Source: Bacteroidota bacterium (GTDB lineage Bacteria > Bacteroidota > Bacteroidia > Chitinophagales > Saprospiraceae). Taken from it: a stretch of DNA of 64,000 bases. Of the stretch, positions 1-64,000 are shown piece after piece. The stretch spans positions 62,001-126,000 of the forward strand of contig JASBVF010000058.1 in the NCBI GenBank assembly GCA_030147525.1, written 5' to 3'. The stretch's first letter is position 1. Each line of letters begins with the position of its first letter. The position numbers and the translations under genes are program-made. The notes below the pieces were generated by a model, which was given only the letters and a program-made list of their open reading frames with translations, had not been told where the DNA came from and did not search any database.

Positions 1-3000
1 CCACCGTTAATATTTATGAAATCGACGGCAGCTACATCAACCAGACACTGACCGTAAAAGTCAAGGAAATCGTCAATTCGAATAATTGCTGGGGTAATAT
101 TTTAATAAAAGATAAACTCAAGCCGGTCATTGATTGCGTGTCGCCGCTCGTGGTAAATTGCAATGAAAATATTGCAAACGTTCCCCCGCCAACAGTCTCC
201 GACAACTGCGATCCCAATCCAGTACTTTCGCTGGCCGGCAGCCAGATTATTGACAACAATATTTGCGATGACGGTATTTTCAGAATCCAACGCACCTACA
301 CGGCATTGGATGCCTCCGGCAATCAGGCTGTCAATTGTGTGCAGGAACTGCAGGTGATTCGCCCGGCAGTAGATTTTCCGGAAGACATTGTCTGGCGCTG
401 TACGCAGTACAACACACATCCAAACATAGTAAATCCGACTGCGCTGAATCCTCAGATTACAGACACGAACCCCGCCACGACGGAAATTGACGTATCCCCT
501 ACCCTGCCAGCCAGCGTTTTGAACAACACCGGGTCAGGCGTACTGAACGTCAGCGGTTCACCCATTTGTTCGTACAACATCCTCCCGAATGATGAAATCG
601 TGACGACTTGCGGCAACAGTTTCAAAATCATCCGGACATGGACGGTGTTGGATTGGTGCACCGGTACTTTCATCACAACCGGAGTTGGAGGAGAGGACAA
701 TGTGCAGGTGATTAAAATTGAAGATAAAACAGCGCCCGTCATCACTCGCCCGCCATTTCAGGTGAGCGCAAACATACAGGCAGTCCCGCCAAACCCTTGC
801 CGTTCGCAAGGTTTGCTTTTACCACCATCCGTGACGGACAATTGCAACAGTTTCACCGTTCAGATTTTAACCCCCATCGGCGAAGCCGTTTACGTGGGTA
901 CGGACGGTTCTCAGGGTGGATTTATTCCGCCTCCAGGCCTTGGTGTCGGCAACCACAATATCACCTACATTGCAACCGATGCCTGCGGCAATCAAAGTAC
1001 GCTCAACGTAACGGTAACGGTTGTGGACAACATTTCACCAACAGCCGTCTGCGATGAACTGACGGACGTCAACCTGAACTCCAACGGAGTGGCTACCGTT
1101 TTCGCCACCACTTTCGACGATGGCAGCCTTGACAACTGCTGTATCCATCATTTTGAGGTGCGCCGCATGGATGACCCCTGCAACGACGGACACGACGACA
1201 CCGTATTTGGATCATCGGTCGTATTTTGTTGCGAGGACGTCACTAACAGCCCCGTTATGGTCGTGTTCCGGGTATTCGATTGTTACAATAATTTCAATGA
1301 CTGCATGGTGCAGGTAGTGGTAAATGACAAAATACCTCCGTTCCCTGTTTCATGCCCTTCTTCACAAAGAATTACCTGTGACACTTATGTTGACGAACTT
1401 GAATTGGAACTGGCAGCCCTCGCCGGCGATCCCGTAGCGCAAAACGAATTGCTCGATCCCGATTTTGGCACGCCTACCTTCATGGATAATTGCAGTTTTA
1501 CCCTGACTAAAAATATCAATATTTCGATCAACCAGTGCAAGGAAGGCTCCATCACCCGTACCTGGCGGGCTGTCGATTCCGGCGGGTTGCAGTCGCAGGT
1601 TTGCAGCCAAACCATCTTTGTAGATCACGTTTCCGATTGGGCGGTTACATTCCCTGCTGACATCACCGTCATCTGCGGTGATACGCTGCCAAGCTTCGGA
1701 CAGCCACAGATATTTTTTGAAACTTGTGAAATGATTGGTATTTCATACGCCGATACCGTTTTTTACTCGGTCGTTGGGGCTTGTTACAAAATCGAGCGCA
1801 CCTGGAATGTCATCAACTGGTGTGTGCTGGGTGAAGATATCGACCAGGAGGTTGTAGAATCTTCCGAACGGGCCTTCCAGATTGCATTCCCCAACGAGCC
1901 CTGTGATTTTAACGGCGATGGCAACTGCGACACCCGCACATTCAGGGACAGCTGGCGGGTTTCACCCCTCGCAAAACCCGGCGCAGCACAGGCCAACCAG
2001 GCTACCAACCCTGACACTGACCCAGACAGCGACCCCTGGGACGGTTTCATCTCCTACGTTCAAACGATCAGCGTGATCGATAACGTGGCCCCTGTTTTTG
2101 TTAGTTGTGAAATTGGTACGATCTGCATCACGGACAGCCTGAACTGTAGTGCTACCGTTGTTATACCCATGCCGGATGTAATGGATTGCAATCCGCAGGT
2201 CATCATCACGGCCAATGGGGATTTGGGAACCGGTTTTGGCCCTTTCACCAATGTAGCGCCCGGCACCTATTCCGTCACATTCACCGCCAATGATGGCTGC
2301 AACAATCAGACAAGCTGTACCACAACGTTCGAAGTAGTCGATTGTAAAAAACCAACGGTTTTCTGCATGAACGGACTGATCGTGGAGATCAACCCAGGGT
2401 CCTCCACGCCTCCGCTATCTCCCCCGATGGTAACGGTGAACGCCAGCGCACTTGATGACGGCAGTTTTGACAACTGTCCGGGCGATTTACAGTTTTCTTT
2501 TTCATCCAACGTAAACGATACGACGAACACCTACGAGTGCTACCAAATGGGCATCGACTCCGTCGAAATTTGGGTAACCGACGCCGTTGGCAATCAGGAT
2601 TTTTGTAAAACAGCCATCATCGTTCAAGCCAGCAACGGTCAATGCCCCGACGACACACTGGTTGTCAACGTGGGCGGTTTCATCGGAAACGAAAACAACG
2701 GCCCCACGGCCAACGTTACCGTCAATATGAGCGGTCAATCCAGCGGATCCATGGTTACCAGCTCCGGCGGCAGCTACAATTTTGTTGGCGTTCCCATCGG
2801 AAACGACGTGACTGTAACGCCTTACAAAGACGACAATCACCTGCAAGGTGTGACCAGCTATGACCTGGTTCTCATCAGTCAGCACATCCTGGGTATTCAG
2901 TTCCTCAATTCGCCGTACAAACGCATCGCTGCCGATGCCAACAACTCGAAAAGTATCACCACTTTCGATCTGGTGGAAATCAGGAAGTTGATTTTGTACA

Positions 3001-3884
3001 CCACCGATAAATTTCCGAACAATACCTCCTGGCGGTTTGTGGATAAAAAATTCGTATTCCCCTCCCCTGCCAATCCGTGGCTGACACCATTCCCGGAAAT
3101 CATCAACATCAACGATGTGCCGGCGGATGTTCTGGATGCAGATTTCGTGGCCATCAAAATCGGGGACGTGAACAACTCTGCCAATTTCACAGGCAGCAGT
3201 ACGGATGAACGCAGTGCTAACGAAACCCTTGTTTTTGAAACAACTGATCAACTCCTAACAGCCGGCGAAACGTACACCCTGGATTTTACCACACGCAATT
3301 TTGAAGTATCCGGGTTTCAGTTCACACTGGATTTCGATACCGACCAACTTGAGTTTGTGGAAGTTCTCCCTGCCGTGGCAGATGCCGGCAACTTCGGATT
3401 CGCACTGTTGAGAGAAGGCGCCATCACCGCAAGCTGGAATGAAGAGTACAGGAATACCCTCAGAGACGAGACAATTTTCCGACTGACTTTCCAAGCAAAA
3501 ACGGATGGCCGTTTAAGTCAAATGCTCCGGCTGGGTAGCCGGTTTACAACTGCAGAAGCTTATAGCACTGATGGATCATTGCAAAATGTGAAACTTCAGT
3601 TCAGCGGCGGTGAAAACGCAGGCGAGTTTGTGCTTTACCAGAACAAGCCCAACCCATTCAGCCGGGAGACAGTGATCGGGTTTTACTTGCCAAAACCATC
3701 GCCTGCTTCCCTGACCGTCATGGATGTTTCCGGCCGTTTGGTGAAAGAATTGAAAGGAAATTTCAACGAGGGATACCATGAATTCAGGCTAAACCGGCAG
3801 GATTTGCCCGCCAGCGGAATATTTTATTACCGTCTTGGGACACCAACCGATTCAGCCGTAAAAATGATGATGCTGACGGACTAA
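1..3884 (+). CDS. Giant secreted multi-domain protein with T9SS sorting domain (5' end outside window)
   Basis: The frame is open from base 3 with no stop, so the gene begins upstream; about 1293 residues are visible. A GTG at 138 is not a credible start because the same repeat-like sequence continues before it. The visible part is a string of cysteine-containing beta-sandwich (HYR/PKD-like) modules with recurring 'DNC' and 'DACGNQ' motifs. A dockerin-like segment follows at about residues 948-1015 (SYDLVLISQHILG, then TTFDLVEIRKLIL), then a cohesin-like stretch. The last 90 residues are a type A T9SS sorting domain (YQNKPNPF ... ASGIFYYRL). It is therefore expected to be exported across the outer membrane by type IX secretion and attached or released at the surface. 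An adhesive or matrix role is inference. A strong terminator follows at 4068. Confidence 0.85.
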   Translation, partial: TVNIYEIDGSYINQTLTVKVKEIVNSNNCWGNILIKDKLKPVIDCVSPLVVNCNENIANVPPPTVSDNCDPNPVLSLAGSQIIDNNICDDGIFRIQRTYTALDASGNQAVNCVQELQVIRPAVDFPEDIVWRCTQYNTHPNIVNPTALNPQITDTNPATTEIDVSPTLPASVLNNTGSGVLNVSGSPICSYNILPNDEIVTTCGNSFKIIRTWTVLDWCTGTFITTGVGGEDNVQVIKIEDKTAPVITRPPFQVSANIQAVPPNPCRSQGLLLPPSVTDNCNSFTVQILTPIGEAVYVGTDGSQGGFIPPPGLGVGNHNITYIATDACGNQSTLNVTVTVVDNISPTAVCDELTDVNLNSNGVATVFATTFDDGSLDNCCIHHFEVRRMDDPCNDGHDDTVFGSSVVFCCEDVTNSPVMVVFRVFDCYNNFNDCMVQVVVNDKIPPFPVSCPSSQRITCDTYVDELELELAALAGDPVAQNELLDPDFGTPTFMDNCSFTLTKNINISINQCKEGSITRTWRAVDSGGLQSQVCSQTIFVDHVSDWAVTFPADITVICGDTLPSFGQPQIFFETCEMIGISYADTVFYSVVGACYKIERTWNVINWCVLGEDIDQEVVESSERAFQIAFPNEPCDFNGDGNCDTRTFRDSWRVSPLAKPGAAQANQATNPDTDPDSDPWDGFISYVQTISVIDNVAPVFVSCEIGTICITDSLNCSATVVIPMPDVMDCNPQVIITANGDLGTGFGPFTNVAPGTYSVTFTANDGCNNQTSCTTTFEVVDCKKPTVFCMNGLIVEINPGSSTPPLSPPMVTVNASALDDGSFDNCPGDLQFSFSSNVNDTTNTYECYQMGIDSVEIWVTDAVGNQDFCKTAIIVQASNGQCPDDTLVVNVGGFIGNENNGPTANVTVNMSGQSSGSMVTSSGGSYNFVGVPIGNDVTVTPYKDDNHLQGVTSYDLVLISQHILGIQFLNSPYKRIAADANNSKSITTFDLVEIRKLILYTTDKFPNNTSWRFVDKKFVFPSPANPWLTPFPEIININDVPADVLDADFVAIKIGDVNNSANFTGSSTDERSANETLVFETTDQLLTAGETYTLDFTTRNFEVSGFQFTLDFDTDQLEFVEVLPAVADAGNFGFALLREGAITASWNEEYRNTLRDETIFRLTFQAKTDGRLSQMLRLGSRFTTAEAYSTDGSLQNVKLQFSGGENAGEFVLYQNKPNPFSRETVIGFYLPKPSPASLTVMDVSGRLVKELKGNFNEGYHEFRLNRQDLPASGIFYYRLGTPTDSAVKMMMLTD

Positions 3885-4067
3885 ACTCCTCGAATCAGGA
3901 AACTTACGCCTGACTAAAAACTTTAATGTCGGGTAAAACAGAATTTTATTTTAAATTTATTTTTAACTAATAAGTTCAACATCCATATTTTGGCAACAAT
4001 TTTGGTTTTTATGATACAATAGACACCTATTTCCGCCTATTTAAGGCTATAATCCTATGAAATGCTA

Positions 4068-4106
4068 AACCCCTTCTCCGGTGTCGGAGAAGGGGTTGCC
4101 TTTTTT
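4068..4106 (+). terminator. Rho-independent terminator
   Basis: A perfect 13-bp stem (4068-4080 with 4085-4097) around a GTGT loop is followed by a T run at 4101-4106. It lies 184 bases after the giant T9SS gene. The stem is symmetric, so it may also limit transcription from the minus-strand lipoprotein gene that ends at 4140. Confidence 0.85.
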
Positions 4107-4139
4107 AGTAAAACCAGCTGATCAGATTCAGCGCTTTTT

Positions 4140-4964
4140 TTACCACCACTTCTTGATCAGAATTTCCACTTCCGTTCCGTTAGGCAAAGTCAAAATGGCT
4201 TTCCGGTCGCAGATACCGTTTCCGTAGTTTATCATTACGGATTTATTCATCACATTTAACTCAGCCTGACCTGAAACAATCCAGGGACACAAACTCTTTT
4301 TCACCAGTGGATCTGTAATTTCGAGGGTGTAGGCATTGCCATTTCGGTTTACGCCATTAGAGCTTCCGGTGATTTCAAAAACATTGTCGAAAAAAGTGAT
4401 CGTGTTGCCACCTTCCGTTTGCGTAAGCAGGTGGTCGGCCTCCCAGGTTGCCACATCGCCATTTGGGAAAGTAACCTTACCGCCCGTCACCGTGCGGGAA
4501 AAAGTTACATTCCCATCATCGTCGAATCCTTCGTTAAGAATGGTTCTCGTTCCTTCGATCTGCGCATCGTCAATGAAAAAATCAACAAAAGTAGCCGTAC
4601 GGGACGTACCTGCCGTGATGATTTCACCGGTAACTTCCACTACGATTTTCCCTTTGCGAATGCGGCCGTTCGGTCCTTCGCATCCATCGCCAAAGTCGAT
4701 TGTGACCGTTCGGGGATAGGTTTGAAAGTCAGGGTCTGCGGTAACGGTCGGGCAATTACCGCCGCCGCCACGGGTTTCGATTGCCTCGTCCACCTGGTAA
4801 TCCACATCTTCAAAGAGGTCCTCAGCGGTGGTTTGATCTTCACTGGAAACAACAATTTGCTGGGTAGTTTCCACCGACAGGTCATTGTCTTCGTTCTTTT
4901 TACAAGCTGAAAAAAACAGGCCCATGAACAGGGCAGAAATTGCAAGCCATTTGATGGTTTTCAT
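4140..4964 (-). CDS. Putative lipoprotein of unknown function
   Basis: About 274 residues. The ATG at 4964 is chosen because it opens a typical lipoprotein signal (MKTIKWLAISALFMGLFFSAC, then KK). Longer in-frame starts up to 5081 put a non-signal sequence in front of it. After the Cys comes an acidic, Gln/Thr-rich linker, then a beta-rich body with 'TVTIDFGDGCEGPNGRIRKGK'-like sequence. I recognise this as a pattern common in Bacteroidota lipoproteins but know no function for it. It is expected to be anchored in the inner or outer membrane. It stands alone, converging with the gene at 1-3884. Confidence 0.75.
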   Translation of the reverse strand: MKTIKWLAISALFMGLFFSACKKNEDNDLSVETTQQIVVSSEDQTTAEDLFEDVDYQVDEAIETRGGGGNCPTVTADPDFQTYPRTVTIDFGDGCEGPNGRIRKGKIVVEVTGEIITAGTSRTATFVDFFIDDAQIEGTRTILNEGFDDDGNVTFSRTVTGGKVTFPNGDVATWEADHLLTQTEGGNTITFFDNVFEITGSSNGVNRNGNAYTLEITDPLVKKSLCPWIVSGQAELNVMNKSVMINYGNGICDRKAILTLPNGTEVEILIKKWW

Positions 4965-5316
4965 GTCAATCAGATTTTTGATTAAAAGTTTTTGATTAAA
5001 AAACAGAGCAGCGCTTTGATCGCCAAACCGAGGCCTCGGTCTGTGCTTCATGAAACTGCCGGGTAAAATTGAGTCATACACATGTTTGATTAAGACAAAA
5101 AGTAGACTGGCGAAATTGCCGGACGTTTAATCGATGTTTGCTTTTTTTAAAAAAAAAGAACAGAATCTCGCCGTCGGTGTAGTAACGCCCGTGGAGGATT
5201 TTACCCTAACGGAAAAGAGAAGTTAATTTCCGGGAGTGGGAGTAAAAATTACGCAAGACATTGAAATTCAGGAACTTAAAAAGAGTATCAGAAAAATGAT
5301 ACAGAGGCAGGATAAT
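4965..5316. other. Gene-free region between lipoprotein gene and gdhA terminator
   Basis: I see no credible coding frame or RNA here. The part next to 4964 is the 5' region of the lipoprotein gene, with two copies of a 'TTTTTGATTAAAA' motif at about 4975-5000. No clean TTTG/TAnnTTTG promoter could be placed. The remainder is A/T-rich with no recognisable structure. Confidence 0.5.
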
Positions 5317-5358
5317 AAAAAAGTTGACGGAAGCATTTCGCTCACCGTCAACTTTTTT
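5317..5358 (-). terminator. Rho-independent terminator after gdhA
   Basis: A perfect 14-bp inverted repeat (5317-5330 with 5345-5358) contains GTTGACGG and is flanked by A and T runs, so it works on either strand. It starts 22 bases after the stop of the minus-strand glutamate dehydrogenase gene and likely ends that operon. Confidence 0.85.
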
Positions 5359-5379
5359 CATTTCGTTCAGCACTAACCA

Positions 5380-6822
5380 CTATGGGAAGATACCCATGGA
5401 TTGGTAGTCCTGACCAATCAGCTGAATTGCATTCACAAATGCAGCTGTACGCAAGTCAATATTTTTCTCTTTCTGAATGTTGCGGGTAAAGTTGTAGGCA
5501 TTGATCATGGATTCCTCCAAACCGGAGCGCACCAGATCCACCTCATCCGCACCTTTGACAAATTTGCTGACGATCTCGACCGGCGCTTTTCTTCCGGTCA
5601 TTTGTTCGATCAATGCAATCATGTCTTCCCGGCCTTGTGCACGGTAGCGTTTGTCCATCCGTCCAAAGCGCATGTGCGAAAGGTTTTTCAACCACTCGAA
5701 GTAGGACACCGTCACACCTCCTGCGTTCAGGTAAACGTCGGGAATGATGAGTGTGCCTTTTTTCAAAAGAATTTCTTCAGCAGGAGAGGTAACTGGACCG
5801 TTCGCTGCCTCAGCTATAATTTTCGCTTTGATATTCTTTGCATTGTTGATGTTGATCACCTCTTCCAATGCTGCGGGTATCAGGATATCACACTCCAGTT
5901 CCAACACATGACCACGTTCCTCTTTCGGGAATTTTTTAGCATCGGCATAATTCATAATGGAGCCGGTTTCGGCCTTCACCTGAATCAATTTCTGAACATT
6001 GATACCTTTTTCGTTGTAGATGTAGCCATCAGCTTCACCTACAGCGATGATGACAGCGTCGCCTTCCTCCTGTGCAATCTGAGCAGAATACGAACCTACG
6101 TTACCAAAACCCTGGATAACTACTTTCTTTCCTGCAATGCCGGGCTCAAGTCCCAGTTTTTTCATGTCCTCGGCATGGTCGCATGCCTGGCGGAGGCCAT
6201 AAAAAACGCCCCTTCCGGTTGCTTCCGTTCTTCCACGGATACCGAATTGGTTAACCGGTTTACCGGTTACACAACCAGCTGCATCCAGTTCATTTTCACG
6301 CAGGGTGCGGTAGGTGTCGTAAATCCAGGCCATTTCACGCTGGCCGGTACCGTAATCCGGCGCCGGCACGTCGATAGACGGGCCGATGAAGTTACGGCGA
6401 ACCAGTTCGTAGGTGTAGCGGCGGGTGATTTTTTCGAGCGTCTCCTCGTCGTAATCCCACGGGTTGATTCTTACCCCACCCTTTGCACCGCCAAACGGTA
6501 CGTGCACGATGGCGCACTTATAGGACATCAGCGTGGCCAGGGCCATCACTTCATCCTGGTTGACGTGGTTGCTGTAACGAATACCGCCTTTGGTTGGCAG
6601 GCGGTGGTGACTGTGCTGCACACGGTAGGCCTCGATGACCTGCACTCTGAGTGCACCGGTTTTTTTATCACGAACTTCCACCGGAAAACGAATGGCGTAA
6701 ACTGCGTTGCACACCCGGATTTGATCAAGCAATCCTCTTTCGAGGCCGGTATGAGGTGCGGCTTTTTCAAAATAATTTTCAACGCTTTCATAAAATGTAA
6801 GCGTCTTTTTGACTTTACTCAT
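5380..6822 (-). CDS. gdhA: Glutamate dehydrogenase (Glu/Leu/Phe/Val dehydrogenase family)
   Basis: 480 residues. It reversibly interconverts glutamate with 2-oxoglutarate and ammonium in the cytoplasm. The family signature VPFGGAKGGVRI (residues 108-119) holds the catalytic Lys114, and LPTKGGIRY (75-83) holds a substrate-binding Lys. A Rossmann motif GFGNVG lies near residue 240. The length fits the hexameric 50-kDa class. Cofactor preference cannot be read safely. It is the last gene of a minus-strand run: its ATG overlaps the end of the ccmD-like gene by 8 bases, and a terminator follows at 5317-5358. I see no allosteric extension. Glutamate rather than leucine specificity is inferred from overall resemblance. 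Confidence 0.9.
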   Translation of the reverse strand: MSKVKKTLTFYESVENYFEKAAPHTGLERGLLDQIRVCNAVYAIRFPVEVRDKKTGALRVQVIEAYRVQHSHHRLPTKGGIRYSNHVNQDEVMALATLMSYKCAIVHVPFGGAKGGVRINPWDYDEETLEKITRRYTYELVRRNFIGPSIDVPAPDYGTGQREMAWIYDTYRTLRENELDAAGCVTGKPVNQFGIRGRTEATGRGVFYGLRQACDHAEDMKKLGLEPGIAGKKVVIQGFGNVGSYSAQIAQEEGDAVIIAVGEADGYIYNEKGINVQKLIQVKAETGSIMNYADAKKFPKEERGHVLELECDILIPAALEEVININNAKNIKAKIIAEAANGPVTSPAEEILLKKGTLIIPDVYLNAGGVTVSYFEWLKNLSHMRFGRMDKRYRAQGREDMIALIEQMTGRKAPVEIVSKFVKGADEVDLVRSGLEESMINAYNFTRNIQKEKNIDLRTAAFVNAIQLIGQDYQSMGIFP

Positions 6823-7036
6823 GATGAATAATTTGGTTCTCTAATCTGGTGAGCTTTCTGTCCAGGTAAACGAGAAAAATGACAAGCCCGATGAAAATGG
6901 CTGCAATAACGGCTACAACAACATACATTTTCCCCATGCTACGCATGAAGTCGGCGTCTTCCTGAGCCATTAAAAAGGTGAATGGAAAGAGAAAAAGGGA
7001 AAGTGTGGTGAAGGCTTTTCTTACAGCTTTTAACAT
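6815..7036 (-). CDS. Small CcmD-like membrane protein
   Basis: 73 residues from the ATG at 7036, which opens a signal-like hydrophobic segment ending in LMAQED. A second membrane helix (MYVVVAVIAAIFIGLVIFLV) follows, then a short charged tail. The order ccmB-ccsA-small membrane protein is the usual place for CcmD-family proteins in Bacteroidota, which assist heme export and handling in cytochrome c maturation. The assignment rests on context and topology, since such short proteins have little conserved sequence. The 3' end overlaps gdhA by 8 bases. Confidence 0.7.
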   Translation of the reverse strand: MLKAVRKAFTTLSLFLFPFTFLMAQEDADFMRSMGKMYVVVAVIAAIFIGLVIFLVYLDRKLTRLENQIIHHE

Positions 7037-7154
7037 GGTTTTATCATTAGGCGGATTCCTGTCCAAATTCGGGCGCTAAAGTCGGTCAAATTTTTGTTCC
7101 GGCAAAGTTTACCGCTCCGTTTCCCTGAATCTGACAAAAATATTTTTTTAAAAT

Positions 7155-8207
7155 TCATTCCTCCAGCAGGCGGTGTTTCAGGCGATTCATTCTGAAAATA
7201 AGCTGTGCCATCCACACGCCCATCAGCGTCCAACCGATAATGGCCGGGTAAAATACCATCCGCATCGTATTGTCGAGATCCTGACTTCCGAAGGCGATAT
7301 TACCGCCGGCGCCGGGATGCAGGCTGTCCGTTAATTTCGGGATGACGTACAGCAGTGGAATCAGTGTTGCGAAAGCAAAAATATTGTACACGGCACTGAT
7401 GCGAGCCTTTTTTTCCGGATCTTCAAACGAAGCACGAAGCACAAAATAAGCGCCGTAAATCAGCAATCCGACCGCCGTCATGTTTTGTTTTACATCAAAA
7501 CTCCAGTAAGCTCCCCAGGTGTGCTTGGCCCAGATGGCTCCGGTGACGAGCCCGAGAATTCCGTACAGTATGCCCACGCTCGTCAGCGCTGCGGCCTGTT
7601 CGTCATACCGCTGATCAAAGTTTCTGAGGTGCTTCACGCTGTAAACCACGGCGGAGATAAATAAAATAAACATGGCAAACCAGAGCGGCACGTGGTAGTA
7701 GGTGTTACGGATTGTTTCACCTAAAATATTTCTGAAAGGAAAAGTAATCGCCGCCTTTTCATGTAGGTTAGCGATGTCTGCATTGGGCCAGGCCGTTTCC
7801 CCCAACGCAGCATTGATACTATCCTGCGTCACGAAAACGCCGGACGGGAGTACCGAGGCGCCATCAGCCGGGCTGTCGAGGATGAGGGTGAAATCCTGCA
7901 CTTTTTTATCGACAGGCAGGAAGGCGGGAATGTCGAAGGTAAGTTTCACCAGGCGATCGTCCACCACTTCGACCCGTCGGGCAGCCAGTGCTCTTTCACT
8001 GTCCATTTTCAGCCAGGCCCTCAGTTCATTCTGAGCCTGGGTGTAAAATGAGTTGTAGCCTTTCACTTCCAGCATCACCTCCTGCCCTGTGCGAACGCTG
8101 GCAGGATTGGCTTCGAGAATCCCGGTTTTCAACGGGGTAAGCAGCCCCATGAAAAAGCTGTAAAGTACAATGACCACGCCGAGGGCTTTCCACCAATGTT
8201 TTTTCAT
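7155..8207 (-). CDS. ccsA: Cytochrome c biogenesis protein, CcmC/CcsA family
   Basis: 350 residues from the ATG at 8207 (an in-frame GTG lies at 8225). After one N-terminal helix comes a periplasmic insert of roughly 130 residues. The CcmC/CcsA core of several membrane helices follows. Its tryptophan-rich heme-handling motif is IWAKHTWGAYWSFDVK, near residue 240, with candidate heme-ligand histidines in 'TYYHVPLW' and 'DSLHPG'. The family presents heme to the periplasmic face for attachment to apocytochrome c. The gene lies between ccmB and the ccmD-like gene on the same strand. The large N-terminal periplasmic insert is longer than in classical CcmC. Confidence 0.85.
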   Translation of the reverse strand: MKKHWWKALGVVIVLYSFFMGLLTPLKTGILEANPASVRTGQEVMLEVKGYNSFYTQAQNELRAWLKMDSERALAARRVEVVDDRLVKLTFDIPAFLPVDKKVQDFTLILDSPADGASVLPSGVFVTQDSINAALGETAWPNADIANLHEKAAITFPFRNILGETIRNTYYHVPLWFAMFILFISAVVYSVKHLRNFDQRYDEQAAALTSVGILYGILGLVTGAIWAKHTWGAYWSFDVKQNMTAVGLLIYGAYFVLRASFEDPEKKARISAVYNIFAFATLIPLLYVIPKLTDSLHPGAGGNIAFGSQDLDNTMRMVFYPAIIGWTLMGVWMAQLIFRMNRLKHRLLEE

Positions 8208-8229
8208 AAAATTCAAATTTATCACTGCT

Positions 8230-8889
8230 TCAGTCCCGCCAAAGGTAAGGAAACAGCACCAATCCCAGCGCCACCAGGATCAAATCCACCGATGCCAGCA
8301 GCATGATATCACGCCCGATCATGGTGCTTTGCAACAAACCGATGGAATGTGCTGAGAGGTTTACCAGCAGCAATAGGATCGGTATCACGACCGGGAAGCT
8401 CAGAATCGCCATCAGTGTGCTCGAATTATCTGCCTTTGCGGCAATAGCCGAAACAAACGTAAACGTAATGGAAAAACCGAGGCTGCCCAGCAGCAGCGCC
8501 AATGAAAACTGCCCTGCTTCTTCCACCGGATTTCCTGCGATAAAACTCAGCGCCGAAAATGTCAAAACACTTAACAGCAGCAACAGGCTGGCATTGTACA
8601 GCATTTTTGACAACAAAATGGCAATCGGATTGGCCAGCTGGTAGTAGTAAAGCTGCCGGTGGCCGCTCTCCTGCACGAAACTTTTCACCACCGCATTGAT
8701 CGATGCGAAAAGCATGATGATCCAGAAGAGCACGTTCCAAAGTTGCGGACTGACCCGCTGAAATGAAATGTAAATGATGAAAACCGTCGAAAGTACGTAC
8801 AGCAGAATGCCGCTGAGGGCATATTTCTGCCGCCACTCGAGCTTGAATTCCTTGCGTAGCAGGAAAATTATTTCTTTGAAAAGATTCAT
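8230..8889 (-). CDS. ccmB: Heme exporter subunit CcmB
   Basis: 219 residues with about six hydrophobic segments and the CcmB start 'EIIFLLRKEFKLEWRQKYALSGILLYVLS'-type pattern: a charged amphipathic N-terminus before the first helix. CcmB is the membrane subunit of the CcmAB ABC complex, which acts with CcmC/CcmD in cytochrome c maturation. The ATPase partner gene ccmA is not in this window. It lies 22 bases before ccsA and 33 bases after kynU. A TACCTTTG element only eight bases before the ATG (8897-8904) suggests an own promoter with a very short or absent leader. Confidence 0.87.
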   Translation of the reverse strand: MNLFKEIIFLLRKEFKLEWRQKYALSGILLYVLSTVFIIYISFQRVSPQLWNVLFWIIMLFASINAVVKSFVQESGHRQLYYYQLANPIAILLSKMLYNASLLLLLSVLTFSALSFIAGNPVEEAGQFSLALLLGSLGFSITFTFVSAIAAKADNSSTLMAILSFPVVIPILLLLVNLSAHSIGLLQSTMIGRDIMLLASVDLILVALGLVLFPYLWRD

Positions 8890-8896
8890 CGGTGGG

Positions 8897-8904
8897 CAAA
8901 GGTA
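8897..8904 (-). promoter_or_regulatory. Candidate -7 promoter element for ccmB
   Basis: On the minus strand this reads TACCTTTG, a full match to the Bacteroidota TAnnTTTG box. It ends eight bases before the ccmB ATG, so a transcript from it would be almost leaderless. No TTTG -33 box sits at the usual distance, which weakens the call. Confidence 0.4.
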
Positions 8905-8922
8905 GCAGTTGCGTGACAGATT

Positions 8923-10191
8923 TTAGTTTGAAAACCTCCCCAGCAAATCCGCCAGCCGCCAGCAATCTTCAAAACTATTGTACATCGGCACGGGCGCCAC
9001 TCGTACGACATTTGGCTCCCGCCAATCGGCCACCACGCCGTTTTCCGTGAGGAAGTCAAAGAGTTTTTTGCCTTCGTTACCGGTGAGGATGGATAGTTGA
9101 CAGCCACGTTGCTCCGGGTCTTTCGGTGTGATGATGTTGAAACGCTGCGCTTTCCGGTTCAGGTTTTCAATTAAAAACTCCAGGTAGCCGGTCATTTTCA
9201 CCGCCTTCGCCCTGAGATTATCCATGCCTGCCTCCTCGAACATGTCGAGGCTTACTTTGTGGGCGGCCATGCTTAAAACCTGGGCATTGCTCAGTTGCCA
9301 ACCTGCTGCGCCCGGCATCGGAATGAAGCCTTTTTCCATTTTGAAACGGCTCCCTTCGTCATGACCCCACCAGCCGGCGAAGCGGGGAAGGTCAGCATTG
9401 TTGCCATGGCGCTCGTGAACGAAAATGCCGCTGGGGCCTCCGGGGCCGGAGTTCAGGTATTTGTAGCTGCACCAACAGGCAAAATCCACCCCCCAATCGT
9501 GCAATTGCAGTGGAAGGTTACCCGCAGCGTGAGCGAGATCAAAACCTGCTACGGCGCCTGTCCGGTGCGCCGCTTCGGTGATTTTTTTCAAATCAAAAAA
9601 CTGCCCCGTGTAGTAATTCACCCCACCAAACATCACGGTTGCCACCTCATCGCCGTGCTCCTCAATTGTAGCCAGGATGTCTTCCGTCCGCAGCGTCTCC
9701 TCCCCCGCCCTCGGTGCTACCTCTACAATTGCGTCAGACGGCAAAAAACCGTGAAACCGGACCTGACTTTCCATGGCATACTGGTCGGATGGGAAAGCAT
9801 GCGCCTCCATGATGATTTTGAAACGCTTCTTCGTTGGCCGGTAAAAGCTGACCATGAGCAGGTGCAGGTTGGTGGTTAGCGTGTTCATCACCACGACTTC
9901 CGACTCTTTGGCCCCCACGATACGAGCGCTCTGCGGCAGCAAAAACCGGTGATAGTACATCCACGGCATTTCACCCCGGAAATGTCCTTCCACGGCGTGT
10001 TCCCGCCAATGGTCTAATTCACGCTCCAGGGCTGCCTGCACGCCCCTGGGCTGCAAACCAAGCGAGTTACCACAGAAGTAGAGGACTTTTTCATCCTTAT
10101 GTTTTGGAAAAAAAAACTGCTCCCGGTAAGAGCGGAGCGGATCAGTTTCGTCAAGTTGGCGGGCGAAATCGAGTGTTGGTTGGTAATTCAT
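8923..10191 (-). CDS. kynU: Kynureninase
   Basis: 422 residues, the usual length. This PLP enzyme cleaves kynurenine to anthranilate and alanine (or 3-hydroxykynurenine to 3-hydroxyanthranilate). The PLP lysine is K244 in CWCSYKYLNSGPGG, and the cofactor Asp/His pair lies in GFDLAHAAGN (217-225). The N-terminus FCGNSLGLQPRG is also typical. It is cytoplasmic. It sits 34 bases after ogt and 33 bases before ccmB in a minus-strand run, with a possible own promoter at 10217-10224. A formamidase-like gene for the preceding step lies at 18607-19242. Whether the route feeds NAD synthesis or only Trp degradation cannot be told from this window. Confidence 0.93.
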   Translation of the reverse strand: MNYQPTLDFARQLDETDPLRSYREQFFFPKHKDEKVLYFCGNSLGLQPRGVQAALERELDHWREHAVEGHFRGEMPWMYYHRFLLPQSARIVGAKESEVVVMNTLTTNLHLLMVSFYRPTKKRFKIIMEAHAFPSDQYAMESQVRFHGFLPSDAIVEVAPRAGEETLRTEDILATIEEHGDEVATVMFGGVNYYTGQFFDLKKITEAAHRTGAVAGFDLAHAAGNLPLQLHDWGVDFACWCSYKYLNSGPGGPSGIFVHERHGNNADLPRFAGWWGHDEGSRFKMEKGFIPMPGAAGWQLSNAQVLSMAAHKVSLDMFEEAGMDNLRAKAVKMTGYLEFLIENLNRKAQRFNIITPKDPEQRGCQLSILTGNEGKKLFDFLTENGVVADWREPNVVRVAPVPMYNSFEDCWRLADLLGRFSN

Positions 10192-10216
10192 ATTTGGCCT
10201 GATTCAGTTAAGGCCG

Positions 10217-10224
10217 CAAAAATA
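10217..10224 (-). promoter_or_regulatory. Candidate -7 promoter element for kynU
   Basis: The minus strand reads TATTTTTG, matching TAnnTTTG, 25 bases before the kynU start and directly behind the ogt stop codon. A TTTG lies upstream but at the wrong spacing, so this is a weak candidate. Confidence 0.3.
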
Positions 10225-10225
10225 G

Positions 10226-10723
10226 TCAAAACAAACTACCCTGTTCTCCGAAACTCATGGGGTTTTCCAACTCCAGCAGTTTACGTTTCATGTCGAGGCC
10301 GTAAAAGTAGCCTTGCAAGTCGCCGTTTTTTGCAATGACACGGTGGCAGGGAATGATGATGGCGATAGGGTTTTCCCGGTTCGCCTGCCCGACGGCCCTG
10401 ACGGAGTCGGGGTTGTCGAGCTGCTTCGCAATGGCTGAGTAGCTGGTCGTGTGGCCGTAGGGAATTTTGAGCAGTTCCTGCCACACACTTTGATTGAAAT
10501 GCGTACCTCCCGACAGGTCAAGCGGCAGGTCAAAATTCTGGCGTTTGCGTTGAAAATATTCCGCCAGCTGACGCACCGCTTCGACGATGTGCTCGGGTGC
10601 ATCCTGATAGTTTTCAGGAGGAACTACTTCGTCCTGCAAGAGTTTCACGGAGGTGATGCTCCGCTGATTGCCTTTGATTTCAAAGCAGCCGAATGGAGAA
10701 TGATAATGGGCAGTGTGAGACAT
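10226..10723 (-). CDS. ogt: Methylated-DNA--[protein]-cysteine S-methyltransferase
   Basis: 165 residues. It repairs O6-methylguanine by transferring the methyl group to its own cysteine. The acceptor is C126 in IIIPCHRVIAKNGDLQGY. The helix-turn-helix/Arg-finger region SVRAVGQANRENP lies at about 107-119. The N-terminal domain is short, as in Ogt-type enzymes, and there is no AraC-like Ada domain. It lies 11 bases after the secreted protein at 10735-12387 and 34 bases before kynU. Confidence 0.92.
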   Translation of the reverse strand: MSHTAHYHSPFGCFEIKGNQRSITSVKLLQDEVVPPENYQDAPEHIVEAVRQLAEYFQRKRQNFDLPLDLSGGTHFNQSVWQELLKIPYGHTTSYSAIAKQLDNPDSVRAVGQANRENPIAIIIPCHRVIAKNGDLQGYFYGLDMKRKLLELENPMSFGEQGSLF

Positions 10724-10734
10724 GGTTAAACATT

Positions 10735-12387
10735 TTACTCAAATTTCAAATTACCAAACCGATACCCCCTGTTCCGTTCGCCAAACACGGCCATTTCCCT
10801 CTTGCCGATCTGCTTGCACATTTTCGGCCGGGTAATAACACCCGCATCCCGGTTGGTAGCCATCGGGAAAGTACTCACTTCCCCGTCCTTGCTCACCTGC
10901 GCCAGTACAATCACGCCATCGCCACCTGAATAAGTGTAAAAACGGTTGGAGCGTTGGTTTCCGGCAAAGTTTTTCACGTTGTCATTGTAAAGAAAAAACA
11001 ATTTATCCCTGACGATTGACATGGCGTAAGAAGAATAGTACCCACCGTCGTTGCGGGTTTCCTGCCGCTTTGGGATACGGGACGCCCACTCGATTTCGCC
11101 GTTTGGACGAATGTTCACGACGAGGATGTCATTGTAGTGGTAGTAATAATCCGTCTGCGTCCGGCCGAATCGATTGTTATAAAACGGATCATAAAAGCCG
11201 TAGGGATAAAAACCATATGGATAATCCCGGTAAACATCCTGCTCGATGAAAAACTGTTCGGCTACCAGCACTGCACCGCCGTCGCTTCTCAGAATGAGTT
11301 CGTCAAGCGAGTAGTCGAACAGCTCCGGCGCACGGCGCACATCATTGTTGGCTTGTGCGGTTTTGGCTTTCTCCTTGTTTTTTTCAGACATAAATTCCGT
11401 CAGGAAGTTGAAATCAAAAGGCTGGTAATTCCGGTTGGTAATCTCCCTGGTTTCAGGGTTCAAGCGAAAATAAGTCGCCCCTTTCACACTGTAGGTTCCT
11501 CTTTCTGAATAAAAACCGGCACAAATCAGGGTCCCGTCCTTTGCAGGCCGGAAGGTCAAATCCGTAATAAATTTATTTTCTCCGTCAATGCGATACTCCT
11601 GGGCGTCGTTGCCGCTGTCGGTGTAGGATAGAATGACATATTTGTAAGTCGGATTACCCCGCCTCCGCCACTTTGCATTGTCTTCGTACAACACACCGAG
11701 CAGGTAAACATTTCCCCGGTCATCCACCCGGTAATCTTCCACTGTAAACTGGTTGTCAGGGTAAGGCAGGATGATGTTTTTCTCCCAGATCAGGTCAAAA
11801 TTTTGATCAAAAACCCGGAAGCCAAACCGCTCGGGGTTTTTCTTTTCATAGGGCAATTCGTTGTAAACCAGCAACTTGGTACTATCATTCGAAATGTGAA
11901 AACCAAACTTACCCTCCACTTCCACGTTCCTTGCCTCGTTTTCACAAATCATCTCCAGGCTCCTGGAAGGTGTCAGCGTTCGCATGCTGATTTCCTGTTT
12001 GAAAAGGTAATTCCGCTTCTTCGCCGTATTGTTGAAAGACGTAAGCAGGTAAAGCTGACCGTTCAGCAGCACCACATTTTCAAAATCACGCTGTTTTCCT
12101 TTGTACTTCAGGTCCATCTCTTCCGAGCGTTGAAGCTTCATTTCCTTTGAAAAAAATTCAACCCAGGCTCGGGGGCGGGCATTGGCGCTTGCCATCACTT
12201 TTTGACGCAGCACGTAAAATCCATCAGGCACAATACCGATGACCTTGGTGGCAACCGTATTGTTGGGTTCATTATAATCATTGCCCCAATCGAGGCTCGC
12301 CGGGGTTTTGATCTGAGCCGTCAAAAAGTTTGTACAAAATAACAGGACTAATGCGGATAAAAAGGATCTGAAATATTTTGGCTGCAT
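10735..12387 (-). CDS. Secreted protein of unknown function
   Basis: 550 residues. The N-terminus is a clear signal peptide (hydrophobic core FLSALVLLFCTNFLTAQ). The body has repeated beta-strand-like segments, for example 'VYLLGVLYED', 'LICAGFYSERGTYS' and 'DILVVNIRPNGEIEWASRIPK', suggesting a beta-propeller-like fold. A Tyr/Asp/Pro-rich insert (YRDYPYGFYPYGFYD) lies near residue 400. There is no T9SS sorting domain, so a periplasmic or outer-membrane-associated location is likely. It heads the minus-strand run to ogt and kynU, with a candidate -7 box at 12426-12433. I do not recognise the family. Confidence 0.75.
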   Translation of the reverse strand: MQPKYFRSFLSALVLLFCTNFLTAQIKTPASLDWGNDYNEPNNTVATKVIGIVPDGFYVLRQKVMASANARPRAWVEFFSKEMKLQRSEEMDLKYKGKQRDFENVVLLNGQLYLLTSFNNTAKKRNYLFKQEISMRTLTPSRSLEMICENEARNVEVEGKFGFHISNDSTKLLVYNELPYEKKNPERFGFRVFDQNFDLIWEKNIILPYPDNQFTVEDYRVDDRGNVYLLGVLYEDNAKWRRRGNPTYKYVILSYTDSGNDAQEYRIDGENKFITDLTFRPAKDGTLICAGFYSERGTYSVKGATYFRLNPETREITNRNYQPFDFNFLTEFMSEKNKEKAKTAQANNDVRRAPELFDYSLDELILRSDGGAVLVAEQFFIEQDVYRDYPYGFYPYGFYDPFYNNRFGRTQTDYYYHYNDILVVNIRPNGEIEWASRIPKRQETRNDGGYYSSYAMSIVRDKLFFLYNDNVKNFAGNQRSNRFYTYSGGDGVIVLAQVSKDGEVSTFPMATNRDAGVITRPKMCKQIGKREMAVFGERNRGYRFGNLKFE

Positions 12388-12425
12388 TGTTTGAGCTTTT
12401 ATTTTCGATTTTTCAAAAAAGCGTT

Positions 12426-12433
12426 CAAAGGTA
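12426..12433 (-). promoter_or_regulatory. Candidate -7 promoter element
   Basis: The minus strand reads TACCTTTG 38 bases before the start of the secreted-protein gene at 12387. The -33 TTTG is not visible at 19-21 bases, so only half of the Bacteroidota consensus is present. Confidence 0.4.
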
Positions 12434-12576
12434 GAAAAAATTGAAATGGGTAAATCCTAAACAAGCTGGTCGCCTCACAGGGTCAGTATTTCTATAAAAT
12501 TAACAGGACATTAAGGCATTTGATTTTGTTTGCGGAAAAAATCAAAGGGTTTCCCCAGCGAAATTGACTAACTGCA

Positions 12577-14943
12577 ATGAAAAAAACAATCTACACCCCG
12601 GCGGTACTATTCCTTTTTATCTGTATGCAGGCACTTGCCCAGGAGGATACTACTGCCCTTTTGCAGCCCCGGATTCTGGTTCAGGACGACATACAGACGC
12701 CACTGGCCAATTTTAACAGCAAAGTTCAGATTATCTCAGGCAGTCGTTTCCCCATCGCAGCGACGGACCTGCCCTACTCCACTTACATTATAACAAAAGA
12801 GGAAATTCGTCAAAACAGCTACGAAACTCTGGTGGATGCGCTGAAAATGGCACCCGGCATCCGGGTAAGCCAACCGGGGTCAGCGATCGAAGGCGAAACT
12901 TTTCTGATGCGGGGCCTGCTTGGCAATGCATACACCAAAATCCTCATCAACGACGTCCCGGTCAAGCCGTCATTCGTGGCCGGCATGCCCATCGGCGCCC
13001 AGCTCCCGGTCAAAGAAGCCGAACGCATCGAAGTCATCTACGGCGCAGGCGCTGCGCTCTACGGGGCAGATGCTTCGGCCGGTGTCGTCAACATCATCAC
13101 CCGGCAGTCGGAGAAACCGGTTTTCATGCAGGCCGACCTCTCTGTGGGAGGCGGGCTTTACAGCAGTGTCAACGTAATGTTCGGCGGAAAACTGGGGCGT
13201 GACCGCCGCATTTTTAAGTATTACGCCTACGGCAGTAATGTGCTTTTTGAAAGACGGAATATTTTTTACGACGTTGGTTTCAATTATAATCCGGAGAGTT
13301 ACCCGTTGCTGACCGGAACCGATAGTTTGTTCATCAACCTCCCGAACTACAGCAGGCGCAGCGAAGATTCCCTGCTGACCAATACGCCGCACCTTAGCCG
13401 TAAATTTGGCATCACGCTCAATTTCAGGGGAATTACCCTCTCCGCCGAAACAATGTACCGCCGGGATCACAGTGCCCTCGGCTTGAACACTGCTGCTATT
13501 TCCTACCGCAACCCGCTGACTTTCACAGGAGAACGCATTACCAGAATTAACCTCAATTTTTTCAAACAGAAAGAAAATAAAAATCACAAAACAGACCTGA
13601 CTTACCTCAGCTACCAGATGGACAACCAGTCTTCAGCTCTGTTTCTGCAGAATACCCTGGCAATTGAATTGAAAAACGCAGCACTCGCTGAAGCCAACCG
13701 CCTCGACAGAGACTCTTTGGGGCTTGCTTTACAAAAATATTTATCAAGTTATGACCAGTATTTCACGGGGCTGCGGTTTTTTCATGGTTGGTCGGATGAG
13801 TGGCGCATTGAGCATGTCCGCAATTACCGCCTGATAAAAAAAATGACGCTGACGGCTGGCGCTAATGGCAAAATCACTGCCGGTTTCCCCATGACCAGCC
13901 TGCTATCCCGCCCCTCGGAAAGTAACAACTCACTCAACAGCACCAGATTGGACAGTTTAAGTTTTGACCCAAATATATTTCCAGTAGAGCCAGAGCCGCG
14001 GCTTCTGCTGGAATCGAATCTTTTCGGTCAGTTGTTTTACAACGGAAAGCGCTTTAACCTGACAGCAGGCGTTAACTATGCCAGCTATTCAACACTTGAA
14101 GGTACTGATTCCATTTCCACGATTTCTGTCAGTGAATTGCTGCCTCGCCTGGCTGGCATCTGGAAAATCACCGATGGCCTCAACATTCGAACATCCTGGG
14201 GAAAAGCATTTAGAATTCCCAATGAATTTTACCTTGCCAACACCTATTCCATCCATTCAGACCAGGCTCCACAGGTCAGCCGCCCGTTTAATCCATTGAA
14301 GGCCGAGAGCACCACGTCCTGGGAAAGCGGCATCCGAATCAACCCGAAAGGCGACCGTGCCAGCATAGACCTGACCTGGTTTCTCAACGAAACCTCTGAT
14401 TTGATCAGCTTTGGCAGAATGGCCGCATATAATCAGGACTCCTCACAATACGACGCAGTGCTGGGGTATCGCAACAATCTCAACTCAACCATCCGGTACA
14501 ACGGCGGACAGTTGGCATTTGCTTATGAATTTAATTTTGGGGGTAAAAAATGGCTTTCAGGTCAGTATAATTTTTCATGGACAAAAGCGAGGCTTAGTAT
14601 TGAAGACCAGAGCGAAACTATATCGCTACCCCAGTTTGCCGGGCGCATCCATCAACTCAGAGTCGTATTTTCCAGATTGAATAAAACGACGATCGTTGTT
14701 GATTACCTCCGCCTCAACGGGTTGGGCCGGACGGCAGGCCCCAACCCCCAAACCAAATTTTCAACCGTGGACGTAGTACTTCGCTATGCCTTCAACGACC
14801 GGTTCGATGCTTACATTAAAGTAATTAATCTTTTTGACCGGCAGTATTCCGGAATTCCGGCCAGTCGGACGCCGGACGATTTGATCTACAATCCGCAGAC
14901 CGGTTCGTTTTTCAGGTTGGGCATGAATTACTACATAGAATAA
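12577..14943 (+). CDS. TonB-dependent outer-membrane receptor
   Basis: 788 residues. A signal peptide (MKKTIYTPAVLFLFICMQALAQ) is followed by a plug domain at about 60-180 with YIITKEEIRQ, DALKMAPGIRV and RIEVIYGAGAALYGADA, which ends in GVVNIITRQ. The rest is a beta-barrel finishing with GSFFRLGMNYYIE. It would import a ligand across the outer membrane with TonB energy. No SusD partner or N-terminal carboxypeptidase-like domain is present, so it is more like a siderophore- or vitamin-type receptor than a SusC. I see no cobalamin or other riboswitch in the 190-base upstream region. The adenylate cyclase gene follows on the same strand. Confidence 0.9.
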   Translation: MKKTIYTPAVLFLFICMQALAQEDTTALLQPRILVQDDIQTPLANFNSKVQIISGSRFPIAATDLPYSTYIITKEEIRQNSYETLVDALKMAPGIRVSQPGSAIEGETFLMRGLLGNAYTKILINDVPVKPSFVAGMPIGAQLPVKEAERIEVIYGAGAALYGADASAGVVNIITRQSEKPVFMQADLSVGGGLYSSVNVMFGGKLGRDRRIFKYYAYGSNVLFERRNIFYDVGFNYNPESYPLLTGTDSLFINLPNYSRRSEDSLLTNTPHLSRKFGITLNFRGITLSAETMYRRDHSALGLNTAAISYRNPLTFTGERITRINLNFFKQKENKNHKTDLTYLSYQMDNQSSALFLQNTLAIELKNAALAEANRLDRDSLGLALQKYLSSYDQYFTGLRFFHGWSDEWRIEHVRNYRLIKKMTLTAGANGKITAGFPMTSLLSRPSESNNSLNSTRLDSLSFDPNIFPVEPEPRLLLESNLFGQLFYNGKRFNLTAGVNYASYSTLEGTDSISTISVSELLPRLAGIWKITDGLNIRTSWGKAFRIPNEFYLANTYSIHSDQAPQVSRPFNPLKAESTTSWESGIRINPKGDRASIDLTWFLNETSDLISFGRMAAYNQDSSQYDAVLGYRNNLNSTIRYNGGQLAFAYEFNFGGKKWLSGQYNFSWTKARLSIEDQSETISLPQFAGRIHQLRVVFSRLNKTTIVVDYLRLNGLGRTAGPNPQTKFSTVDVVLRYAFNDRFDAYIKVINLFDRQYSGIPASRTPDDLIYNPQTGSFFRLGMNYYIE

Positions 14944-15078
14944 ATGCTTATGAAAGACTATGCAACGCTAAGACAAAGCCGGCGTCTTTTGAGAAAACTT
15001 AATCACCTGAAAAAATCAGTTTACGGTCTGATAGACGGACCTGATCTTTTGTGTAAAACCCATTTCAACCCAAGAAAA

Positions 15079-17337
15079 ATGAAACTTGCTTTATCTATAT
15101 TTTTGCTGTTTTCGTGGTCGGGTAGTGCCTTGGCCGGGCCTTTGGATACCATTAAAATTACGCAGGAAAACGTACTCCAGTCACCAGTGGTAAATGAGTT
15201 AAGGTTTGCGCTGGTTGATTTTCACATTGCTGAAAAAAAACAGGATCAAACCGAAATCCTCAATGCCTGCCTCACCGTCGGCGACCTTTACAACCGGGAG
15301 CTTTTTTATGAAAAAGCCATCGAATACTATAACAAAGCGGAAAAAATGGCAGAAAAGCAGGCCTCCGACCCCACCCTGACGGCAATACAAACCAAAATTG
15401 CCGAAGCACTGCTGAAAGCCAACAAACCCGCCCTGGCTCATGATGCATTTTTAATTTTATTAAAAAAGCATGAACAAAGAAATGTCTACGAACCGCAAAT
15501 CCGGACGCTTGAGCGCCTGGCCGATGCCTGCCTGGCGTCAAAAAATTTTACGAAAGCAACCTCCTACTATTTGAAACTCAAAGACCTTGCGGAAAAAAAC
15601 AACGACCGAAAAACCCTGGTGACCGTTTACAATAACCTTGGGTTTGCCGCCAACCATCTCAATAATTTCAAAGCTGCTGTGGAGTATTTCTCACTGGCGG
15701 AAACGACCGCCGCCGCCGGAGACATCACCATGCCCAGTTACGTTTACACCAACCTCGGTATTGCATGGAACAACCTCGGCAATTCCATCCGCTCGGTTGC
15801 GAATCTTCAAAAAGCAGAAGAAACCAGGAAGGAGGAAAGCCAGAAGTGCTACCTTCAGCACCTGATTTCTGCCCTGCATTTTAAAAATGAAGACATCTAC
15901 AGCGCACTTCGCTACAACGAGCAGGCTTTGAAGTCAGCACAAAAAATGGGCAATGCCGAAGTGCTTAGCGATGCGCTTGACATGGCCTCACAGATTCACG
16001 GAAAACTGTTTGAATACGACAAGGCACTCGATTTTTACAAACAACACCTCTCCCTCAGAGACAGCCTGATGAGAGAAAAACTCCTGAAGCAACAGTACCT
16101 CGAAGCCCTGCACAGCTTACTCGCTCGCACTGAAAGTGAAACCCTCCAGAATATCGCCGACGAAGAAGTAAGGCAACTAACTTTGGAGCAGCTTCAGAGT
16201 AACAACGAACGTCTCCAGCTTGAGGCCGACAACCAGCGCCTCGAAAGCGAACGGCAGGAAAAAGAAGTCGCCCTGCTGCTGCGTGAGCAGGAAGTGAAAG
16301 AGGCCAACCTCCGAACCGCCCAGTTGGAAGCGGAGCGAAATCGGCAGGAACTCAACCTGGCCCGCCAACAGCTTTTGGCCGAAAAACAAAGCCGTGACAT
16401 CTCCAGTCTTAATCAACGCCGCCGGATCGACAGCCTCGAAGCTGCCAACCAACAGGCCGAACAGCAGCAACAAATCGCACTGCTGGAAAGCCAGAAACAG
16501 GTCAATGAACTGAAACTGGTGCAGGAGGAAGAATTTCGCAGAAATGCCTATTTACTCGGTGGGCTTTTGGGGCTGATTTTGCTCGTCATCTTCGGGAGTT
16601 GGCTGTATTCCCAACGGCTCAACAGACGCCTCGCCCTCCAAAACCAACAAATTGAAGCCCAAAAACAGGAAATTGACAGCGAGCGCAGCCGGGCGGAAGG
16701 CTTGCTTCTCAACATCCTGCCCGGCGAAGTGGCACATGAGTTGAAGTCCAACGGAGCAGCCACCCCGAGGCATTACAAGTCCGTGTCGGTACTATTTACC
16801 GACTTCGCCGGTTTCACAAAAATCGCATCGGGTATGCCACCGGGCAAGGTCGTGCAGGAATTGAACGAGTGCTTTCTGGCTTTCGATGAAATCAGCGAGC
16901 GCCACCGCCTCGAAAAAATCAAAACCATCGGCGACAGTTACATGTGTGCCGGAGGCCTTCCGGCTGAAAACAAAACGCACCCCGCCGACGCTGTGGCAGC
17001 GGCCATCGAGATGCTCGATTTCGTTGAAAAACGAAACCGGACGCTCGCAAGCCAGGGCAAACCCGAATGGCCCATCCGCATCGGCATCCACACGGGCGAA
17101 GTGGTGGCGGGCGTGGTCGGCAGCAAAAAATTCGCCTACGACATCTGGGGCGACACCGTGAACGTGGCCAGCCGGATGGAAAACAACGCCGGACATGGCA
17201 CCATCAATATTTCAGAAGAAACCCACCGGCGCATCGGGGGACAATACCACTGCACCTACCGTGGGGAAGTTGAAGTCAAAAACAAAGGAAAAATGGGAAT
17301 GTACGTCGTTGAAACAAATCACCACCCAATTGCCTGA
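15079..17337 (+). CDS. TPR-containing class III adenylate cyclase
   Basis: 752 residues from the ATG at 15079, chosen because it opens a signal peptide (MKLALSIFLLFSWSGSALAG); the frame extends to 14944 without one. Order: signal, TPR repeats (about 20-340), a Glu/Gln-rich coiled coil (about 350-485), one membrane helix (488-510), then a class III cyclase domain (about 565-745). All catalytic residues are visible: metal Asp575 (FTDFAGFT) and Asp619 (TIGDSY), adenine-selecting Lys613 and Asp688 (YDIWGD), and transition-state Asn695 and Arg699 (TVNVASR). This predicts an active ATP-using homodimer with a periplasmic TPR sensor and a cytoplasmic cyclase. Its stop is four bases before the next gene. 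Confidence 0.88.
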   Translation: MKLALSIFLLFSWSGSALAGPLDTIKITQENVLQSPVVNELRFALVDFHIAEKKQDQTEILNACLTVGDLYNRELFYEKAIEYYNKAEKMAEKQASDPTLTAIQTKIAEALLKANKPALAHDAFLILLKKHEQRNVYEPQIRTLERLADACLASKNFTKATSYYLKLKDLAEKNNDRKTLVTVYNNLGFAANHLNNFKAAVEYFSLAETTAAAGDITMPSYVYTNLGIAWNNLGNSIRSVANLQKAEETRKEESQKCYLQHLISALHFKNEDIYSALRYNEQALKSAQKMGNAEVLSDALDMASQIHGKLFEYDKALDFYKQHLSLRDSLMREKLLKQQYLEALHSLLARTESETLQNIADEEVRQLTLEQLQSNNERLQLEADNQRLESERQEKEVALLLREQEVKEANLRTAQLEAERNRQELNLARQQLLAEKQSRDISSLNQRRRIDSLEAANQQAEQQQQIALLESQKQVNELKLVQEEEFRRNAYLLGGLLGLILLVIFGSWLYSQRLNRRLALQNQQIEAQKQEIDSERSRAEGLLLNILPGEVAHELKSNGAATPRHYKSVSVLFTDFAGFTKIASGMPPGKVVQELNECFLAFDEISERHRLEKIKTIGDSYMCAGGLPAENKTHPADAVAAAIEMLDFVEKRNRTLASQGKPEWPIRIGIHTGEVVAGVVGSKKFAYDIWGDTVNVASRMENNAGHGTINISEETHRRIGGQYHCTYRGEVEVKNKGKMGMYVVETNHHPIA

Positions 17338-17341
17338 TCGC

Positions 17342-17956
17342 ATGAAAATTCAGACTGACCGAATCGCCATCGTCCTGCTTGCCGCCGGCACTTCCAGCCG
17401 CCTCGGCCGGCCGAAGCAATTGCTGAAAATCGGTGAAAAAACGCTGATCGAAAAAATGGCAGACGTAGGACTGGCCACGGGCTGCCAACATGTGGTAGTC
17501 GTGCTGGGGGCTTTTTTTGAAAAAATCAAACCGGCGGTTGACCACCTCCCTGTCAACATTTTAATAAATGAAAACTGGTCCGACGGCATGGGCAGCACGA
17601 TTGCCTGCGGCATGGAGTTTTTGATGAAAAACCATCCTGAAACGGAAGCTGTCCTGCTCATGGTTTGCGATCAGCCCCATGTCAGTCCGGCTGTTTTGAA
17701 AAAATTGATGGAAACATGGCGGAAGACCGGCGCTCCCGTCGTCGCTTCGGAATATGGCGGCGCTTTCGGTGTACCGGCTGTTTTTGATCAAAAACTATTT
17801 GCGGAACTGGCCACCCTCGACGGTGAGAAAGGAGCGAAACCGCTGATGTTGCGGTACAGGGACGAGATGAAACTGGTAGCGTTCCCCGAAGGGAAAATTG
17901 ACCTCGATACGCCGGAGGATTTCAGCTGTTTAAAAGATGAGTTTGAAAAAAATTAA
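17342..17956 (+). CDS. MobA/MocA-like nucleotidyltransferase
   Basis: 204 residues from the ATG at 17342, four bases after the cyclase stop, so the two are probably cotranscribed. The NTP-binding signature LLAAGTSSRLGRPKQLL (12-28) and the metal-binding 'MVCDQPHVS' mark the MobA-like NTP transferase family, which joins CTP or GTP to molybdopterin. Resemblance to MocA (molybdenum cofactor cytidylyltransferase) is closest. No xanthine dehydrogenase or XdhC genes are nearby to confirm it. The 3' end overlaps the converging Uma2 gene by four bases. Confidence 0.8.
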   Translation: MKIQTDRIAIVLLAAGTSSRLGRPKQLLKIGEKTLIEKMADVGLATGCQHVVVVLGAFFEKIKPAVDHLPVNILINENWSDGMGSTIACGMEFLMKNHPETEAVLLMVCDQPHVSPAVLKKLMETWRKTGAPVVASEYGGAFGVPAVFDQKLFAELATLDGEKGAKPLMLRYRDEMKLVAFPEGKIDLDTPEDFSCLKDEFEKN

Positions 17957-18555
17957 GCATCCGATTGGTGGTCAGGCTTGGGAAATTGAACCCGGTCGTA
18001 AATGTCGCTCAATTTGATTTTACACTGAGTGATCAGGACATCCTCTTCCGGTTTGGAGTAGGAAGCATAAGTCCAGAGCGTAGATTTTTCCTCCTGCCGG
18101 GTGTAAACTTCGACGAACATTTCAGTTTGTGAAACGAGAACGTACTGTTGCAATGATTCAATTTGCTGGTAACAGCGCCACTTGGCGTCTTTATCATTTT
18201 CCTCTGTTGACTCGGAAGCTACTTCCACCAAAGCGACCGGATAAAGGTCGGCTTCCACTTTTTGTTTGTGAATAAAGGTACCGGCTTCGATGGGTACAAT
18301 CACGAGGTCGGGATAATAAAAACTTTGGCAATTGGGGACGTGGAGCATCCGGCTTTCCTGAAACACTTCGAGTGTGGCCCCTTTAAAACAAAGGTTCAGA
18401 TGAGTGTTGAAATTTGAGGCGATTCGCCCGTAGTTTTTCGTGGTGTATGGCATAGGTATGAGTTTTCCGTTCACGTATTCGTGGCGAATTTCAGCATCGT
18501 ATTCGAAATCGAGATACGCTTCAATCGTCATCCTTTTTTGGGCTGTGGCTACCAT
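17953..18555 (-). CDS. Uma2-family protein (PD-(D/E)XK nuclease-like, DUF820)
   Basis: 200 residues from the ATG at 18555; a longer TTG start at 18576 is less likely. Features of the Uma2 fold are the start MTIEAYLDFEYDAEIRHEYVNG, YYPDLVIVP (Asp of the nuclease-like core), then PVALVEVASEST with the E-x-x-S strand and a Lys/Arg helix (KWRCYQQIESLQQYVLV). The family is expanded in cyanobacteria and some Bacteroidota and its biological role is not established. Three further members lie at 19312, 19960 and 39056; this one belongs to a more distant subtype. Confidence 0.85.
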   Translation of the reverse strand: MVATAQKRMTIEAYLDFEYDAEIRHEYVNGKLIPMPYTTKNYGRIASNFNTHLNLCFKGATLEVFQESRMLHVPNCQSFYYPDLVIVPIEAGTFIHKQKVEADLYPVALVEVASESTEENDKDAKWRCYQQIESLQQYVLVSQTEMFVEVYTRQEEKSTLWTYASYSKPEEDVLITQCKIKLSDIYDRVQFPKPDHQSDA

Positions 18556-18573
18556 TTGAACTTGAAATTTTGA

Positions 18574-18581
18574 CAAAAATA
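18574..18581 (-). promoter_or_regulatory. Candidate -7 element for the Uma2 gene
   Basis: The minus strand reads TATTTTTG (TAnnTTTG) 18 bases before the ATG at 18555. This would also favour the ATG over the upstream TTG, which overlaps the element. No well-spaced -33 box is visible. Confidence 0.35.
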
Positions 18582-18606
18582 GAAAAATAACACCTCAAAA
18601 ACCAGA

Positions 18607-19242
18607 TCAGATTTCTTCCAGCACCGCCCTCGCCAGCGTCCCCTCCACACCCTTGATTTTCAACGGCAAACAGATCAGCCGGTACTCGCCCGGCGCCACT
18701 TCCCGCAGGTCGAGTCCTTCGACGATGGCGACTTCGTTGGACAGCAGGATCACGTGCGTTTCAAAAGAATCGTGGTAAAGCTGAATGGACAGGTAATCGA
18801 TGCCCACCAGGTGTATGCCGTGATCGACGACCCATTGCGCAGCATCGGCAGTGAGGGCGCAGAAATCCTCGTAAAACGGGTGGGTCATGTCGTCCCAGAG
18901 GCGGGAGTTGTCGGTTTTAAAGAGGAGTTTTCCCGTGCCGGCGGGAATGTTCAGCGCTTCCAGATCGGCAGCGGTGATTTTCGTTTTACCCTGTAAATCT
19001 AAGACGAGGCAAGGCCCGACGAGTTTTTCCAGGGGCATTTCCAGGGTCGTTTTCGCATCGTCCACGAAGTGAAGCGGGGCGTCGATGTGGGTGCCGGTGT
19101 GGCTGTTGGTAGCCAGCGAAGTGACATTGGCATCCGCACCGTTTTTCATGCTTTGCAATTGGGTGACGGTAAATGGTTTGTTGCCGGGCCAGACAGGCAG
19201 GCCGGGTTGAAGCGGGACGGAGATGTCGATGAGTTTGGGCAT
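18607..19242 (-). CDS. Cyclase-family metal hydrolase, kynurenine formamidase-like
   Basis: 211 residues from the ATG at 19242; the open frame runs on to 19338 but without conserved sequence. The metal motif HTGTHIDAPLHF is the HxGTHxDxPxHF signature of the KynB/cyclase family (zinc-dependent hydrolases including bacterial N-formylkynurenine formamidase). 'IDISVPLQPGLPVWPG' at the N-terminus and VGIDYLSI in the middle also fit. KynB would give the kynurenine used by KynU (8923-10191). The family also contains other amide and lactone hydrolases, so the exact substrate is inference. It is surrounded by Uma2 genes rather than by kyn genes. Confidence 0.75.
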   Translation of the reverse strand: MPKLIDISVPLQPGLPVWPGNKPFTVTQLQSMKNGADANVTSLATNSHTGTHIDAPLHFVDDAKTTLEMPLEKLVGPCLVLDLQGKTKITAADLEALNIPAGTGKLLFKTDNSRLWDDMTHPFYEDFCALTADAAQWVVDHGIHLVGIDYLSIQLYHDSFETHVILLSNEVAIVEGLDLREVAPGEYRLICLPLKIKGVEGTLARAVLEEI

Positions 19243-19290
19243 TGGCTGTGCTTTTGAGTAAATTTTTTTATGAAAACCAGTTAACTTGCA

Positions 19291-19298
19291 CAAAAATA
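19291..19298 (-). promoter_or_regulatory. Candidate -7 element for the formamidase-like gene
   Basis: The minus strand reads TATTTTTG, 48 bases before the ATG at 19242. The first bases of the diverging Uma2 gene (19312) lie where a -33 box would be, and no TTTG is seen there. Confidence 0.3.
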
Positions 19299-19311
19299 CG
19301 ATTGAAAAGCA

Positions 19312-19953
19312 ATGGGTTCTACCACTTCTGAAAAGCAATCATTTCCATTTCCTGAAATACTCCAATTTGGCGGGGAGGTGATCGTGCGTGGCCTCACCAA
19401 AAAGCAGTTTATAAAAATTGCTGGCAGCTACCCTGAATTTCAAATGGAAAGAGAAACAAACGGAGACATCACTATCATGGCGCCAGTAAAAGGAGGATCG
19501 GGCATCCGGGAAAACAATTTATCAACCAGGGTCAAAATGTGGCAACTTCAAACCAAAAACGGTGAAGTATTCAGCCCCAGCACCGGCTTCGACCTGCCCG
19601 ACGGAGCTACCAAAAGTCCTGACGTAGCCTGGGTCAGCAGCGAAAAAATGGCCCAACTCACTCCCAAACAGGTTGAGGAAACTTACATCCCCGTCGTGCC
19701 GGATTTTATCGGGGAAGTACGCTCGAAGAGCGATGTTTTGAAAAAATTGCAGGATAAAATGCTCAATACCTGGGCGGCAAATGGCGTCCGGCTCGGCTGG
19801 CTGATCGACCCTTACGACGAGCGGGTTTACGTTTACAAGCCGGAAGGTTTGATTGAAATTGTCGTGGGTTTTGATAAAAAAATAAGTGGGGAAGATGTGT
19901 TGCCGGGGTTTGAGTTGGAGTTGCAGGAGTTTAAACTTTATGGGAAAAAATAA
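19312..19953 (+). CDS. Uma2-family protein
   Basis: 213 residues. Typical sequence for the major Uma2 subtype: FSPSTGFDLPDGATKSPDVAW (strand with core Asp), VPDFIGEVRSKSD (the E-x-R/K strand), KLQDKMLNTWAANGVRLGWLIDP and a C-terminal 'EDVLPGFELEL'. These give a PD-(D/E)XK-like core with Asp, Glu and a basic residue, but activity is not established for the family. It is divergent from the formamidase-like gene and converges with the closely similar gene at 19960-20580, six bases away, so the pair looks like a local inverted duplication. Confidence 0.87.
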   Translation: MGSTTSEKQSFPFPEILQFGGEVIVRGLTKKQFIKIAGSYPEFQMERETNGDITIMAPVKGGSGIRENNLSTRVKMWQLQTKNGEVFSPSTGFDLPDGATKSPDVAWVSSEKMAQLTPKQVEETYIPVVPDFIGEVRSKSDVLKKLQDKMLNTWAANGVRLGWLIDPYDERVYVYKPEGLIEIVVGFDKKISGEDVLPGFELELQEFKLYGKK

Positions 19954-19959
19954 CCGCCG

Positions 19960-20580
19960 TCAGGCATCCATTGCTTTCAGGTCAAATTCAAAGCCGGGCA
20001 GCACGTCCTCGCCGCTCATCTTCTCGGAAAAGCTTACCTCTTCCGAAGTCCCGTCAGCCCGGTAAATCCAGGCTTTTTCTTTAATCGGATCGATCAGCCA
20101 GGCGAGTTTCACACCGTTGGCGATCCAGGTGTCTTCCATTTTCTTTTTCAGTTTGCTGAGGCGGTCGGTTTGTGAGCGGACTTCCATAACAAAATCTGGG
20201 ACGATGGCGGCGATTTTTTTCCGTTCCGTTTCGCTCAAACGTTCATGTCTTTCCATAGAAACCCAAGCCCCGTCAGCCTTGCTGGTGGAACCGTCAGGCA
20301 AATCAAAGGAACCTGAAGGACTTAATACTTTTCCAAGTTCGGGATGCTGTTTTGACCATAATTTAAGGGCAAAGAAAGCCTCTCCTTCCAGGTAGCCATC
20401 ATCAAGACCTAAAAATGGTGATATCGAAATAACTCCTTGTTTGTCCCGCTCAATTTTAAAATCACTGTTGCGCAGCAAAAAACGATGGAAAGCTTCACGG
20501 CCCATGCTGCTCTTGAACACAACAGGACCGTGACGAACGAGCATCGAGAGTGGATTTTCTATTTCGAGGGTTGGAGTCAT
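19960..20580 (-). CDS. Uma2-family protein
   Basis: 206 residues from the ATG at 20580, which aligns best with the paralogue at 19312. In-frame starts at 20619 and 20697 add unmatched residues, and the latter overlaps the GT2 gene. Shared motifs are LSPSGSFDLPDGSTSKADGAW, VPDFVMEVRSQTD, KMEDTWIANGVKLAWLIDP and EDVLPGFEFDL. Its nearly identical motif order to the tail-to-tail neighbour suggests an inverted duplication followed by divergence. Function is unknown. Confidence 0.85.
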   Translation of the reverse strand: MTPTLEIENPLSMLVRHGPVVFKSSMGREAFHRFLLRNSDFKIERDKQGVISISPFLGLDDGYLEGEAFFALKLWSKQHPELGKVLSPSGSFDLPDGSTSKADGAWVSMERHERLSETERKKIAAIVPDFVMEVRSQTDRLSKLKKKMEDTWIANGVKLAWLIDPIKEKAWIYRADGTSEEVSFSEKMSGEDVLPGFEFDLKAMDA

Positions 20581-20650
20581 GGATTTTACTTTAAAAGGTT
20601 GTGCAAGATAAGCATTCATTTCAACAAACAAAACCGGCGCACAGTTGGCG

Positions 20651-21619
20651 CTATTTAGCCACGTGCTGGTGCGGAATGTGTATATCCGTGTAGTCAATCC
20701 GCCGCCGTTCCCTCCCTTTCGGGCTTTCTTTTTTCACCACAAAACCCTTCGGATAGTAAAAGCGCTCCCGCACCTGGTTGTCCATCAAATAGGAAGCTTT
20801 ATAGCCCCGGTAAGTACCCCAGAACTGGTTAAAACGGAAGAGAAAAATATTGAAAAACTCTTTCAAAAACACCTTGTCGTGAAGGGCTTGCTGCCAGTCG
20901 TGGAGGCAGTTTTTCCAAAGTAAAGTCAGGAAAGTCAGGAAGTTGAATGTCTCATTTTTCTGAATCAGGCGCAGCGCAATCGCCTCCCGCCGGTAGCGGT
21001 TGAACACATCGCTCCATTGCTCTTGGTGAACATGAATGATCGTCGCTTCAGCCTGGTAGGCGATTCGGTAGCCTTTGGCCAGGATTTTTTTGGCCCAGTC
21101 GAGGTCTTCGAGTCCGGTCAGGATTTCGTCGTAAGGTTGTTCAATCCACAGGCTTCGGCGGATGGCACAGTTGGCGTTGTTACAGAATGGATGAGGCTGA
21201 TTCATCGTGCTTTCCTCGGGAAACCACTTGTGGAAGATCTGATGCTCGGAATATTTATTGAGGTCATTGCCCCGCTGCTTGCCGTACACAAGCGCCACTT
21301 GTTCGTCTTCAAAGGATTTCAACATCAGTTCCAGCCAGTCGTTGTAGAGCGGGTAAACATGGGCACTGGCAAACAGCAGAATATCGCCGGTAGCTGCTTC
21401 GCAACCGACGTTCAGAGCGTAGCCGAAGGAAAAATCCTGGGGCTTGATCTGGATCACTTTTACGGGAAAATTGGAAGCGATGCTCACGGTCGCATCCGTC
21501 GAACCACTGTCCACGAGGATAATCTCGACGTCTTCCACCGTTTGCTCCATGATGCCTGCGAGCAAACGGCCGATGTGCTTCTCCTCGTTGAAGCATCGGA
21601 TGATGATGGATAATTTCAT
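20651..21619 (-). CDS. Family 2 glycosyltransferase
   Basis: 322 residues from the ATG at 21619 (an in-frame TTG is at 21628). The GT-A fold is seen in SIIIRCFNEEKHIGRLLAGI, ILVDSGSTDATV and a DLDWAKKI acceptor motif after FCNNANCAIRRSLW. The metal-binding DxD-like position reads 'ASAHVYP' rather than a clean DxD. A long basic C-terminal part 'FRFNQFWGTYRGY' follows. It probably transfers a sugar (rhamnosyltransferase-like) onto a surface glycan at the inner membrane. Neighbours FkbM methyltransferase and flippase support a polysaccharide role. Donor and acceptor are unknown. Confidence 0.85.
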   Translation of the reverse strand: MKLSIIIRCFNEEKHIGRLLAGIMEQTVEDVEIILVDSGSTDATVSIASNFPVKVIQIKPQDFSFGYALNVGCEAATGDILLFASAHVYPLYNDWLELMLKSFEDEQVALVYGKQRGNDLNKYSEHQIFHKWFPEESTMNQPHPFCNNANCAIRRSLWIEQPYDEILTGLEDLDWAKKILAKGYRIAYQAEATIIHVHQEQWSDVFNRYRREAIALRLIQKNETFNFLTFLTLLWKNCLHDWQQALHDKVFLKEFFNIFLFRFNQFWGTYRGYKASYLMDNQVRERFYYPKGFVVKKESPKGRERRRIDYTDIHIPHQHVAK

Positions 21620-21677
21620 GTTCGGCAAATAACAATTAGGGCAAAAATCAGCCTACAATATCTTGACTTCCAAAATC

Positions 21678-22427
21678 TTACGAAGGCAAAACCCAATCAC
21701 ATATCACCTGGTCTTCCCTCGGTACTAACTTATTGATCTGGTAGCCTTTCCCGATTAAGAACCCGAATATCTCCGTAAGGTTCGTTTCAAATGAAGGCAA
21801 AAACACCGGATGCAGCTCCACCCAGATTACCCTCGGTTTTTGTGCGCCTGACAGCAGCTCCGACATACCCTTCAGGGCCATCATTTCAGCACCTTCGATG
21901 TCAATTTTCACTACGGTGGGCGCTGGTATTTCCCCTTCGGCAATCAACCCGTCAATTGTTTTGATTTTCACTTTCAGGGAGGTTGCAATTTTATTGACCG
22001 GCCTTAAACTCGGCGAAGCGGCGTACGCCCCGGCTGTAAAAAGTTCGAGTTCCCCCTCTTCTTCGCCTACGGCAAACGGCATGATCCGGAAATTGGAAAT
22101 ATCGTTCAATTCGTAATTGCGTTGCAGTCGATCCTGGTTCTCCGGGTCTGGTTCGAAGCTGATCACGGTGCCTTTCGCTGCTTTTTTCGCAGCCGGAATG
22201 GACCATGCCCCGACCGATGCGCCAATGTCGAAAAACACATCGTCGGCCCGCAACATGTCAAGCAGGCCCTCCAACTGATCTTTTTCACCACCAAATTTTT
22301 CAAGCCGGAACTGCTCCACCGGATTGTTGACGTGAAACCGGATCGTTTGCCCGCTCACCAAACCGGAATGGGTGCAGATGTAGGGGTAACGGATTTTGTG
22401 GTAAATCTTTTTTGCAAATTTTTTCAT
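21678..22427 (-). CDS. FkbM-family methyltransferase
   Basis: 249 residues. The S-adenosylmethionine site is DVFFDIGASVGAWSIPAA (motif I) with 'VISFEPDPENQDRL' (acidic loop) and the FkbM hallmark VVKIDIEGAEMMALKG. The family O-methylates small molecules and glycans, and in this setting a sugar hydroxyl is the likely target. It lies 58 bases before the GT2 gene and 28 bases after the T9SS cargo gene on the same strand. Confidence 0.88.
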   Translation of the reverse strand: MKKFAKKIYHKIRYPYICTHSGLVSGQTIRFHVNNPVEQFRLEKFGGEKDQLEGLLDMLRADDVFFDIGASVGAWSIPAAKKAAKGTVISFEPDPENQDRLQRNYELNDISNFRIMPFAVGEEEGELELFTAGAYAASPSLRPVNKIATSLKVKIKTIDGLIAEGEIPAPTVVKIDIEGAEMMALKGMSELLSGAQKPRVIWVELHPVFLPSFETNLTEIFGFLIGKGYQINKLVPREDQVICDWVLPS

Positions 22428-22455
22428 GCATGAATTTTAATACAGCGGTGAAATT

Positions 22456-24204
22456 TCACCGAAGCAAAGTCAAATCACCCTTCCTGATCTCCTCCGAGCC
22501 ATCGTTCAAGACGAACACCACGTAATAGGTAAAAACATCAGAAACCACCGGTTTACCTCTGTAGGTACCGTCCCAGCCCAGTGCCGGTTCATTCGGCTGA
22601 AAATTCTTTCTTTCAAAAACTTTCTCACCCCAACGGTCGAAGATGCGCAATAACCGTACCTCAGAAATGCCTTTGCACAGCGGGTAAAATGTATCGTTAA
22701 TGCCATCGCCATTCGGACTAAAAACATTCGGAACGTCGATGACTATTTCGGCGGCGAAGGTATCGGTTACTTCCGAACATTCACAACCGGGGATTTCAAA
22801 CTCCGGCAAATCCGGAAACTGAGCGGAGGGCGAAAAGTTGGCAAAAACGTAATCCGGAGAAAAACCAGCCGGTAGCCGAATCCCGTCGTATGGATTTTCA
22901 ATCACCGAAGCAAACAGATTCACAGTTTCGACCAGCTCACATTCCAGGCTGTCCGTCACGCCGTCCAACGGAATTTGACCAAAAAGCAAGTCGTTGGTTG
23001 CCCCATTGTCAAACTGACTGGTTTGCGCAGCAAAAACCACGAAATCACCCGCAACCACGGAGAGCGGCTTGCCGAGGCCCGCAGCCGTTTCCGTGTTAAT
23101 TTGTTTCGCCCAAACCACCCCGCCGTTTTTGTTGAGCCGGGCGAAAAAAAGCCTGGGCGTGCTCCCGTCTTGCAGGTACGATCCCTGAATGATATAGCCA
23201 CCGGAAACAGGGTGGACTTTATATCCGGCCACCTCGCTACCGCCGGGTATGGTGAAACTTTTTGCCCAATGCAACTCGCCTTCCAGGCTTGTTTTGTAAA
23301 AAACTAAAACGGAGCTGCTCAAATCGCCCCCCGCAAGGCTACCCCTGCCAATGCTGACGATAGTGTCATTTTCGACGATCAAATCATGGTTGTAAAGCCG
23401 GGAGGGTTGTGATGGCGAGCGCAGATGAATTTTTGACCAGAGCATATTCCCGGCATGGTCAAATTTGGTCAGTGTGGGCCGGATATCTGTCAGGGCGCCG
23501 CCAAGCCGCCCCTGCCCTGCAAAATATACAGCATCCGACGTGACAAAATGCCCCTGCAACACATCGGCTTTAGCTCCATAGTCCGACTGGAATTGCCTTT
23601 GAATATTTCCGGTATTCCGGTCAGCTTCGACGATGTAATTATCGATTTCGCCGGTAGCAAGACCATGAAACACGTAATTTCCGTTGGCGGGATTTTCAAA
23701 AACACCGTCCAAGCGGATGTATGCGGGGTTGGTGATGCGTTTTGACCAAACAAACTGGTCATTGGCCCAATCATATTTGAAAAGTATGTTGATCGTGTTG
23801 GTGTTGAACTGATCCCGGGCCGAGCCGATGATAAACCCCTCACTATCAACCCTTAAATTCGCAATGAAGTCATTACCCTGGGTGAAATCAAAGGACCGCT
23901 TTCCCAAAACATTCCCCGCCTGATCGATCAAAAGCAGGATGGACTGACTACCTTGGCGGCCGGCGAGGTAAAAATTGCTGTCGGGTGCTGCTGCCAGGAA
24001 AAAACTTTCTTCGTCGGCACCGGGATTCCCGAACAGCCGCAGGAATGTCGATTCGCATTTTTCACCTCCAGTTAAAACTGTGGTCGTAGAAAGTTCAGTT
24101 GATTTGATTGAAAACGGCCGGTTTTCAACAGCATTTTTTTCATCATGGCGAGTGGTTTGAAGCGCACAAATTCCTGCAAGGAGGGCAAATATCAGGAGAC
24201 GCAT
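22456..24204 (-). CDS. Secreted protein with gliding-motility (CHU/type B) C-terminal T9SS domain
   Basis: 582 residues. The N-terminal signal is MRLLIFALLAGICALQTT. The body (about 60-430) has repeated strands of a beta-propeller-like or SBBP-like pattern ('NFYLAGRQGSQSILLLIDQAG', 'GEIDNYIVEADR', 'GYIIQGSYLQDG'). The last 90 residues are the gliding-motility-associated domain: DVPNVFSPNGDGINDTFYP, LLRIFDRWGEKVFE and WDGTYRGKPVVSDVFTYYV. This predicts export by type IX secretion with retention at the cell surface. The body resembles quinoprotein-type repeats but no specific ligand residues are evident. Confidence 0.87.
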   Translation of the reverse strand: MRLLIFALLAGICALQTTRHDEKNAVENRPFSIKSTELSTTTVLTGGEKCESTFLRLFGNPGADEESFFLAAAPDSNFYLAGRQGSQSILLLIDQAGNVLGKRSFDFTQGNDFIANLRVDSEGFIIGSARDQFNTNTINILFKYDWANDQFVWSKRITNPAYIRLDGVFENPANGNYVFHGLATGEIDNYIVEADRNTGNIQRQFQSDYGAKADVLQGHFVTSDAVYFAGQGRLGGALTDIRPTLTKFDHAGNMLWSKIHLRSPSQPSRLYNHDLIVENDTIVSIGRGSLAGGDLSSSVLVFYKTSLEGELHWAKSFTIPGGSEVAGYKVHPVSGGYIIQGSYLQDGSTPRLFFARLNKNGGVVWAKQINTETAAGLGKPLSVVAGDFVVFAAQTSQFDNGATNDLLFGQIPLDGVTDSLECELVETVNLFASVIENPYDGIRLPAGFSPDYVFANFSPSAQFPDLPEFEIPGCECSEVTDTFAAEIVIDVPNVFSPNGDGINDTFYPLCKGISEVRLLRIFDRWGEKVFERKNFQPNEPALGWDGTYRGKPVVSDVFTYYVVFVLNDGSEEIRKGDLTLLR

Positions 24205-24348
24205 ATTTCAGGATTGAAAAAGTTATTGGTTTTGGTTTGAATCTTTTTGGACTTTTGCCCGTCGTTTAACGGAGCAGTGTGCAAGGTAAACTTCCCAAAC
24301 CCCACGACCAAGCCATTTCAGTTAAAAAATATCGACTGCAAAAAACGC

Positions 24349-25854
24349 ATGGGCGTAGTCAAAAGACAAGGAATCAAACAGAGTGTTGTCACCTATTTCG
24401 GCGTGCTGATCGGCATGGTGAATGTGCTTTTCATTTACCCTGCATTCTTGCAGGAAGCAGAAATCGGCATCATCAATTACGTACGGGAGACAGCTGCCAT
24501 GCTTTCACTTTTTGCTTTTCTGGGTAGCACGGAACTGATCGTACGCTTTTTTCCCTTTTTTAAAAACGATGAAAAAAAGCACCAGGGATTCCTGTTTTTG
24601 CTCCTCGTCATCCTCGGATTGGGGTGCCTGCTGCTGGTAGCAGGATTCCTGTTGTTCAAGGATATCATTTTCGCCTATTTTGATCAGAAGGAAGACCCGG
24701 CGCTATACCTGCAGTTTGTCTGGTTTATTCCGGCGTTTATGGTTTTAATTGCCATTGGCAATCTTTTCATGCTGTATGCTTCCAATTTTCACCGCATCGT
24801 CATTCCCTCCATTTTCAACGAATTGTTCCCAAAAATCGGGGTGCCGCTGCTCGTAGCTGCCTACTTTTTTAATTACGTCTCCTTCAAAATAATTTTTTGG
24901 GGGTCGCTGGGCATCTACGCAGCGATTATGTTTGGGCAAATCTGGTATGTGTGGCGTCTGGGACATCTCCACCTCCGGCCCGACTTCAGTCTGCTGAAAA
25001 AACCGATGCTGAAAGATATGGCCAGCTACAGTTTGTATGGATTTTTCGGCAGCCTGGGCAGCCGTTTTTCATCCGAGTTCATCAATATTTTTATGGTAGG
25101 TACGCTCTCGACCCTGGCGAATACCGGCATTTACGTCATCGCTTATTTTATCAGCAACGTCATCGATGTGCCCCGCAAGGCCATTTCCCGCATCGCCTCG
25201 CCCCTGCTGGCAGAAAAATGGAAGGAGAACAAACTCGAGGAAATCCAGGAAATTTACCATAAAACCTCGTTAAACCAACTAATCGCCGGGCTTTGGATTT
25301 TCCTGGCCATCTGGGTTTCCATTGATGAAATTTACGAGATCATGCCCAACGGGGAGTCCTTCGCCGCCGGCAAGTACGTCGTGCTGATCCTCGGCATCGC
25401 CCGTGTGGTCGACATGATGACCGGCGTCAACTCCGAAATACTCAGCTTTTCAAAATATTACCGCTACAATTTCTACCTGATCCTTTTCATGGCAGTGGTG
25501 CACATTTCAGCCAACTGGATTCTGATCCCGCAGCTACCAATTATGGGTGTTGCGTTCGCCACCCTGCTTTCGCTTTCGCTTTTCAATCTGGTGAAATTTA
25601 TTTTACTGAAATGGAAACTGGGCATGCAGCCCTTTACAAGGGAAACGCTTCTGGCTTTGGTCATGGCCGTAGCAGCCTACGCTGCAGCTTCGCAGGTGCC
25701 TTCCACCGGCTGGTCGCTGATAGATGCCGGGTTAAAATCGGGCTTGCTGACCTTATTGTTTGGCGGAATGATTCTTCGATTTAATATTTCACCGGATTTG
25801 AATCAACTCTGGGAAAAAGGACTGGACATATTGATCAAAATGCGAAAGCGATAA
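24349..25854 (+). CDS. Polysaccharide flippase (MATE/MOP superfamily, Wzx-like)
   Basis: 501 residues from the ATG at 24349; the longer frame to 24247 begins with TTG and lacks conserved sequence. About 12-14 hydrophobic helices are visible with the pattern of oligosaccharide flippases: an early 'SVVTYFGVLIGMVNVLFIYP' helix, PSIFNELFPKIGVPLLVA in the middle and ILIPQLPIMGVAFATLLS late. It would translocate lipid-linked glycan units to the periplasm. It is divergent from the T9SS gene and close to GT2 and FkbM, so a common surface glycan is plausible. No polymerase gene is in the window. Confidence 0.87.
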   Translation: MGVVKRQGIKQSVVTYFGVLIGMVNVLFIYPAFLQEAEIGIINYVRETAAMLSLFAFLGSTELIVRFFPFFKNDEKKHQGFLFLLLVILGLGCLLLVAGFLLFKDIIFAYFDQKEDPALYLQFVWFIPAFMVLIAIGNLFMLYASNFHRIVIPSIFNELFPKIGVPLLVAAYFFNYVSFKIIFWGSLGIYAAIMFGQIWYVWRLGHLHLRPDFSLLKKPMLKDMASYSLYGFFGSLGSRFSSEFINIFMVGTLSTLANTGIYVIAYFISNVIDVPRKAISRIASPLLAEKWKENKLEEIQEIYHKTSLNQLIAGLWIFLAIWVSIDEIYEIMPNGESFAAGKYVVLILGIARVVDMMTGVNSEILSFSKYYRYNFYLILFMAVVHISANWILIPQLPIMGVAFATLLSLSLFNLVKFILLKWKLGMQPFTRETLLALVMAVAAYAAASQVPSTGWSLIDAGLKSGLLTLLFGGMILRFNISPDLNQLWEKGLDILIKMRKR

Positions 25855-25881
25855 GTCTATCCATTCTCCCATTTTTCCACT

Positions 25882-25889
25882 TACCTTTG
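25882..25889 (+). promoter_or_regulatory. Candidate -7 promoter element for the NYN gene
   Basis: TACCTTTG matches TAnnTTTG and ends only four bases before the ATG at 25894. A transcript from it would be leaderless. The -33 TTTG is absent, since the flippase stop region lies there. Confidence 0.35.
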
Positions 25890-25893
25890 TCCC

Positions 25894-26586
25894 ATGGCAA
25901 AATCAAGAAGAAATACCCGCAAACCGGCGAACCAGGCCGAGCAAAAAGAACCGGCCAAAGAACCGGCCAAAACTCCAAAGAAGCGGAACACCCGCAAAAA
26001 AAGTGCGCCCGCTCCCAAGCCCGAACCGCCTAAGGAGCCTGTAAAAGAACCCAAAAAAGAAGCTCCCAAGGAGGCCCTTAAAAAAGAGGCCGTCCTTACC
26101 ACGCCGGAAGAAAAACCTGTTGTCATCCTCGACCAATCCGTTGCCATCCTCATCGACGGGAACAATATCGAAATGAGCCTGCACAGCGTCTCCGGGAAAA
26201 AAGGCGCCATGATCAACTTCGACAAACTCGTGCCTGCCCTGCTCATGAACCGGGCGCTCTCCCGCCTCATCTACTTCCGGGAGGGCAAAAGCATTTCACA
26301 AAAACTCGCCGAACGCCTCCAAAAATTATTCCACGGCTCGGTTGTCCCCTGCTACAAATCAGCGGATATTCCACTGACAATCAAGGCCGTACAGGTTGCC
26401 TCCAAGGTGGATACCATCATCATCCTCTCCGGCGACGCCGACTACGTGGAACTCGTCCGCCACCTCAAACACGACGGCATCCGGGTGGAAATCGCCGCCT
26501 TCCCGGAAACGACCGCTGACGTGTTGCGTAGCGAAAGTGACTTCTTTTTCCCGATCTCGGTAGATTACAGTTTTGTGTTGAAATAA
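25894..26586 (+). CDS. NYN-domain (LabA/DUF88-like) protein with Lys/Pro-rich N-terminus
   Basis: 230 residues. The first 80 residues are low-complexity Lys/Pro/Glu/Ala sequence (repeats of KEPAK and PKKE), probably disordered and nucleic-acid binding. Residues about 82-230 form a PIN-like NYN domain: VAILIDGNNIEMSL (first acidic residue), 'CYKSADIPLTI' and ILSGDADYVELVRHLKHDGIRVEI (second acidic cluster). NYN domains are metal-dependent RNases in several characterised cases; the exact target here is unknown. It starts 39 bases after the flippase gene on the same strand. Confidence 0.85.
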   Translation: MAKSRRNTRKPANQAEQKEPAKEPAKTPKKRNTRKKSAPAPKPEPPKEPVKEPKKEAPKEALKKEAVLTTPEEKPVVILDQSVAILIDGNNIEMSLHSVSGKKGAMINFDKLVPALLMNRALSRLIYFREGKSISQKLAERLQKLFHGSVVPCYKSADIPLTIKAVQVASKVDTIIILSGDADYVELVRHLKHDGIRVEIAAFPETTADVLRSESDFFFPISVDYSFVLK

Positions 26587-26659
26587 CCTGACAGACCTGC
26601 ACCTGCCGTACAGTTACCTGTTTTAAAAAATTTGAAGACTCCGGAGGTCAATACGGCAC

Positions 26660-26690
26660 TTTGCAACCAAAGCGCCCTTCCTTATCTTTG
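26660..26690 (+). promoter_or_regulatory. Bacteroidota-type promoter for the cyclophilin gene
   Basis: TTTG at 26660-26663 and TATCTTTG at 26683-26690 are separated by 19 bases, a full match to the TTTG-N19-21-TAnnTTTG consensus. Transcription would start near 26697 and leave a 5' leader of about 155 bases. I see no known riboswitch in it; 'CCCGAA' and 'TTCGGG' at 26765-26795 could form a weak hairpin. Confidence 0.75.
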
Positions 26691-26852
26691 CAGGCCGAAA
26701 AAATCATCACTGATTTTGGGTCATTTTTTGCAAATGCACCTCTTTAGCTTGAAACCAGGTTTTTCCCGAAGTTCCTTCATTAAAAATTTCGGGCGGCGCC
26801 GTCCGACCACGTCAGTGTCAGGCAAATTTTTATTTCAAAACCATATTATTCA

Positions 26853-27488
26853 ATGAAAAAAGTAAGCATTTCTCTTTTCGCAAGCTTCATCCTGCTTGCC
26901 ATTGGGACATCTTCGCTTAACTCTCAAACTATGAATACTTACACTCCTCCCGTTCCTCAGAACCCAGCTAATCCTAAAGTTTTCTTTGACATCACCATCG
27001 GAGGCGAAGCCGCCGGACGCATCGTTTTCGAACTTTTCGCCGATGCTGCTCCGCTGACCGCCGAAAATTTCCGGGCGCTTTGCACCGGCGAAAAAGGCAC
27101 GGGCACATCCGGGAAGCCCCTCCATTACAAAGGCAGTGGTTTCCATCGCATCATCCCGCAGTTCATGTGTCAGGGTGGTGATTTCACCAACGGAAACGGC
27201 ACGGGCGGCGAATCCATCTACGGTGCCAAATTCAAAGATGAAACTTTCGCCGGCAAAGCGGGCGTACACGCAGGTCCCGGCATTTTGTCGATGGCCAATG
27301 CCGGCCCGAACACCAACGGTTCGCAGTTTTTTATCTGTACGGTTGAAACACCGTGGCTCAATGGCCGCCACGTTGTTTTCGGTCAGGTAATCGAAGGTTA
27401 CGACGTTGTTCAAAAAATGGAAGCTGTCGGTAGCCGCAGCGGCGCCACCGCAGCGAAAGTCGTAATCGAAGATTGCGGACAGCTGTAA
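26853..27488 (+). CDS. Secreted cyclophilin-type peptidyl-prolyl cis-trans isomerase
   Basis: 211 residues. A signal peptide ([21 protein letters not shown]) is followed by a complete cyclophilin domain from about residue 45: [20 protein letters not shown], the catalytic-Arg motif [33 protein letters not shown] and [15 protein letters not shown]. This is the eukaryote-like long form with the CTGEKG loop, close to 160-170 domain residues. It should assist folding of exported proteins in the periplasm. It is monocistronic with a strong promoter at 26660-26690. Confidence 0.93.
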
Positions 27489-27507
27489 GCTGCTATTAAA
27501 ATCTTAC

Positions 27508-27580
27508 CTCCCGCAGATCACGCAGATTTTCGCAGATGAATTTGACGAAAATCAGTGAAAATCTGCAAAATCTGCGGGAG
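27508..27580. repeat. Imperfect inverted repeat of CGCAGATTTT motifs
   Basis: The arm 27508-27538 and the arm 27551-27580 are inverted copies matching at about 25 of 30 positions, built of short CGCAGAT and GCAGATTTTC words. It lies 20 bases after the cyclophilin stop and could act as a terminator-like hairpin. The word structure suggests a dispersed repeat (MITE/BIME-like) rather than a simple terminator. Confidence 0.7.
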
Positions 27581-27695
27581 TTCTGTTTCTCTTACCTGCT
27601 TATCAACCAGCCCGTCTAAGAATCAACTGTCAGGAATGACAAATCTCCAGCCTCCTCGCTGACTTTTCTCACCTCACATCAGTCTCCACCTTGGG

Positions 27696-27703
27696 TAGTT
27701 TTG
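27696..27703 (+). promoter_or_regulatory. Candidate -7 promoter element for the Pat-like gene
   Basis: TAGTTTTG matches TAnnTTTG, 65 bases before the ATG at 27769. No TTTG is seen 19-21 bases upstream. Confidence 0.35.
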
Positions 27704-27768
27704 CCGCTGATTTATTAATGAAATGCCAATCCTAACCAGCATTTCCAAACGGTAAAATCGCCCAAATC

Positions 27769-30483
27769 ATGGTACACCAACTCAATAAAATTTTCAAACC
27801 GAAATCTATCGCCCTCATCGGCGCATCCACGAAGGAAAACTCCGTGGGCAACTCCATCTTGAAAAATCTGATTGATGCAGAATTCAAAGGTGAACTTTAT
27901 CCTGTCAATCCGAAAGCGAAGGAAGTGCTTGGCCTTCCGGCATTTGACAGCATCAAAAACACGCCCGGCCCTGTTGACCTGGCAGTCATCGTTTTACCTT
28001 CCAAGTTTGTCCCGAAGGTAGTCGAAGAGTGCGGCGAATCAGGCGTTGGCGGCTTGCTCATCATCTCCGCCGGGTTCAAGGAAGCAGGCGAAGAAGGCGA
28101 AAAAATGGTCGAACAGGTCCTGGCCACCAGCCGCCGTTACGGCATGCGCATCGTCGGGCCTAACTGCCTCGGCATCATCAACCCAAAACTGGGTATGAAC
28201 GCCACCTTCGCCAACCGGATGGCCTTGCCGGGCAACATCGCCTTTATTTCACAAAGTGGCGCCCTCTGCTCCTCCATCCTCGACTGGGCCTGCGAGCAAA
28301 ACGTTGGCTTCAGCCACTTCGTGTCCATCGGTTCGATGATTGATATTGGTTTTGCGGAGCTGATTGACTATTTCGGTAGCGACCACGAAACCTCTTCCAT
28401 TCTGGTCTACATGGAGTCACTGACCGAAGCCCGCAAGTTCATGAGTGCTGCCCGTGCGTTCGCCCGTTCGAAGCCGATCATTATTTTAAAAGCAGGAAAA
28501 AGCCAGGATGGTGGAAAGGCTGCCATGTCGCACACCGGTACGCTGGCCGGGAACGATGCCGCTTTCGATGCTGCCTTCCAGCGGGCCGGCTGCATCCGGG
28601 TGGAAACGATCTCCCAGCTTTTTAACTGTGCGCAGGCACTGGCCATGCAGCCACGGCCGCAGGGCAACCGTCTTGCCATCGTCACGAATGCAGGCGGACC
28701 GGGCGTTTTGGCCACCGACTACCTCACCACGAGGGGTGGAGAATTGGCGCCCCTTTCGGAAGAAACAATGGCTAAGCTCAACGAAGCACTGCCTCCTACC
28801 TGGAGCCACGGCAATCCGGTGGACGTGATCGGGGATGCCACCGCTACGGAATACCGAAAGGCGCTGGAAGCCTGTTTGGCTGATGAAAACGTGGACGGCG
28901 TGCTGACCATTCTCACCACGCAGACCGTAACCGACCCCGAAGGCACGGCCAAGGCTCTCGTTGAATTAGGTAAAAAAACACGCAAACCGGTTCTCGCAGC
29001 CTGGATGGGCGAGCGTGACGTATGGGAAGCCCGTGAAATTTTAGAAAAAGGAAAAATACCTAACTACCGCTACCCGGAAAGCGCCGTCGATGTGTTCCTG
29101 CAAATGTGGCAATACACCCGCAACCTGGAGCTGCTCTACGAAACGCCGCCCGAAGCGCCCAAGCGCTTCGTCCCCCAACGGGACGCTGCCTGGCACATCA
29201 TCCGCACCGCCCTTACCGAGAAGCGGGATTACCTGCTCGAAAATGAGGCGAAGGAACTGCTTGGTTGTTACGACATGCCCGTCGGCGGAAACATGGTGGC
29301 CAAGACCACCCAGGAGGCTGGCGAGTTTGCGGAAAAAACCGGTTTCCCCGTCGTTTTGAAAATCATCTCACCGGACGCTCTGCACAAAACGGATGTCGGC
29401 GGTGTGAAACTCAATATTTCATCGAAAGCTGAAGCTGAGGCTGCATTTGATGAAATTATTGCTTCCCTCAAAAAACACAAGCCTAACGCCCGTATCCAGG
29501 GGGTTTTGATTGAAAAAATGGTAAAAAAACGCTTTGAACTGCTCATCGGAGCGATGAGGGATCCAATTTTTGGCCCCCTCATCGTCTTCGGGCAGGGCGG
29601 CGTGGCAGTCGAAGTGATTCGGGATACCAACTTCGGCCTCCCGCCACTCAACATTGCACTGGCCCGGCACCTTATTCGGGGTACCAGGATTTACCAGCTT
29701 TTGAAAGGATTCCGTGGCATTCCGGGTGTCGACCTGGACGACCTTGCGTTCCAGTTGGTGAAATTTGCCTACATCCTCATGGACTTCCCGGAGATACGGG
29801 AAATGGACATCAACCCCTACTTCTGCGACGAAACCGGCGGCGTGGTTCTCGATGCCCGCATTCTGCTCGATCAATACCAGCCTCGGCGCAAGGGTCACCC
29901 GTACCAGCACCTCGTCATTTCACCCTACCCGGAGAAATACGCCAAGCGGATACCGCTGAACGACGGCCGGGAAGTGCTGCTGCGCCCCATCCGCCCGGAG
30001 GACGAACCGATCGAGGCCGAAATGCTGAAAACGCTTTCTGACCAGTCGCTCTACTTCCGCTTTTTCGGATACGTTCCGAAGGTCACGCACGAGTTTTTGA
30101 CCCGCATGACGCACATCGACTACGATCGTGAAATGGCGCTGATTGCCTTGCTTGAAGAAGGCGATAAAAAACAGATGATCGGCGTGGTGCGCATCATTTC
30201 GGATGCATGGGGAGAATCTGCCGAATTTGCTATTCTCGTAGCCGATCCATGGCAGGGAATGGGACTGGGCAGTCGCATGACAGACTACATGCTGGAAATT
30301 GCACGTGACAAAGGCATCAAGAAAATTTACGCATCGGTGCTGCGTGCTAACTCGAACATGATCCGAATGTTCAAAGACCGGGGTTTTGACCTGAAATCGG
30401 AAGACGAAGGCATTTACTCCGCAGAACTGGACCTGGAACATGCTATCCCGTTTTCTACGGAGTTGCCGTTCCAGCCGGTTTAA
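27769..30483 (+). CDS. Acyl-CoA synthetase (NDP-forming)/GNAT fusion, Pat-like protein acetyltransferase
   Basis: 904 residues. Order: CoA-binding Rossmann domain (1-130, SIALIGASTKENSVGNSI), succinyl-CoA-ligase-like domains (130-460), ATP-grasp (about 490-710, GFPVVLKIISPDALHKTDVGG) and a C-terminal GNAT domain (about 735-890, VADPWQGMGLGSRM acetyl-CoA loop). This is the Pat/YfiQ/AcuA-like design, which acetylates lysines of acetyl-CoA synthetase and other proteins. The phospho-histidine position of NDP-forming synthetases is intact here (H255, AAMSHTGTLAG). The synthetase half may therefore still be active; family knowledge says some Pat proteins have lost it. No CobB-type deacylase or acs gene is adjacent. 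Confidence 0.88.
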   Translation: MVHQLNKIFKPKSIALIGASTKENSVGNSILKNLIDAEFKGELYPVNPKAKEVLGLPAFDSIKNTPGPVDLAVIVLPSKFVPKVVEECGESGVGGLLIISAGFKEAGEEGEKMVEQVLATSRRYGMRIVGPNCLGIINPKLGMNATFANRMALPGNIAFISQSGALCSSILDWACEQNVGFSHFVSIGSMIDIGFAELIDYFGSDHETSSILVYMESLTEARKFMSAARAFARSKPIIILKAGKSQDGGKAAMSHTGTLAGNDAAFDAAFQRAGCIRVETISQLFNCAQALAMQPRPQGNRLAIVTNAGGPGVLATDYLTTRGGELAPLSEETMAKLNEALPPTWSHGNPVDVIGDATATEYRKALEACLADENVDGVLTILTTQTVTDPEGTAKALVELGKKTRKPVLAAWMGERDVWEAREILEKGKIPNYRYPESAVDVFLQMWQYTRNLELLYETPPEAPKRFVPQRDAAWHIIRTALTEKRDYLLENEAKELLGCYDMPVGGNMVAKTTQEAGEFAEKTGFPVVLKIISPDALHKTDVGGVKLNISSKAEAEAAFDEIIASLKKHKPNARIQGVLIEKMVKKRFELLIGAMRDPIFGPLIVFGQGGVAVEVIRDTNFGLPPLNIALARHLIRGTRIYQLLKGFRGIPGVDLDDLAFQLVKFAYILMDFPEIREMDINPYFCDETGGVVLDARILLDQYQPRRKGHPYQHLVISPYPEKYAKRIPLNDGREVLLRPIRPEDEPIEAEMLKTLSDQSLYFRFFGYVPKVTHEFLTRMTHIDYDREMALIALLEEGDKKQMIGVVRIISDAWGESAEFAILVADPWQGMGLGSRMTDYMLEIARDKGIKKIYASVLRANSNMIRMFKDRGFDLKSEDEGIYSAELDLEHAIPFSTELPFQPV

Positions 30484-30560
30484 AATAAGAGCGGACAGCA
30501 TGACTGCCGAAAGTATGTTTTATTGCTTTCCGTAGTTGTGCGAAAAACGCAGAGCACATA

Positions 30561-30606
30561 GTTCAAGCAAGTGTTCTTAACCTTTCTAAGGGACGCTTGC
30601 TTGAAC
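30561..30606. repeat. Hairpin with 16-base arms after the Pat-like gene
   Basis: Arms 30561-30576 and 30591-30606 are inverted copies of GTTCAAGCAAG-type sequence with two wobble-compatible differences and a 14-base loop. There is no T run, so it is not a standard terminator, but it may act as a 3'-end stabiliser for the gene ending at 30483. Confidence 0.6.
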
Positions 30607-31144
30607 TTAGCTGTTCTATTGAAGTTATAACCGCTGCTACCACTGGCGGAGTTTTCATTGCATTTATAAAAAACTTCATTTCGGCGGCATAGGCCATCCT
30701 TTTGCAGGGCTGCAAAATCTGAAAAGCGCTGTCAATTACCATTTTTTAGTAAAAACCCTTTGGAATTAGGCGGGAATATTCCCGACGGGTGTGCGAAAAT
30801 TCTACAGGCGTCGGGAATATTCCCGATGGGTGTGCGAAAATTCTACGAGCGTCGGGAATATTCCCGATGGGTGTGCGAAAATTCTACGAGCGTCGGGAAT
30901 ATTCCCGATGGGTGTGCGAAAATTCTACAGGCGTCGGGAATATTCCCGACGGGTGTGCGGAAATTCTACAGGCGTCGGGAATATTCCCGACAGTTTTGAA
31001 AACACCAGACTGGTATTAAGAGAAGTTTATACAGTGAAACCAGGCCGCAGGCAGGAAAAAAAGCGGTAGTTTCCCGAAAATGACAGGATAGCTCGAAGCA
31101 ACCGTACCGGTGCTGTTGTTGCCCACTCTTTTTTTAAACGCTGA
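30607..31144. other. Gene-free convergent intergenic region around the repeat array
   Basis: The converging genes end at 30483 (plus) and 31145 (minus). Apart from the hairpin at 30561-30606 and the 41-bp array, I see no coding frame with credible start or composition and no known RNA. The segment 30994-31144 is unstructured except for a weak CAACC/GGTTG pairing near 31100. Confidence 0.6.
30771..30993. repeat. 41-bp tandem repeat array with six perfect 14-bp palindromes
   Basis: Five complete 41-bp units start at 30771, 30812, 30853, 30894 and 30935, followed by a partial sixth at 30976-30993. Each unit begins with the perfect palindrome CGGGAATATTCCCG and continues with a 27-base linker (nGGGTGTGCGAAAATTCTAC-like). 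Units differ only at a few linker positions (AC or AT after the palindrome, CAGG or CGAG near the end, one A/G). It is not CRISPR, because the 'spacers' are all alike. Because 41 is not a multiple of three, all plus frames stay open across it, which creates spurious reading frames. It lies in the 660-base space between two converging genes, so it is not an ordinary operator. Confidence 0.95.
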
Positions 31145-34100
31145 TCACTCCTGTAACCCCCACACCCACCGGCCTTCCATATCGAAGTAGCCGATTTTAT
31201 CTCCCTGCTCCACCCGGATAAGGCCCTCGCCAGCGTAGCTGATGTATTCGTAATCCGGCTGGACGATGAGCTCGCCCTGAAGGTTGGTCAGGCCGTTGAA
31301 GCCTTTGATGCGGACTTTGGCGAAGCCGTTCTCGAATTGATCAATTTTATCGTATTTCGGAGGGATGATTTCCACGCCCTGCTGATTGATGATAGCCCAG
31401 CGGCCATCGACCTGAACGACAGCCATACCGTGACGAAATTGACCGGCTTTTTCATAAAAACCGTCGTAAAAACGGTTTTGCTCGGTAATGTAGTAAAACT
31501 GGTAGTGCTCGTCACGCACCAAACCACGGCCGTCCGTAAAATCTATCAGTCGGTTGATGCCGGGTTCGATCAGGAAATTGCCCTGCGAGTCGATGAGGCC
31601 GGCCCTTTGATTACCTTTAAAAACAATGGCTTTTCCTTCCTGAAAATCCATACATTTGGAAAACTGCGGTTCGACGATCAACTTCCCGTTCACGTCAATA
31701 AATCCGCATTGCCCATCCAGCCAAACAGCTGCTTTTCCCTCAGAAAAATCGCTGGCTTTAAAAAAACCGGGTTCGATCACCAACTTCCCTTCCGTATTGA
31801 TAAATCCGTAACCATCCCGGTATTGCACCCTTGCCAAACCTTCGCTGAACGGGAAAATGACCCGGTACGGAAGCGCCGTGATAATATTTCCCTCGAGGTT
31901 GACCAGTGCATATTTCATCGGGCTTCCGCCGATTCCGGCGATGGCCAACCCGTGCTGGTCAAACGGAGTCAGACTGACGAATTTTGCTTTCACCATGTAA
32001 TTCCCCAGCGTGTCGATGAGCCCGGTACGGAGGTATTGACCGGAAAGTTCTTCGACCCTGGCCACACCCCTGTCGAACTCAAAAGCCTTTGGAAATTGTG
32101 GCTTGATCGCCCACTCACCCTTGCGATTGATGAAACCAAAATGTGGGCCGTCAGCTTTTGCAGGCGCAAGACCATTGTTAAATGATCCGGCTTTTGAAAA
32201 TCGGAAATCGACCTCCACATGGCCGTTTTTATCGATAAATCCCCATTTACTGCCCAGCCTGACCGCTGCCCAGCCTTCGCTGAAGGTGCCCACCTCGTCG
32301 AAACGGCAGGGAACAACTTCCCGGCCGTTGCGATCCACAAAACCCCAGGCGCCGTTGCGCTTCACCGCCAGGCGGCCATCGCTGAACGAGCCGATGTCGT
32401 CATATTGAAGGCTTACCGCCAAACGGCCCAGCGTATCGATGAGCCCGTATTTTTCTTGTTTTTTAAATACCCGCAGGACTTTGTTTCCTGACTCTTCGAG
32501 AAATCCAAGCCCGTCATACCGGCAGGGCAGCAGTTGTTTACCCTTGCTGTCCACCATGCCCCAAAGTTCATCCTGGGCAACAATTCCCACTTCGTTCACA
32601 AAATCTTTGGCAAAAGTGTAAGCCGGCGCAACTGCCAATTGGCCGCTCGTGTCAACATATCCCCAACTACAGCCCTCACAGGTAAGCATTCCGGACTTGT
32701 CAACGTTCAGGTCGTGTTGCGTGTAGTCAGTCAGGGTAATCGGAGCGGAGTGTGAATTGAGATAGCTTTGCAATTTTCCAAGATCATTGACTGATGCTTT
32801 GCCGGCAGAGTACTGCGCACTCAGCCGGCCTTTGACGCTCGTACGGGCCATGCCGTTGTGAAACTCGCCGATGTAGGCGTAGTCCTTGCAAAGCACTTTA
32901 CCGATTCGATTTATCAAACCATGTTTTCCATTTGAAAAAACACAACGTGCAACCGGCAGGCCCTGCTCAAAATCACTCAACCGTAGATCAACCAGATTCA
33001 CCTCGTGGACGAGCAGCCCGGTGTCATTTTTAACCAGCCCGTATGCCATTTCAAAACGGTAGGAAGTGCGGTCGAACTTTACTTCCTGCATGGTTTCAAT
33101 GCCGACCAGCGTCATACCGAGGTCTTTTTCCACGCTAACTTCATGGAAAGAAGGTTCAATCTGAACCGTCCCGTTATCGAGGCGGCGCAGCCCCCATTTA
33201 TCGTGTTTTGGCGAGTAAAACCACTCGAACTTTTCCAATTGGTAGGGGCTGTCCTGACTACCCCAGGCATTGCCGGAGGCATCACTGCCACGGGCAACTT
33301 TGATGGTGAAATGTTTCGTAAAATTCCGCTCGTCTTCCAGCCTTCCTTCCCGGTCAAAGTTGAACATGGTCAGTTCCTCCTTTTGCCAGGCCTTTACCTG
33401 CTGTTCATTCAGGTCAATGCGATCGTATTGCGCAGCGACGACCACCTGCCCCCGATGGTTGGCCACGCCATAACGCCGGTCACGGATGACGACACAAAGA
33501 CCACTCTTCATCGGAGCGATGTAGTCGTATTCAAAAGGAATAAGTACGAGGTCGTCCGTGGTGACGATACCCCACCTTCCATTCAGGTTAGCTCTGAACA
33601 AATCGCCATCATAGGCCTGAATTTCGTTGTAGCGGGTGGAAAGCACCAGACTGCCGCAGTGGTCCAGCAAGCCGAGCAGCCGCTGTTTTTTACATAAAAC
33701 ATAATCACCGGAAAACGGATAGTAAGCTTCATACTCGCCGTTGGAAACCAACGTATTATAAAATAGTGAAAACAGGTAAGATTTGTTGTTGGAGGTGAGT
33801 TTGATAAAATTTTCGGACATGCGGCTGAAGTGATCGTAAACTGCCGTGAGCAGAATTTCGCCGTTTGTGTTTACAGCTCCCCACTTTCTCATTTTTTTAA
33901 AAAAAACAAGTCCGGCACTGAATACCCGGATTTCTTCGGCCTGTGGCGTGAGCACTTCAAAGCCTGAACGGAGCAGCAATCCAAAAACACTACCGAGTTT
34001 TGTCTGAAAAAATATGTCAGTTACTTCTTCGGGAACGTCATTCAGGATGGTGATTTCGTCATATTTTGGGGTTGCCAGGATTTTTCCTTCTTCATCAACA

Positions 34101-34516
34101 ATGCCCCATTTTTTATCCAGCATAAAAGCCAGGTAACCAGCCGTCAGTACTTCCACCCGCTCGTAACCTGGTTGAAGGATTACTTTTCCTTCCAGGTTGA
34201 TAACTTTCCAGTATCCATTTTCCATTACAGAAATGAGCGTACTATCGAGCGCCTTGAGGTCAGAGAAGCGAGGCGGCACAACCTCACGGCCCTGAGAATT
34301 AAGCATTCCTACCCTGCCCTCACGCTGCATGACGGCGTATCCGAATTGCTTGAATTCCCCTATAGCATCGTATACCGGCTGTTGCACAAGACGACCTTCC
34401 GTATTCATCAGGCCCCATTTTTTGTTCTTTTTTACAGGGAAAAGAGACTGTGCCCCCATCATCAAAGGCAGCAGCAAAAGAAGTGTGAAGAAAATAGGCG
34501 CAATCAACAGTCGCAT
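31145..34516 (-). CDS. Exported WG-repeat protein
   Basis: 1123 residues. A signal peptide (RLLIAPIFFTLLLLLPLMMGAQS) precedes a long array of WG repeats of about 45-50 residues. Their units have the form 'KWGLMNTEGRLVQQPVYDAI', for example WGIVDEEGKILATPKYDEI, WGAVNTNGEILLTAVYDHF, WGFVDRNGREVVPCRFDEV and WGFIDKNGHVEVDFRFSKA, running to the C-terminus (IGYFDMEGRWVWGL). At least a dozen units are clear. The WG family (PF14903) is common in Bacteroidota and its function is unknown; the fold is likely an extended beta structure. No sorting domain is present, so periplasmic or outer-membrane location is inferred. It stands alone on its strand. Confidence 0.9.
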   Translation of the reverse strand: MRLLIAPIFFTLLLLLPLMMGAQSLFPVKKNKKWGLMNTEGRLVQQPVYDAIGEFKQFGYAVMQREGRVGMLNSQGREVVPPRFSDLKALDSTLISVMENGYWKVINLEGKVILQPGYERVEVLTAGYLAFMLDKKWGIVDEEGKILATPKYDEITILNDVPEEVTDIFFQTKLGSVFGLLLRSGFEVLTPQAEEIRVFSAGLVFFKKMRKWGAVNTNGEILLTAVYDHFSRMSENFIKLTSNNKSYLFSLFYNTLVSNGEYEAYYPFSGDYVLCKKQRLLGLLDHCGSLVLSTRYNEIQAYDGDLFRANLNGRWGIVTTDDLVLIPFEYDYIAPMKSGLCVVIRDRRYGVANHRGQVVVAAQYDRIDLNEQQVKAWQKEELTMFNFDREGRLEDERNFTKHFTIKVARGSDASGNAWGSQDSPYQLEKFEWFYSPKHDKWGLRRLDNGTVQIEPSFHEVSVEKDLGMTLVGIETMQEVKFDRTSYRFEMAYGLVKNDTGLLVHEVNLVDLRLSDFEQGLPVARCVFSNGKHGLINRIGKVLCKDYAYIGEFHNGMARTSVKGRLSAQYSAGKASVNDLGKLQSYLNSHSAPITLTDYTQHDLNVDKSGMLTCEGCSWGYVDTSGQLAVAPAYTFAKDFVNEVGIVAQDELWGMVDSKGKQLLPCRYDGLGFLEESGNKVLRVFKKQEKYGLIDTLGRLAVSLQYDDIGSFSDGRLAVKRNGAWGFVDRNGREVVPCRFDEVGTFSEGWAAVRLGSKWGFIDKNGHVEVDFRFSKAGSFNNGLAPAKADGPHFGFINRKGEWAIKPQFPKAFEFDRGVARVEELSGQYLRTGLIDTLGNYMVKAKFVSLTPFDQHGLAIAGIGGSPMKYALVNLEGNIITALPYRVIFPFSEGLARVQYRDGYGFINTEGKLVIEPGFFKASDFSEGKAAVWLDGQCGFIDVNGKLIVEPQFSKCMDFQEGKAIVFKGNQRAGLIDSQGNFLIEPGINRLIDFTDGRGLVRDEHYQFYYITEQNRFYDGFYEKAGQFRHGMAVVQVDGRWAIINQQGVEIIPPKYDKIDQFENGFAKVRIKGFNGLTNLQGELIVQPDYEYISYAGEGLIRVEQGDKIGYFDMEGRWVWGLQE

Positions 34517-34685
34517 AGGAAAAAGTTACGGTCGTGGTTTGAAGGCATTAACGAAGTATCGGGGATGGTCGGGCTTTTGAGGGTTCTTTTAACGTTTTAA
34601 ACAGGGAATATTTTACAAAGAAAAGAAAACTCCACAGGAAATAACGGAGGGGGAAGGAAAAAGTGTCGATTGGGCTATTAACTGA

Positions 34686-34728
34686 AAACGGGCGGACCGA
34701 ATATTAAAAGTATCCAGTCCGCCCGTTT
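34686..34728 (-). terminator. Terminator after transketolase gene
   Basis: A 12-bp perfect stem (34686-34697 with 34717-34728, AAACGGGCGGAC) has a 19-base loop. On the minus strand it ends in TTTTC. It lies 20 bases beyond the tkt stop. Confidence 0.75.
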
Positions 34729-34748
34729 ATTTCAGAATTCTGTTGAAA

Positions 34749-36779
34749 TCATATCTTTAGAAGTTTCACCACCTGCTCATACACATTCTCCCCGGTGAAA
34801 CCCAGTTTTTCATCCAACACGGTATATGGCGCCGAATGACCAAAATGATCAAGTCCCCAAACCGAGCCACGGCTTCCAACCAAACCCTGCAGAGTCACCG
34901 GCAGGCCGGCCGTCAAACCGAAAATTGGAACATTGCCGGGAAGTACTTCCCGCTGGTATTTTTTCGATTGGTTGCGGAACAGCCCCTCCGATGGCGCTGA
35001 TACGACCCGTACTTTGAGGTTTTTCTCGCTCCGCAATTTTTCGGCACCAGCCACAAGCGTTGCCACTTCCGAACCGTTGGCGACGAGCACTACATCCGGT
35101 TTGCCTTCGCTATCCTGTACGATGTAGGCGCCTTTGGCTACCTCGCTGGATTTGTTGACGGGCAAGTCCTGAATGTTTTGACGAGAAAGAATGAGGCCGG
35201 AAGGTGAGTGTTTGTTTTCCATAGCCAACTTCCAGCAGGCCACCGTTTCAGGACCGTCGGCAGGACGAAGAGCGAGGAATGCATTGCGGCCGGAGTGATT
35301 TTTCAATTGTTCCAGCAGGCGGATTTGTGCCTCCTGCTCCACTGGCTGGTGGGTCGGGCCGTCTTCACCAACCCGGAAAGCGTCGTGCGTCCAGATGAAA
35401 ATCACGGGCTGCTCCATCAGCGCACAAACCCGGATGGCGGGTTTCATGTAATCGCTGAAGGCGAAAAACGTCGCACAGGCCGGGATCACGCCGCCATGTA
35501 ACGCCATACCCGTCGCAAGTGCCGCCATGGTAAGTTCGGAAACGCCCGCCTGCAGGAAGGCGCCGCTGAAATCGTGGTGCTTGAACGGGGCTGTTTTTTT
35601 CAAAAAATTATCCGTCTTGTCGCTATTGCTGAGGTCAGCGCTGGCAACGATCATGTTCTCGACGTGCTCGCCCAGGTAAGCCAGCACCGAACCGGAAGCG
35701 TTGCGGGTAGCGCCGTTGGCTTTCGGCTGGATGGCATTCCAGTCGATGTCGGGTGTTTTACCTGAAAGGAATTGCTGGTATTTTGCAGCCAATTCCGGGT
35801 TGTCTTTTGCCCAGCTTTTAAAAGCAGACTTCCGGCGTTTGGCCGCTTTTTTCTTTTGTTCCAAAATGGAGGCGTAGTGTTCGGCCACATCCGGGAAAAT
35901 CACGAAAGGATTGGCAGGATCGCCGTCGAGGCCTTCGATGGTTTTTTCAAAAGAACCGCCAGCGCCGGTGAGCGGCTGTCCGTGCAACTCCACTTCGCCT
36001 TCGAACATGCTGCCGTCGGCCTTGCGGGTGCCTTTGCCCATCAGCGTTTTACCGATGATCAGCGTCGGGCGGTCCGTTTCGGCGATGCCGGCCTTTAGCG
36101 CCATGCGAATGGCGTCATGGTCGTTACCGGGGATGGTGATGACGTGCCAGTTCCAGGCTTCATATTTTTTAGCAGTGTCTTCGCTCGTCACGTCGTCCAC
36201 TTCAGTGGAAAGCTGGATGTCGTTCGCATCGTAAAACATGACGATGTTACCCAGTCCCAGGTGCCCGGCGATACGGCCGGCAGCCTGTGAAATTTCTTCC
36301 TGTACGCCGCCATCTGAGATGTAGATAAAAGTTTTATGCGCAATTGTTTCACCGAAACGAGCCGCCAGGAACCGCTCTGCAATAGCCGCCCCGATGCCAA
36401 ATGTATGCCCCAGACCGAGCGGCCCGGAGGTGTTTTCAATACCCCTCTTCACATCGAGTTCCGGGTGGCCGGGCGTCGGGCTGCCCCACTGCCGGAAGTT
36501 TTTGATGTCATCCATTGAATAATTCCCAAGCAGGGTTTGCTGGGCGTAAAGCATCGCCGACATGTGGCCGGCATCGAGGAAAAAGCGATCCCGCAGCGGC
36601 CATGCCATGTCGGATGGATCGTAATTCAAGAACTCGGAGTAGAGAATATGAACGAAATCAGCGCCGCCCATCGGCCCTCCGGGGTGGCCGGAATTAGCTT
36701 TTTCGACCATGGCAGCGGCCAGGATTCGAATATTGTCGGCGGAACGTAGGGACAGGTCAGCGGTAGGTGAAGTGGACAT
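34749..36779 (-). CDS. tkt: Transketolase
   Basis: 676 residues from the ATG at 36779 (MSTSPTADLSLRSADNIRIL); the upstream extension to 36848 lacks conserved sequence. The enzyme transfers two-carbon ketol units in the pentose phosphate pathway using TPP. Signatures are MVEKANSGHPGGPMGGADF near the N-terminus, the TPP/Mg region ISDGGVQEEISQAAGRIAGH with FYDANDIQLS, the pyrimidine-domain 'FFAFSDYMKPAIRVCALM' and HDAFRVGEDGPTHQPVEQ. The usual GDG of the TPP motif reads SDGG here, a variation also known to me from some bacterial transketolases. It is monocistronic, with a terminator at 34686-34728. A near-match -7 box (TTTCTTTG, minus strand) lies at 36875-36882. Confidence 0.93.
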   Translation of the reverse strand: MSTSPTADLSLRSADNIRILAAAMVEKANSGHPGGPMGGADFVHILYSEFLNYDPSDMAWPLRDRFFLDAGHMSAMLYAQQTLLGNYSMDDIKNFRQWGSPTPGHPELDVKRGIENTSGPLGLGHTFGIGAAIAERFLAARFGETIAHKTFIYISDGGVQEEISQAAGRIAGHLGLGNIVMFYDANDIQLSTEVDDVTSEDTAKKYEAWNWHVITIPGNDHDAIRMALKAGIAETDRPTLIIGKTLMGKGTRKADGSMFEGEVELHGQPLTGAGGSFEKTIEGLDGDPANPFVIFPDVAEHYASILEQKKKAAKRRKSAFKSWAKDNPELAAKYQQFLSGKTPDIDWNAIQPKANGATRNASGSVLAYLGEHVENMIVASADLSNSDKTDNFLKKTAPFKHHDFSGAFLQAGVSELTMAALATGMALHGGVIPACATFFAFSDYMKPAIRVCALMEQPVIFIWTHDAFRVGEDGPTHQPVEQEAQIRLLEQLKNHSGRNAFLALRPADGPETVACWKLAMENKHSPSGLILSRQNIQDLPVNKSSEVAKGAYIVQDSEGKPDVVLVANGSEVATLVAGAEKLRSEKNLKVRVVSAPSEGLFRNQSKKYQREVLPGNVPIFGLTAGLPVTLQGLVGSRGSVWGLDHFGHSAPYTVLDEKLGFTGENVYEQVVKLLKI

Positions 36780-36946
36780 GTTTTTGAAATTGTGAAATTT
36801 GGAAAACCGAAAATTGGAGAGGAATTTTCCAGAAAACAAATCCTCCAATTCCGGATTTCAGTTTTATCTGGCCGCAAAGAAAAGAATTCTCCGGCAGAGG
36901 CTTAGAAAAAGTGGCACTGCATTTTTCCACAGCTTCTGTAATGGTA

Positions 36947-37498
36947 TTACGTCAGGGATACTTCAAAATAGTAATCTTCGTAAATCTCCCACCTGCCATT
37001 TAGATGTTCGAGCAGGGTGATTTTTTCGGCGGTGAAAGTCTGGTAGTATTCCATTTTTGAAAAATATGCCCATGCTTCAGAGAAAGCATGTGGTTTCAAA
37101 TCCCTATGAGCGATCGTCATGTGTGGGTGGAAGCGGCTGCCCCGTTCGTCTTCCAATCCAACAGACTTTTTCAGATGATGAAACAGGGCGTATTGCAGAC
37201 CTTTAAGCGACTGATTTTCAACCACATCCACAAAAATAACCCGGGGCGGGAAGCTGCTAAAATTTTTAAGTTCGATGTCGAACGGAGTTTGATCGAGGGT
37301 AAAATCTTTGAGCGCTTTTCCCAGTTCGCCGAGTTTGGATTGCGGCCACGGGAACGGCGGAATGAGCGTCAGATGAGGCGGTGATTTCAACGAATGACTG
37401 GCCTTGAAGCGGCGAGCGCATTCCTGCTTGAAGCCGGTCACCTTCTTTTGGATCTCCTCGCCGGGAAGAATTGCGATAAAAAATAATGGATCTCGCAT
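36947..37498 (-). CDS. 2'-5' RNA ligase family protein (2H phosphoesterase)
   Basis: 183 residues. The two HxT/S motifs that define the 2H superfamily are present: PPHLTLIPPF (H42) and FHPHMTIAHRDL (H126). The length matches ThpR/LigT-type proteins, which act as cyclic phosphodiesterases on 2',3'-cyclic RNA ends. The cellular role in Bacteroidota is not settled. It lies 24 bases after the PH-domain gene on the same strand, so it is probably cotranscribed with it. Confidence 0.85.
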   Translation of the reverse strand: MRDPLFFIAILPGEEIQKKVTGFKQECARRFKASHSLKSPPHLTLIPPFPWPQSKLGELGKALKDFTLDQTPFDIELKNFSSFPPRVIFVDVVENQSLKGLQYALFHHLKKSVGLEDERGSRFHPHMTIAHRDLKPHAFSEAWAYFSKMEYYQTFTAEKITLLEHLNGRWEIYEDYYFEVSLT

Positions 37499-37522
37499 TG
37501 AGTGGCTTTTGATTTTGCAACT

Positions 37523-39049
37523 TCACATCCACGCACGCTCGTCTGTCTCGATTTTATACAAAACAAAATCCCGCACGGCCTGCGCTTTCACCATCGGGAT
37601 GTACGGCACGCTTACTGCCCCGGCAGCCGTGTAGAGCACGATGTGAGCCAGGCCCACCCTTCGTAGGAAAATGCTTTGCCGGATGGTCACGGCCTGTACT
37701 TTATACCATTGCAACAGCACGGATGTACGGTTAACAACGCCCCACGTAGCCCGTATGCCTTCCTCGCTGACAAACCAATGCCAGTTTTGGTAAAACTTCA
37801 CACTCAGCCAAAATGCAGCCGGCAGCCACAGCGTCCATATCCAGATCGAACTACCTAACAATGAGCGGGTTACGAGCATGAGTAAGGCCACCGGCAGGAT
37901 ACCGGTAAGAAAAAACTGCCGCCGGATGATGCGTTTGTCCACGCCGTGTTCCTCGTGTTCCAGCGTTTTTTCTTCGGGAAAATACGCTTCCCGCACGGCG
38001 TCGAGTTGCGGCTCGTAACAGCCGGGCAGGCTTACAGCCAGCTTGCGGCTCACCTGCACGCTCGCCGCCTGCGGCATTCGCACGGCAACCATGTTGAACA
38101 ATCGCATGAGCGGACTGCTGCTCCAGCGCACGAGCTGGATCTTGCGCAAATTCGCAGACACCTCCTGCCGGGTGAACAGGCCTGATACGATCTTGAACCC
38201 CCGCTCCGTCCGCCAGAATTTCAGGTCAAAATGCTGCAAAGCCGTCCTGACCAAAGTGATCAAAAATGAGACGATGAGCAGAAACGGTAGGCCAAGCAGC
38301 AGGTAGTACAAAATGTCCATGCCTTCCGCCGTACCCAGCCATGCCTCCATTTTTTTTGAAAAATTCAGATCCAGCGCCTCTTCCACGTCATCGGCGAAGC
38401 CCAGGAAAAAGGCCATGATGATGCCTGCCGTGCGAAGGTGGTTTTGGCTGACGCCGATTTTGAGGAGGTCGAGCGGGGAGAGCTGGAACAGCAGCGTTTG
38501 AGAGGGATGAGGGGTGAGGGGTGATGGATGAATGGCGCCGGGTTCTGCTGGTTCTTCGGTCTGGGTGTCAAGTGCTTTTTCGGTGATTCTGAATTGATCT
38601 ACAAATTGCCGCAATGCCTCTGCCTTGTCTTTTGTGATGGCCTGCAGGCTGAATTCGTTGCCCGTTGAGCCTGCCGTATCAATGTCCACCGCCACCACGT
38701 TGAAGGCCTGGTGCAGTACATTTTGTTTGAAATTCACCGTCTGAATTCGGTCGAGCGGCACATTGACTTTTATTTTTCTAAAAACGCCCTTCTCCATCAC
38801 CAACTCGCCGTCCCGGATGTAAAAAAAGTAGTTGAAATAATTGATAATAGAAGTGATGGCTCCGAACCCGGCCAGGCCGATAAAAAACAGGGTAAAACTG
38901 TTGAACACCTGCTTTTTCGGATTGAATAGCACCACCAGAATGACGATCCAAAGTTGCCGGATAAGCAAGCGGAAGACATTCCCCAAAATGAATATGATGG
39001 CAACGGAGGATTGGCGGGTAGGTTGTGGGAAGGGATTTTGGCCGGTCAT
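37523..39049 (-). CDS. Membrane protein with tandem bacterial PH domains (YdbT-like)
   Basis: 508 residues. It has an N-terminal membrane-helix pair (about 18-70), then a bPH2 domain 'YFFYIRDGELVMEKGVFRKIKVNVPLDRIQTVNFKQNVLHQAF', a second helix block near 205-270, a second bPH2 domain 'RTERGFKIVSGLFTRQEVSANLRKIQLVRWSSS', and a third helix pair and PH domain near the C-terminus ('NWHWFVSEEGIRATWGVV'). This matches YdbT of Bacillus, normally encoded next to YdbS, here the gene at 39698. A linker near residue 175 is an in-frame simple repeat (PSPLTPHPSQ; 38501-38534). Function of the pair is not well understood; resistance to amylolysin-type peptides is known for B. subtilis YdbST. Confidence 0.83.
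   Translation of the reverse strand: MTGQNPFPQPTRQSSVAIIFILGNVFRLLIRQLWIVILVVLFNPKKQVFNSFTLFFIGLAGFGAITSIINYFNYFFYIRDGELVMEKGVFRKIKVNVPLDRIQTVNFKQNVLHQAFNVVAVDIDTAGSTGNEFSLQAITKDKAEALRQFVDQFRITEKALDTQTEEPAEPGAIHPSPLTPHPSQTLLFQLSPLDLLKIGVSQNHLRTAGIIMAFFLGFADDVEEALDLNFSKKMEAWLGTAEGMDILYYLLLGLPFLLIVSFLITLVRTALQHFDLKFWRTERGFKIVSGLFTRQEVSANLRKIQLVRWSSSPLMRLFNMVAVRMPQAASVQVSRKLAVSLPGCYEPQLDAVREAYFPEEKTLEHEEHGVDKRIIRRQFFLTGILPVALLMLVTRSLLGSSIWIWTLWLPAAFWLSVKFYQNWHWFVSEEGIRATWGVVNRTSVLLQWYKVQAVTIRQSIFLRRVGLAHIVLYTAAGAVSVPYIPMVKAQAVRDFVLYKIETDERAWM
38501..38534. repeat. In-frame simple-sequence repeat inside the YdbT-like gene
   Basis: Imperfect GGATGA/GGGTGA words form a purine-rich tract that codes on the minus strand for a Pro/Ser/Thr/His linker. 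It falls between two domains, where such an insertion would be tolerated. Confidence 0.7.
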
Positions 39050-39055
39050 GAAAAT

Positions 39056-39655
39056 TTAAGGGAGCTTGAAAATATCGTTAACGGAAAGCACGAAGCCTGG
39101 AATGACCTTTTCGGCGGAGCATTTTTCGTCGCCCCGGCAGATGGAAGATCCGTGGGCGTCTTCGTAGATGTGGACTTCCTTGAGTTCTGGGAAAATATGC
39201 CAAAGGACTTTCACCCCAGCGTTAAAATATTCTACAACTTTTCGGTGGACCCGGTTGATGTTGTCGCTCTTTGAAATAATTTCAATCGCAAAATCAGGAA
39301 CCATAATAGGCTCAGTTATGGCATTTTTCACTTGACTTTGTGTCAAATAGGCTATATCAGGCCGTCTGTGCATTTGTTTCGTCAGCAAAAAATCAACTTC
39401 TGAGTAAAGGTTGCCCAAAGCGGGGCTTTCTGACCTTAATCCGGCAAGGAAATTTCCAAGATTCGATTTGATGTAAAGTTGGTTAGTATTCATTGTGCGG
39501 GGAGTTTTCTCAACGATGCCGTTAGTCCATTCATAGTTAAATTCATCCTCTCTTAAAAGGTATTCTTTTTGAAACTCCTGCCATGTTACGAGCTTCGGCT
39601 GCGTCTTTTTGTTTGCCTTCTTTTTCGTAGGGTTCACTGCTGCTATTGCACTCAT
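39056..39655 (-). CDS. Uma2-family protein
   Basis: 199 residues. A Lys-rich start is followed by VTWQEFQKEYL, EFNYEWTNGIVEKTPRTMN, a core strand RRPDIAYLT, VPDFAIEIISKSDNINRVHRK with the acidic and basic nuclease-like positions, VKVLWHIFPELKEVHIYED, and AEKVIPGFVLSVNDIF. It is the fourth Uma2 member in the window and is about as far from the other three as they are from each other. It sits exactly between the ydbS-like and ydbT-like genes, with gaps of 42 and 6 bases, so it appears to have been inserted into that gene pair. Confidence 0.87.
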   Translation of the reverse strand: MSAIAAVNPTKKKANKKTQPKLVTWQEFQKEYLLREDEFNYEWTNGIVEKTPRTMNTNQLYIKSNLGNFLAGLRSESPALGNLYSEVDFLLTKQMHRRPDIAYLTQSQVKNAITEPIMVPDFAIEIISKSDNINRVHRKVVEYFNAGVKVLWHIFPELKEVHIYEDAHGSSICRGDEKCSAEKVIPGFVLSVNDIFKLP

Positions 39656-39697
39656 ATCGTTTGATTTTCAGCAAAAATAAGTTTTTAAAAAGCCAAT

Positions 39698-40222
39698 TCA
39701 AAGCTCCTCTTTTCGCTCGCCGATTTTTTGCGTAATGAACTCTTTGATCCGCTGCGCCTCCTCCACCGGCAGCCCTTCGATGCTCAGATCGCTGCTGCTG
39801 CCGCCCGCTGTGAACACCCGCAAAGTCGCCAGTCCAAAAGCACTCTCCACCGGCCCCCGGCTGATCTCGCAGTGCTGCATCCTGTTGAACGGAATGGTCG
39901 TTACCGTCCGGAAAAGTACCCCGTGTTTGTGGATGATGTCGTGTTCCCGGAGCGCATAACCGGCCACCTCCCAACGCTTCCAGGACAAATACATCGAGAA
40001 AGAAAAAAGTACAGCCCACAGACCGAGCGCCGCCCACACCGGCCAAACAACCGGCAACTGATTCAGCAGGGAGAACATCGCCCAGCCAAACAACAGGACG
40101 GAGAAAAGAATCCCGGTTGCAATAAACTCCACCGTGCGATAGGCTGGCGCAAGCCGCTGAAAATCAACGCCTTCAGCGTTTGGCAGCTCTGAAACCTGGA
40201 TTTGAGAATTTTCAAAAATCAT
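39698..40222 (-). CDS. PH-domain membrane protein (YdbS-like)
   Basis: 174 residues from the ATG at 40222 (MIFENSQIQVSELPNAEGV); the open frame runs on to 40414 into the trp leader promoter and is not credible there. Two membrane helices (about 35-80) are followed by a bPH2 domain: GYALREHDIIHKHGVLFRTV, TIPFNRMQHCEISRGPVESAFGLATLRVFTAGGSSSDLSI. This is the YdbS-type partner of the YdbT-like protein at 37523. Transcription runs away from the trp operon. Confidence 0.83.
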   Translation of the reverse strand: MIFENSQIQVSELPNAEGVDFQRLAPAYRTVEFIATGILFSVLLFGWAMFSLLNQLPVVWPVWAALGLWAVLFSFSMYLSWKRWEVAGYALREHDIIHKHGVLFRTVTTIPFNRMQHCEISRGPVESAFGLATLRVFTAGGSSSDLSIEGLPVEEAQRIKEFITQKIGERKEEL

Positions 40223-40331
40223 AATAAAAATTGCTTGCGGTAAAGTTAGCCGTTGCTTAAAGAAACAAGCAGGTTCTGAAAGGTTTTTCCAAAAGCGCTG
40301 AAATATTTTTTTTAAAAAATGACACAACAAA

Positions 40332-40364
40332 TTTGACTTTATCCAATGCATACCCTTTACTTTG
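40332..40364 (+). promoter_or_regulatory. Promoter of the trp operon
   Basis: TTTG at 40332-40335 and TTACTTTG at 40357-40364 (one base off TAnnTTTG) are 21 bases apart, fitting the Bacteroidota consensus. The predicted transcription start is near 40371, about 27 bases before the leader-peptide ATG. Confidence 0.6.
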
Positions 40365-40397
40365 CGGCCATCAATTACCTCTTTTTCAGGAAAAATA

Positions 40398-40484
40398 ATG
40401 ATCGCAACTTTCAAATATCAGCATACTTCAACCGCTCAAAATTGGTGGTGGTGGCACTTTCAGGAACCTGCTTTCCGTGAATAG
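40398..40484 (+). CDS. trpL: trp operon leader peptide with four consecutive Trp codons
   Basis: A 28-codon frame from ATG 40398 to TAG 40482-40484 reads MIATFKYQHTSTAQN-WWWW-HFQEPAFRE. The four TGG codons lie at 40443-40454. Trp is normally the rarest residue, so a run of four directly upstream of trpE is the signature of ribosome-mediated attenuation: low charged tRNA-Trp stalls the ribosome here and changes RNA folding so that the terminator at 40517-40553 does not form. I could not identify a strong antiterminator by eye. Only short complementarities are visible (GGCAC 40453-40457 with GTGCT 40495-40499; GCCT 40491-40494 with AGGC 40522-40525). Confidence 0.88.
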   Translation: MIATFKYQHTSTAQNWWWWHFQEPAFRE

Positions 40485-40516
40485 CCGCATGCCTGTGCTG
40501 ATTTAAAAAATGTTGC

Positions 40517-40553
40517 AAAAAAGGCCTGCCGTACTTCACGGCAGGCCTTTTTT
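40517..40553 (+). terminator. Attenuator/terminator of the trp leader
   Basis: A perfect 16-bp stem (40517-40532 with 40538-40553) with a 5-base loop ends in a T run. It lies 33 bases after the leader-peptide stop and 42 bases before trpE. A terminator in front of the first structural gene makes sense only as an attenuator. Confidence 0.92.
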
Positions 40554-40557
40554 GTTT

Positions 40558-40594
40558 CACCTAATTTACCAATTTACTAATTCACCAATTCACA
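40558..40594. repeat. Simple-sequence spacer before trpE
   Basis: Words of the type CTAATTTAC / CAATTTACTAATTCAC repeat with a period of about 8 bases right up to the trpE ATG. Related text (ACCAATTACTAATCACC) occurs inside trpE at 41424-41460. Confidence 0.65.
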
Positions 40595-42025
40595 ATGATC
40601 ACGATAAAACCACAAATAAAAACCCTCCTCGCCGACACGGTCACCCCCGTCAGCCTCTACCTTCGTTTGCGTGACCGCTACCCCGGCGCCCTGCTGCTCG
40701 AAAGCTCCGACTACCACGGTAATGAGAACAGCATTTCGTTCATTTGCCTTTCGCCAATTGCAGACTTTCTAGTTGAAAACCAGACGATTACCGAGACGAT
40801 ACCCGGAGAGCAGCCCGCCATTTCACCCATTGAAAATGGCCGGGAGGTAGTGGATCGGCTGCATGCATTTTTCAAAAAATTCCACCTCGAAAGCGACGAA
40901 CCCGCAGCAAAGAAACTCAACGGGTTCTTCGGCTACGCCAACTACGACGCCGTTCAGTTTTTTGAAAAAATAAAACTCGAAAGCCCGGAAAATCCCGAAC
41001 GAACCACGCCCGCCCTGCATTATCAACTCCCCCGTTTCATCATCGCCATCAACCATTTTAACCAGAAAATGACCGTGCTGGAAAACCTGCTGCCCGGCCA
41101 GGAAAGCCGCCTGCCGGAACTCGAAAACCTGTTGCAGGTCGCTCCCGTACCATCGTTTCCTTTTCAAAAAATGGGCGATGAAACGACCAACATGACCGAT
41201 GCGGAGTACATGGACATGGTGACCCGTGGCAAGCACCACTGCCAGCGTGGAGACGTGTTTCAAATCGTGCTGGCCCGGCAGTTTTCACAAAAATTTCAGG
41301 GTGACGAGTTCAATGTGTACCGGGCTTTGCGAAGCGTGAACCCCTCGCCGTACCTGTTTTATTTCGACTACGGCAGCTATAAAATCTTCGGCTCCAGCCC
41401 CGAAGCGCAGGTACGCTTGAAGTCCCAATTACCAATTACTAATCACCAATCACCAAAAACCGCCTTCATCAACCCCATTGCTGGCACCTTTCCCCGTACC
41501 GGCGACGACCACGCCGACCGGGAAGGCGCCGAAGCCCTCGCCGCCGACCCCAAGGAAAACGCCGAGCACGTGATGCTGGTGGATTTGGCGAGGAACGACC
41601 TCAACCGCCTGTGCCAGAATGTGAAAGTGGAAACCTACCGGGAAGTGCAGTTTTACAGCCACGTTATCCATCTCGTTTCGGAGGTGTCGGGCGAGTTGCC
41701 GGGCGATATTTCGCCGGTGAAACTGCTGGCCGAAACCTTCCCGGCAGGCACGCTCAGTGGCGCCCCAAAGCACCGGGCCATGCAACTCATCGACGAAATT
41801 GAGCCGAACCGCCGGGGATTTTACGGCGGCTGCGTAGGCTTTTTCACCTTCGACGGCAGCGCCAACCACGCCATCCTGATTCGCAGTTTTTTAAGTAAAA
41901 ACAATACGCTGCACTATCAGGCTGGGGCAGGCATTGTCAAACATTCGGTGGAGGAGAAGGAACTGGCGGAGGTGTTTCACAAAATTGGGGCGCTGCGGCG
42001 GGCAATTGCCGAGGCAGGCCAATAA
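40595..42025 (+). CDS. trpE: Anthranilate synthase component I
   Basis: 476 residues. With TrpG it converts chorismate and glutamine to anthranilate. Key chorismate-binding segments are visible: QIVLARQFSQKF, NPSPYLFYFDYG, IFGSSPEAQVRL, PIAGTFPRTGDD, EHVMLVDLARNDLNRLC, FPAGTLSGAPKHRAMQLIDEIE and RRGFYGGCVGFF. A feedback site of the LLES type is seen near the N-terminus (ALLLESSDYHG), suggesting Trp inhibition. Between EAQVRL and the PIAGT motif lies an in-frame simple-repeat insert (PITNHQSPKT). It is the first structural gene after the attenuator; trpG follows after 39 bases. Confidence 0.95.
   Translation: MITIKPQIKTLLADTVTPVSLYLRLRDRYPGALLLESSDYHGNENSISFICLSPIADFLVENQTITETIPGEQPAISPIENGREVVDRLHAFFKKFHLESDEPAAKKLNGFFGYANYDAVQFFEKIKLESPENPERTTPALHYQLPRFIIAINHFNQKMTVLENLLPGQESRLPELENLLQVAPVPSFPFQKMGDETTNMTDAEYMDMVTRGKHHCQRGDVFQIVLARQFSQKFQGDEFNVYRALRSVNPSPYLFYFDYGSYKIFGSSPEAQVRLKSQLPITNHQSPKTAFINPIAGTFPRTGDDHADREGAEALAADPKENAEHVMLVDLARNDLNRLCQNVKVETYREVQFYSHVIHLVSEVSGELPGDISPVKLLAETFPAGTLSGAPKHRAMQLIDEIEPNRRGFYGGCVGFFTFDGSANHAILIRSFLSKNNTLHYQAGAGIVKHSVEEKELAEVFHKIGALRRAIAEAGQ
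41424..41460. repeat. In-frame simple repeat inside trpE
   Basis: ACCAATTACTAATCACCAAT-type words encode a short Pro/Thr/Asn/His/Gln loop (LPITNHQSPK) between two conserved blocks of TrpE. The words match the type of spacer in front of the gene at 40558-40594. Confidence 0.65.
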
Positions 42026-42064
42026 CTCAATCATTCTTTCATTCAATCATTCACTCATTGATCC
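42026..42064. repeat. TCATTCAA-type spacer between trpE and trpG
   Basis: The whole 39-base gap consists of repeated ATCATTC / TCATTCA words. The same text type fills the trpD-trpC gap (43698-43737). Confidence 0.7.
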
Positions 42065-42634
42065 ATGAAAATCCTCGTTCTCGACAACTACGACTCCTTC
42101 ACTTACAACCTCGTCCAGTACGTGGAGGAAATGTCCGGCATCCGGCCTGATGTGTTCCGCAATGACGAAATCACCGTCGACGAAGCCAGCCGGTACGATA
42201 AGATTTTGCTCTCGCCCGGACCCGGCCTACCGTCTGAGTCGGGAATCCTTTGCGACCTTATCCGGGAGCTGGCGCCGGTGAAAAGCATCTTTGGTGTGTG
42301 CCTCGGTTTGCAGGCCATCGGCGAGGTGTTCGGTGGCAGTTTGGAGAACTTGCCGAGAGTCTTCCACGGCGTCGCTACGCCCATGCACGTGCGCAAGGCG
42401 GACGAACTGCTTTTCCGTGAAATCCCGGAAACCTTCGCAGCGGGCCGCTACCACTCCTGGGTCGTTTCAAAAAAAGGACTGCCTGACTGCTTCGACCTCA
42501 CCTGCGAGGACGACGAGGGGCAAATCATGGGTTTGACCCACAAAAAATACGACGTGCGGGGGGTGCAGTTTCACCCGGAAAGCGTGATGACGGAGCATGG
42601 GAAGGTGATGGTGAGAAATTGGATAAAAAATTAG
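42065..42634 (+). CDS. trpG: Anthranilate synthase component II (glutamine amidotransferase)
   Basis: 189 residues. It releases ammonia from glutamine for TrpE. The class I amidotransferase triad is visible: C79 in FGVCLGLQAIGE, and H170 and E172 in VQFHPESVMTEHG. LDNYDSFTYNLVQY at the N-terminus and SPGPGLPSESG (oxyanion region) are standard. It is separate from trpE and trpD, so there is no fusion. The same subunit may also serve PabB, as in other bacteria; that is inference. Confidence 0.95.
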   Translation: MKILVLDNYDSFTYNLVQYVEEMSGIRPDVFRNDEITVDEASRYDKILLSPGPGLPSESGILCDLIRELAPVKSIFGVCLGLQAIGEVFGGSLENLPRVFHGVATPMHVRKADELLFREIPETFAAGRYHSWVVSKKGLPDCFDLTCEDDEGQIMGLTHKKYDVRGVQFHPESVMTEHGKVMVRNWIKN

Positions 42635-42707
42635 CCATTGGCTACTGGCCGTTAGCGATTTGCTGACATGGCCAATAGCTAAAAGCCAAAAGCTAAAAGC
42701 TAAAAGC
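42635..42707. repeat. Repeat-rich spacer between trpG and trpD
   Basis: The gap holds GGCTACTGGCC ... GGCCAATAGC (a loose inverted repeat) and then four AAAAGC(C/T) words up to the trpD ATG. An in-frame TTG at 42660 makes the trpD frame look longer than it is. Confidence 0.65.
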
Positions 42708-43697
42708 ATGAAAAAGATACTCAACAAACTCTTCGAGCACCAGCGCCTCACCCGTGAGGAAGCATACGAAACCCTCACGGAAATCACCCGTGGCGAGGTC
42801 AATGAGGCACAAATCGCCGCCTTCCTCACGGTCTATCTCATGCGCAGCATCAGCGTGGAGGAACTTGACGGCTTCCGGCAGGCTCTGCTCGACTTGTGCA
42901 TTCGCCTCGACATGAGCCACGCCGAAACTATCGACCTCTGCGGCACCGGCGGCGACGGGAAAAACACGTTCAACATCTCGACCCTCGCCAGCTTCGTGGT
43001 GGCCGGCGCCGGTGGCAAGGTGGTGAAACACGGCAACTACGGCGTCTCCTCTGTCTGCGGCTCCTCCAACGTGCTTGAAGCGATGGGCTACCGTTTCAAA
43101 AACGACGAAACCGCCCTTCGCCGGGAACTCGACGAAGCGGGCATCTGCTTCCTGCACGCCCCGATGTTCCACCCTGCGCTGAAAAACGTTGGCCCGGTGC
43201 GGCGGGCGCTGGGCGTCAAAACCTTTTTCAATATGCTCGGCCCGCTGGTCAATCCGGCCTTTCCCGATTGCCAGTTAACAGGGGTTTTTAACCTTGAATT
43301 ACAGCGGATTTACGGGTACTTGCTGCAATCAGCTGGCGGACGTTTCAACATCGTCCACACCCTCGGCGGCTATGATGAAATTTCGCTGACGGAAGCTGCC
43401 AAGACGGTGAGCAATCTCGGTGAAAAAACGCTGACACCCACTGATTTCGGCGGCAGCGTCACGGAAACTGACATTTCCGGCGGCAGCACCGTCGAAGCCA
43501 ACGCCAAATTGTTCACCGCCATCCTCGAAGGCCGGGGAACGGCGGCGCAAAACCGGGTCGTGGCAGCCAATTCCGCCCTCGCCCTGCAGTGCATTTCACC
43601 GGAAAAATCGCTGGAGGAGTGCATTGCCCAGGCCAACGAATCGCTCGAAAGCGGACGAGCGCTGGGAGCTTTGAAAAAATTGATTTCCCTGCAATAA
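42708..43697 (+). CDS. trpD: Anthranilate phosphoribosyltransferase
   Basis: 329 residues from the ATG at 42708 (MKKILNKLFEHQRLTREEAY). It joins anthranilate to PRPP. The PRPP site is LCGTGGDGKNTFNIST (78-92), followed by KVVKHGNYGVSSVCGSSNVLEAMG and the anthranilate-contacting FLHAPMFHPALKNVGPVRRALGVKT segment with FFNMLGPLVNP. Length is normal. It is the third structural gene of the operon. Confidence 0.95.
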   Translation: MKKILNKLFEHQRLTREEAYETLTEITRGEVNEAQIAAFLTVYLMRSISVEELDGFRQALLDLCIRLDMSHAETIDLCGTGGDGKNTFNISTLASFVVAGAGGKVVKHGNYGVSSVCGSSNVLEAMGYRFKNDETALRRELDEAGICFLHAPMFHPALKNVGPVRRALGVKTFFNMLGPLVNPAFPDCQLTGVFNLELQRIYGYLLQSAGGRFNIVHTLGGYDEISLTEAAKTVSNLGEKTLTPTDFGGSVTETDISGGSTVEANAKLFTAILEGRGTAAQNRVVAANSALALQCISPEKSLEECIAQANESLESGRALGALKKLISLQ

Positions 43698-43737
43698 AAA
43701 TTCAATCATTCTCTCATTCAATCATTCTCTCATTGAA
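43698..43737. repeat. TCATTCTCTCATTCAA-type spacer between trpD and trpC
   Basis: Two nearly identical copies of a 17-base TTCAATCATTCTCTCAT unit fill the whole gap up to the trpC ATG. Confidence 0.75.
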
Positions 43738-44550
43738 ATGAATATTTTAGAAAAAATCATCGCCCACAAACGCAACGAAGTCGCCGAGCGCCAGTCGCTC
43801 TACCCAGCCAAACTGCTCGAACGCAGCATCTTTTTTGAAACGCCGACCGTCAGCCTGACGAAGTACCTGCGCCGCCCCGACCGGCACGGCATCATCGCCG
43901 AATTCAAGCGGCGCTCGCCGTCGAAGGGCGTCATCAACGCCTACGCCAAGGTGGAGCAGACGACTATTGGCTACATGCAGGCGGGCGCTTCGGCGCTGTC
44001 TGTGCTCACCGACGAGCATTTTTTTGGTGGTAAAAACGAGGACCTGACGATGGCCCGGAAGTTCAATTTCTGCCCCATCCTGCGCAAAGATTTCACCATC
44101 AGCGAGTACCAGATTATCGAGGCCCGCAGCATCGGCGCCGACGCCATCCTGCTCATCGCCGCCGTGCTGACGCCGCAAGAGGTGCGCCAACTGAGCACTT
44201 TTGCCCGCTCGCTCGGCCTCGAAGTGCTGCTCGAAATCCATGACGGCAGCGAACTCGGCCACCTTTGCGACACGGTGAATGCCGTAGGCGTGAACAATCG
44301 CAACCTGGCCGATTTTTCGGTGGATGTGCGGCGCTCTATCGAACTTGCCCCGCATATTCCGGATGATTTTGTGAAAATAAGTGAGTCCGGCCTGAGCGAC
44401 CCGGCGTCGATTGTCGAGTTGCGGAAGGCAGGTTTTCAGGGCTTTTTGATTGGGGAGAATTTTATGAAACACAGCAGGCCGGAGGAGGCGTGTAAGGAGT
44501 TTACCACAACACTTGTTTCACTCGAAAAACAACGAACTCCGGCCATTTGA
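43738..44550 (+). CDS. trpC: Indole-3-glycerol phosphate synthase
   Basis: 270 residues. It decarboxylates and closes the ring of carboxyphenylaminodeoxyribulose phosphate. The TIM-barrel motifs are IIAEFKRRSPSKGVI (E55, K57, S60), ALSVLTDEHFFGG, CPILRKDFTISEYQI (catalytic Lys), DAILLIAAVL, GLEVLLEIHDGSEL, VGVNNRNLADF and KISESGLSDP. It is not fused to TrpF, which follows after 29 bases. Confidence 0.96.
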   Translation: MNILEKIIAHKRNEVAERQSLYPAKLLERSIFFETPTVSLTKYLRRPDRHGIIAEFKRRSPSKGVINAYAKVEQTTIGYMQAGASALSVLTDEHFFGGKNEDLTMARKFNFCPILRKDFTISEYQIIEARSIGADAILLIAAVLTPQEVRQLSTFARSLGLEVLLEIHDGSELGHLCDTVNAVGVNNRNLADFSVDVRRSIELAPHIPDDFVKISESGLSDPASIVELRKAGFQGFLIGENFMKHSRPEEACKEFTTTLVSLEKQRTPAI

Positions 44551-44579
44551 AACAACCGTTAGCAACGCAAAAAAGAAAA

Positions 44580-45275
44580 ATGAAACTCAAAATCTGCGGT
44601 ATAAAACACCCCGACAACGCCCGTCAGCTACTAACGCTGGCGCCCGACTACCTGGGCTTCATTTTTTATAAAAAAAGCCCCCGCTACGTGGGCGAACCGA
44701 CGGATTTGGATTGGGTGAAAAACCTGCCCGGACCCACCCAGAAAGTGGGTGTGTTCGTGAACGAAGAGGTTGAAACGATGAAAAAAACGGCGGAAACACT
44801 GGGCTTGCAAGTCGTCCAACTGCACGGCGAGGAACCACCGGAGGTTTGCAGTTTTTTGAAAAAAGCGGGTCTGGAAGTCTGGAAAGTCTTCGGCGTGGAC
44901 GAGGATTTTGATTTTGAAAAAACGAAACCCTACATCGGAGTGGCAGATAAGTTTTTATTTGATACCAAAGGCAAAAACCGGGGCGGCAACGGCGTGGCAT
45001 TCGACTGGTCGCTGCTGGAAAAATACGAGGGGGAGACGCCGTTTGTGCTGAGCGGGGGCATCGGGCCTTTGCCCCTGACCCCTAAAGGGGAACCCACAGA
45101 CGCACAATTATCGGAACTCCAAAATTTTCGAAGTTCAGATGCTTGGAAATCTGTGGGTTCCCCTTTAGGGGTCAGGGGCCCAGCCGTCCTCGACATCAAC
45201 TCCCGCTTCGAAACCGCACCCGGACTAAAAGATTTTAACCTGGTTAAAAAATTTAAAGATGAGTTATTTAGCTGA
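44580..45275 (+). CDS. trpF: Phosphoribosylanthranilate isomerase with in-frame palindromic insertion
   Basis: 231 residues from the ATG at 44580 (an in-frame TTG is at 44547). The catalytic Cys is C6 in [12 protein letters not shown] and the acid lies in [27 protein letters not shown] and FVLSGGIGP are typical, and the C-terminus [15 protein letters not shown] is intact. Between SGGIGP and LDINSRFE there are 36-40 residues where other TrpF proteins have about 15-20. This stretch (about residues 164-200) is encoded by a 109-bp palindromic element at 45071-45179 ([10 protein letters not shown] ... [10 protein letters not shown]). The insert falls in the loop before the last barrel strand, close to the phosphate site, so activity with it is plausible but unproven. 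The 3' end overlaps trpB by 17 bases. Confidence 0.93.
45071..45179. repeat. 109-bp palindromic element inserted in trpF
   Basis: The outer arms 45071-45100 and 45150-45179 are perfect 30-base inverted copies (GCCCCTGACCCCTAAAGGGG at the outer end). The centre is also partly symmetric around AAAATTTT (45121-45128). Because of the symmetry both strands encode similar peptides ([10 protein letters not shown] ... GSPLGVRG). It carries no gene and is fully read through in frame. Similar CCCCTTTAGGGG-type palindromes are, as far as I know, dispersed in Bacteroidota genomes. Confidence 0.95.
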
Positions 45276-46506
45276 AAAACAGGAAGTTAAACCTGTTAGC
45301 GCTTCAAGCGCTAACAGGTTTGGGGCTTTGCAAAACCCCGACCCCGATGGTTTCTACGGCCAATTCGGCGGCGCCTTCATTCCCGAAATGCTGCACCCTA
45401 ACGTAGAGGAGCTGCGCAATTGCTACCTCCAAATTCTCGAATCGGAGGACTTCCAAACCGAGTTTCGGCACCTGCTGAAGGACTACGCCGGGAGGGCCAC
45501 GCCGCTGTACTACGCCAAGCGGCTGTCGGCGCATTACGGCACTAAAATCTACCTGAAGCGGGAAGACCTCTGCCACACCGGGGCGCACAAGGTGAACAAC
45601 ACCATCGGCCAAATCCTGCTGGCGCAACGGCTGGGCAAGCGGCGCATCATCGCCGAGACGGGTGCCGGGCAGCATGGCGTCGCCACGGCCACGGTCTGCG
45701 CACTGATGGGGCTGGAATGCGTGGTGTACATGGGTGCTCTCGACATCGAGCGGCAGGCGCCGAACGTAGCCCGAATGCGTATGCTTGGCGCTACGGTCGT
45801 GCCGGCAAAGAGCGGCAACCAGACCCTGAAAGACGCCACCAACGAAGCCATCCGGGACTGGATTTGCAACCCCACGGACACACATTACATCATCGGCTCG
45901 GTCGTCGGACCGCACCCATACCCGGATTTGGTGGCCAGGCTGCAATCGGTCATCAGCGAGGAAATACGGGCGCAAATGCTTGAAAAGGAAGGCATTGCAA
46001 ACCCGACGGCCATCATCGCCTGCGTGGGTGGCGGCAGCAATGCGGCGGGGGCATTTTACCACTACATCGAAGAAACGGACGTGCGGCTCATCGGCGCAGA
46101 GGCGGCAGGGCATGGCGTGGACACGGGCGAAACGGCGGCGACTATCGCCCTCGGTAAGCCCGGCATCCTGCACGGCAGCCTGAGCATGCTCATCCAGGAC
46201 GGCGACGGACAGGTCATCGAGCCGTATTCGATTTCGGCGGGGCTGGACTATCCGGGCGTCGGGCCGTTGCATGCGTCGCTGGGCGGGTCCGGTCGTGCGA
46301 CTTACCTGCCGGTGACGGACCAAGAGGCGCTGGCGGCAGCGTTCCAACTGGCACGGTTGGAGGGCATCATTCCGGCACTGGAGACGGCGCATGCGCTGGC
46401 GGTTTTGGAGAAGGAAAAATTTGAGAAAAATGACGTGGTGGTGATTTGCCTTTCGGGGCGGGGGGATAAGGATTTGGGGACATATACCACCAATTTGACT
46501 CCATAA
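45259..46506 (+). CDS. trpB: Tryptophan synthase beta chain
   Basis: 415 residues. It condenses indole with serine using PLP. The PLP lysine is K111 in [19 protein letters not shown]. Also seen are [21 protein letters not shown], the phosphate-binding GGGSNAAG, and [21 protein letters not shown] of the COMM-domain region. The first conserved block is [15 protein letters not shown] at residue 31. The preceding stretch (about 11-27) is coded by two palindromes (45289-45339) and is longer than in typical TrpB1. The ATG overlaps the trpF end, indicating translational coupling. A terminator-like hairpin begins at the stop codon. Confidence 0.95.
45289..45339. repeat. Two adjacent palindromes in the 5' coding part of trpB
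   Basis: 45289-45304 and 45306-45321 form a perfect 16-bp inverted repeat (AAACCTGTTAGCGCTT) with a one-base centre. Directly after it, 45322-45339 forms a second hairpin (GGGGCTTTG/CAAAACCCC, one mismatch). Both are translated as part of TrpB's N-terminus. They resemble dispersed palindromic repeats rather than coding sequence. Confidence 0.93.
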
Positions 46507-46534
46507 AAAATTATCAAGATTTGATAATTTTTTT
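46505..46534 (+). terminator. AT-rich terminator-like hairpin at the trpB stop
   Basis: A perfect 13-bp stem (46505-46517 with 46521-46533, AAAAAATTATCAA) around a GAT loop ends in a T run. It overlaps the last two bases of the trpB stop codon. It could terminate or attenuate transcription before the next three genes and trpA. The A/T-only outer stem makes its strength uncertain. Confidence 0.65.
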
Positions 46535-46546
46535 CGAAATTGCACC

Positions 46547-47041
46547 ATGAAAACCAACGTTAAAGACACTGCTACGGGAAACCTTGTGCCTGCGCTCATT
46601 TCGGAGGCAGTCTCCGGCGACATGCCTTTGAAAAAGGATGGGTGGAATTTTAATTGGCGGCAGCTTTATAAAACTGAAGGAGCGAAGTTTTACAAACTGA
46701 CGTTGGAATCCAGCCCATCAAAAATAGAAGGTATGTTGATGCTTTCAAGGCGATTTGATAAAATGGTTTTTATGAATGACCTCGAAACAGCTCCACATAA
46801 CATCGGCAATGGAAAGAAGTACGATTTTGTAGCAGGTTGTTTATTAGCCTTCGCATGGCGGGAGAGTTTTCTGGAAGGCAAAAACGGTTACAAAGGCTAC
46901 CTCTCTTTTGAAAGCAAAACCGCCTTGATTGACCTTTATTGCCGCAAATACGGCGCAAAGCAGGCGATGGGGCAAAGCTTATTTATTGACCCGGAAGCGG
47001 GCAGGGTACTTGTTTCAAAATACTTACAGGACCACTTTTAA
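46547..47041 (+). CDS. Putative GNAT-like toxin partner of an Xre antitoxin
   Basis: 164 residues. The core resembles a small acetyltransferase-like fold: 'KIEGMLMLSRRFDKMVFMNDLETAPHN', then KKYDFVAGCLLAFAWRESF at the acetyl-CoA loop position, GYKGYLSFESKTALIDLYCRKYGAKQ and a C-terminal LFIDPEAGRVLVSKYL. I know this layout from small Bacteroidota proteins paired with Xre regulators. No experimentally known member comes to mind. It lies ten bases before an Xre/HigA-like gene, in toxin-first order, inside the trp operon. Toxicity and acetylation are inference. Confidence 0.65.
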   Translation: MKTNVKDTATGNLVPALISEAVSGDMPLKKDGWNFNWRQLYKTEGAKFYKLTLESSPSKIEGMLMLSRRFDKMVFMNDLETAPHNIGNGKKYDFVAGCLLAFAWRESFLEGKNGYKGYLSFESKTALIDLYCRKYGAKQAMGQSLFIDPEAGRVLVSKYLQDHF

Positions 47042-47051
47042 ATTCATTCAA

Positions 47052-47549
47052 ATGGCAAAGAAAAAAATCACAGCCGAAGACGGCATTTTTGGTTTGGGTA
47101 AAGGAACAGTAGACACTGACAGCGAGGAGTTTAAAATCTTGCAACATAAAATCCTTGAATCCTCTCAAAAACGAACGCCCGAACAGCAAGTCAGCGACCG
47201 TTTGCTTGAAATCCGATTCCGGATGGAAGATTATCTGGCAGGGGATAGTATAGACCAAGCGGTTAAAACAGTGGGGCAGTTCCTACGTGAGTGTGTCGAG
47301 GCAGTGCAAATCAAAAACAAAGACTTCGCCTCCTATATCGGTATCGAAGAATCGAACCTAAGTGCGATGTTCAATGGCAGGCGGCGCATCAGTCCTGATT
47401 TTGCGCTGAAACTGGAGCAAATTTTCAGCATTCCACCGGCACTTTGGCTCGGTATTCAAACCAAAAACGAACTGCTCTCCATTAGGCAGCACCGAGGCGT
47501 CAAGTACCATCAATTTGACCTCAAAGACCTGCTGGCAAAGGCAGGGTAA
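47052..47549 (+). CDS. Xre-family regulator, HigA-like antitoxin
   Basis: 165 residues from the ATG at 47052 (MAKKKITAEDGIFGLGKGTV); the longer frame from 46929 overlaps the preceding gene and is rejected. An N-terminal helical region of about 75 residues, presumably binding the partner, precedes a helix-turn-helix: KDFASYIGIEESNLSAMFNGRRRISPDFALKLEQIF. The ending PPALWLGIQTKNEL is the hallmark of HigA-type antitoxins. It likely represses its own promoter and neutralises the product of the gene before it. Confidence 0.82.
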   Translation: MAKKKITAEDGIFGLGKGTVDTDSEEFKILQHKILESSQKRTPEQQVSDRLLEIRFRMEDYLAGDSIDQAVKTVGQFLRECVEAVQIKNKDFASYIGIEESNLSAMFNGRRRISPDFALKLEQIFSIPPALWLGIQTKNELLSIRQHRGVKYHQFDLKDLLAKAG

Positions 47550-47586
47550 GCTTTAAATATGTCACACGTATTCCAGATTTTTTGCG

Positions 47587-47955
47587 ATGCAAAACCATAT
47601 TCTCGATACGCCAGATTACGACTTCAATGAGGTTCGCCAGAATCTGCTTAAGGTAGGCTTGACCGACGTTTATGAAAAGAAGGGCTACATCGTTGTCAGG
47701 AAGACAGAGACAGTACAGGTGAAAATCAAGAATAATGGACAAGGTTATCAGGTCATTCTAATGTTACCTCAAATCGGAAACGGAGCGCAGGCTTTTTTCA
47801 GCATTGTTAGTATTTCACTCTTCATATACCTCGATATTCCTTATGCTTTTCTTACTGGAATTGTTGCAGGATATGGGGCTTCCATCCTCTTTTATTGGCC
47901 TAAATCCAATAAGTTAAAAAATAGGGTGGAGGAGGCAGTTCGAGGTATTTATTGA
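47587..47955 (+). CDS. Small membrane protein of unknown function
   Basis: 122 residues. The N-terminal half is soluble and strand-rich (YIVVRKTETVQVKIKNNGQGYQVILML). Two membrane helices follow (GAQAFFSIVSISLFIYLDIP and FLTGIVAGYGASILFYWP) and a basic tail KSNKLKNRVEEAV. It belongs to the block between trpB and trpA with the Xre pair, starting 37 bases after the Xre stop. I do not recognise it. It may be a passenger of that module. Confidence 0.65.
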   Translation: MQNHILDTPDYDFNEVRQNLLKVGLTDVYEKKGYIVVRKTETVQVKIKNNGQGYQVILMLPQIGNGAQAFFSIVSISLFIYLDIPYAFLTGIVAGYGASILFYWPKSNKLKNRVEEAVRGIY

Positions 47956-47995
47956 AATAATCAGATTCAAAATGTTTGGAAGAAAAATTTAACAA

Positions 47996-48784
47996 ATGCA
48001 AATGAACCGCTTAGAACATAAATTTCAATCAAAGTCCAATAACCTCCTCGCCATCTACTTCACCGCAGGCTACCCCTCCCCGGAGGGCACCCGCCAGACC
48101 ATCCTCGACCTGGACGCTGCCGGGGCGGACATCGTCGAAATCGGCATGCCCTTCAGCGACCCGCTGGCCGATGGGCCGACCATTCAGGCAAGCAGCAAGG
48201 CGGCACTGGAAAACGGCATGTCGCTGGAAAAGCTGTTCCGCCAGCTTGACGGCATCCGCAGCGAGACAGACATCCCGCTGGTGCTGATGGGCTATCTGAA
48301 CCCGGTGCTGCAATTCGGCGTGGAGCGTTTTTGTCAAAAATGCCATGAGGTGGGCGTGGACGGCGTGATTTTACCCGACCTGCCGCTGGCGTTTTACGAA
48401 AAAAACTACCGGCCGCATTTTGAAAAATACGACCTCTGCCCGGTCTTTCTCGTTACGCCGCAGACTTCGGATGAGCGCATCAGGGAGTTGGATGCGGCGA
48501 GCCGGGGATTCCTCTACGCTGTTTCCACGGCTTCTACGACAGGCGGGGCAGGCGGGTTTGGCGAAACACAAACGGCTTATTTTCAGCGACTTGCAAATTT
48601 GAAACTAAAAAACCCAGTGATGGTAGGCTTCGGCATCTCCGACCATACGGCGCTCGAGACAGTGTGTAGTTACCTGAACGGCGGTGTGGTGGGCAGTGCG
48701 TTCATCCGGGCACAGGAGGAGGGGGTTTCACCAAAGGATTTTGTTAAAAAACTGACCAGCGTGGCAGGATTGGAACACGGATGA
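47996..48784 (+). CDS. trpA: Tryptophan synthase alpha chain
   Basis: 262 residues. It cleaves indole-3-glycerol phosphate to indole, which is channelled to TrpB. Catalytic residues are E48 and D59 in ADIVEIGMPFSDPLADGPTIQ; GVDGVILPDLPL, FLVTPQTSDERI and VGFGISDHT are also typical. An alternative ATG two codons on (48002) is equally possible. TrpA is normally next to TrpB but is separated here by 1.5 kb holding three unrelated genes. The last five codons and the stop lie in the arm of a long inverted repeat (48767-48865), so the original C-terminus was probably altered. Confidence 0.95.
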   Translation: MQMNRLEHKFQSKSNNLLAIYFTAGYPSPEGTRQTILDLDAAGADIVEIGMPFSDPLADGPTIQASSKAALENGMSLEKLFRQLDGIRSETDIPLVLMGYLNPVLQFGVERFCQKCHEVGVDGVILPDLPLAFYEKNYRPHFEKYDLCPVFLVTPQTSDERIRELDAASRGFLYAVSTASTTGGAGGFGETQTAYFQRLANLKLKNPVMVGFGISDHTALETVCSYLNGGVVGSAFIRAQEEGVSPKDFVKKLTSVAGLEHG

Positions 48785-48865
48785 CACGGATGACACGGAT
48801 TGGGCGGATTAAAACGGATTAAATCCGTGTAAATCAGTCCCATCGTGTCATCCCTGTTCCAATCC
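48767..48865. repeat. Long inverted repeat overlapping the trpA stop
   Basis: The 22-base arms 48767-48788 and 48844-48865 match inverted at 21 of 22 positions. The interior continues in imperfect symmetry with repeated CACGGAT / CGGATTAAA words. The left arm supplies the last codons of trpA (GLEHG and TGA). The structure is too long and G/C-mixed for a simple terminator and looks like a dispersed MITE/BIME-like repeat that landed at the gene end. Confidence 0.92.
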
Positions 48866-48887
48866 AGTCACGGTTAAAAATCAAAAG

Positions 48888-49895
48888 ATGATCATTCAAC
48901 TCGAATCAAAAATAACAGAGCAGGCCAAGGCCAAATTGCTCGAAAAAATCAAAGAAACCGGCTACAAAACCAGCGAGGTACGTACCCAGTTTCGCAGCTA
49001 CCTGGTCGCCACAGGCTCGAAAGAATTCGACATCCGCAGTATCGGCAACCTGCCGGGCGTGGCGGACATCCACCGGGTGAGCGACCCTTACAAACTCGTC
49101 AGCCGGAAGTGGAAAGTGGAGGATACCGTCATCGACTTGGGTGACGGAGTGGTCATCCGCCGGGGCGACCTGGCCATGATGGCCGGGCCCTGCTCCATCG
49201 AGAGCGAGGAACAGGTTTTAAAAACGATTAACCACCTGAAAGACAATGGGTTGAGCATCATGAGGGGCGGCGTTTATAAACCCCGGAGTTCGCCGTATTC
49301 CTTCCGGGGATTAGGTATCGACGGGCTGAAAATGTGGCATGACCTGGCACAGGAAAACGGCATTAAAATCATCACGGAGGTGATGCACACAGAGCAAATC
49401 GAGGAGATGTATCCCTACGTGGACATTTTCCAGGTGGGTGCAAGAAACGCACAGAATTTCAACCTGCTCGACGCCCTCGGACAGGTAGACAAACCGGTGA
49501 TGCTGAAGCGGGGCATGTCGGGTACCATCGAGGAACTGTTGCAGGCGGCGGAGTATGTTTTTTCAAACGGCAACGAAAAAATCCTGCTCTGCGAACGGGG
49601 CATCCGCACCTACGAAACAGCCAGCCGGAATACGTTCGACATCAATGCTATTCCCATTTTAAAAGACAAATCCCACCTGCCGGTGATTGCCGACCCATCG
49701 CACGGCATCGGCATTCGGAGTTATGTGGAGCCGGTGGCATTGGCTGCGGTGATGGCTGGCGCTGATGGCGTAATTGTGGAAGTGCATGAGACGCCGGAAA
49801 GGGCGGCTTCGGACGGGCAGCAGACACTGGATTTTGAGGAGGCGGGGAGGTTGTATGGGAAGATGCGGGGGGTGATGAAAATACGGAATTCCTGA
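48888..49895 (+). CDS. aroF: 3-deoxy-7-phosphoheptulonate (DAHP) synthase, AroA-I-beta type
   Basis: 335 residues. It condenses PEP and erythrose 4-phosphate, the first step of aromatic synthesis. An N-terminal ferredoxin-like regulatory domain (1-75, MIIQLESKITEQAKAKLLEKI) precedes the TIM-barrel: MAGPCSIESEEQ (metal Cys102), GGVYKPRSSPYSFRGLG, EVMHTEQIEEM, FQVGARNAQNFNLL, KPVMLKRGMSGTIEE, CERGIRTYE and DPSHGIGIR (metal His). The N-terminal domain is the Thermotoga-like feedback module. It follows trpA after 103 bases, most of them the inverted repeat, so it may be the last gene of the trp operon and supply chorismate precursors. Confidence 0.94.
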   Translation: MIIQLESKITEQAKAKLLEKIKETGYKTSEVRTQFRSYLVATGSKEFDIRSIGNLPGVADIHRVSDPYKLVSRKWKVEDTVIDLGDGVVIRRGDLAMMAGPCSIESEEQVLKTINHLKDNGLSIMRGGVYKPRSSPYSFRGLGIDGLKMWHDLAQENGIKIITEVMHTEQIEEMYPYVDIFQVGARNAQNFNLLDALGQVDKPVMLKRGMSGTIEELLQAAEYVFSNGNEKILLCERGIRTYETASRNTFDINAIPILKDKSHLPVIADPSHGIGIRSYVEPVALAAVMAGADGVIVEVHETPERAASDGQQTLDFEEAGRLYGKMRGVMKIRNS

Positions 49896-50003
49896 AGATT
49901 AAAACAGCAGGCTTACAACAACAGGGGGCGGCGTTGTGGTGCGTGATTTTCCTCAGAACAATTTCACCTGTCTCGCATTCTTATGGTCGTTGACATATTT
50001 TGA

Positions 50004-51317
<1,314 letters not shown>

Positions 51318-51457
51318 GTAACAAATGAATGCTGATTTTCCCTTCTTTCACTTCCACTCGCAGCATATTTTATCGAAAGACCTACCTTGCAGCAGCTTTG
51401 CCGGACGAAGATTATGAAAAAAAAAAAGCTTCGCCGGCTGTACTGAAATACAAATCT

Positions 51458-53203
51458 ATGAGTAAATATATCGCCAAGTCGCCTGAAATGCTTCGCAAAG
51501 AAGCCGAAATCAAAGACCTCCGGGCACAACTTAAAAAACGCCAAACCACCCTGAAAAGCCTCAAAACCCGCCTGAAAAATACCCAATCGGATATCGAGGA
51601 AATTCAGCGCAAGGTGCATACGGGAATGTTGCACAAAGCGGAAGCAGTGGATGCCCTGCGCATGGAAATTGCAGAGCTGGCCCGGCAATTAAAAAAAGTA
51701 AAAGGCATGAGCCGCATGGACAAAGAGCAGCTTCAGATGATGGCCGATGAAATCAGCAGCGACGAAATGTTTGGGCCTGCTTATCAGGAATACAAGGCCT
51801 ACAAGGAGAAGCAACAGTCAGCAGATTTCGATTTCGACGAATATGAAAGGGCCAGGATTCACGATGTATTTCAACAATTTCAGGTGAAACCCGAAGAAAA
51901 AGAGCAGCGTGACATTCGCAAGGTGTTTTTGAAGCTGTCGCAAAAATTTCACCCTGACCTTGCTAAAGGCGAAAAGGAAACCGCAGATTTCCACTCGCTG
52001 ATGCAGCAAATCAATGAAGCCTACCAGGCTAACGACATCCAGACTTTGCTGGAACTCGAAAGCTTGTACCTGGCCGAAGAGCTGGATTTTACCACCAAAG
52101 CCGTCACGGTGGACGTGCTTCAGCAGGAAATTGATCGCCTGAATCGGGACCTCAATTTTATCGATCACCAAATCGGCCGCACGAGCGAGGAGATCAAAAA
52201 CTTGCGCCAGTCCCAACTGGGCGTTATGCTGACCGCTACAAACAGAATGGAGCGGGAGGGTGAAGGTTTCGACACCATGACCGCTTATTTTGATCAAATG
52301 ATCCAAATGTTTACCCAACTGCGGGACGGGCTGAAAGACTCGATCGAACTGGGCCGTATTTCCCCAAAGCTGATGGACACCATCATGGGACAGGAAGAAG
52401 ATTTCGAGGACGAGGAGGACGACTTTATCCCCGGCGGCAACCCTATGGACATGTTCATGAAAATGATGGATGACGACGAAGAAGCGATGGAATTTTTAGG
52501 TGGCCTTTTTGACAAAGTTGAAGTCGAGAACCCGAAATTCCCCATTGGTTCTTCTGTGCGGGTGAAGGCAAATGTCGGAACGCCATATAATCGAAAAATA
52601 AAAATGAAGGGCTGGGAGGGCCGGGTGTTAGACGCATTTTATAACAGCAATGAGCAGGTCATTTATGTTGTGTCATTCGACAGCATAACCATCGGGCAGA
52701 TGGCTCCTGATTTCATTAAAAAAGCGCTGGATGAAGAAGGAGACTTTCAGGATTTTGAATTACTGGAACCGCAACTGGAAGCCTGTCAGCCACGTGATAC
52801 ACTATTTGAAGCTACCAAAGCCTATAAAAATGCTTATCACCAACATTACTGGACGGATTTTGTGGAACCTGATCAAGCAAAACGCTTTAAAAAAATCATG
52901 GTGAAACACCCCGATTTGTCAGACGATGAAAACTGGAATGAGCATTTGGAACAACGCCTTACATTTCCTTTTGAAGCTAAAACGAGGGGATTAATAGACT
53001 CCAAAGCCGATATTGCTGTCAATGTTACCGACTTTCAACTGTACGATGAAGAATACGGCTATATCATGGAAATTAAAATGAAAGGCAGAAGTGGAAAGCG
53101 GGGATACCCTTTGTTTGACCTTCGAATGGAAGATACCAAAATTGCACAGGCACAAATACTGGACGATTATTCTGCCTGGGTATGGCATTCGCTGGTAGGG
53201 TGA
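51458..53203 (+). CDS. Coiled-coil J-domain protein with C-terminal CcbP-like domain
   Basis: 581 residues from the ATG at 51458 (MSKYIAKSPEMLRKEAEIK). The frame runs back to 51329, where a poor Ser/Thr/Tyr-rich sequence precedes it. Order: long charged coiled coil (about 10-95); a J-domain at about 145-190 with the HPD tripeptide (IRKVFLKLSQKFHPDLAKGEKE); helices and a second coiled coil; an acidic Met-rich linker (EEDFEDEEDDFIPGGNPMDMFMKMMDDDEEAMEFLGG); a KOW/SH3-like strand region; and a C-terminal domain (RLTFPFEAKTRG ... EYGYIMEIKMK ... GYPLFDLRM). The last domain resembles the cyanobacterial calcium-binding CcbP family by eye. A DnaK co-chaperone role is suggested by the HPD motif. Confidence 0.75.
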   Translation: MSKYIAKSPEMLRKEAEIKDLRAQLKKRQTTLKSLKTRLKNTQSDIEEIQRKVHTGMLHKAEAVDALRMEIAELARQLKKVKGMSRMDKEQLQMMADEISSDEMFGPAYQEYKAYKEKQQSADFDFDEYERARIHDVFQQFQVKPEEKEQRDIRKVFLKLSQKFHPDLAKGEKETADFHSLMQQINEAYQANDIQTLLELESLYLAEELDFTTKAVTVDVLQQEIDRLNRDLNFIDHQIGRTSEEIKNLRQSQLGVMLTATNRMEREGEGFDTMTAYFDQMIQMFTQLRDGLKDSIELGRISPKLMDTIMGQEEDFEDEEDDFIPGGNPMDMFMKMMDDDEEAMEFLGGLFDKVEVENPKFPIGSSVRVKANVGTPYNRKIKMKGWEGRVLDAFYNSNEQVIYVVSFDSITIGQMAPDFIKKALDEEGDFQDFELLEPQLEACQPRDTLFEATKAYKNAYHQHYWTDFVEPDQAKRFKKIMVKHPDLSDDENWNEHLEQRLTFPFEAKTRGLIDSKADIAVNVTDFQLYDEEYGYIMEIKMKGRSGKRGYPLFDLRMEDTKIAQAQILDDYSAWVWHSLVG

Positions 53204-53300
53204 TTTTTGGAGATCGATTAATTGCCAAATTTCTAAGTTGCAGGGTTATCCTAACAGGGGAGGAGGAGAATATTCTTCAATAAAATTTTAATATAAAACT

Positions 53301-53855
53301 ATGGGAGTAACACTACACTACCGTGGCCGCCTGCGCCAACCTGCTGATGTACAGCCGCTTACTGCTGAGTTGGAGGATATCTGCCGCACCTCCGGCTGGA
53401 AATTCAACCTACTTAACTTTCCTGATCCTGAACCGGACGACGAACCCTTCTATGGGATTACTTTTCAACCGCACCCGGAAAGCGAAAGTGTTTGGATGCT
53501 TTTCAACGAGCGTGGCGAGCTTTCGCACCCCTTTGCCGGAAAGCCGGAAGACGGCAGCCTGCCCTGGTCTTTCACCAAAACGCAGACGGCAGGCGTAGCC
53601 ACGCATAAAGCCATTTGCGACCTGTTCCGCTACCTGGAAGGCAAATGGTTTGAAGTTTTTGAAGTACAGGACGAGACGAGCTACTGGAAATCCGGTGATG
53701 CGAAGCTATTGCAGGAATATTTTGACTATCTCAACGATGCCATTCGCTTCATGGACGATGCACTCAATTCACTGCCCGAAGGCGAAGCAAACATGAGAAA
53801 AATCAAGGAAATCGCCGAGCAGTTCAGGCAACGACGGAAACCGCCGGGCACCTGA
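53301..53855 (+). CDS. Conserved hypothetical protein
   Basis: 184 residues, cytoplasmic by composition. It begins MGVTLHYRGRLRQPADVQPLTAELEDICRTSGWK, then an acidic PDPEPDDEPFYGITFQPHPESE, a strand EVFEVQDETSYWKSG and a helical tail KLLQEYFDYLNDAIRFMDDAL. No catalytic motif stands out and I do not know a named family. It is on the same strand as, but 97 bases after, the J-domain gene. Confidence 0.75.
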   Translation: MGVTLHYRGRLRQPADVQPLTAELEDICRTSGWKFNLLNFPDPEPDDEPFYGITFQPHPESESVWMLFNERGELSHPFAGKPEDGSLPWSFTKTQTAGVATHKAICDLFRYLEGKWFEVFEVQDETSYWKSGDAKLLQEYFDYLNDAIRFMDDALNSLPEGEANMRKIKEIAEQFRQRRKPPGT

Positions 53856-53984
53856 CCTGAGAACTGTCAGCTTGAAATTCTGGATGGAAAGCCTCTTCTA
53901 TTTTCTAATTCCTTTCTAATTTATTTCAATCAACCCAACTGCATACCTGCTGTTTTTGAGATGTAACTTATTTAAAATAAATCC

Positions 53985-54013
53985 CCTGCCGGCAGGTAAA
54001 ATGAGCCTGCCGG
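53985..54013 (+). terminator. CCGGCAGG hairpin, possible terminator
   Basis: CCGGCAGG (53989-53996) and CCTGCCGG (54006-54013) form an 8-bp stem with a 9-base loop followed by TAATTTT. The left arm is itself within a palindrome CCTGCCGGCAGG (53985-53996). It lies 130 bases after the hypothetical gene. Confidence 0.45.
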
Positions 54014-54113
54014 TAATTTTGATGAGCCGGGCCAACTAATCATACTTCAGAACAGGGTTTACTGACCGATAAAATTTAAAACCCGATCTTATAAAATTTA
54101 AATCTGTTATATC

Positions 54114-54941
54114 ATGAAAAAAACCATTGAGTTTCTAACCATTCTTTTAGTCATTGTTGCGCTGTTTTCCAGCTGTACTGTTGTTCGTGAAGGTGAAGTA
54201 GGCGTAAAGCGCACCTTCGGGACGTATAAAAACAAGCCATTTGACAGCGGCTTGCGGGTATTCAATCCTTTCACCTCAAGGATCGTGAAAGTCTCCACCC
54301 AAACGGAAAATCTGGAAGTCAGCCTTACGATTCCTTCCAAAGAAGGGCTAAACATCGGCGCCGAGGTATCAATTCTCTACAATGTCCAACCACGCAAAAC
54401 ACCGGATATTCTCAGAAACATTGGCAAAGATTACGAGCAGAATATCATCCTGCCCGTATTCCGTTCGGCAGTAGCCGACGTGAGCGCCCGCTTTTTTGCA
54501 AAGGACATGCACACAGGCGAACGTGCCCAGATCGAATACGCCATCCGTGACCAGATGATGAAAATTATGGGCGACAACGGCATCACCATCGAATCCGTGT
54601 TGATGAAAAGCATCAAACTTCCACCAAGCCTTGCACGTGCTATCGAAGAAAAACTGGAAGCGGAGCAGAATGCACTTCGCATGGAATTCGTCCTGCAGCA
54701 AGAAAAACAGGAAGCCGAAAGGAAACGTATTCAGGCCGCCGGGGTGCGGGATGCCCAGATCATCATCGCAGAGGGCCTGAGCCAGGAAGTTCTGCAATTC
54801 AAAGCAATCGAAACTTTTCTTGAGCTGGCCAAATCGCCCAACGCCAAAGTCATCATCACCGACAGTAAATCCACTCCGCTGCTGATGAATCCTGAGATGA
54901 CTGAAAGTCCACAGTTGAATACCGGTTTAAGGAAAAATTAG
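54114..54941 (+). CDS. Prohibitin/SPFH-family lipoprotein
   Basis: 275 residues. The N-terminus MKKTIEFLTILLVIVALFSSC is a lipoprotein signal with a lipobox (FSSC), so the protein is probably tethered by a lipid rather than a helix. The SPFH domain runs from about 25 to 200: REGEVGVKRTFGTYKN, 'ILYNVQPRKTPDILRNIGKDYEQNIILPVFRSAVADVSARFFAKD' and LMKSIKLPPSLARAIEEKLEAEQNALRMEF. A charged coiled coil QQEKQEAERKRIQAAG and the flotillin/prohibitin ending follow. Such proteins build large membrane-associated rings that influence proteases such as FtsH. It is monocistronic with a terminator after it. Confidence 0.88.
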   Translation: MKKTIEFLTILLVIVALFSSCTVVREGEVGVKRTFGTYKNKPFDSGLRVFNPFTSRIVKVSTQTENLEVSLTIPSKEGLNIGAEVSILYNVQPRKTPDILRNIGKDYEQNIILPVFRSAVADVSARFFAKDMHTGERAQIEYAIRDQMMKIMGDNGITIESVLMKSIKLPPSLARAIEEKLEAEQNALRMEFVLQQEKQEAERKRIQAAGVRDAQIIIAEGLSQEVLQFKAIETFLELAKSPNAKVIITDSKSTPLLMNPEMTESPQLNTGLRKN

Positions 54942-54971
54942 TAGTAACGTGATCCAAAAGTTGAGAGTTTT

Positions 54972-55004
54972 AGCCACGGACAACTAGTTGTTCGTGGCTT
55001 TTTT
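54972..55004 (+). terminator. Rho-independent terminator after the prohibitin gene
   Basis: Arms 54972-54984 and 54987-54999 (AGCCACGGACAAC with one wobble) are followed by a T run to 55004, 31 bases after the stop codon. Confidence 0.85.
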
Positions 55005-55081
55005 ATTGTTGAAATTTTGGGAACAAACGATTTCACCCTGTACGGAAAGATTGGAGTCGCAACCAAATTCTCCCAACTTTT

Positions 55082-55089
55082 TACCTTTG
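55082..55089 (+). promoter_or_regulatory. Candidate -7 promoter element
   Basis: TACCTTTG matches TAnnTTTG, 29 bases before the ATG of the lipoprotein gene at 55119. No TTTG at the -33 distance is present. Confidence 0.4.
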
Positions 55090-55118
55090 ACCATGCATTT
55101 TAAAACTTCGACATTAAC

Positions 55119-55712
55119 ATGAAAATACTTGTTTACCTATCTGCTTTTTTATTGTTGGCATCCTGCAATCCTAATGAGACAACTCGCAAGGAAAAGCGGG
55201 TTCTTCTGCTCACCGAACAAAGCCGCATGCTCAATCCATCGAACATGCAATTCGTCGGGGCGCTTGTACAGCTGGCTTACAACGGCCAATTTAAGCTCGA
55301 CACCATGATGAGGGTACGCAGCGTGGAAGAGAATTTTTTGAAAAATTATTCCGCCATCGTGCTGCTCGATGTTTACCAGGAGCAATTCACGAGTCCGCAA
55401 AAAACCAGTATTCAACGCTACACTGAAGCCGGAGGCGGCACCCTTATTCTCGATCGGCCGGGCACCCCGGAAGACTGGCCCTGGTACGAAGCACTGATCG
55501 GAAATGAAGATTACTGGGGCTCTACGCCCAATTTTTACCGCCATGAGCAAAATGGCGCAGGCCGGGTATCCGCCTTCCGCCTCGACCGCTGGAAAATGTA
55601 TGACTTCAGCTTTGTTCAAAGTGATTTAACCAAAACCATTGACTGGTTAATTGGAAAAAATAAGTACAATCCTACCCTCGCCACAACTCCGCCAAGTCCT
55701 GGACAAAAATAA
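55119..55712 (+). CDS. Putative lipoprotein with ThuA/glutamine-amidotransferase-like fold
   Basis: 197 residues. The signal MKILVYLSAFLLLASCNPNE has a clear lipobox (LASC). The body alternates strands and helices: RVLLLTEQSRMLNPSN, NYSAIVLLDVYQEQFTSPQKTSIQRYTEAGGGTLILD. This is the pattern seen in ThuA-like and GATase1-like proteins, in which 'IQRYTEAGGG' follows the strand with a surface Asp. The protein is shorter than typical ThuA and lacks an obvious catalytic Cys-His pair, so activity is doubtful. A terminator at 55824 follows. Confidence 0.7.
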   Translation: MKILVYLSAFLLLASCNPNETTRKEKRVLLLTEQSRMLNPSNMQFVGALVQLAYNGQFKLDTMMRVRSVEENFLKNYSAIVLLDVYQEQFTSPQKTSIQRYTEAGGGTLILDRPGTPEDWPWYEALIGNEDYWGSTPNFYRHEQNGAGRVSAFRLDRWKMYDFSFVQSDLTKTIDWLIGKNKYNPTLATTPPSPGQK

Positions 55713-55823
55713 ATTCAACTCGAAAAAAATTATGGAAGATAGCAACAGCCGGGCCCATCAAAGTAAGCCAGATAGTTTTTAAAAAAACGCCGGAGCCGGG
55801 ATGAGCAAGGAGTAATAAAAATG

Positions 55824-55864
55824 AAAAAGCCCTGAACCATCGACATGGAACAGGGCTTTTTTTT
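55824..55864. terminator. Bidirectional terminator between lipoprotein gene and tRNA-Asn
   Basis: A stem of AAAAAGCCCTG with its inverse (55824-55838 with about 55847-55861) around a short loop is flanked by A and T runs on the two sides. It serves the plus-strand gene ending at 55712 and the minus-strand tRNA ending at 55866. Confidence 0.8.
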
Positions 55865-55865
55865 G

Positions 55866-55939
55866 CGCCCCCTCTAGGACTTGAACCTAGGACCTACGGA
55901 TTAACAGTCCGGCGCTCTAACCAGCTGAGCTAAGGAGGC
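55866..55939 (-). tRNA. tRNA-Asn (anticodon GTT)
   Basis: On the minus strand the 74-base sequence folds as a cloverleaf. Acceptor GCCTCCT pairs with AGGGGGC, the D arm is AGCTCAGCTGGTTAGAGC, and the anticodon stem has GTT in the loop (55903-55905). The T arm is GGTTCAAGTCC and the discriminator is G. The CCA end is not encoded. Confidence 0.96.
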
Positions 55940-56280
55940 TTTTTATGCCTGAAAGTGATTAAATTCTTCTTTAAGAACTGACCATTTTCAAATGGCGAGC
56001 GCAAAGGTATTATTCTTTTTAATAAGTGCGCAAGTGCTCGCTAATTTTTTTTAAAATTTTTTTCAGACACGCCGGAAGGCTTGAAAAAACTGTTCCAAAT
56101 CTGCGTTTCCCGACGGGGAAATTTTTGCCGGACAGGCTTTTAAACCAGATTTAATTCAAAATAGTGCCTGCCCACAGCTGCCAACCAGCATTAAAACGAA
56201 GCCGGACTTTTCTATTTTTTTATCTTCGCCCCCGAATTAATAAACCAGTTTTTTAACAACCATCTAACGAATAATTTCAT
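55940..56280. other. Divergent intergenic region between tRNA-Asn and the PfkB gene
   Basis: Besides the tRNA promoter it contains A/T runs at 56040-56070 and an inexact -7 box TATCTTCG (56221-56228) that could serve the kinase gene 53 bases further on. No coding frame or known RNA is seen. Confidence 0.5.
56002..56034 (-). promoter_or_regulatory. Promoter for tRNA-Asn
   Basis: On the minus strand CTTG (56034-56031) and TACCTTTG (56009-56002) are 21 bases apart, a near-complete match to the Bacteroidota consensus. It lies about 60 bases upstream of the tRNA 5' end. Confidence 0.6.
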
Positions 56281-57201
56281 ATGAGTCTTCTCACCGTTGG
56301 AACTGTCGCTTTTGACGATATTGAAACCCCGCTTGGCAAGGCCGACAAAATTGTCGGTGGCGCCTGCACCTACATTTCACTGGCTGCTTCTTATTTTGTT
56401 TCAAATATTAACCTCGTTTCCGTCATCGGCGACGATTTTCCGCAGGAAACCCTGGATTTGTTGAAATCAAAAGGCGTGAACCTGGAAGGTCTGCAAATCA
56501 AGGAAGGTGAAAAGTCCTTCTTCTGGGCCGGCCGTTACCACAAAGATCTCAACAACCGTGACACGCTGGACACCCAGCTCAACGTCCTCGCTGATTTTGA
56601 CCCGGTTCTTCCTGCCAGCTACACCGAAAGCGATTTCGTCATGTTGGGCAACCTGACGCCTGCCGTGCAGATGCGGGTGCTTGAGCAAATGAACGGCACG
56701 CCCCGCTTTGTAGCCATGGACACGATGAATTTCTGGATGAATGTGGCGATGGATGGCCTGAAGGAAGTGCTCAAAAAAATTGATTGCCTCGTCATCAATG
56801 ATGAAGAAGCCCGCCAGCTCAGCAATGAACTTTCGCTCGTCAGAGCCGCTGAAAAGATTCTGGCAATGGGTCCGAAATACCTCGTCATCAAAAAAGGCGA
56901 GCACGGCGCTCTGCTCTTTTACGATGACAATATTTTCTTTGCCCCTGCCCTTCCGCTGGCCGAAGTTTTTGACCCGACCGGCGCAGGTGACACTTTCGCA
57001 GGCGGCTTCGTTGGCTACCTTGCTCAATCCGGTGATCTGTCTTTTGAAAATATGAAGCGGGCTGTGATTTTCGGCTCTGCGATGGCGTCTTTTTGTGTTG
57101 AAAAATTTGGCATCGAACGCCTGAAGAACCTTTCTCACCTCGAAATCAAGAACCGGGTATCCAAATTTGTGGAACTGGTGAACTTCGACGCACAGCTGTA
57201 G
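56281..57201 (+). CDS. PfkB-family carbohydrate/nucleoside kinase
   Basis: 306 residues. The ribokinase-type fold is shown by VGTVAFDDIETPLGKADKIVGGACTYIS at the N-terminus (substrate and lid region), CLVINDEEARQLS, YLVIKKGEHGALLF and the anion-hole motif DPTGAGDTFAGGFVGYLA with catalytic Asp237. Adenosine- or ribokinase-like specificity is possible; the sugar is not evident. In Bacteroidota this single-copy gene is often annotated simply as sugar kinase. It has no obvious pathway neighbours here. Confidence 0.88.
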   Translation: MSLLTVGTVAFDDIETPLGKADKIVGGACTYISLAASYFVSNINLVSVIGDDFPQETLDLLKSKGVNLEGLQIKEGEKSFFWAGRYHKDLNNRDTLDTQLNVLADFDPVLPASYTESDFVMLGNLTPAVQMRVLEQMNGTPRFVAMDTMNFWMNVAMDGLKEVLKKIDCLVINDEEARQLSNELSLVRAAEKILAMGPKYLVIKKGEHGALLFYDDNIFFAPALPLAEVFDPTGAGDTFAGGFVGYLAQSGDLSFENMKRAVIFGSAMASFCVEKFGIERLKNLSHLEIKNRVSKFVELVNFDAQL

Positions 57202-57294
57202 GCAGTCTCAGGTTTTAGGAAAGTTGGGAATCCGGGAATTAAGCCATTGAAAATCAGTAGCTTAGTTTTCTGATTTCCAATTTTCCACTTATCC

Positions 57295-58347
57295 TCATTC
57301 CTTATTCGCCAACTGTCCGCAGGCCGCATCGATATCCTTCCCCCTGCTGCGACGCACCGTCACCATCACATCGTGATCCCGAAGATACTGGGCAAAACGG
57401 TCGATTTGATCCTCCGATGACTTGTGGAAAGTAACGCCTTCGACCGGGTTGTACTCAATAATGTTCACACGAACCGGAAAGCGGGTACACAACTTCACGA
57501 GCTGCCGTGCATCCTCCACGCTGTCATTGAAATTTTGAAATGCGATGTATTCGAAGCTGATACGATTTCTTGTTTTACGATAAAAGTAAGCGATGGCGTC
57601 CATCAACACCGGTAAGTTGTTCTGCTCGTTGATGGGCATGATTTCATTTCGCTTTTCGTCGGTAGCAGCATGTAAGGACAGTGCCAGGTTAAACTTCACC
57701 TTGTCGTCAGCCAGTTTTCCGATCATCTTCGCAATGCCCGCCGTGCTCACGGTGATTCGCTTGGGCGACATGTTAAGTCCGTCTTCCGCCGTAATCCGTT
57801 CAATACTTCCGAGCACATTGCTGTAGGCCAAAAGCGGCTCGCCCATTCCCATGTACACGATATTCGTGAGCGGGTGACCAAATGTTTCCTCCGACTGGCG
57901 GTTGACGAGCACCACCTGATCATAGATTTCTGCGGCATCAAGGTTGCGCACCCGTTTCATCTGGCCGGTAGCGCAAAATTTGCAAGTCAGGCTGCACCCT
58001 ACCTGGCTCGAAACACAAACGGTGAAGCGTTTTTCATCCGGTACCGGAATCAGGACCGATTCGATCAGATGGCCGTCATGCAACCGGAACCGGGATTTGA
58101 TGGTGCCGTCCAGGCTGCGCTGCACCTTGTCTTCCGTGATGGCATTGATGGTGAAATTTTCATCCAGAAACTGGCGGAGAGACTTGCTGAGGTTGGTCAT
58201 TTCATCGAACGAGTGAGCTCCTTTTTTCCAAAGCCATTCCCAGACTTGCTTCGCCCGGAATTTTGCTTCGCCTTGCTCCGTGAAAATACCTTCAATCTCC
58301 GAAATGGTAAGCTGCCGTATATCTTTTTTGATTAAAATCGCTGTCAT
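57295..58347 (-). CDS. rlmN: 23S rRNA (adenine2503-C2)/tRNA(A37) methyltransferase RlmN
   Basis: 350 residues from the ATG at 58347; longer frames would run through the repeat and SRP RNA upstream. This radical-SAM enzyme methylates A2503 of 23S rRNA and A37 of tRNAs. The iron-sulfur cluster motif is CxxxCxxC in VGCSLTCKFCATGQM (C118, C122, C125). The Cys that carries the methyl group is C343 near the C-terminus (DIDAACGQL). IVYMGMGEPLLAYSNV and KRITVSTAGI are standard. It lies directly downstream of the SRP RNA gene, on the same strand. Confidence 0.95.
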   Translation of the reverse strand: MTAILIKKDIRQLTISEIEGIFTEQGEAKFRAKQVWEWLWKKGAHSFDEMTNLSKSLRQFLDENFTINAITEDKVQRSLDGTIKSRFRLHDGHLIESVLIPVPDEKRFTVCVSSQVGCSLTCKFCATGQMKRVRNLDAAEIYDQVVLVNRQSEETFGHPLTNIVYMGMGEPLLAYSNVLGSIERITAEDGLNMSPKRITVSTAGIAKMIGKLADDKVKFNLALSLHAATDEKRNEIMPINEQNNLPVLMDAIAYFYRKTRNRISFEYIAFQNFNDSVEDARQLVKLCTRFPVRVNIIEYNPVEGVTFHKSSEDQIDRFAQYLRDHDVMVTVRRSRGKDIDAACGQLANKE

Positions 58348-58367
58348 CGCATTACTGTGAGCCATAA

Positions 58368-58418
58368 AACTAAAAACGATGAACGTGACACACAGTTCAT
58401 CGTTCATCGTTTTTAGTT
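58368..58418. repeat. 17-bp perfect inverted repeat between SRP RNA and rlmN
   Basis: AACTAAAAACGATGAAC (58368-58384) has a perfect inverse at 58402-58418 around a 17-base centre that includes a further GTTCATC copy. It has no T run in rlmN's direction. It lies in the rlmN leader and resembles a dispersed simple palindrome. Confidence 0.85.
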
Positions 58419-58426
58419 CATAGTCT

Positions 58427-58529
58427 AAAAAAATATGGCAAGCGACTACATCGCACCGCTCAACCATCTACCCTTGCTGCATTTCTGCCCTGGGGGAGTT
58501 CAACAGGAGCTGGTCGTGTAGCGCTCGCC
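58427..58529 (-). ncRNA. ffs: Small signal recognition particle RNA (4.5S-type)
   Basis: Read on the minus strand, 58528-58438 begins GCGAGCGCTACA and ends TGTAGTCGCTTGC. These ends pair over 12 bp with one bulge. The middle carries the SRP domain IV core as I know it in Bacteroidota: TGTTGAACTCCCCCAGGG, then CAGAAATGCAGCAAGGGTAG. These correspond to the asymmetric loop and GNRA-type tetraloop (GAAA) that bind Ffh. The outer stem is followed by seven T residues, giving intrinsic termination near 58427. The promoter box TACCTTTG lies at 58535-58542. Size is about 95-100 nt, as expected for the helix-8-type RNA. Confidence 0.9.
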
Positions 58530-58534
58530 GGGCG

Positions 58535-58542
58535 CAAAGGTA
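58535..58542 (-). promoter_or_regulatory. -7 promoter element of the SRP RNA
   Basis: The minus strand reads TACCTTTG (TAnnTTTG), ending about six bases before the first paired base of the SRP RNA. That is the right place for its start. A -33 TTTG is not evident. Confidence 0.65.
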
Positions 58543-58646
58543 AAAAAATGTTTGATTGTTTGAATGCCAGAACTTCCGATTATCAAAAAGTAGTTACTAA
58601 CTACCTGACAATCAACCACTTCAGCCGCAATGATTTTTTTAACTAA

Positions 58647-58689
58647 AAAAACAACGGCTCACAGAATTGTCGCTGCAAACCGTTGTTTT
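58647..58689 (-). terminator. Terminator after the lamin-tail protein gene
   Basis: AAAACAACGG (58648-58657) pairs with CCGTTGTTTT (58680-58689) around a 22-base loop. On the minus strand it ends in a T run. It lies 70 bases after the stop of the gene at 58759. Confidence 0.7.
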
Positions 58690-58758
58690 CAGAGCAAAAA
58701 GTAGCTTCCTTTAAGTTTAAAGGATTGAAAATCAACTGATTTCCAAAACTTCCGGTGG

Positions 58759-61344
58759 TTATTTTTTCACAAATCGGTCCGTCCGGACTGCTTCACCCGA
58801 TCTGAAAGTAATGAGATAAACACCTGCATTCAGCGTTCCAACCTCCAGTCTGTTGCCCGGTTTTTTGACCAACATAATCTGCTGGCCAAGCGAATTGGAA
58901 ATGATGATATCGTCAATGATAATTTCCGACTGGATAAAAAGTGCGTCACTCGCCGGATTGGGATAAATCCTGATTTTTTCCACCAACAATTCCTCCCCTG
59001 TACTGCTTAATGGAATGATATCCGCAGCATATCGAGGGAAAAACTGGTACCCGTCGTCGCATGGCGCACTGTCGAACTGGCCGCCAATGCCCCTTGCATG
59101 AAACATGCCCGTAGGCGCCGGCATGGAATAAAGCTCGCAATCATTGTCGATGCGCATGATATTGGTGAAAGTGCCATTCGTCACTTCGACATTGAAGCCT
59201 GATCCGGTCCCCGTCCATTGGGCAGGGTCAACCAGTGTCAGATTGGTCAGTTCAACGAGTTCTGACTCAAAACTTTCATTGAGGAAAGTCGTGATGATTG
59301 GATCGACGAGGGCATTTCCCGAAGAAACAATCCAAAGCGTATCCGGCGTCACCTGGGTCAGGCAGTTGAATTGAGAAATAACCCCCTGGATGATCAGCTC
59401 ATCGCCTTCCGTGACGGTGTAGCCAAAATTATTTCCGCTGAAAACACCGATACCACCCGTGGCGTCGATGAGAGCAAACTGGATGGATGCTCCTCCCTGG
59501 AAGTCAATTCCGTGCACGATGCCCTGCAATTGACAGGATCTGCCGATTGAATCAGGCTGGCCCATTGCATCCACGGTTGTTACAGTCGCAATGTCATAGG
59601 CCGGATAGCTGACCGGGCATTCCACCGTAACGGTCACCGTCGCTTCATCGCAACCCTCCGCATCACAGATTTCATAGGTAAAAACATCCGTGCCGCAGAA
59701 ATCCGTGTTGGGCGTGTAAGTGATATTGTCAATGCCGTTGGCTGTTGCGTTTCCATTGGTTGCATTCACCGTTACAGTCATGGAAGTCAGTGCATTTGGC
59801 AACACATCGTTGCCCAAAACATTGATCGTAATGGCTGTATTAAAAGCTGTCACGATGTTGTCATCGTTAGCGACAGCCGTGACCGGCGCCGTTTCGGAGT
59901 AGGAACATACCGGAAAGGGATTAGGAGCGCTGCCATTGTTTGGCACAAGATCAAATGCATTCTCTCCGCTGAAAGTCCAGTTATCGATGGTAAAAACAGT
60001 GCCATCCGGTCCGGTCCCGCTGTTACGGTAAGCCCAGCCATCGAGGTAGCTCCAGGGAAGTGCGCCACCGGTATGATTGATTTCACCAAAAACATCAATC
60101 ACGATGTTGTTTTCAAAAAGTTCAATGGCATCATCGCCGTTGATGCTGGCAGCACTGGATGCTACGGTTGGGTAAAATCCGAAAAAGTTAAAAAACAGCG
60201 TGCTGTCATTGGCTATCCAGATGCAATCGCCGGCCGATACCGAAATAGCTGGAAGTACGACTTCGATGCCGTCCGTACCGCCCCCGTTATTGGCGAAGCC
60301 GACGCCAAAAACACTTAAATCCGGAATATCTTTAATGGCCTGAAACTCTGCACCTTTCGCCCAGGTACCGCCTGACTCCACCTGCGTATCAAAAACACCG
60401 GTGATGAGCATGGCATTTGTTTGCGCAGCGTCATTATCGAGAATGGTAAGTGTAAACTGAGATGCATTCGGCGCAACCGTCCCTCCGTTCGTCGGGTTGG
60501 ATAGATTGAGGATAACGGTTTCGTTGTCTTCAAGTTCCATGTCGTCGATGATTACGAGCTCCACGGTTTGGGTGTCCTGTACAGCCCCTGCCGGGAAGGT
60601 AACGGTAAATGGAAGTGTGAGGCTGAAATCATCGCCTGGCGTCGCTGTGGATGCTGCATCGAGCGAGAGAGTGACCTGGGTCGGGTTGGCATTTCCGCCA
60701 TCAATAGCGACCCTTACAAAAACAGTTCCTGCATTTTCCAGCAAGGTAAAACCTGAGTTAACGAAGCTGATCACCGAACCGGTGGGACATTCAGAATCGG
60801 CACCGGGATTGGCAAGAATCTCGACGCCGCTGACGCTAAAACCGGTCGGCGTGATAGCCGCAGCCCAGTTAGCCGGGTCGTTATTGTCTCCGTCGTAATC
60901 GCACAAAACCAGCGAAGGGCCTCCACCATCGGCAGCTGTAGGCCAGGGGGCGGAGTCACTGTAGGCTACGGAATCAATCACACTGCCGGAGGCATTGCTT
61001 AGCACAATAGTTTCGCCGGAGTTGTTAAGCACGTTGTTGCTTGTTTCGTTCCAGTCGAGCACGTCGCCGCCAAAAGCCGCCTCGAAGGCCGCCTTGTTGA
61101 GCGCTACCACGACATATTCTCCGGCGTTCAAGGTGTAAGCCGGAAAAGTAAAGTTGATGGCATTCGAAATAGTCCAGTTTTCCAACTGCACGGCAGCTGT
61201 TCCCTTGTTGTAAAATTCAATAAATTCGTAATCATCAGCACCGGGATTGTTGTACATGATCTCGGTGATGATAACATCATTTTGAGTGAATCCAATATTG
61301 AAAATGGAGAAAAGGCTGAGGAGTGAAATGTAAATTTTTTTCAT
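58759..61344 (-). CDS. Secreted lamin-tail/Calx-beta/cadherin-like protein with T9SS sorting domain
   Basis: 861 residues. A signal peptide (MKKIYISLLSLFSIFNIGFTQ) is followed by a lamin-tail domain (about 22-130, IITEIMYNNPGADDYEFIEFYNKG). Next come a Calx-beta-like domain (about 190-300, DDFSLTLPFTVTFPAGAVQDTQTVELVIIDD), a further LTD-like block, and an Ig/cadherin-like 'VANDDNIVTAFNTAITINVLGNDVLP' module with TYTPNTDFCGTDVFTYEICD. A domain with FAL-type sequence (about 600-730) comes next. A type A T9SS sorting domain closes the protein (KIRIYPNPASDALFI ... NAGVYLITFRSGEAVRTDRFVK). Expected location is the cell surface or medium. The lamin-tail module often accompanies extracellular nucleases, but no nuclease domain is seen here. 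Confidence 0.9.
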   Translation of the reverse strand: MKKIYISLLSLFSIFNIGFTQNDVIITEIMYNNPGADDYEFIEFYNKGTAAVQLENWTISNAINFTFPAYTLNAGEYVVVALNKAAFEAAFGGDVLDWNETSNNVLNNSGETIVLSNASGSVIDSVAYSDSAPWPTAADGGGPSLVLCDYDGDNNDPANWAAAITPTGFSVSGVEILANPGADSECPTGSVISFVNSGFTLLENAGTVFVRVAIDGGNANPTQVTLSLDAASTATPGDDFSLTLPFTVTFPAGAVQDTQTVELVIIDDMELEDNETVILNLSNPTNGGTVAPNASQFTLTILDNDAAQTNAMLITGVFDTQVESGGTWAKGAEFQAIKDIPDLSVFGVGFANNGGGTDGIEVVLPAISVSAGDCIWIANDSTLFFNFFGFYPTVASSAASINGDDAIELFENNIVIDVFGEINHTGGALPWSYLDGWAYRNSGTGPDGTVFTIDNWTFSGENAFDLVPNNGSAPNPFPVCSYSETAPVTAVANDDNIVTAFNTAITINVLGNDVLPNALTSMTVTVNATNGNATANGIDNITYTPNTDFCGTDVFTYEICDAEGCDEATVTVTVECPVSYPAYDIATVTTVDAMGQPDSIGRSCQLQGIVHGIDFQGGASIQFALIDATGGIGVFSGNNFGYTVTEGDELIIQGVISQFNCLTQVTPDTLWIVSSGNALVDPIITTFLNESFESELVELTNLTLVDPAQWTGTGSGFNVEVTNGTFTNIMRIDNDCELYSMPAPTGMFHARGIGGQFDSAPCDDGYQFFPRYAADIIPLSSTGEELLVEKIRIYPNPASDALFIQSEIIIDDIIISNSLGQQIMLVKKPGNRLEVGTLNAGVYLITFRSGEAVRTDRFVKK

Positions 61345-61453
61345 GAATGAGCATTTTGAATGAAGTGTTTTTTGTTTGATGGTAAAATTAGCCCAACAAA
61401 CCGGAAGTGGTTAAACGAGGATATGAAATTATTGTAAAATGCCATTTCGGGCA

Positions 61454-62707
61454 TTACTGCTCATGCTCCCGCCCTTTGATTTCGCCGGATTTCACGGCTT
61501 TGTCCAACTCCGCATCCATGGAATCCTGCACAGCTACCGGCACTGAACTGACATCCCGTAGATCAGGCTGTCCCGCCAACACCCATGCCGTGTACCACGC
61601 ACTTCCCACGGCCCGGATGGATGCCTGCATACGTGCCTCCACCATGCCACCGAGGCGCTCACTGTAAGCAGCAGCAAATTCCTCGCATTGCACTTTCACC
61701 AGTGCATTTCCCCGCATTTCGTTGCAAAGTTGCCGGTCAGCCGGGAACTCACGCCGAAGCGCCATTTCAATGCCGAGCACGCTGTCCACCAGCGCATGGC
61801 TTTCCAGGACGATGTTCCAAAAGTAATCCTGCGGCTTTTCAATCAACTCTGCCCTGCCCACCCAGAAATCATAGTTTTCATCGGCAAAAAGTTCCGGCAG
61901 GCGGCTCTCCCAGAAGGCATGGATGCCATCCTGCCCGGTCAGCTGGCCGTTGTAATTCTGCGTTGTGTGCAGCGGCACGTGCGCATCGGCGATGTAGTGG
62001 CCGATGTCGGCGGAATGGCGCAGGATTTTTTTGACATCTTTTTCCCGGAAGGCATCCGTGAGGCGGCGCAGCATGTAGTCCAGGTGGTAGGGCACGATGC
62101 CGTGACCCGAAAATTCATCCACGGCGAATGCGTTCCGGCAATTTATTTTATTGAAATTCAGCAGCTTGGAGAGACTGTCTTTCTCTATCACCCATTGCTC
62201 TTCGTAGTATTGCTGGAAAATATTATTGATGAAAAAAAGACGGAAATCCCTGCGGGAAACGGCGGTAGCCGTGTCTTTGAAAAGTTTGGGATTGATAGAA
62301 ACGAAGCTGTCCTTTTCCATCACCGGCGACAGCAGCAACGGCAGGGTGTCCCGTTTTTCATTGATAAAAAAATAGGCCGTGTGCTGCATCAGTGCATCCG
62401 TCCAGTTGCGGGGCAGGTTTTCAAATGGGGCTTTGCCGTAGCGGTCAAGGTCCATGAAGTGACGGGGCGCTTCGTGCAACGTTGCGTAGCGGCGTTTGTC
62501 AGGGTCCACGGCATGTTCCGTGACGTAGTCGATGTGTTTTTTATAAAAAACAATCAGCTCGGGCGGCAGGGTGAAGACAGCCTGGTGGTTGATTTTGCGG
62601 TGGCCGAAGAAGCCCCAGGCGGGGGGCAGAGATGGGCGGAAGGCAGCGAAAATAATTCCCAGCACAACGGTTATCGTTACGGGAAGCAGCAGCGGGTGTT
62701 TGCTCAT
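61454..62707 (-). CDS. Zinc-dependent phospholipase C/S1-P1 nuclease-like protein
   Basis: 417 residues. An N-terminal hydrophobic signal/anchor (LLLPVTITVVLGIIFAAF) precedes the mature start WGFFGHRKINHQAV. The N-terminal Trp and His resemble the zinc ligands of the phospholipase C/S1-P1 fold. Further metal ligands lie in RHFMDLDRYG and in SADIGHYIADAHVPLHTTQNYNG, with HAFWESRLPELF. The family hydrolyses phospholipids or nucleic acids outside the cytoplasm; which one cannot be read here. It lies 12 bases after the T9SS gene at 62720, so the two are probably cotranscribed. Confidence 0.85.
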   Translation of the reverse strand: MSKHPLLLPVTITVVLGIIFAAFRPSLPPAWGFFGHRKINHQAVFTLPPELIVFYKKHIDYVTEHAVDPDKRRYATLHEAPRHFMDLDRYGKAPFENLPRNWTDALMQHTAYFFINEKRDTLPLLLSPVMEKDSFVSINPKLFKDTATAVSRRDFRLFFINNIFQQYYEEQWVIEKDSLSKLLNFNKINCRNAFAVDEFSGHGIVPYHLDYMLRRLTDAFREKDVKKILRHSADIGHYIADAHVPLHTTQNYNGQLTGQDGIHAFWESRLPELFADENYDFWVGRAELIEKPQDYFWNIVLESHALVDSVLGIEMALRREFPADRQLCNEMRGNALVKVQCEEFAAAYSERLGGMVEARMQASIRAVGSAWYTAWVLAGQPDLRDVSSVPVAVQDSMDAELDKAVKSGEIKGREHEQ

Positions 62708-62719
62708 GCAGCGGGTTGT

Positions 62720-63949
62720 TTATTTTGAAACGATGATCTTTCGGGAAGTAGTTTTACCACCGGTTTCTACCTGTAGAAAATAAGTCCCATTCGGCAAGTC
62801 CGATAAATCCAGTTCGGCATTCTCAGTTCTATAAAGAATTTGCTGACGCTCCAATGGCTGCCCGATGGCGTTAAAAATACGGAGTTTAACCTCTCCGGTA
62901 CGGAAATCAGCGCTTTGAATGTTCAACGTGTTAGTGGCAGGGTTTGGAAAAACCAGGACAGCCACCTCACCTTCAACTACATGACAGTCAGCCCCTTCCG
63001 TGTATTCGTAAAATGAAACGCTGCCTTCCGACCACGTCGAACGCCTTAAGCCGTCGCAATAGTAATCAATGTTGGAAGAATCGGCAAACTCGTGATAATC
63101 GCCTGTTTCAAAATCGTGGTAGCGGTAATAGCTCGTCTGTTTCACCACCTGCTGCAAGTCGTTAAACTCGTATTCGTAATCATATTCCGACCTGAAATAC
63201 AATTTCCAATTGCCCTGGTATTCCAATCTCCAATACTCCTCAGATTTCATTTTTCCGTCCGGGTGCCAGGTGTAGATTAATTTCTCCGGGCCGATGTCTG
63301 TTATGGTACTGTAATCCTCCAGCAACCGGCCCTCGTCATCGTAGGTTTTGATGTTGATATTTTCAATGGTATAAAATGTGTCCAGGATTTGATCCCACTC
63401 ATGATAGCTGCTTCGCACTGTTTTCCCGCCATTGAGGTATTGGTCAGTCCACATATCTATCAAGTCGCAAGGCGAAGGGGCCATAGCAGGATTACAACGG
63501 TAAACCCACATGGTATCCCGCTGGCAATCAGCACCATAGGAATAAACCTGCCTTGAATAATCTCTCTCGATACCGGCAGGGAAAAGGTTCCTTGCCTCAT
63601 GCGAGGAGATACAGCCATTCGCATCGTATTCCGTAACGAGTTGCCAATACTCGTAAATTTGACCGGTACTGTCCCGGCGCAGTTGTATCTCGCTGACCAC
63701 TCGCCCGGCATCATCGTACTTCCACCTTTGTCCGTTGAAATATACACCGGCATCCTCCGGCTCGCCGCCGTACTGGTAAAATGCAGTTTTCCGGTTTTGC
63801 AGGTCGTATTCATAAATTTTCATCCACACAACGGGCCAAGTGCCGTCTGCTGCCTGCGCTTTTGAAATGATACGGGAAATCTGCGGCTGTGCGCACATCC
63901 AAACGGAAGGAAGGAAAAACAGTATAAAAAGGTAATTTTTAGTTTTCAT
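62720..63949 (-). CDS. Secreted protein with type A T9SS sorting domain
   Basis: 409 residues. A signal peptide (MKTKNYLFILFFLPSVWMCAQ) is followed by a region of tyrosine-rich repeats of about 30-35 residues (for example MKIYEYDLQNRKTAFYQYGG, WQLVTEYDANGCISS, YDYEYEFNDLQQVVKQTSYY). These resemble the RHS/YD-like 'Y-D-x-x-G-R' repeats of Bacteroidota secreted proteins. The C-terminal 75 residues are a type A T9SS domain (VLVFPNPATNTLNIQ ... LPNGTYFLQVETGGKTTSRKIIVSK). It is the first gene of a pair with the phospholipase C-like gene. Function is unknown. Confidence 0.85.
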   Translation of the reverse strand: MKTKNYLFILFFLPSVWMCAQPQISRIISKAQAADGTWPVVWMKIYEYDLQNRKTAFYQYGGEPEDAGVYFNGQRWKYDDAGRVVSEIQLRRDSTGQIYEYWQLVTEYDANGCISSHEARNLFPAGIERDYSRQVYSYGADCQRDTMWVYRCNPAMAPSPCDLIDMWTDQYLNGGKTVRSSYHEWDQILDTFYTIENINIKTYDDEGRLLEDYSTITDIGPEKLIYTWHPDGKMKSEEYWRLEYQGNWKLYFRSEYDYEYEFNDLQQVVKQTSYYRYHDFETGDYHEFADSSNIDYYCDGLRRSTWSEGSVSFYEYTEGADCHVVEGEVAVLVFPNPATNTLNIQSADFRTGEVKLRIFNAIGQPLERQQILYRTENAELDLSDLPNGTYFLQVETGGKTTSRKIIVSK

Positions 63950-64000
63950 GGAAGTCTGGTTTTAGCTTTATATGATGGCGCTATAGCTTTAGAAATGAAC

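Follow-up and report, generated by a model that had tools for sequence, protein, structure and literature searches.

The window, a stretch of 64,000 nucleotides, carries trpF on its + strand (44580..45275), encoding a phosphoribosylanthranilate isomerase of 231 aa that matches Pfam PRAI. It is the sole trpF found in G000, the 7.08-Mb genome (98% complete) to which the window belongs. Inverted-repeat search delimited a palindromic element of 109 bp within this gene (45071..45179, no strand assigned). Its left arm (30 nt; 45071..45100, +) contains the family core CCCCTGACCCCTAAAGGGG at 45072-45090 and reads PLTPKGEP in TrpF; the 49-nt centre (45101..45149, +) encodes a helix predicted between beta-7 and beta-8; and the right arm (30 nt; 45150..45179, -) reads GSPLGVRG. 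On recheck, the element kept its position in frame between the SGGIGP and LDINSRFE blocks. The sequence-only reading had called it a perfect 109-bp palindrome, which is true of the 30-nt arms, exact inverse copies of each other, but not of the 49-nt centre, and overall 90/109 positions equal those of the reverse complement. A repeat finder returned arms of 54 nt with an 83% match. By base composition alone, a 30-nt perfect stem with a loop of <=100 was expected 5e-12 times by chance in the window, and the 19-nt arm core (<=3 mismatches) occurred twice in the window versus 0.00 times expected from window shuffles. The opposite strand is also open, and translation of both strands confirmed that they encode similar peptides. 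An assembly artefact was rejected, as G007, a separate genome, has the same element in trpF.

Other repeats were observed around trpF. An unrelated 33-bp palindrome with two full copies in the genome occupies the N-terminal codons of trpB (45289..45321, no strand assigned), and the trpF/trpB junctions of G007, G004, G012 and G011 hold palindromes of the same size class and other sequence. Within trpE, a period-7 tandem repeat, (CCAATCA)n, lies in frame (41425..41456, +; reading SQLPITNHQSPKT); it is the same kind of filler as that seen in the relatives' slots described below. Period-7 and period-8 tandem repeats also cluster in the trp operon (40556-43734), at the junctions before trpE, trpG, trpD and trpC, where trpE, trpG and trpC were named by eye. 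Elsewhere in the window, a 41-bp unit containing the palindrome CGGGAATATTCCCG is repeated 5.4 times (30771-30991). Three trpF genes of relatives carry palindromes elsewhere: G010 has a 35-bp palindrome at a different site (L071:1798-1832; peptide KSGGDLKSPPDL), G009 has a decayed palindrome of other sequence, by eye at the same site as that of G010 (L072 about 1787-1819), and the trpF of an uncultured Saprospiraceae record has, within a different loop, an in-frame 77-bp imperfect palindrome of other sequence (TGTCCCCCTTTTGAGGGG...CCCCTCCAAAGGGGGACA; L130:3124-3200).

The Pfam match on the window's TrpF ended at residue 163, and the NCBIfam equivalogs matched the protein under their cut-offs, possibly owing to the insert. 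The catalytic Cys and Asp, which we take to be C6 and D128, were both invariant in the alignment. Between G000 and G007, the native part of trpF gave a dN of 0.16 and a dS of 1.43 (dN/dS about 0.11), which shows purifying selection on the gene. At fourfold sites, 28/55 positions were identical in the native part and 13/16 in the insert (Fisher 0.04); either the insert has a more recent origin or something besides protein coding maintains it. The distance from GGIG to D(I/V)NS was about 17-23 residues in most relatives and about 41 in G000 and G007; since 36 of these residues are encoded by the element, the alpha-7 segment, roughly a dozen residues of native sequence, is absent. The AlphaFold model of TrpF with its insert retained the barrel (pLDDT 87, pTM 0.86), with the insert blocks at pLDDT 56-73, and in a structure search its top PDB matches were TrpF structures, the best being 1dl3. 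Helix 7 covers residues 163-174 at high confidence in the model of G004 TrpF. In the same interval of the window's TrpF, helices at 174-185 and, more briefly, at 187-190 were modelled from the element centre at low confidence. The peptide TDxQxSELQ also accompanies the element in a different G004 gene (L208), showing that its source is the element rather than the old helix. The simple loop insertion first proposed did not survive this comparison: the element occupies the position of the alpha-7 segment, and the helix there is predicted, with low confidence, from the element centre. TrpF with its flexible 36-residue insert is most likely an active isomerase, judging from the single trpF found and the dN/dS of about 0.11.

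The arm was dispersed through the genome, in agreement with the sequence-only reading. With <=2 mismatches, 53 matches to the 19-nt core were found in G000 (26 forward, 27 reverse) versus 0 for the reversed control, and these grouped into 29 places. Two-armed elements numbered 22, of which 16 were 77-80 bp end to end; the remaining copies were longer, clustered or single-armed. With <=1 mismatch, the arm was present in 9/13 genus-mates and, in few copies each, in three genomes from other genera of the family. A set of 62 two-armed elements was assembled from G000 and seven genus-mates, comprising only some of the copies of those genomes; lengths ranged from 68 to 169 bp, and the arms were nearly constant and the centres variable. 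By eye, the centres are mosaics of half-modules, those of G000 being mostly of its own type and the trpF copy belonging to a 105-110-bp type common in G007 and G011. A strict search of 395 genomes of the phylum gave four positives including G000, a lower bound only, as its pattern (centre of 18-48 bases, zero mismatch) misses the 107-bp type, the trpF copy included; the other three positives had the outer arm core with unrelated centres.

An ORF of >=100 aa spanned 16/29 places in G000, and nine were kept as inside genes by judgement; the seven set aside (L037, L040, L041, L045, L046, L052 and L062) were antisense, spurious or gene-start run-ins by appearance. The nine comprise trpF, a DnaE-like polymerase, a hybrid histidine kinase (the element separating its ATPase domain from its receiver domain), an aminotransferase with half an element, a putative polyketide/peptide synthase assigned from its sequence, two proteins that match mannosyltransferases weakly, and two unnamed proteins. 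L039 and L048 were counted on the basis of their ORFs, with at most one flank giving a family match. Across the 62 elements, 23 lay in an ORF of >=100 aa with 90 nt on each side; 21 were kept after two 78-bp elements, L052 (179-aa ORF) and L062 (175-aa ORF), were dropped. These 21 copies read PLTPKGEP...(SPLGVRG or FPFRGQG) with small variations, the left arm giving PLTPKGEP in its only stop-free frame and the right arm one of the other two peptides. Their lengths modulo 3 were of type 2 in 18 cases, type 0 in three and type 1 in none (18, 5 and 0 with L052 and L062), versus 6, 16 and 19 for the same classes in the other 41 elements (Fisher 8e-5), a contrast that is partly circular because a type-1 length closes the ORF and moves the copy to the other group.

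The RNA of the 109-bp element folded into a very stable hairpin (-76.8 kcal/mol, z -11.6), a property that would suit removal ahead of protein synthesis, either at the RNA level or by translational bypass. We consider such removal very improbable, because the in-ORF copies keep one open frame and 0/21 lengths (or 0/23) put the right arm in its stop frame, bearing in mind that this count is partly circular. The Rfam search over 44400-45600 also speaks against it, returning six matches, all far under their gathering scores; a curated Rfam RNA was ruled out on the same result. We infer that the element segment is translated as part of TrpF.

Orthologous genes were compared at four sites, chosen because one genome carries the element there and thus not a random sample of loops. 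At the TrpF slot, readable in eight genus genomes (G011 ended at a contig end and five genomes gave no usable trpF), this element was found in G000 and G007, a different 33-bp palindrome in G004 and a period-7 array in G012. The remaining four had short native segments, making 4/7 of the other readable genes and showing that the insert is not a conserved domain of the enzyme. At the TrpD loop slot (eight genus genomes), the element was present in G007 alone, six genes including the window's trpD were short, and G012 had a GC-rich insert with the short palindrome CCCCCCTTGAGGGGGG by eye. The DnaE-like slot was compared in nine sequences from eight genomes, the other six genomes being omitted as matched only via fragments or a distant paralogue. 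Here the element occurred in G000, three sequences were short, one copy in G007 had a degenerate single arm by eye, and G001, G002, G005 and G011 had period-7 arrays (0 to 2/300 shuffles as high). In an unnamed 1222-aa protein, the slot was readable in 14/14 genomes: this element was found in G000, G001, G008 and G011, period-7 arrays in G004, G006, G007, G009 and G012 (0/300 shuffles each); G010 had a stem of 18 nt and G013 one of 11 nt, the latter barely above shuffles; G002 showed nothing clear, and G003 and G005 nothing.

Orthologous sites thus hold different fillers across species, indicating that the slot site is more stable than its contents. Within genes, the element would persist only where nearly any open sequence can be tolerated, in the stop-free frame of the left arm. 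Such slots would be rewritten in evolution, and this would explain why one site contains other palindromes or period-7 repeats in related species. We put forward a broader proposal tentatively and with less than even confidence: fixed protein slots (TrpF helix 7, the TrpD loop, the DnaE-like loop, the loop of the 1222-aa protein and probably others) may be older than their contents and may be repeatedly overwritten by the species' own repeat DNA, through a process that fills genes and intergenic sites alike, by which the TrpF barrel would have exchanged a helix for one from a selfish repeat.

The descent of individual copies was examined through a tree and centre similarity. In the tree of the unnamed protein, G000 lay outside the clade of G012, G004 and G007 (support 100/99), so that a trpF copy common to G000 and G007 implies two insertions, or else its loss or replacement in G012 and G004. 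By its centre, the G000 trpF copy was about equally close to a non-trpF copy of G011 (84%) and to the trpF copy of G007 (78%). The same-site copy was the best centre match for trpF, for the hybrid kinase and, between G008 and G001, for the unnamed protein; at the unnamed-protein and polyketide synthase slots of G000, 14 to 16 of 21 own-genome copies outscored the same-site copy, on a score influenced by length differences. Within-genome homogenisation of centres was considered and set aside on this mixed result. Both inheritance and replacement of copies seem to occur.

A target duplication was looked for and went undetected in the flanks of the 62 two-armed elements (1.44 vs 1.32 in shuffled flanks; 49/200 shuffles as high). 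The lack of a signal above shuffled flanks argues against a MITE, in which terminal inverted repeats of a classical insertion sequence, whose parent would have the ends CCCCTGACCCC, are mobilised in trans. A MITE would fit the inverted repeats at the ends and the dispersal of copies 68-169 bp long; even so, no full-length parent insertion sequence was seen in three stretches inspected by ORF ends only, and we regard this origin as distinctly improbable. A longer autonomous element was also tried as a candidate and found no support: the facing arms of G007 C7, 3.9 kb apart, lie in ORFs of 215 aa and 1814 aa, as judged from the ORF ends.

REPINs, described as pairing a short conserved unit with its inverse copy across a variable spacer (PMC3116915), offer another comparison, in which two inverse REP units would be moved by a RAYT (REP-associated tyrosine transposase). 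The element shares this build: short conserved arms in inverted doublets, a variable spacer, single arms as possible remnants and a location mostly outside ORFs; in addition, Y1_Tnp proteins were present in 12/14 genus genomes. However, the arm lay within about 1.5 kb of only 1/30 fetched Y1 loci (L242), and 16/20 wider stretches around Y1 genes were without it, the other four (L245-L248) having been picked for known elements. Mobilisation by RAYT was rejected as a general rule on these counts. Neither a GTAG nor a CGTC tag was seen in the arm core by eye, and unlike REPINs, about a third of the G000 places are in ORFs by judgement. A REPIN is, on balance, an unlikely identity with only a small share of our confidence. 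As a separate observation, G007 C92 (L246) contains two Y1-transposase-like ORFs of 201 aa (3212-3814 and 5449-6051), 2.2 kb apart and identical in the ends compared, with a single arm between them at 5043, about 0.4 kb from such an ORF.

The flanks of the elements were palindromic beyond the arms, with letters specific to each copy (mean 2.10 vs 0.78 when re-paired; maximum of 1000 re-pairings 1.31), as if elements enter existing palindromes or grow outward. In one case (L050:3074-3110), the loop of a separate hairpin (GCGAGTAC...GTACTCGC) consists of a single arm, which looks like entry into a palindrome already there. Flank palindromy favours a non-mobile origin, in which slippage and template switching at sites free of constraint generate palindromes and short-period repeats locally, and so does the presence of period-7 repeats and unrelated palindromes in the slots. 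Template switching has already been proposed for the coding palindromes of nematomorph mitochondria, where long perfect inverted repeats in functional genes are described as gained and lost between species (PMC6649704), and it could likewise explain the perfect arms here. The two cases differ in that both arms of the nematomorph palindromes encode conserved native residues, whereas the palindrome here is a dispersed sequence. Against this, one 19-nt arm recurs at about 29 places in G000 and in 9/13 genus-mates, which requires copying between loci, and we consider an origin wholly in place unlikely, though it is an alternative of some weight.

Movement of the element would follow from its dispersal. 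No mobilising enzyme was found for it. Copying may depend on the arms and leave the target unduplicated, possibly with a single-stranded hairpin incorporated through template switching. We consider it probable that the trpF insert is one copy of a dispersed, selfish-looking palindromic family of a Bacteroidota genus, tolerated in genes and copied without target duplication.

In bacteria, coding palindromes are known chiefly from Rickettsia and Wolbachia. The Rickettsia palindromic elements (RPE) are described as about 150 bp long and in frame in metabolic genes with a conserved peptide (PMC10969869), and a related report in Wolbachia is cited in PMC3733652. The likeness to RPE suggested by the sequence-only reading was upheld by the described features, both being genome-dispersed palindromic repeats with in-frame copies in unrelated protein genes, core enzymes included, and with one conserved peptide. 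Unlike RPE, the element is hosted by a Bacteroidota genus with genomes of 4.5-8.4 Mb and not by Rickettsia or other Rickettsiales; its centre differs between copies and species; a native helix of TrpF is replaced; and in relatives, repeats of unrelated sequence fill the same protein slots. The repeat identity of RPE is said to fade over time (PMC6649704), whereas the arms of the G000 trpF copy are still perfect. By described features, RPE appear to be the closest kind, to which the element here would add a Bacteroidota host and slot turnover. By the tests made, we would file it neither as an RPE nor as a REPIN; it seems to work like the former and to be built like the latter.

Two further kinds of repeat were compared. 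CGTC-tagged REPs are described from several phyla including Bacteroidetes, and from Rickettsia, apparently without a dedicated transposase and with some copies in genes (PMC3733652); no CGTC tag was seen by eye in the arm here, and the usual unit is two inverted arms. TAACTGA heptamer repeats are described from Beggiatoaceae, cyanobacteria and five Bacteroidetes, with a patchy distribution and often just before start codons (PMC4679880). The arrays here, by contrast, consist of other heptamers and also lie in frame inside protein slots. No earlier report of the element was recognised in the literature searched, most subscription papers being outside that search, and the 12-mer CCCCTTTAGGGG appeared in no paper of the full-text literature searched; we regard the element as provisionally new.

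The presence of the element in TrpF, TrpD and a DnaE-like polymerase of Bacteroidota with genomes of 4.5-8.4 Mb would widen the range of coding palindromes. The slots amount to a natural experiment, in which the same protein segment in related species holds unrelated fillers, and they allow direct tests of the freedom of enzymes to vary and of the origin of new protein segments from repeat DNA.
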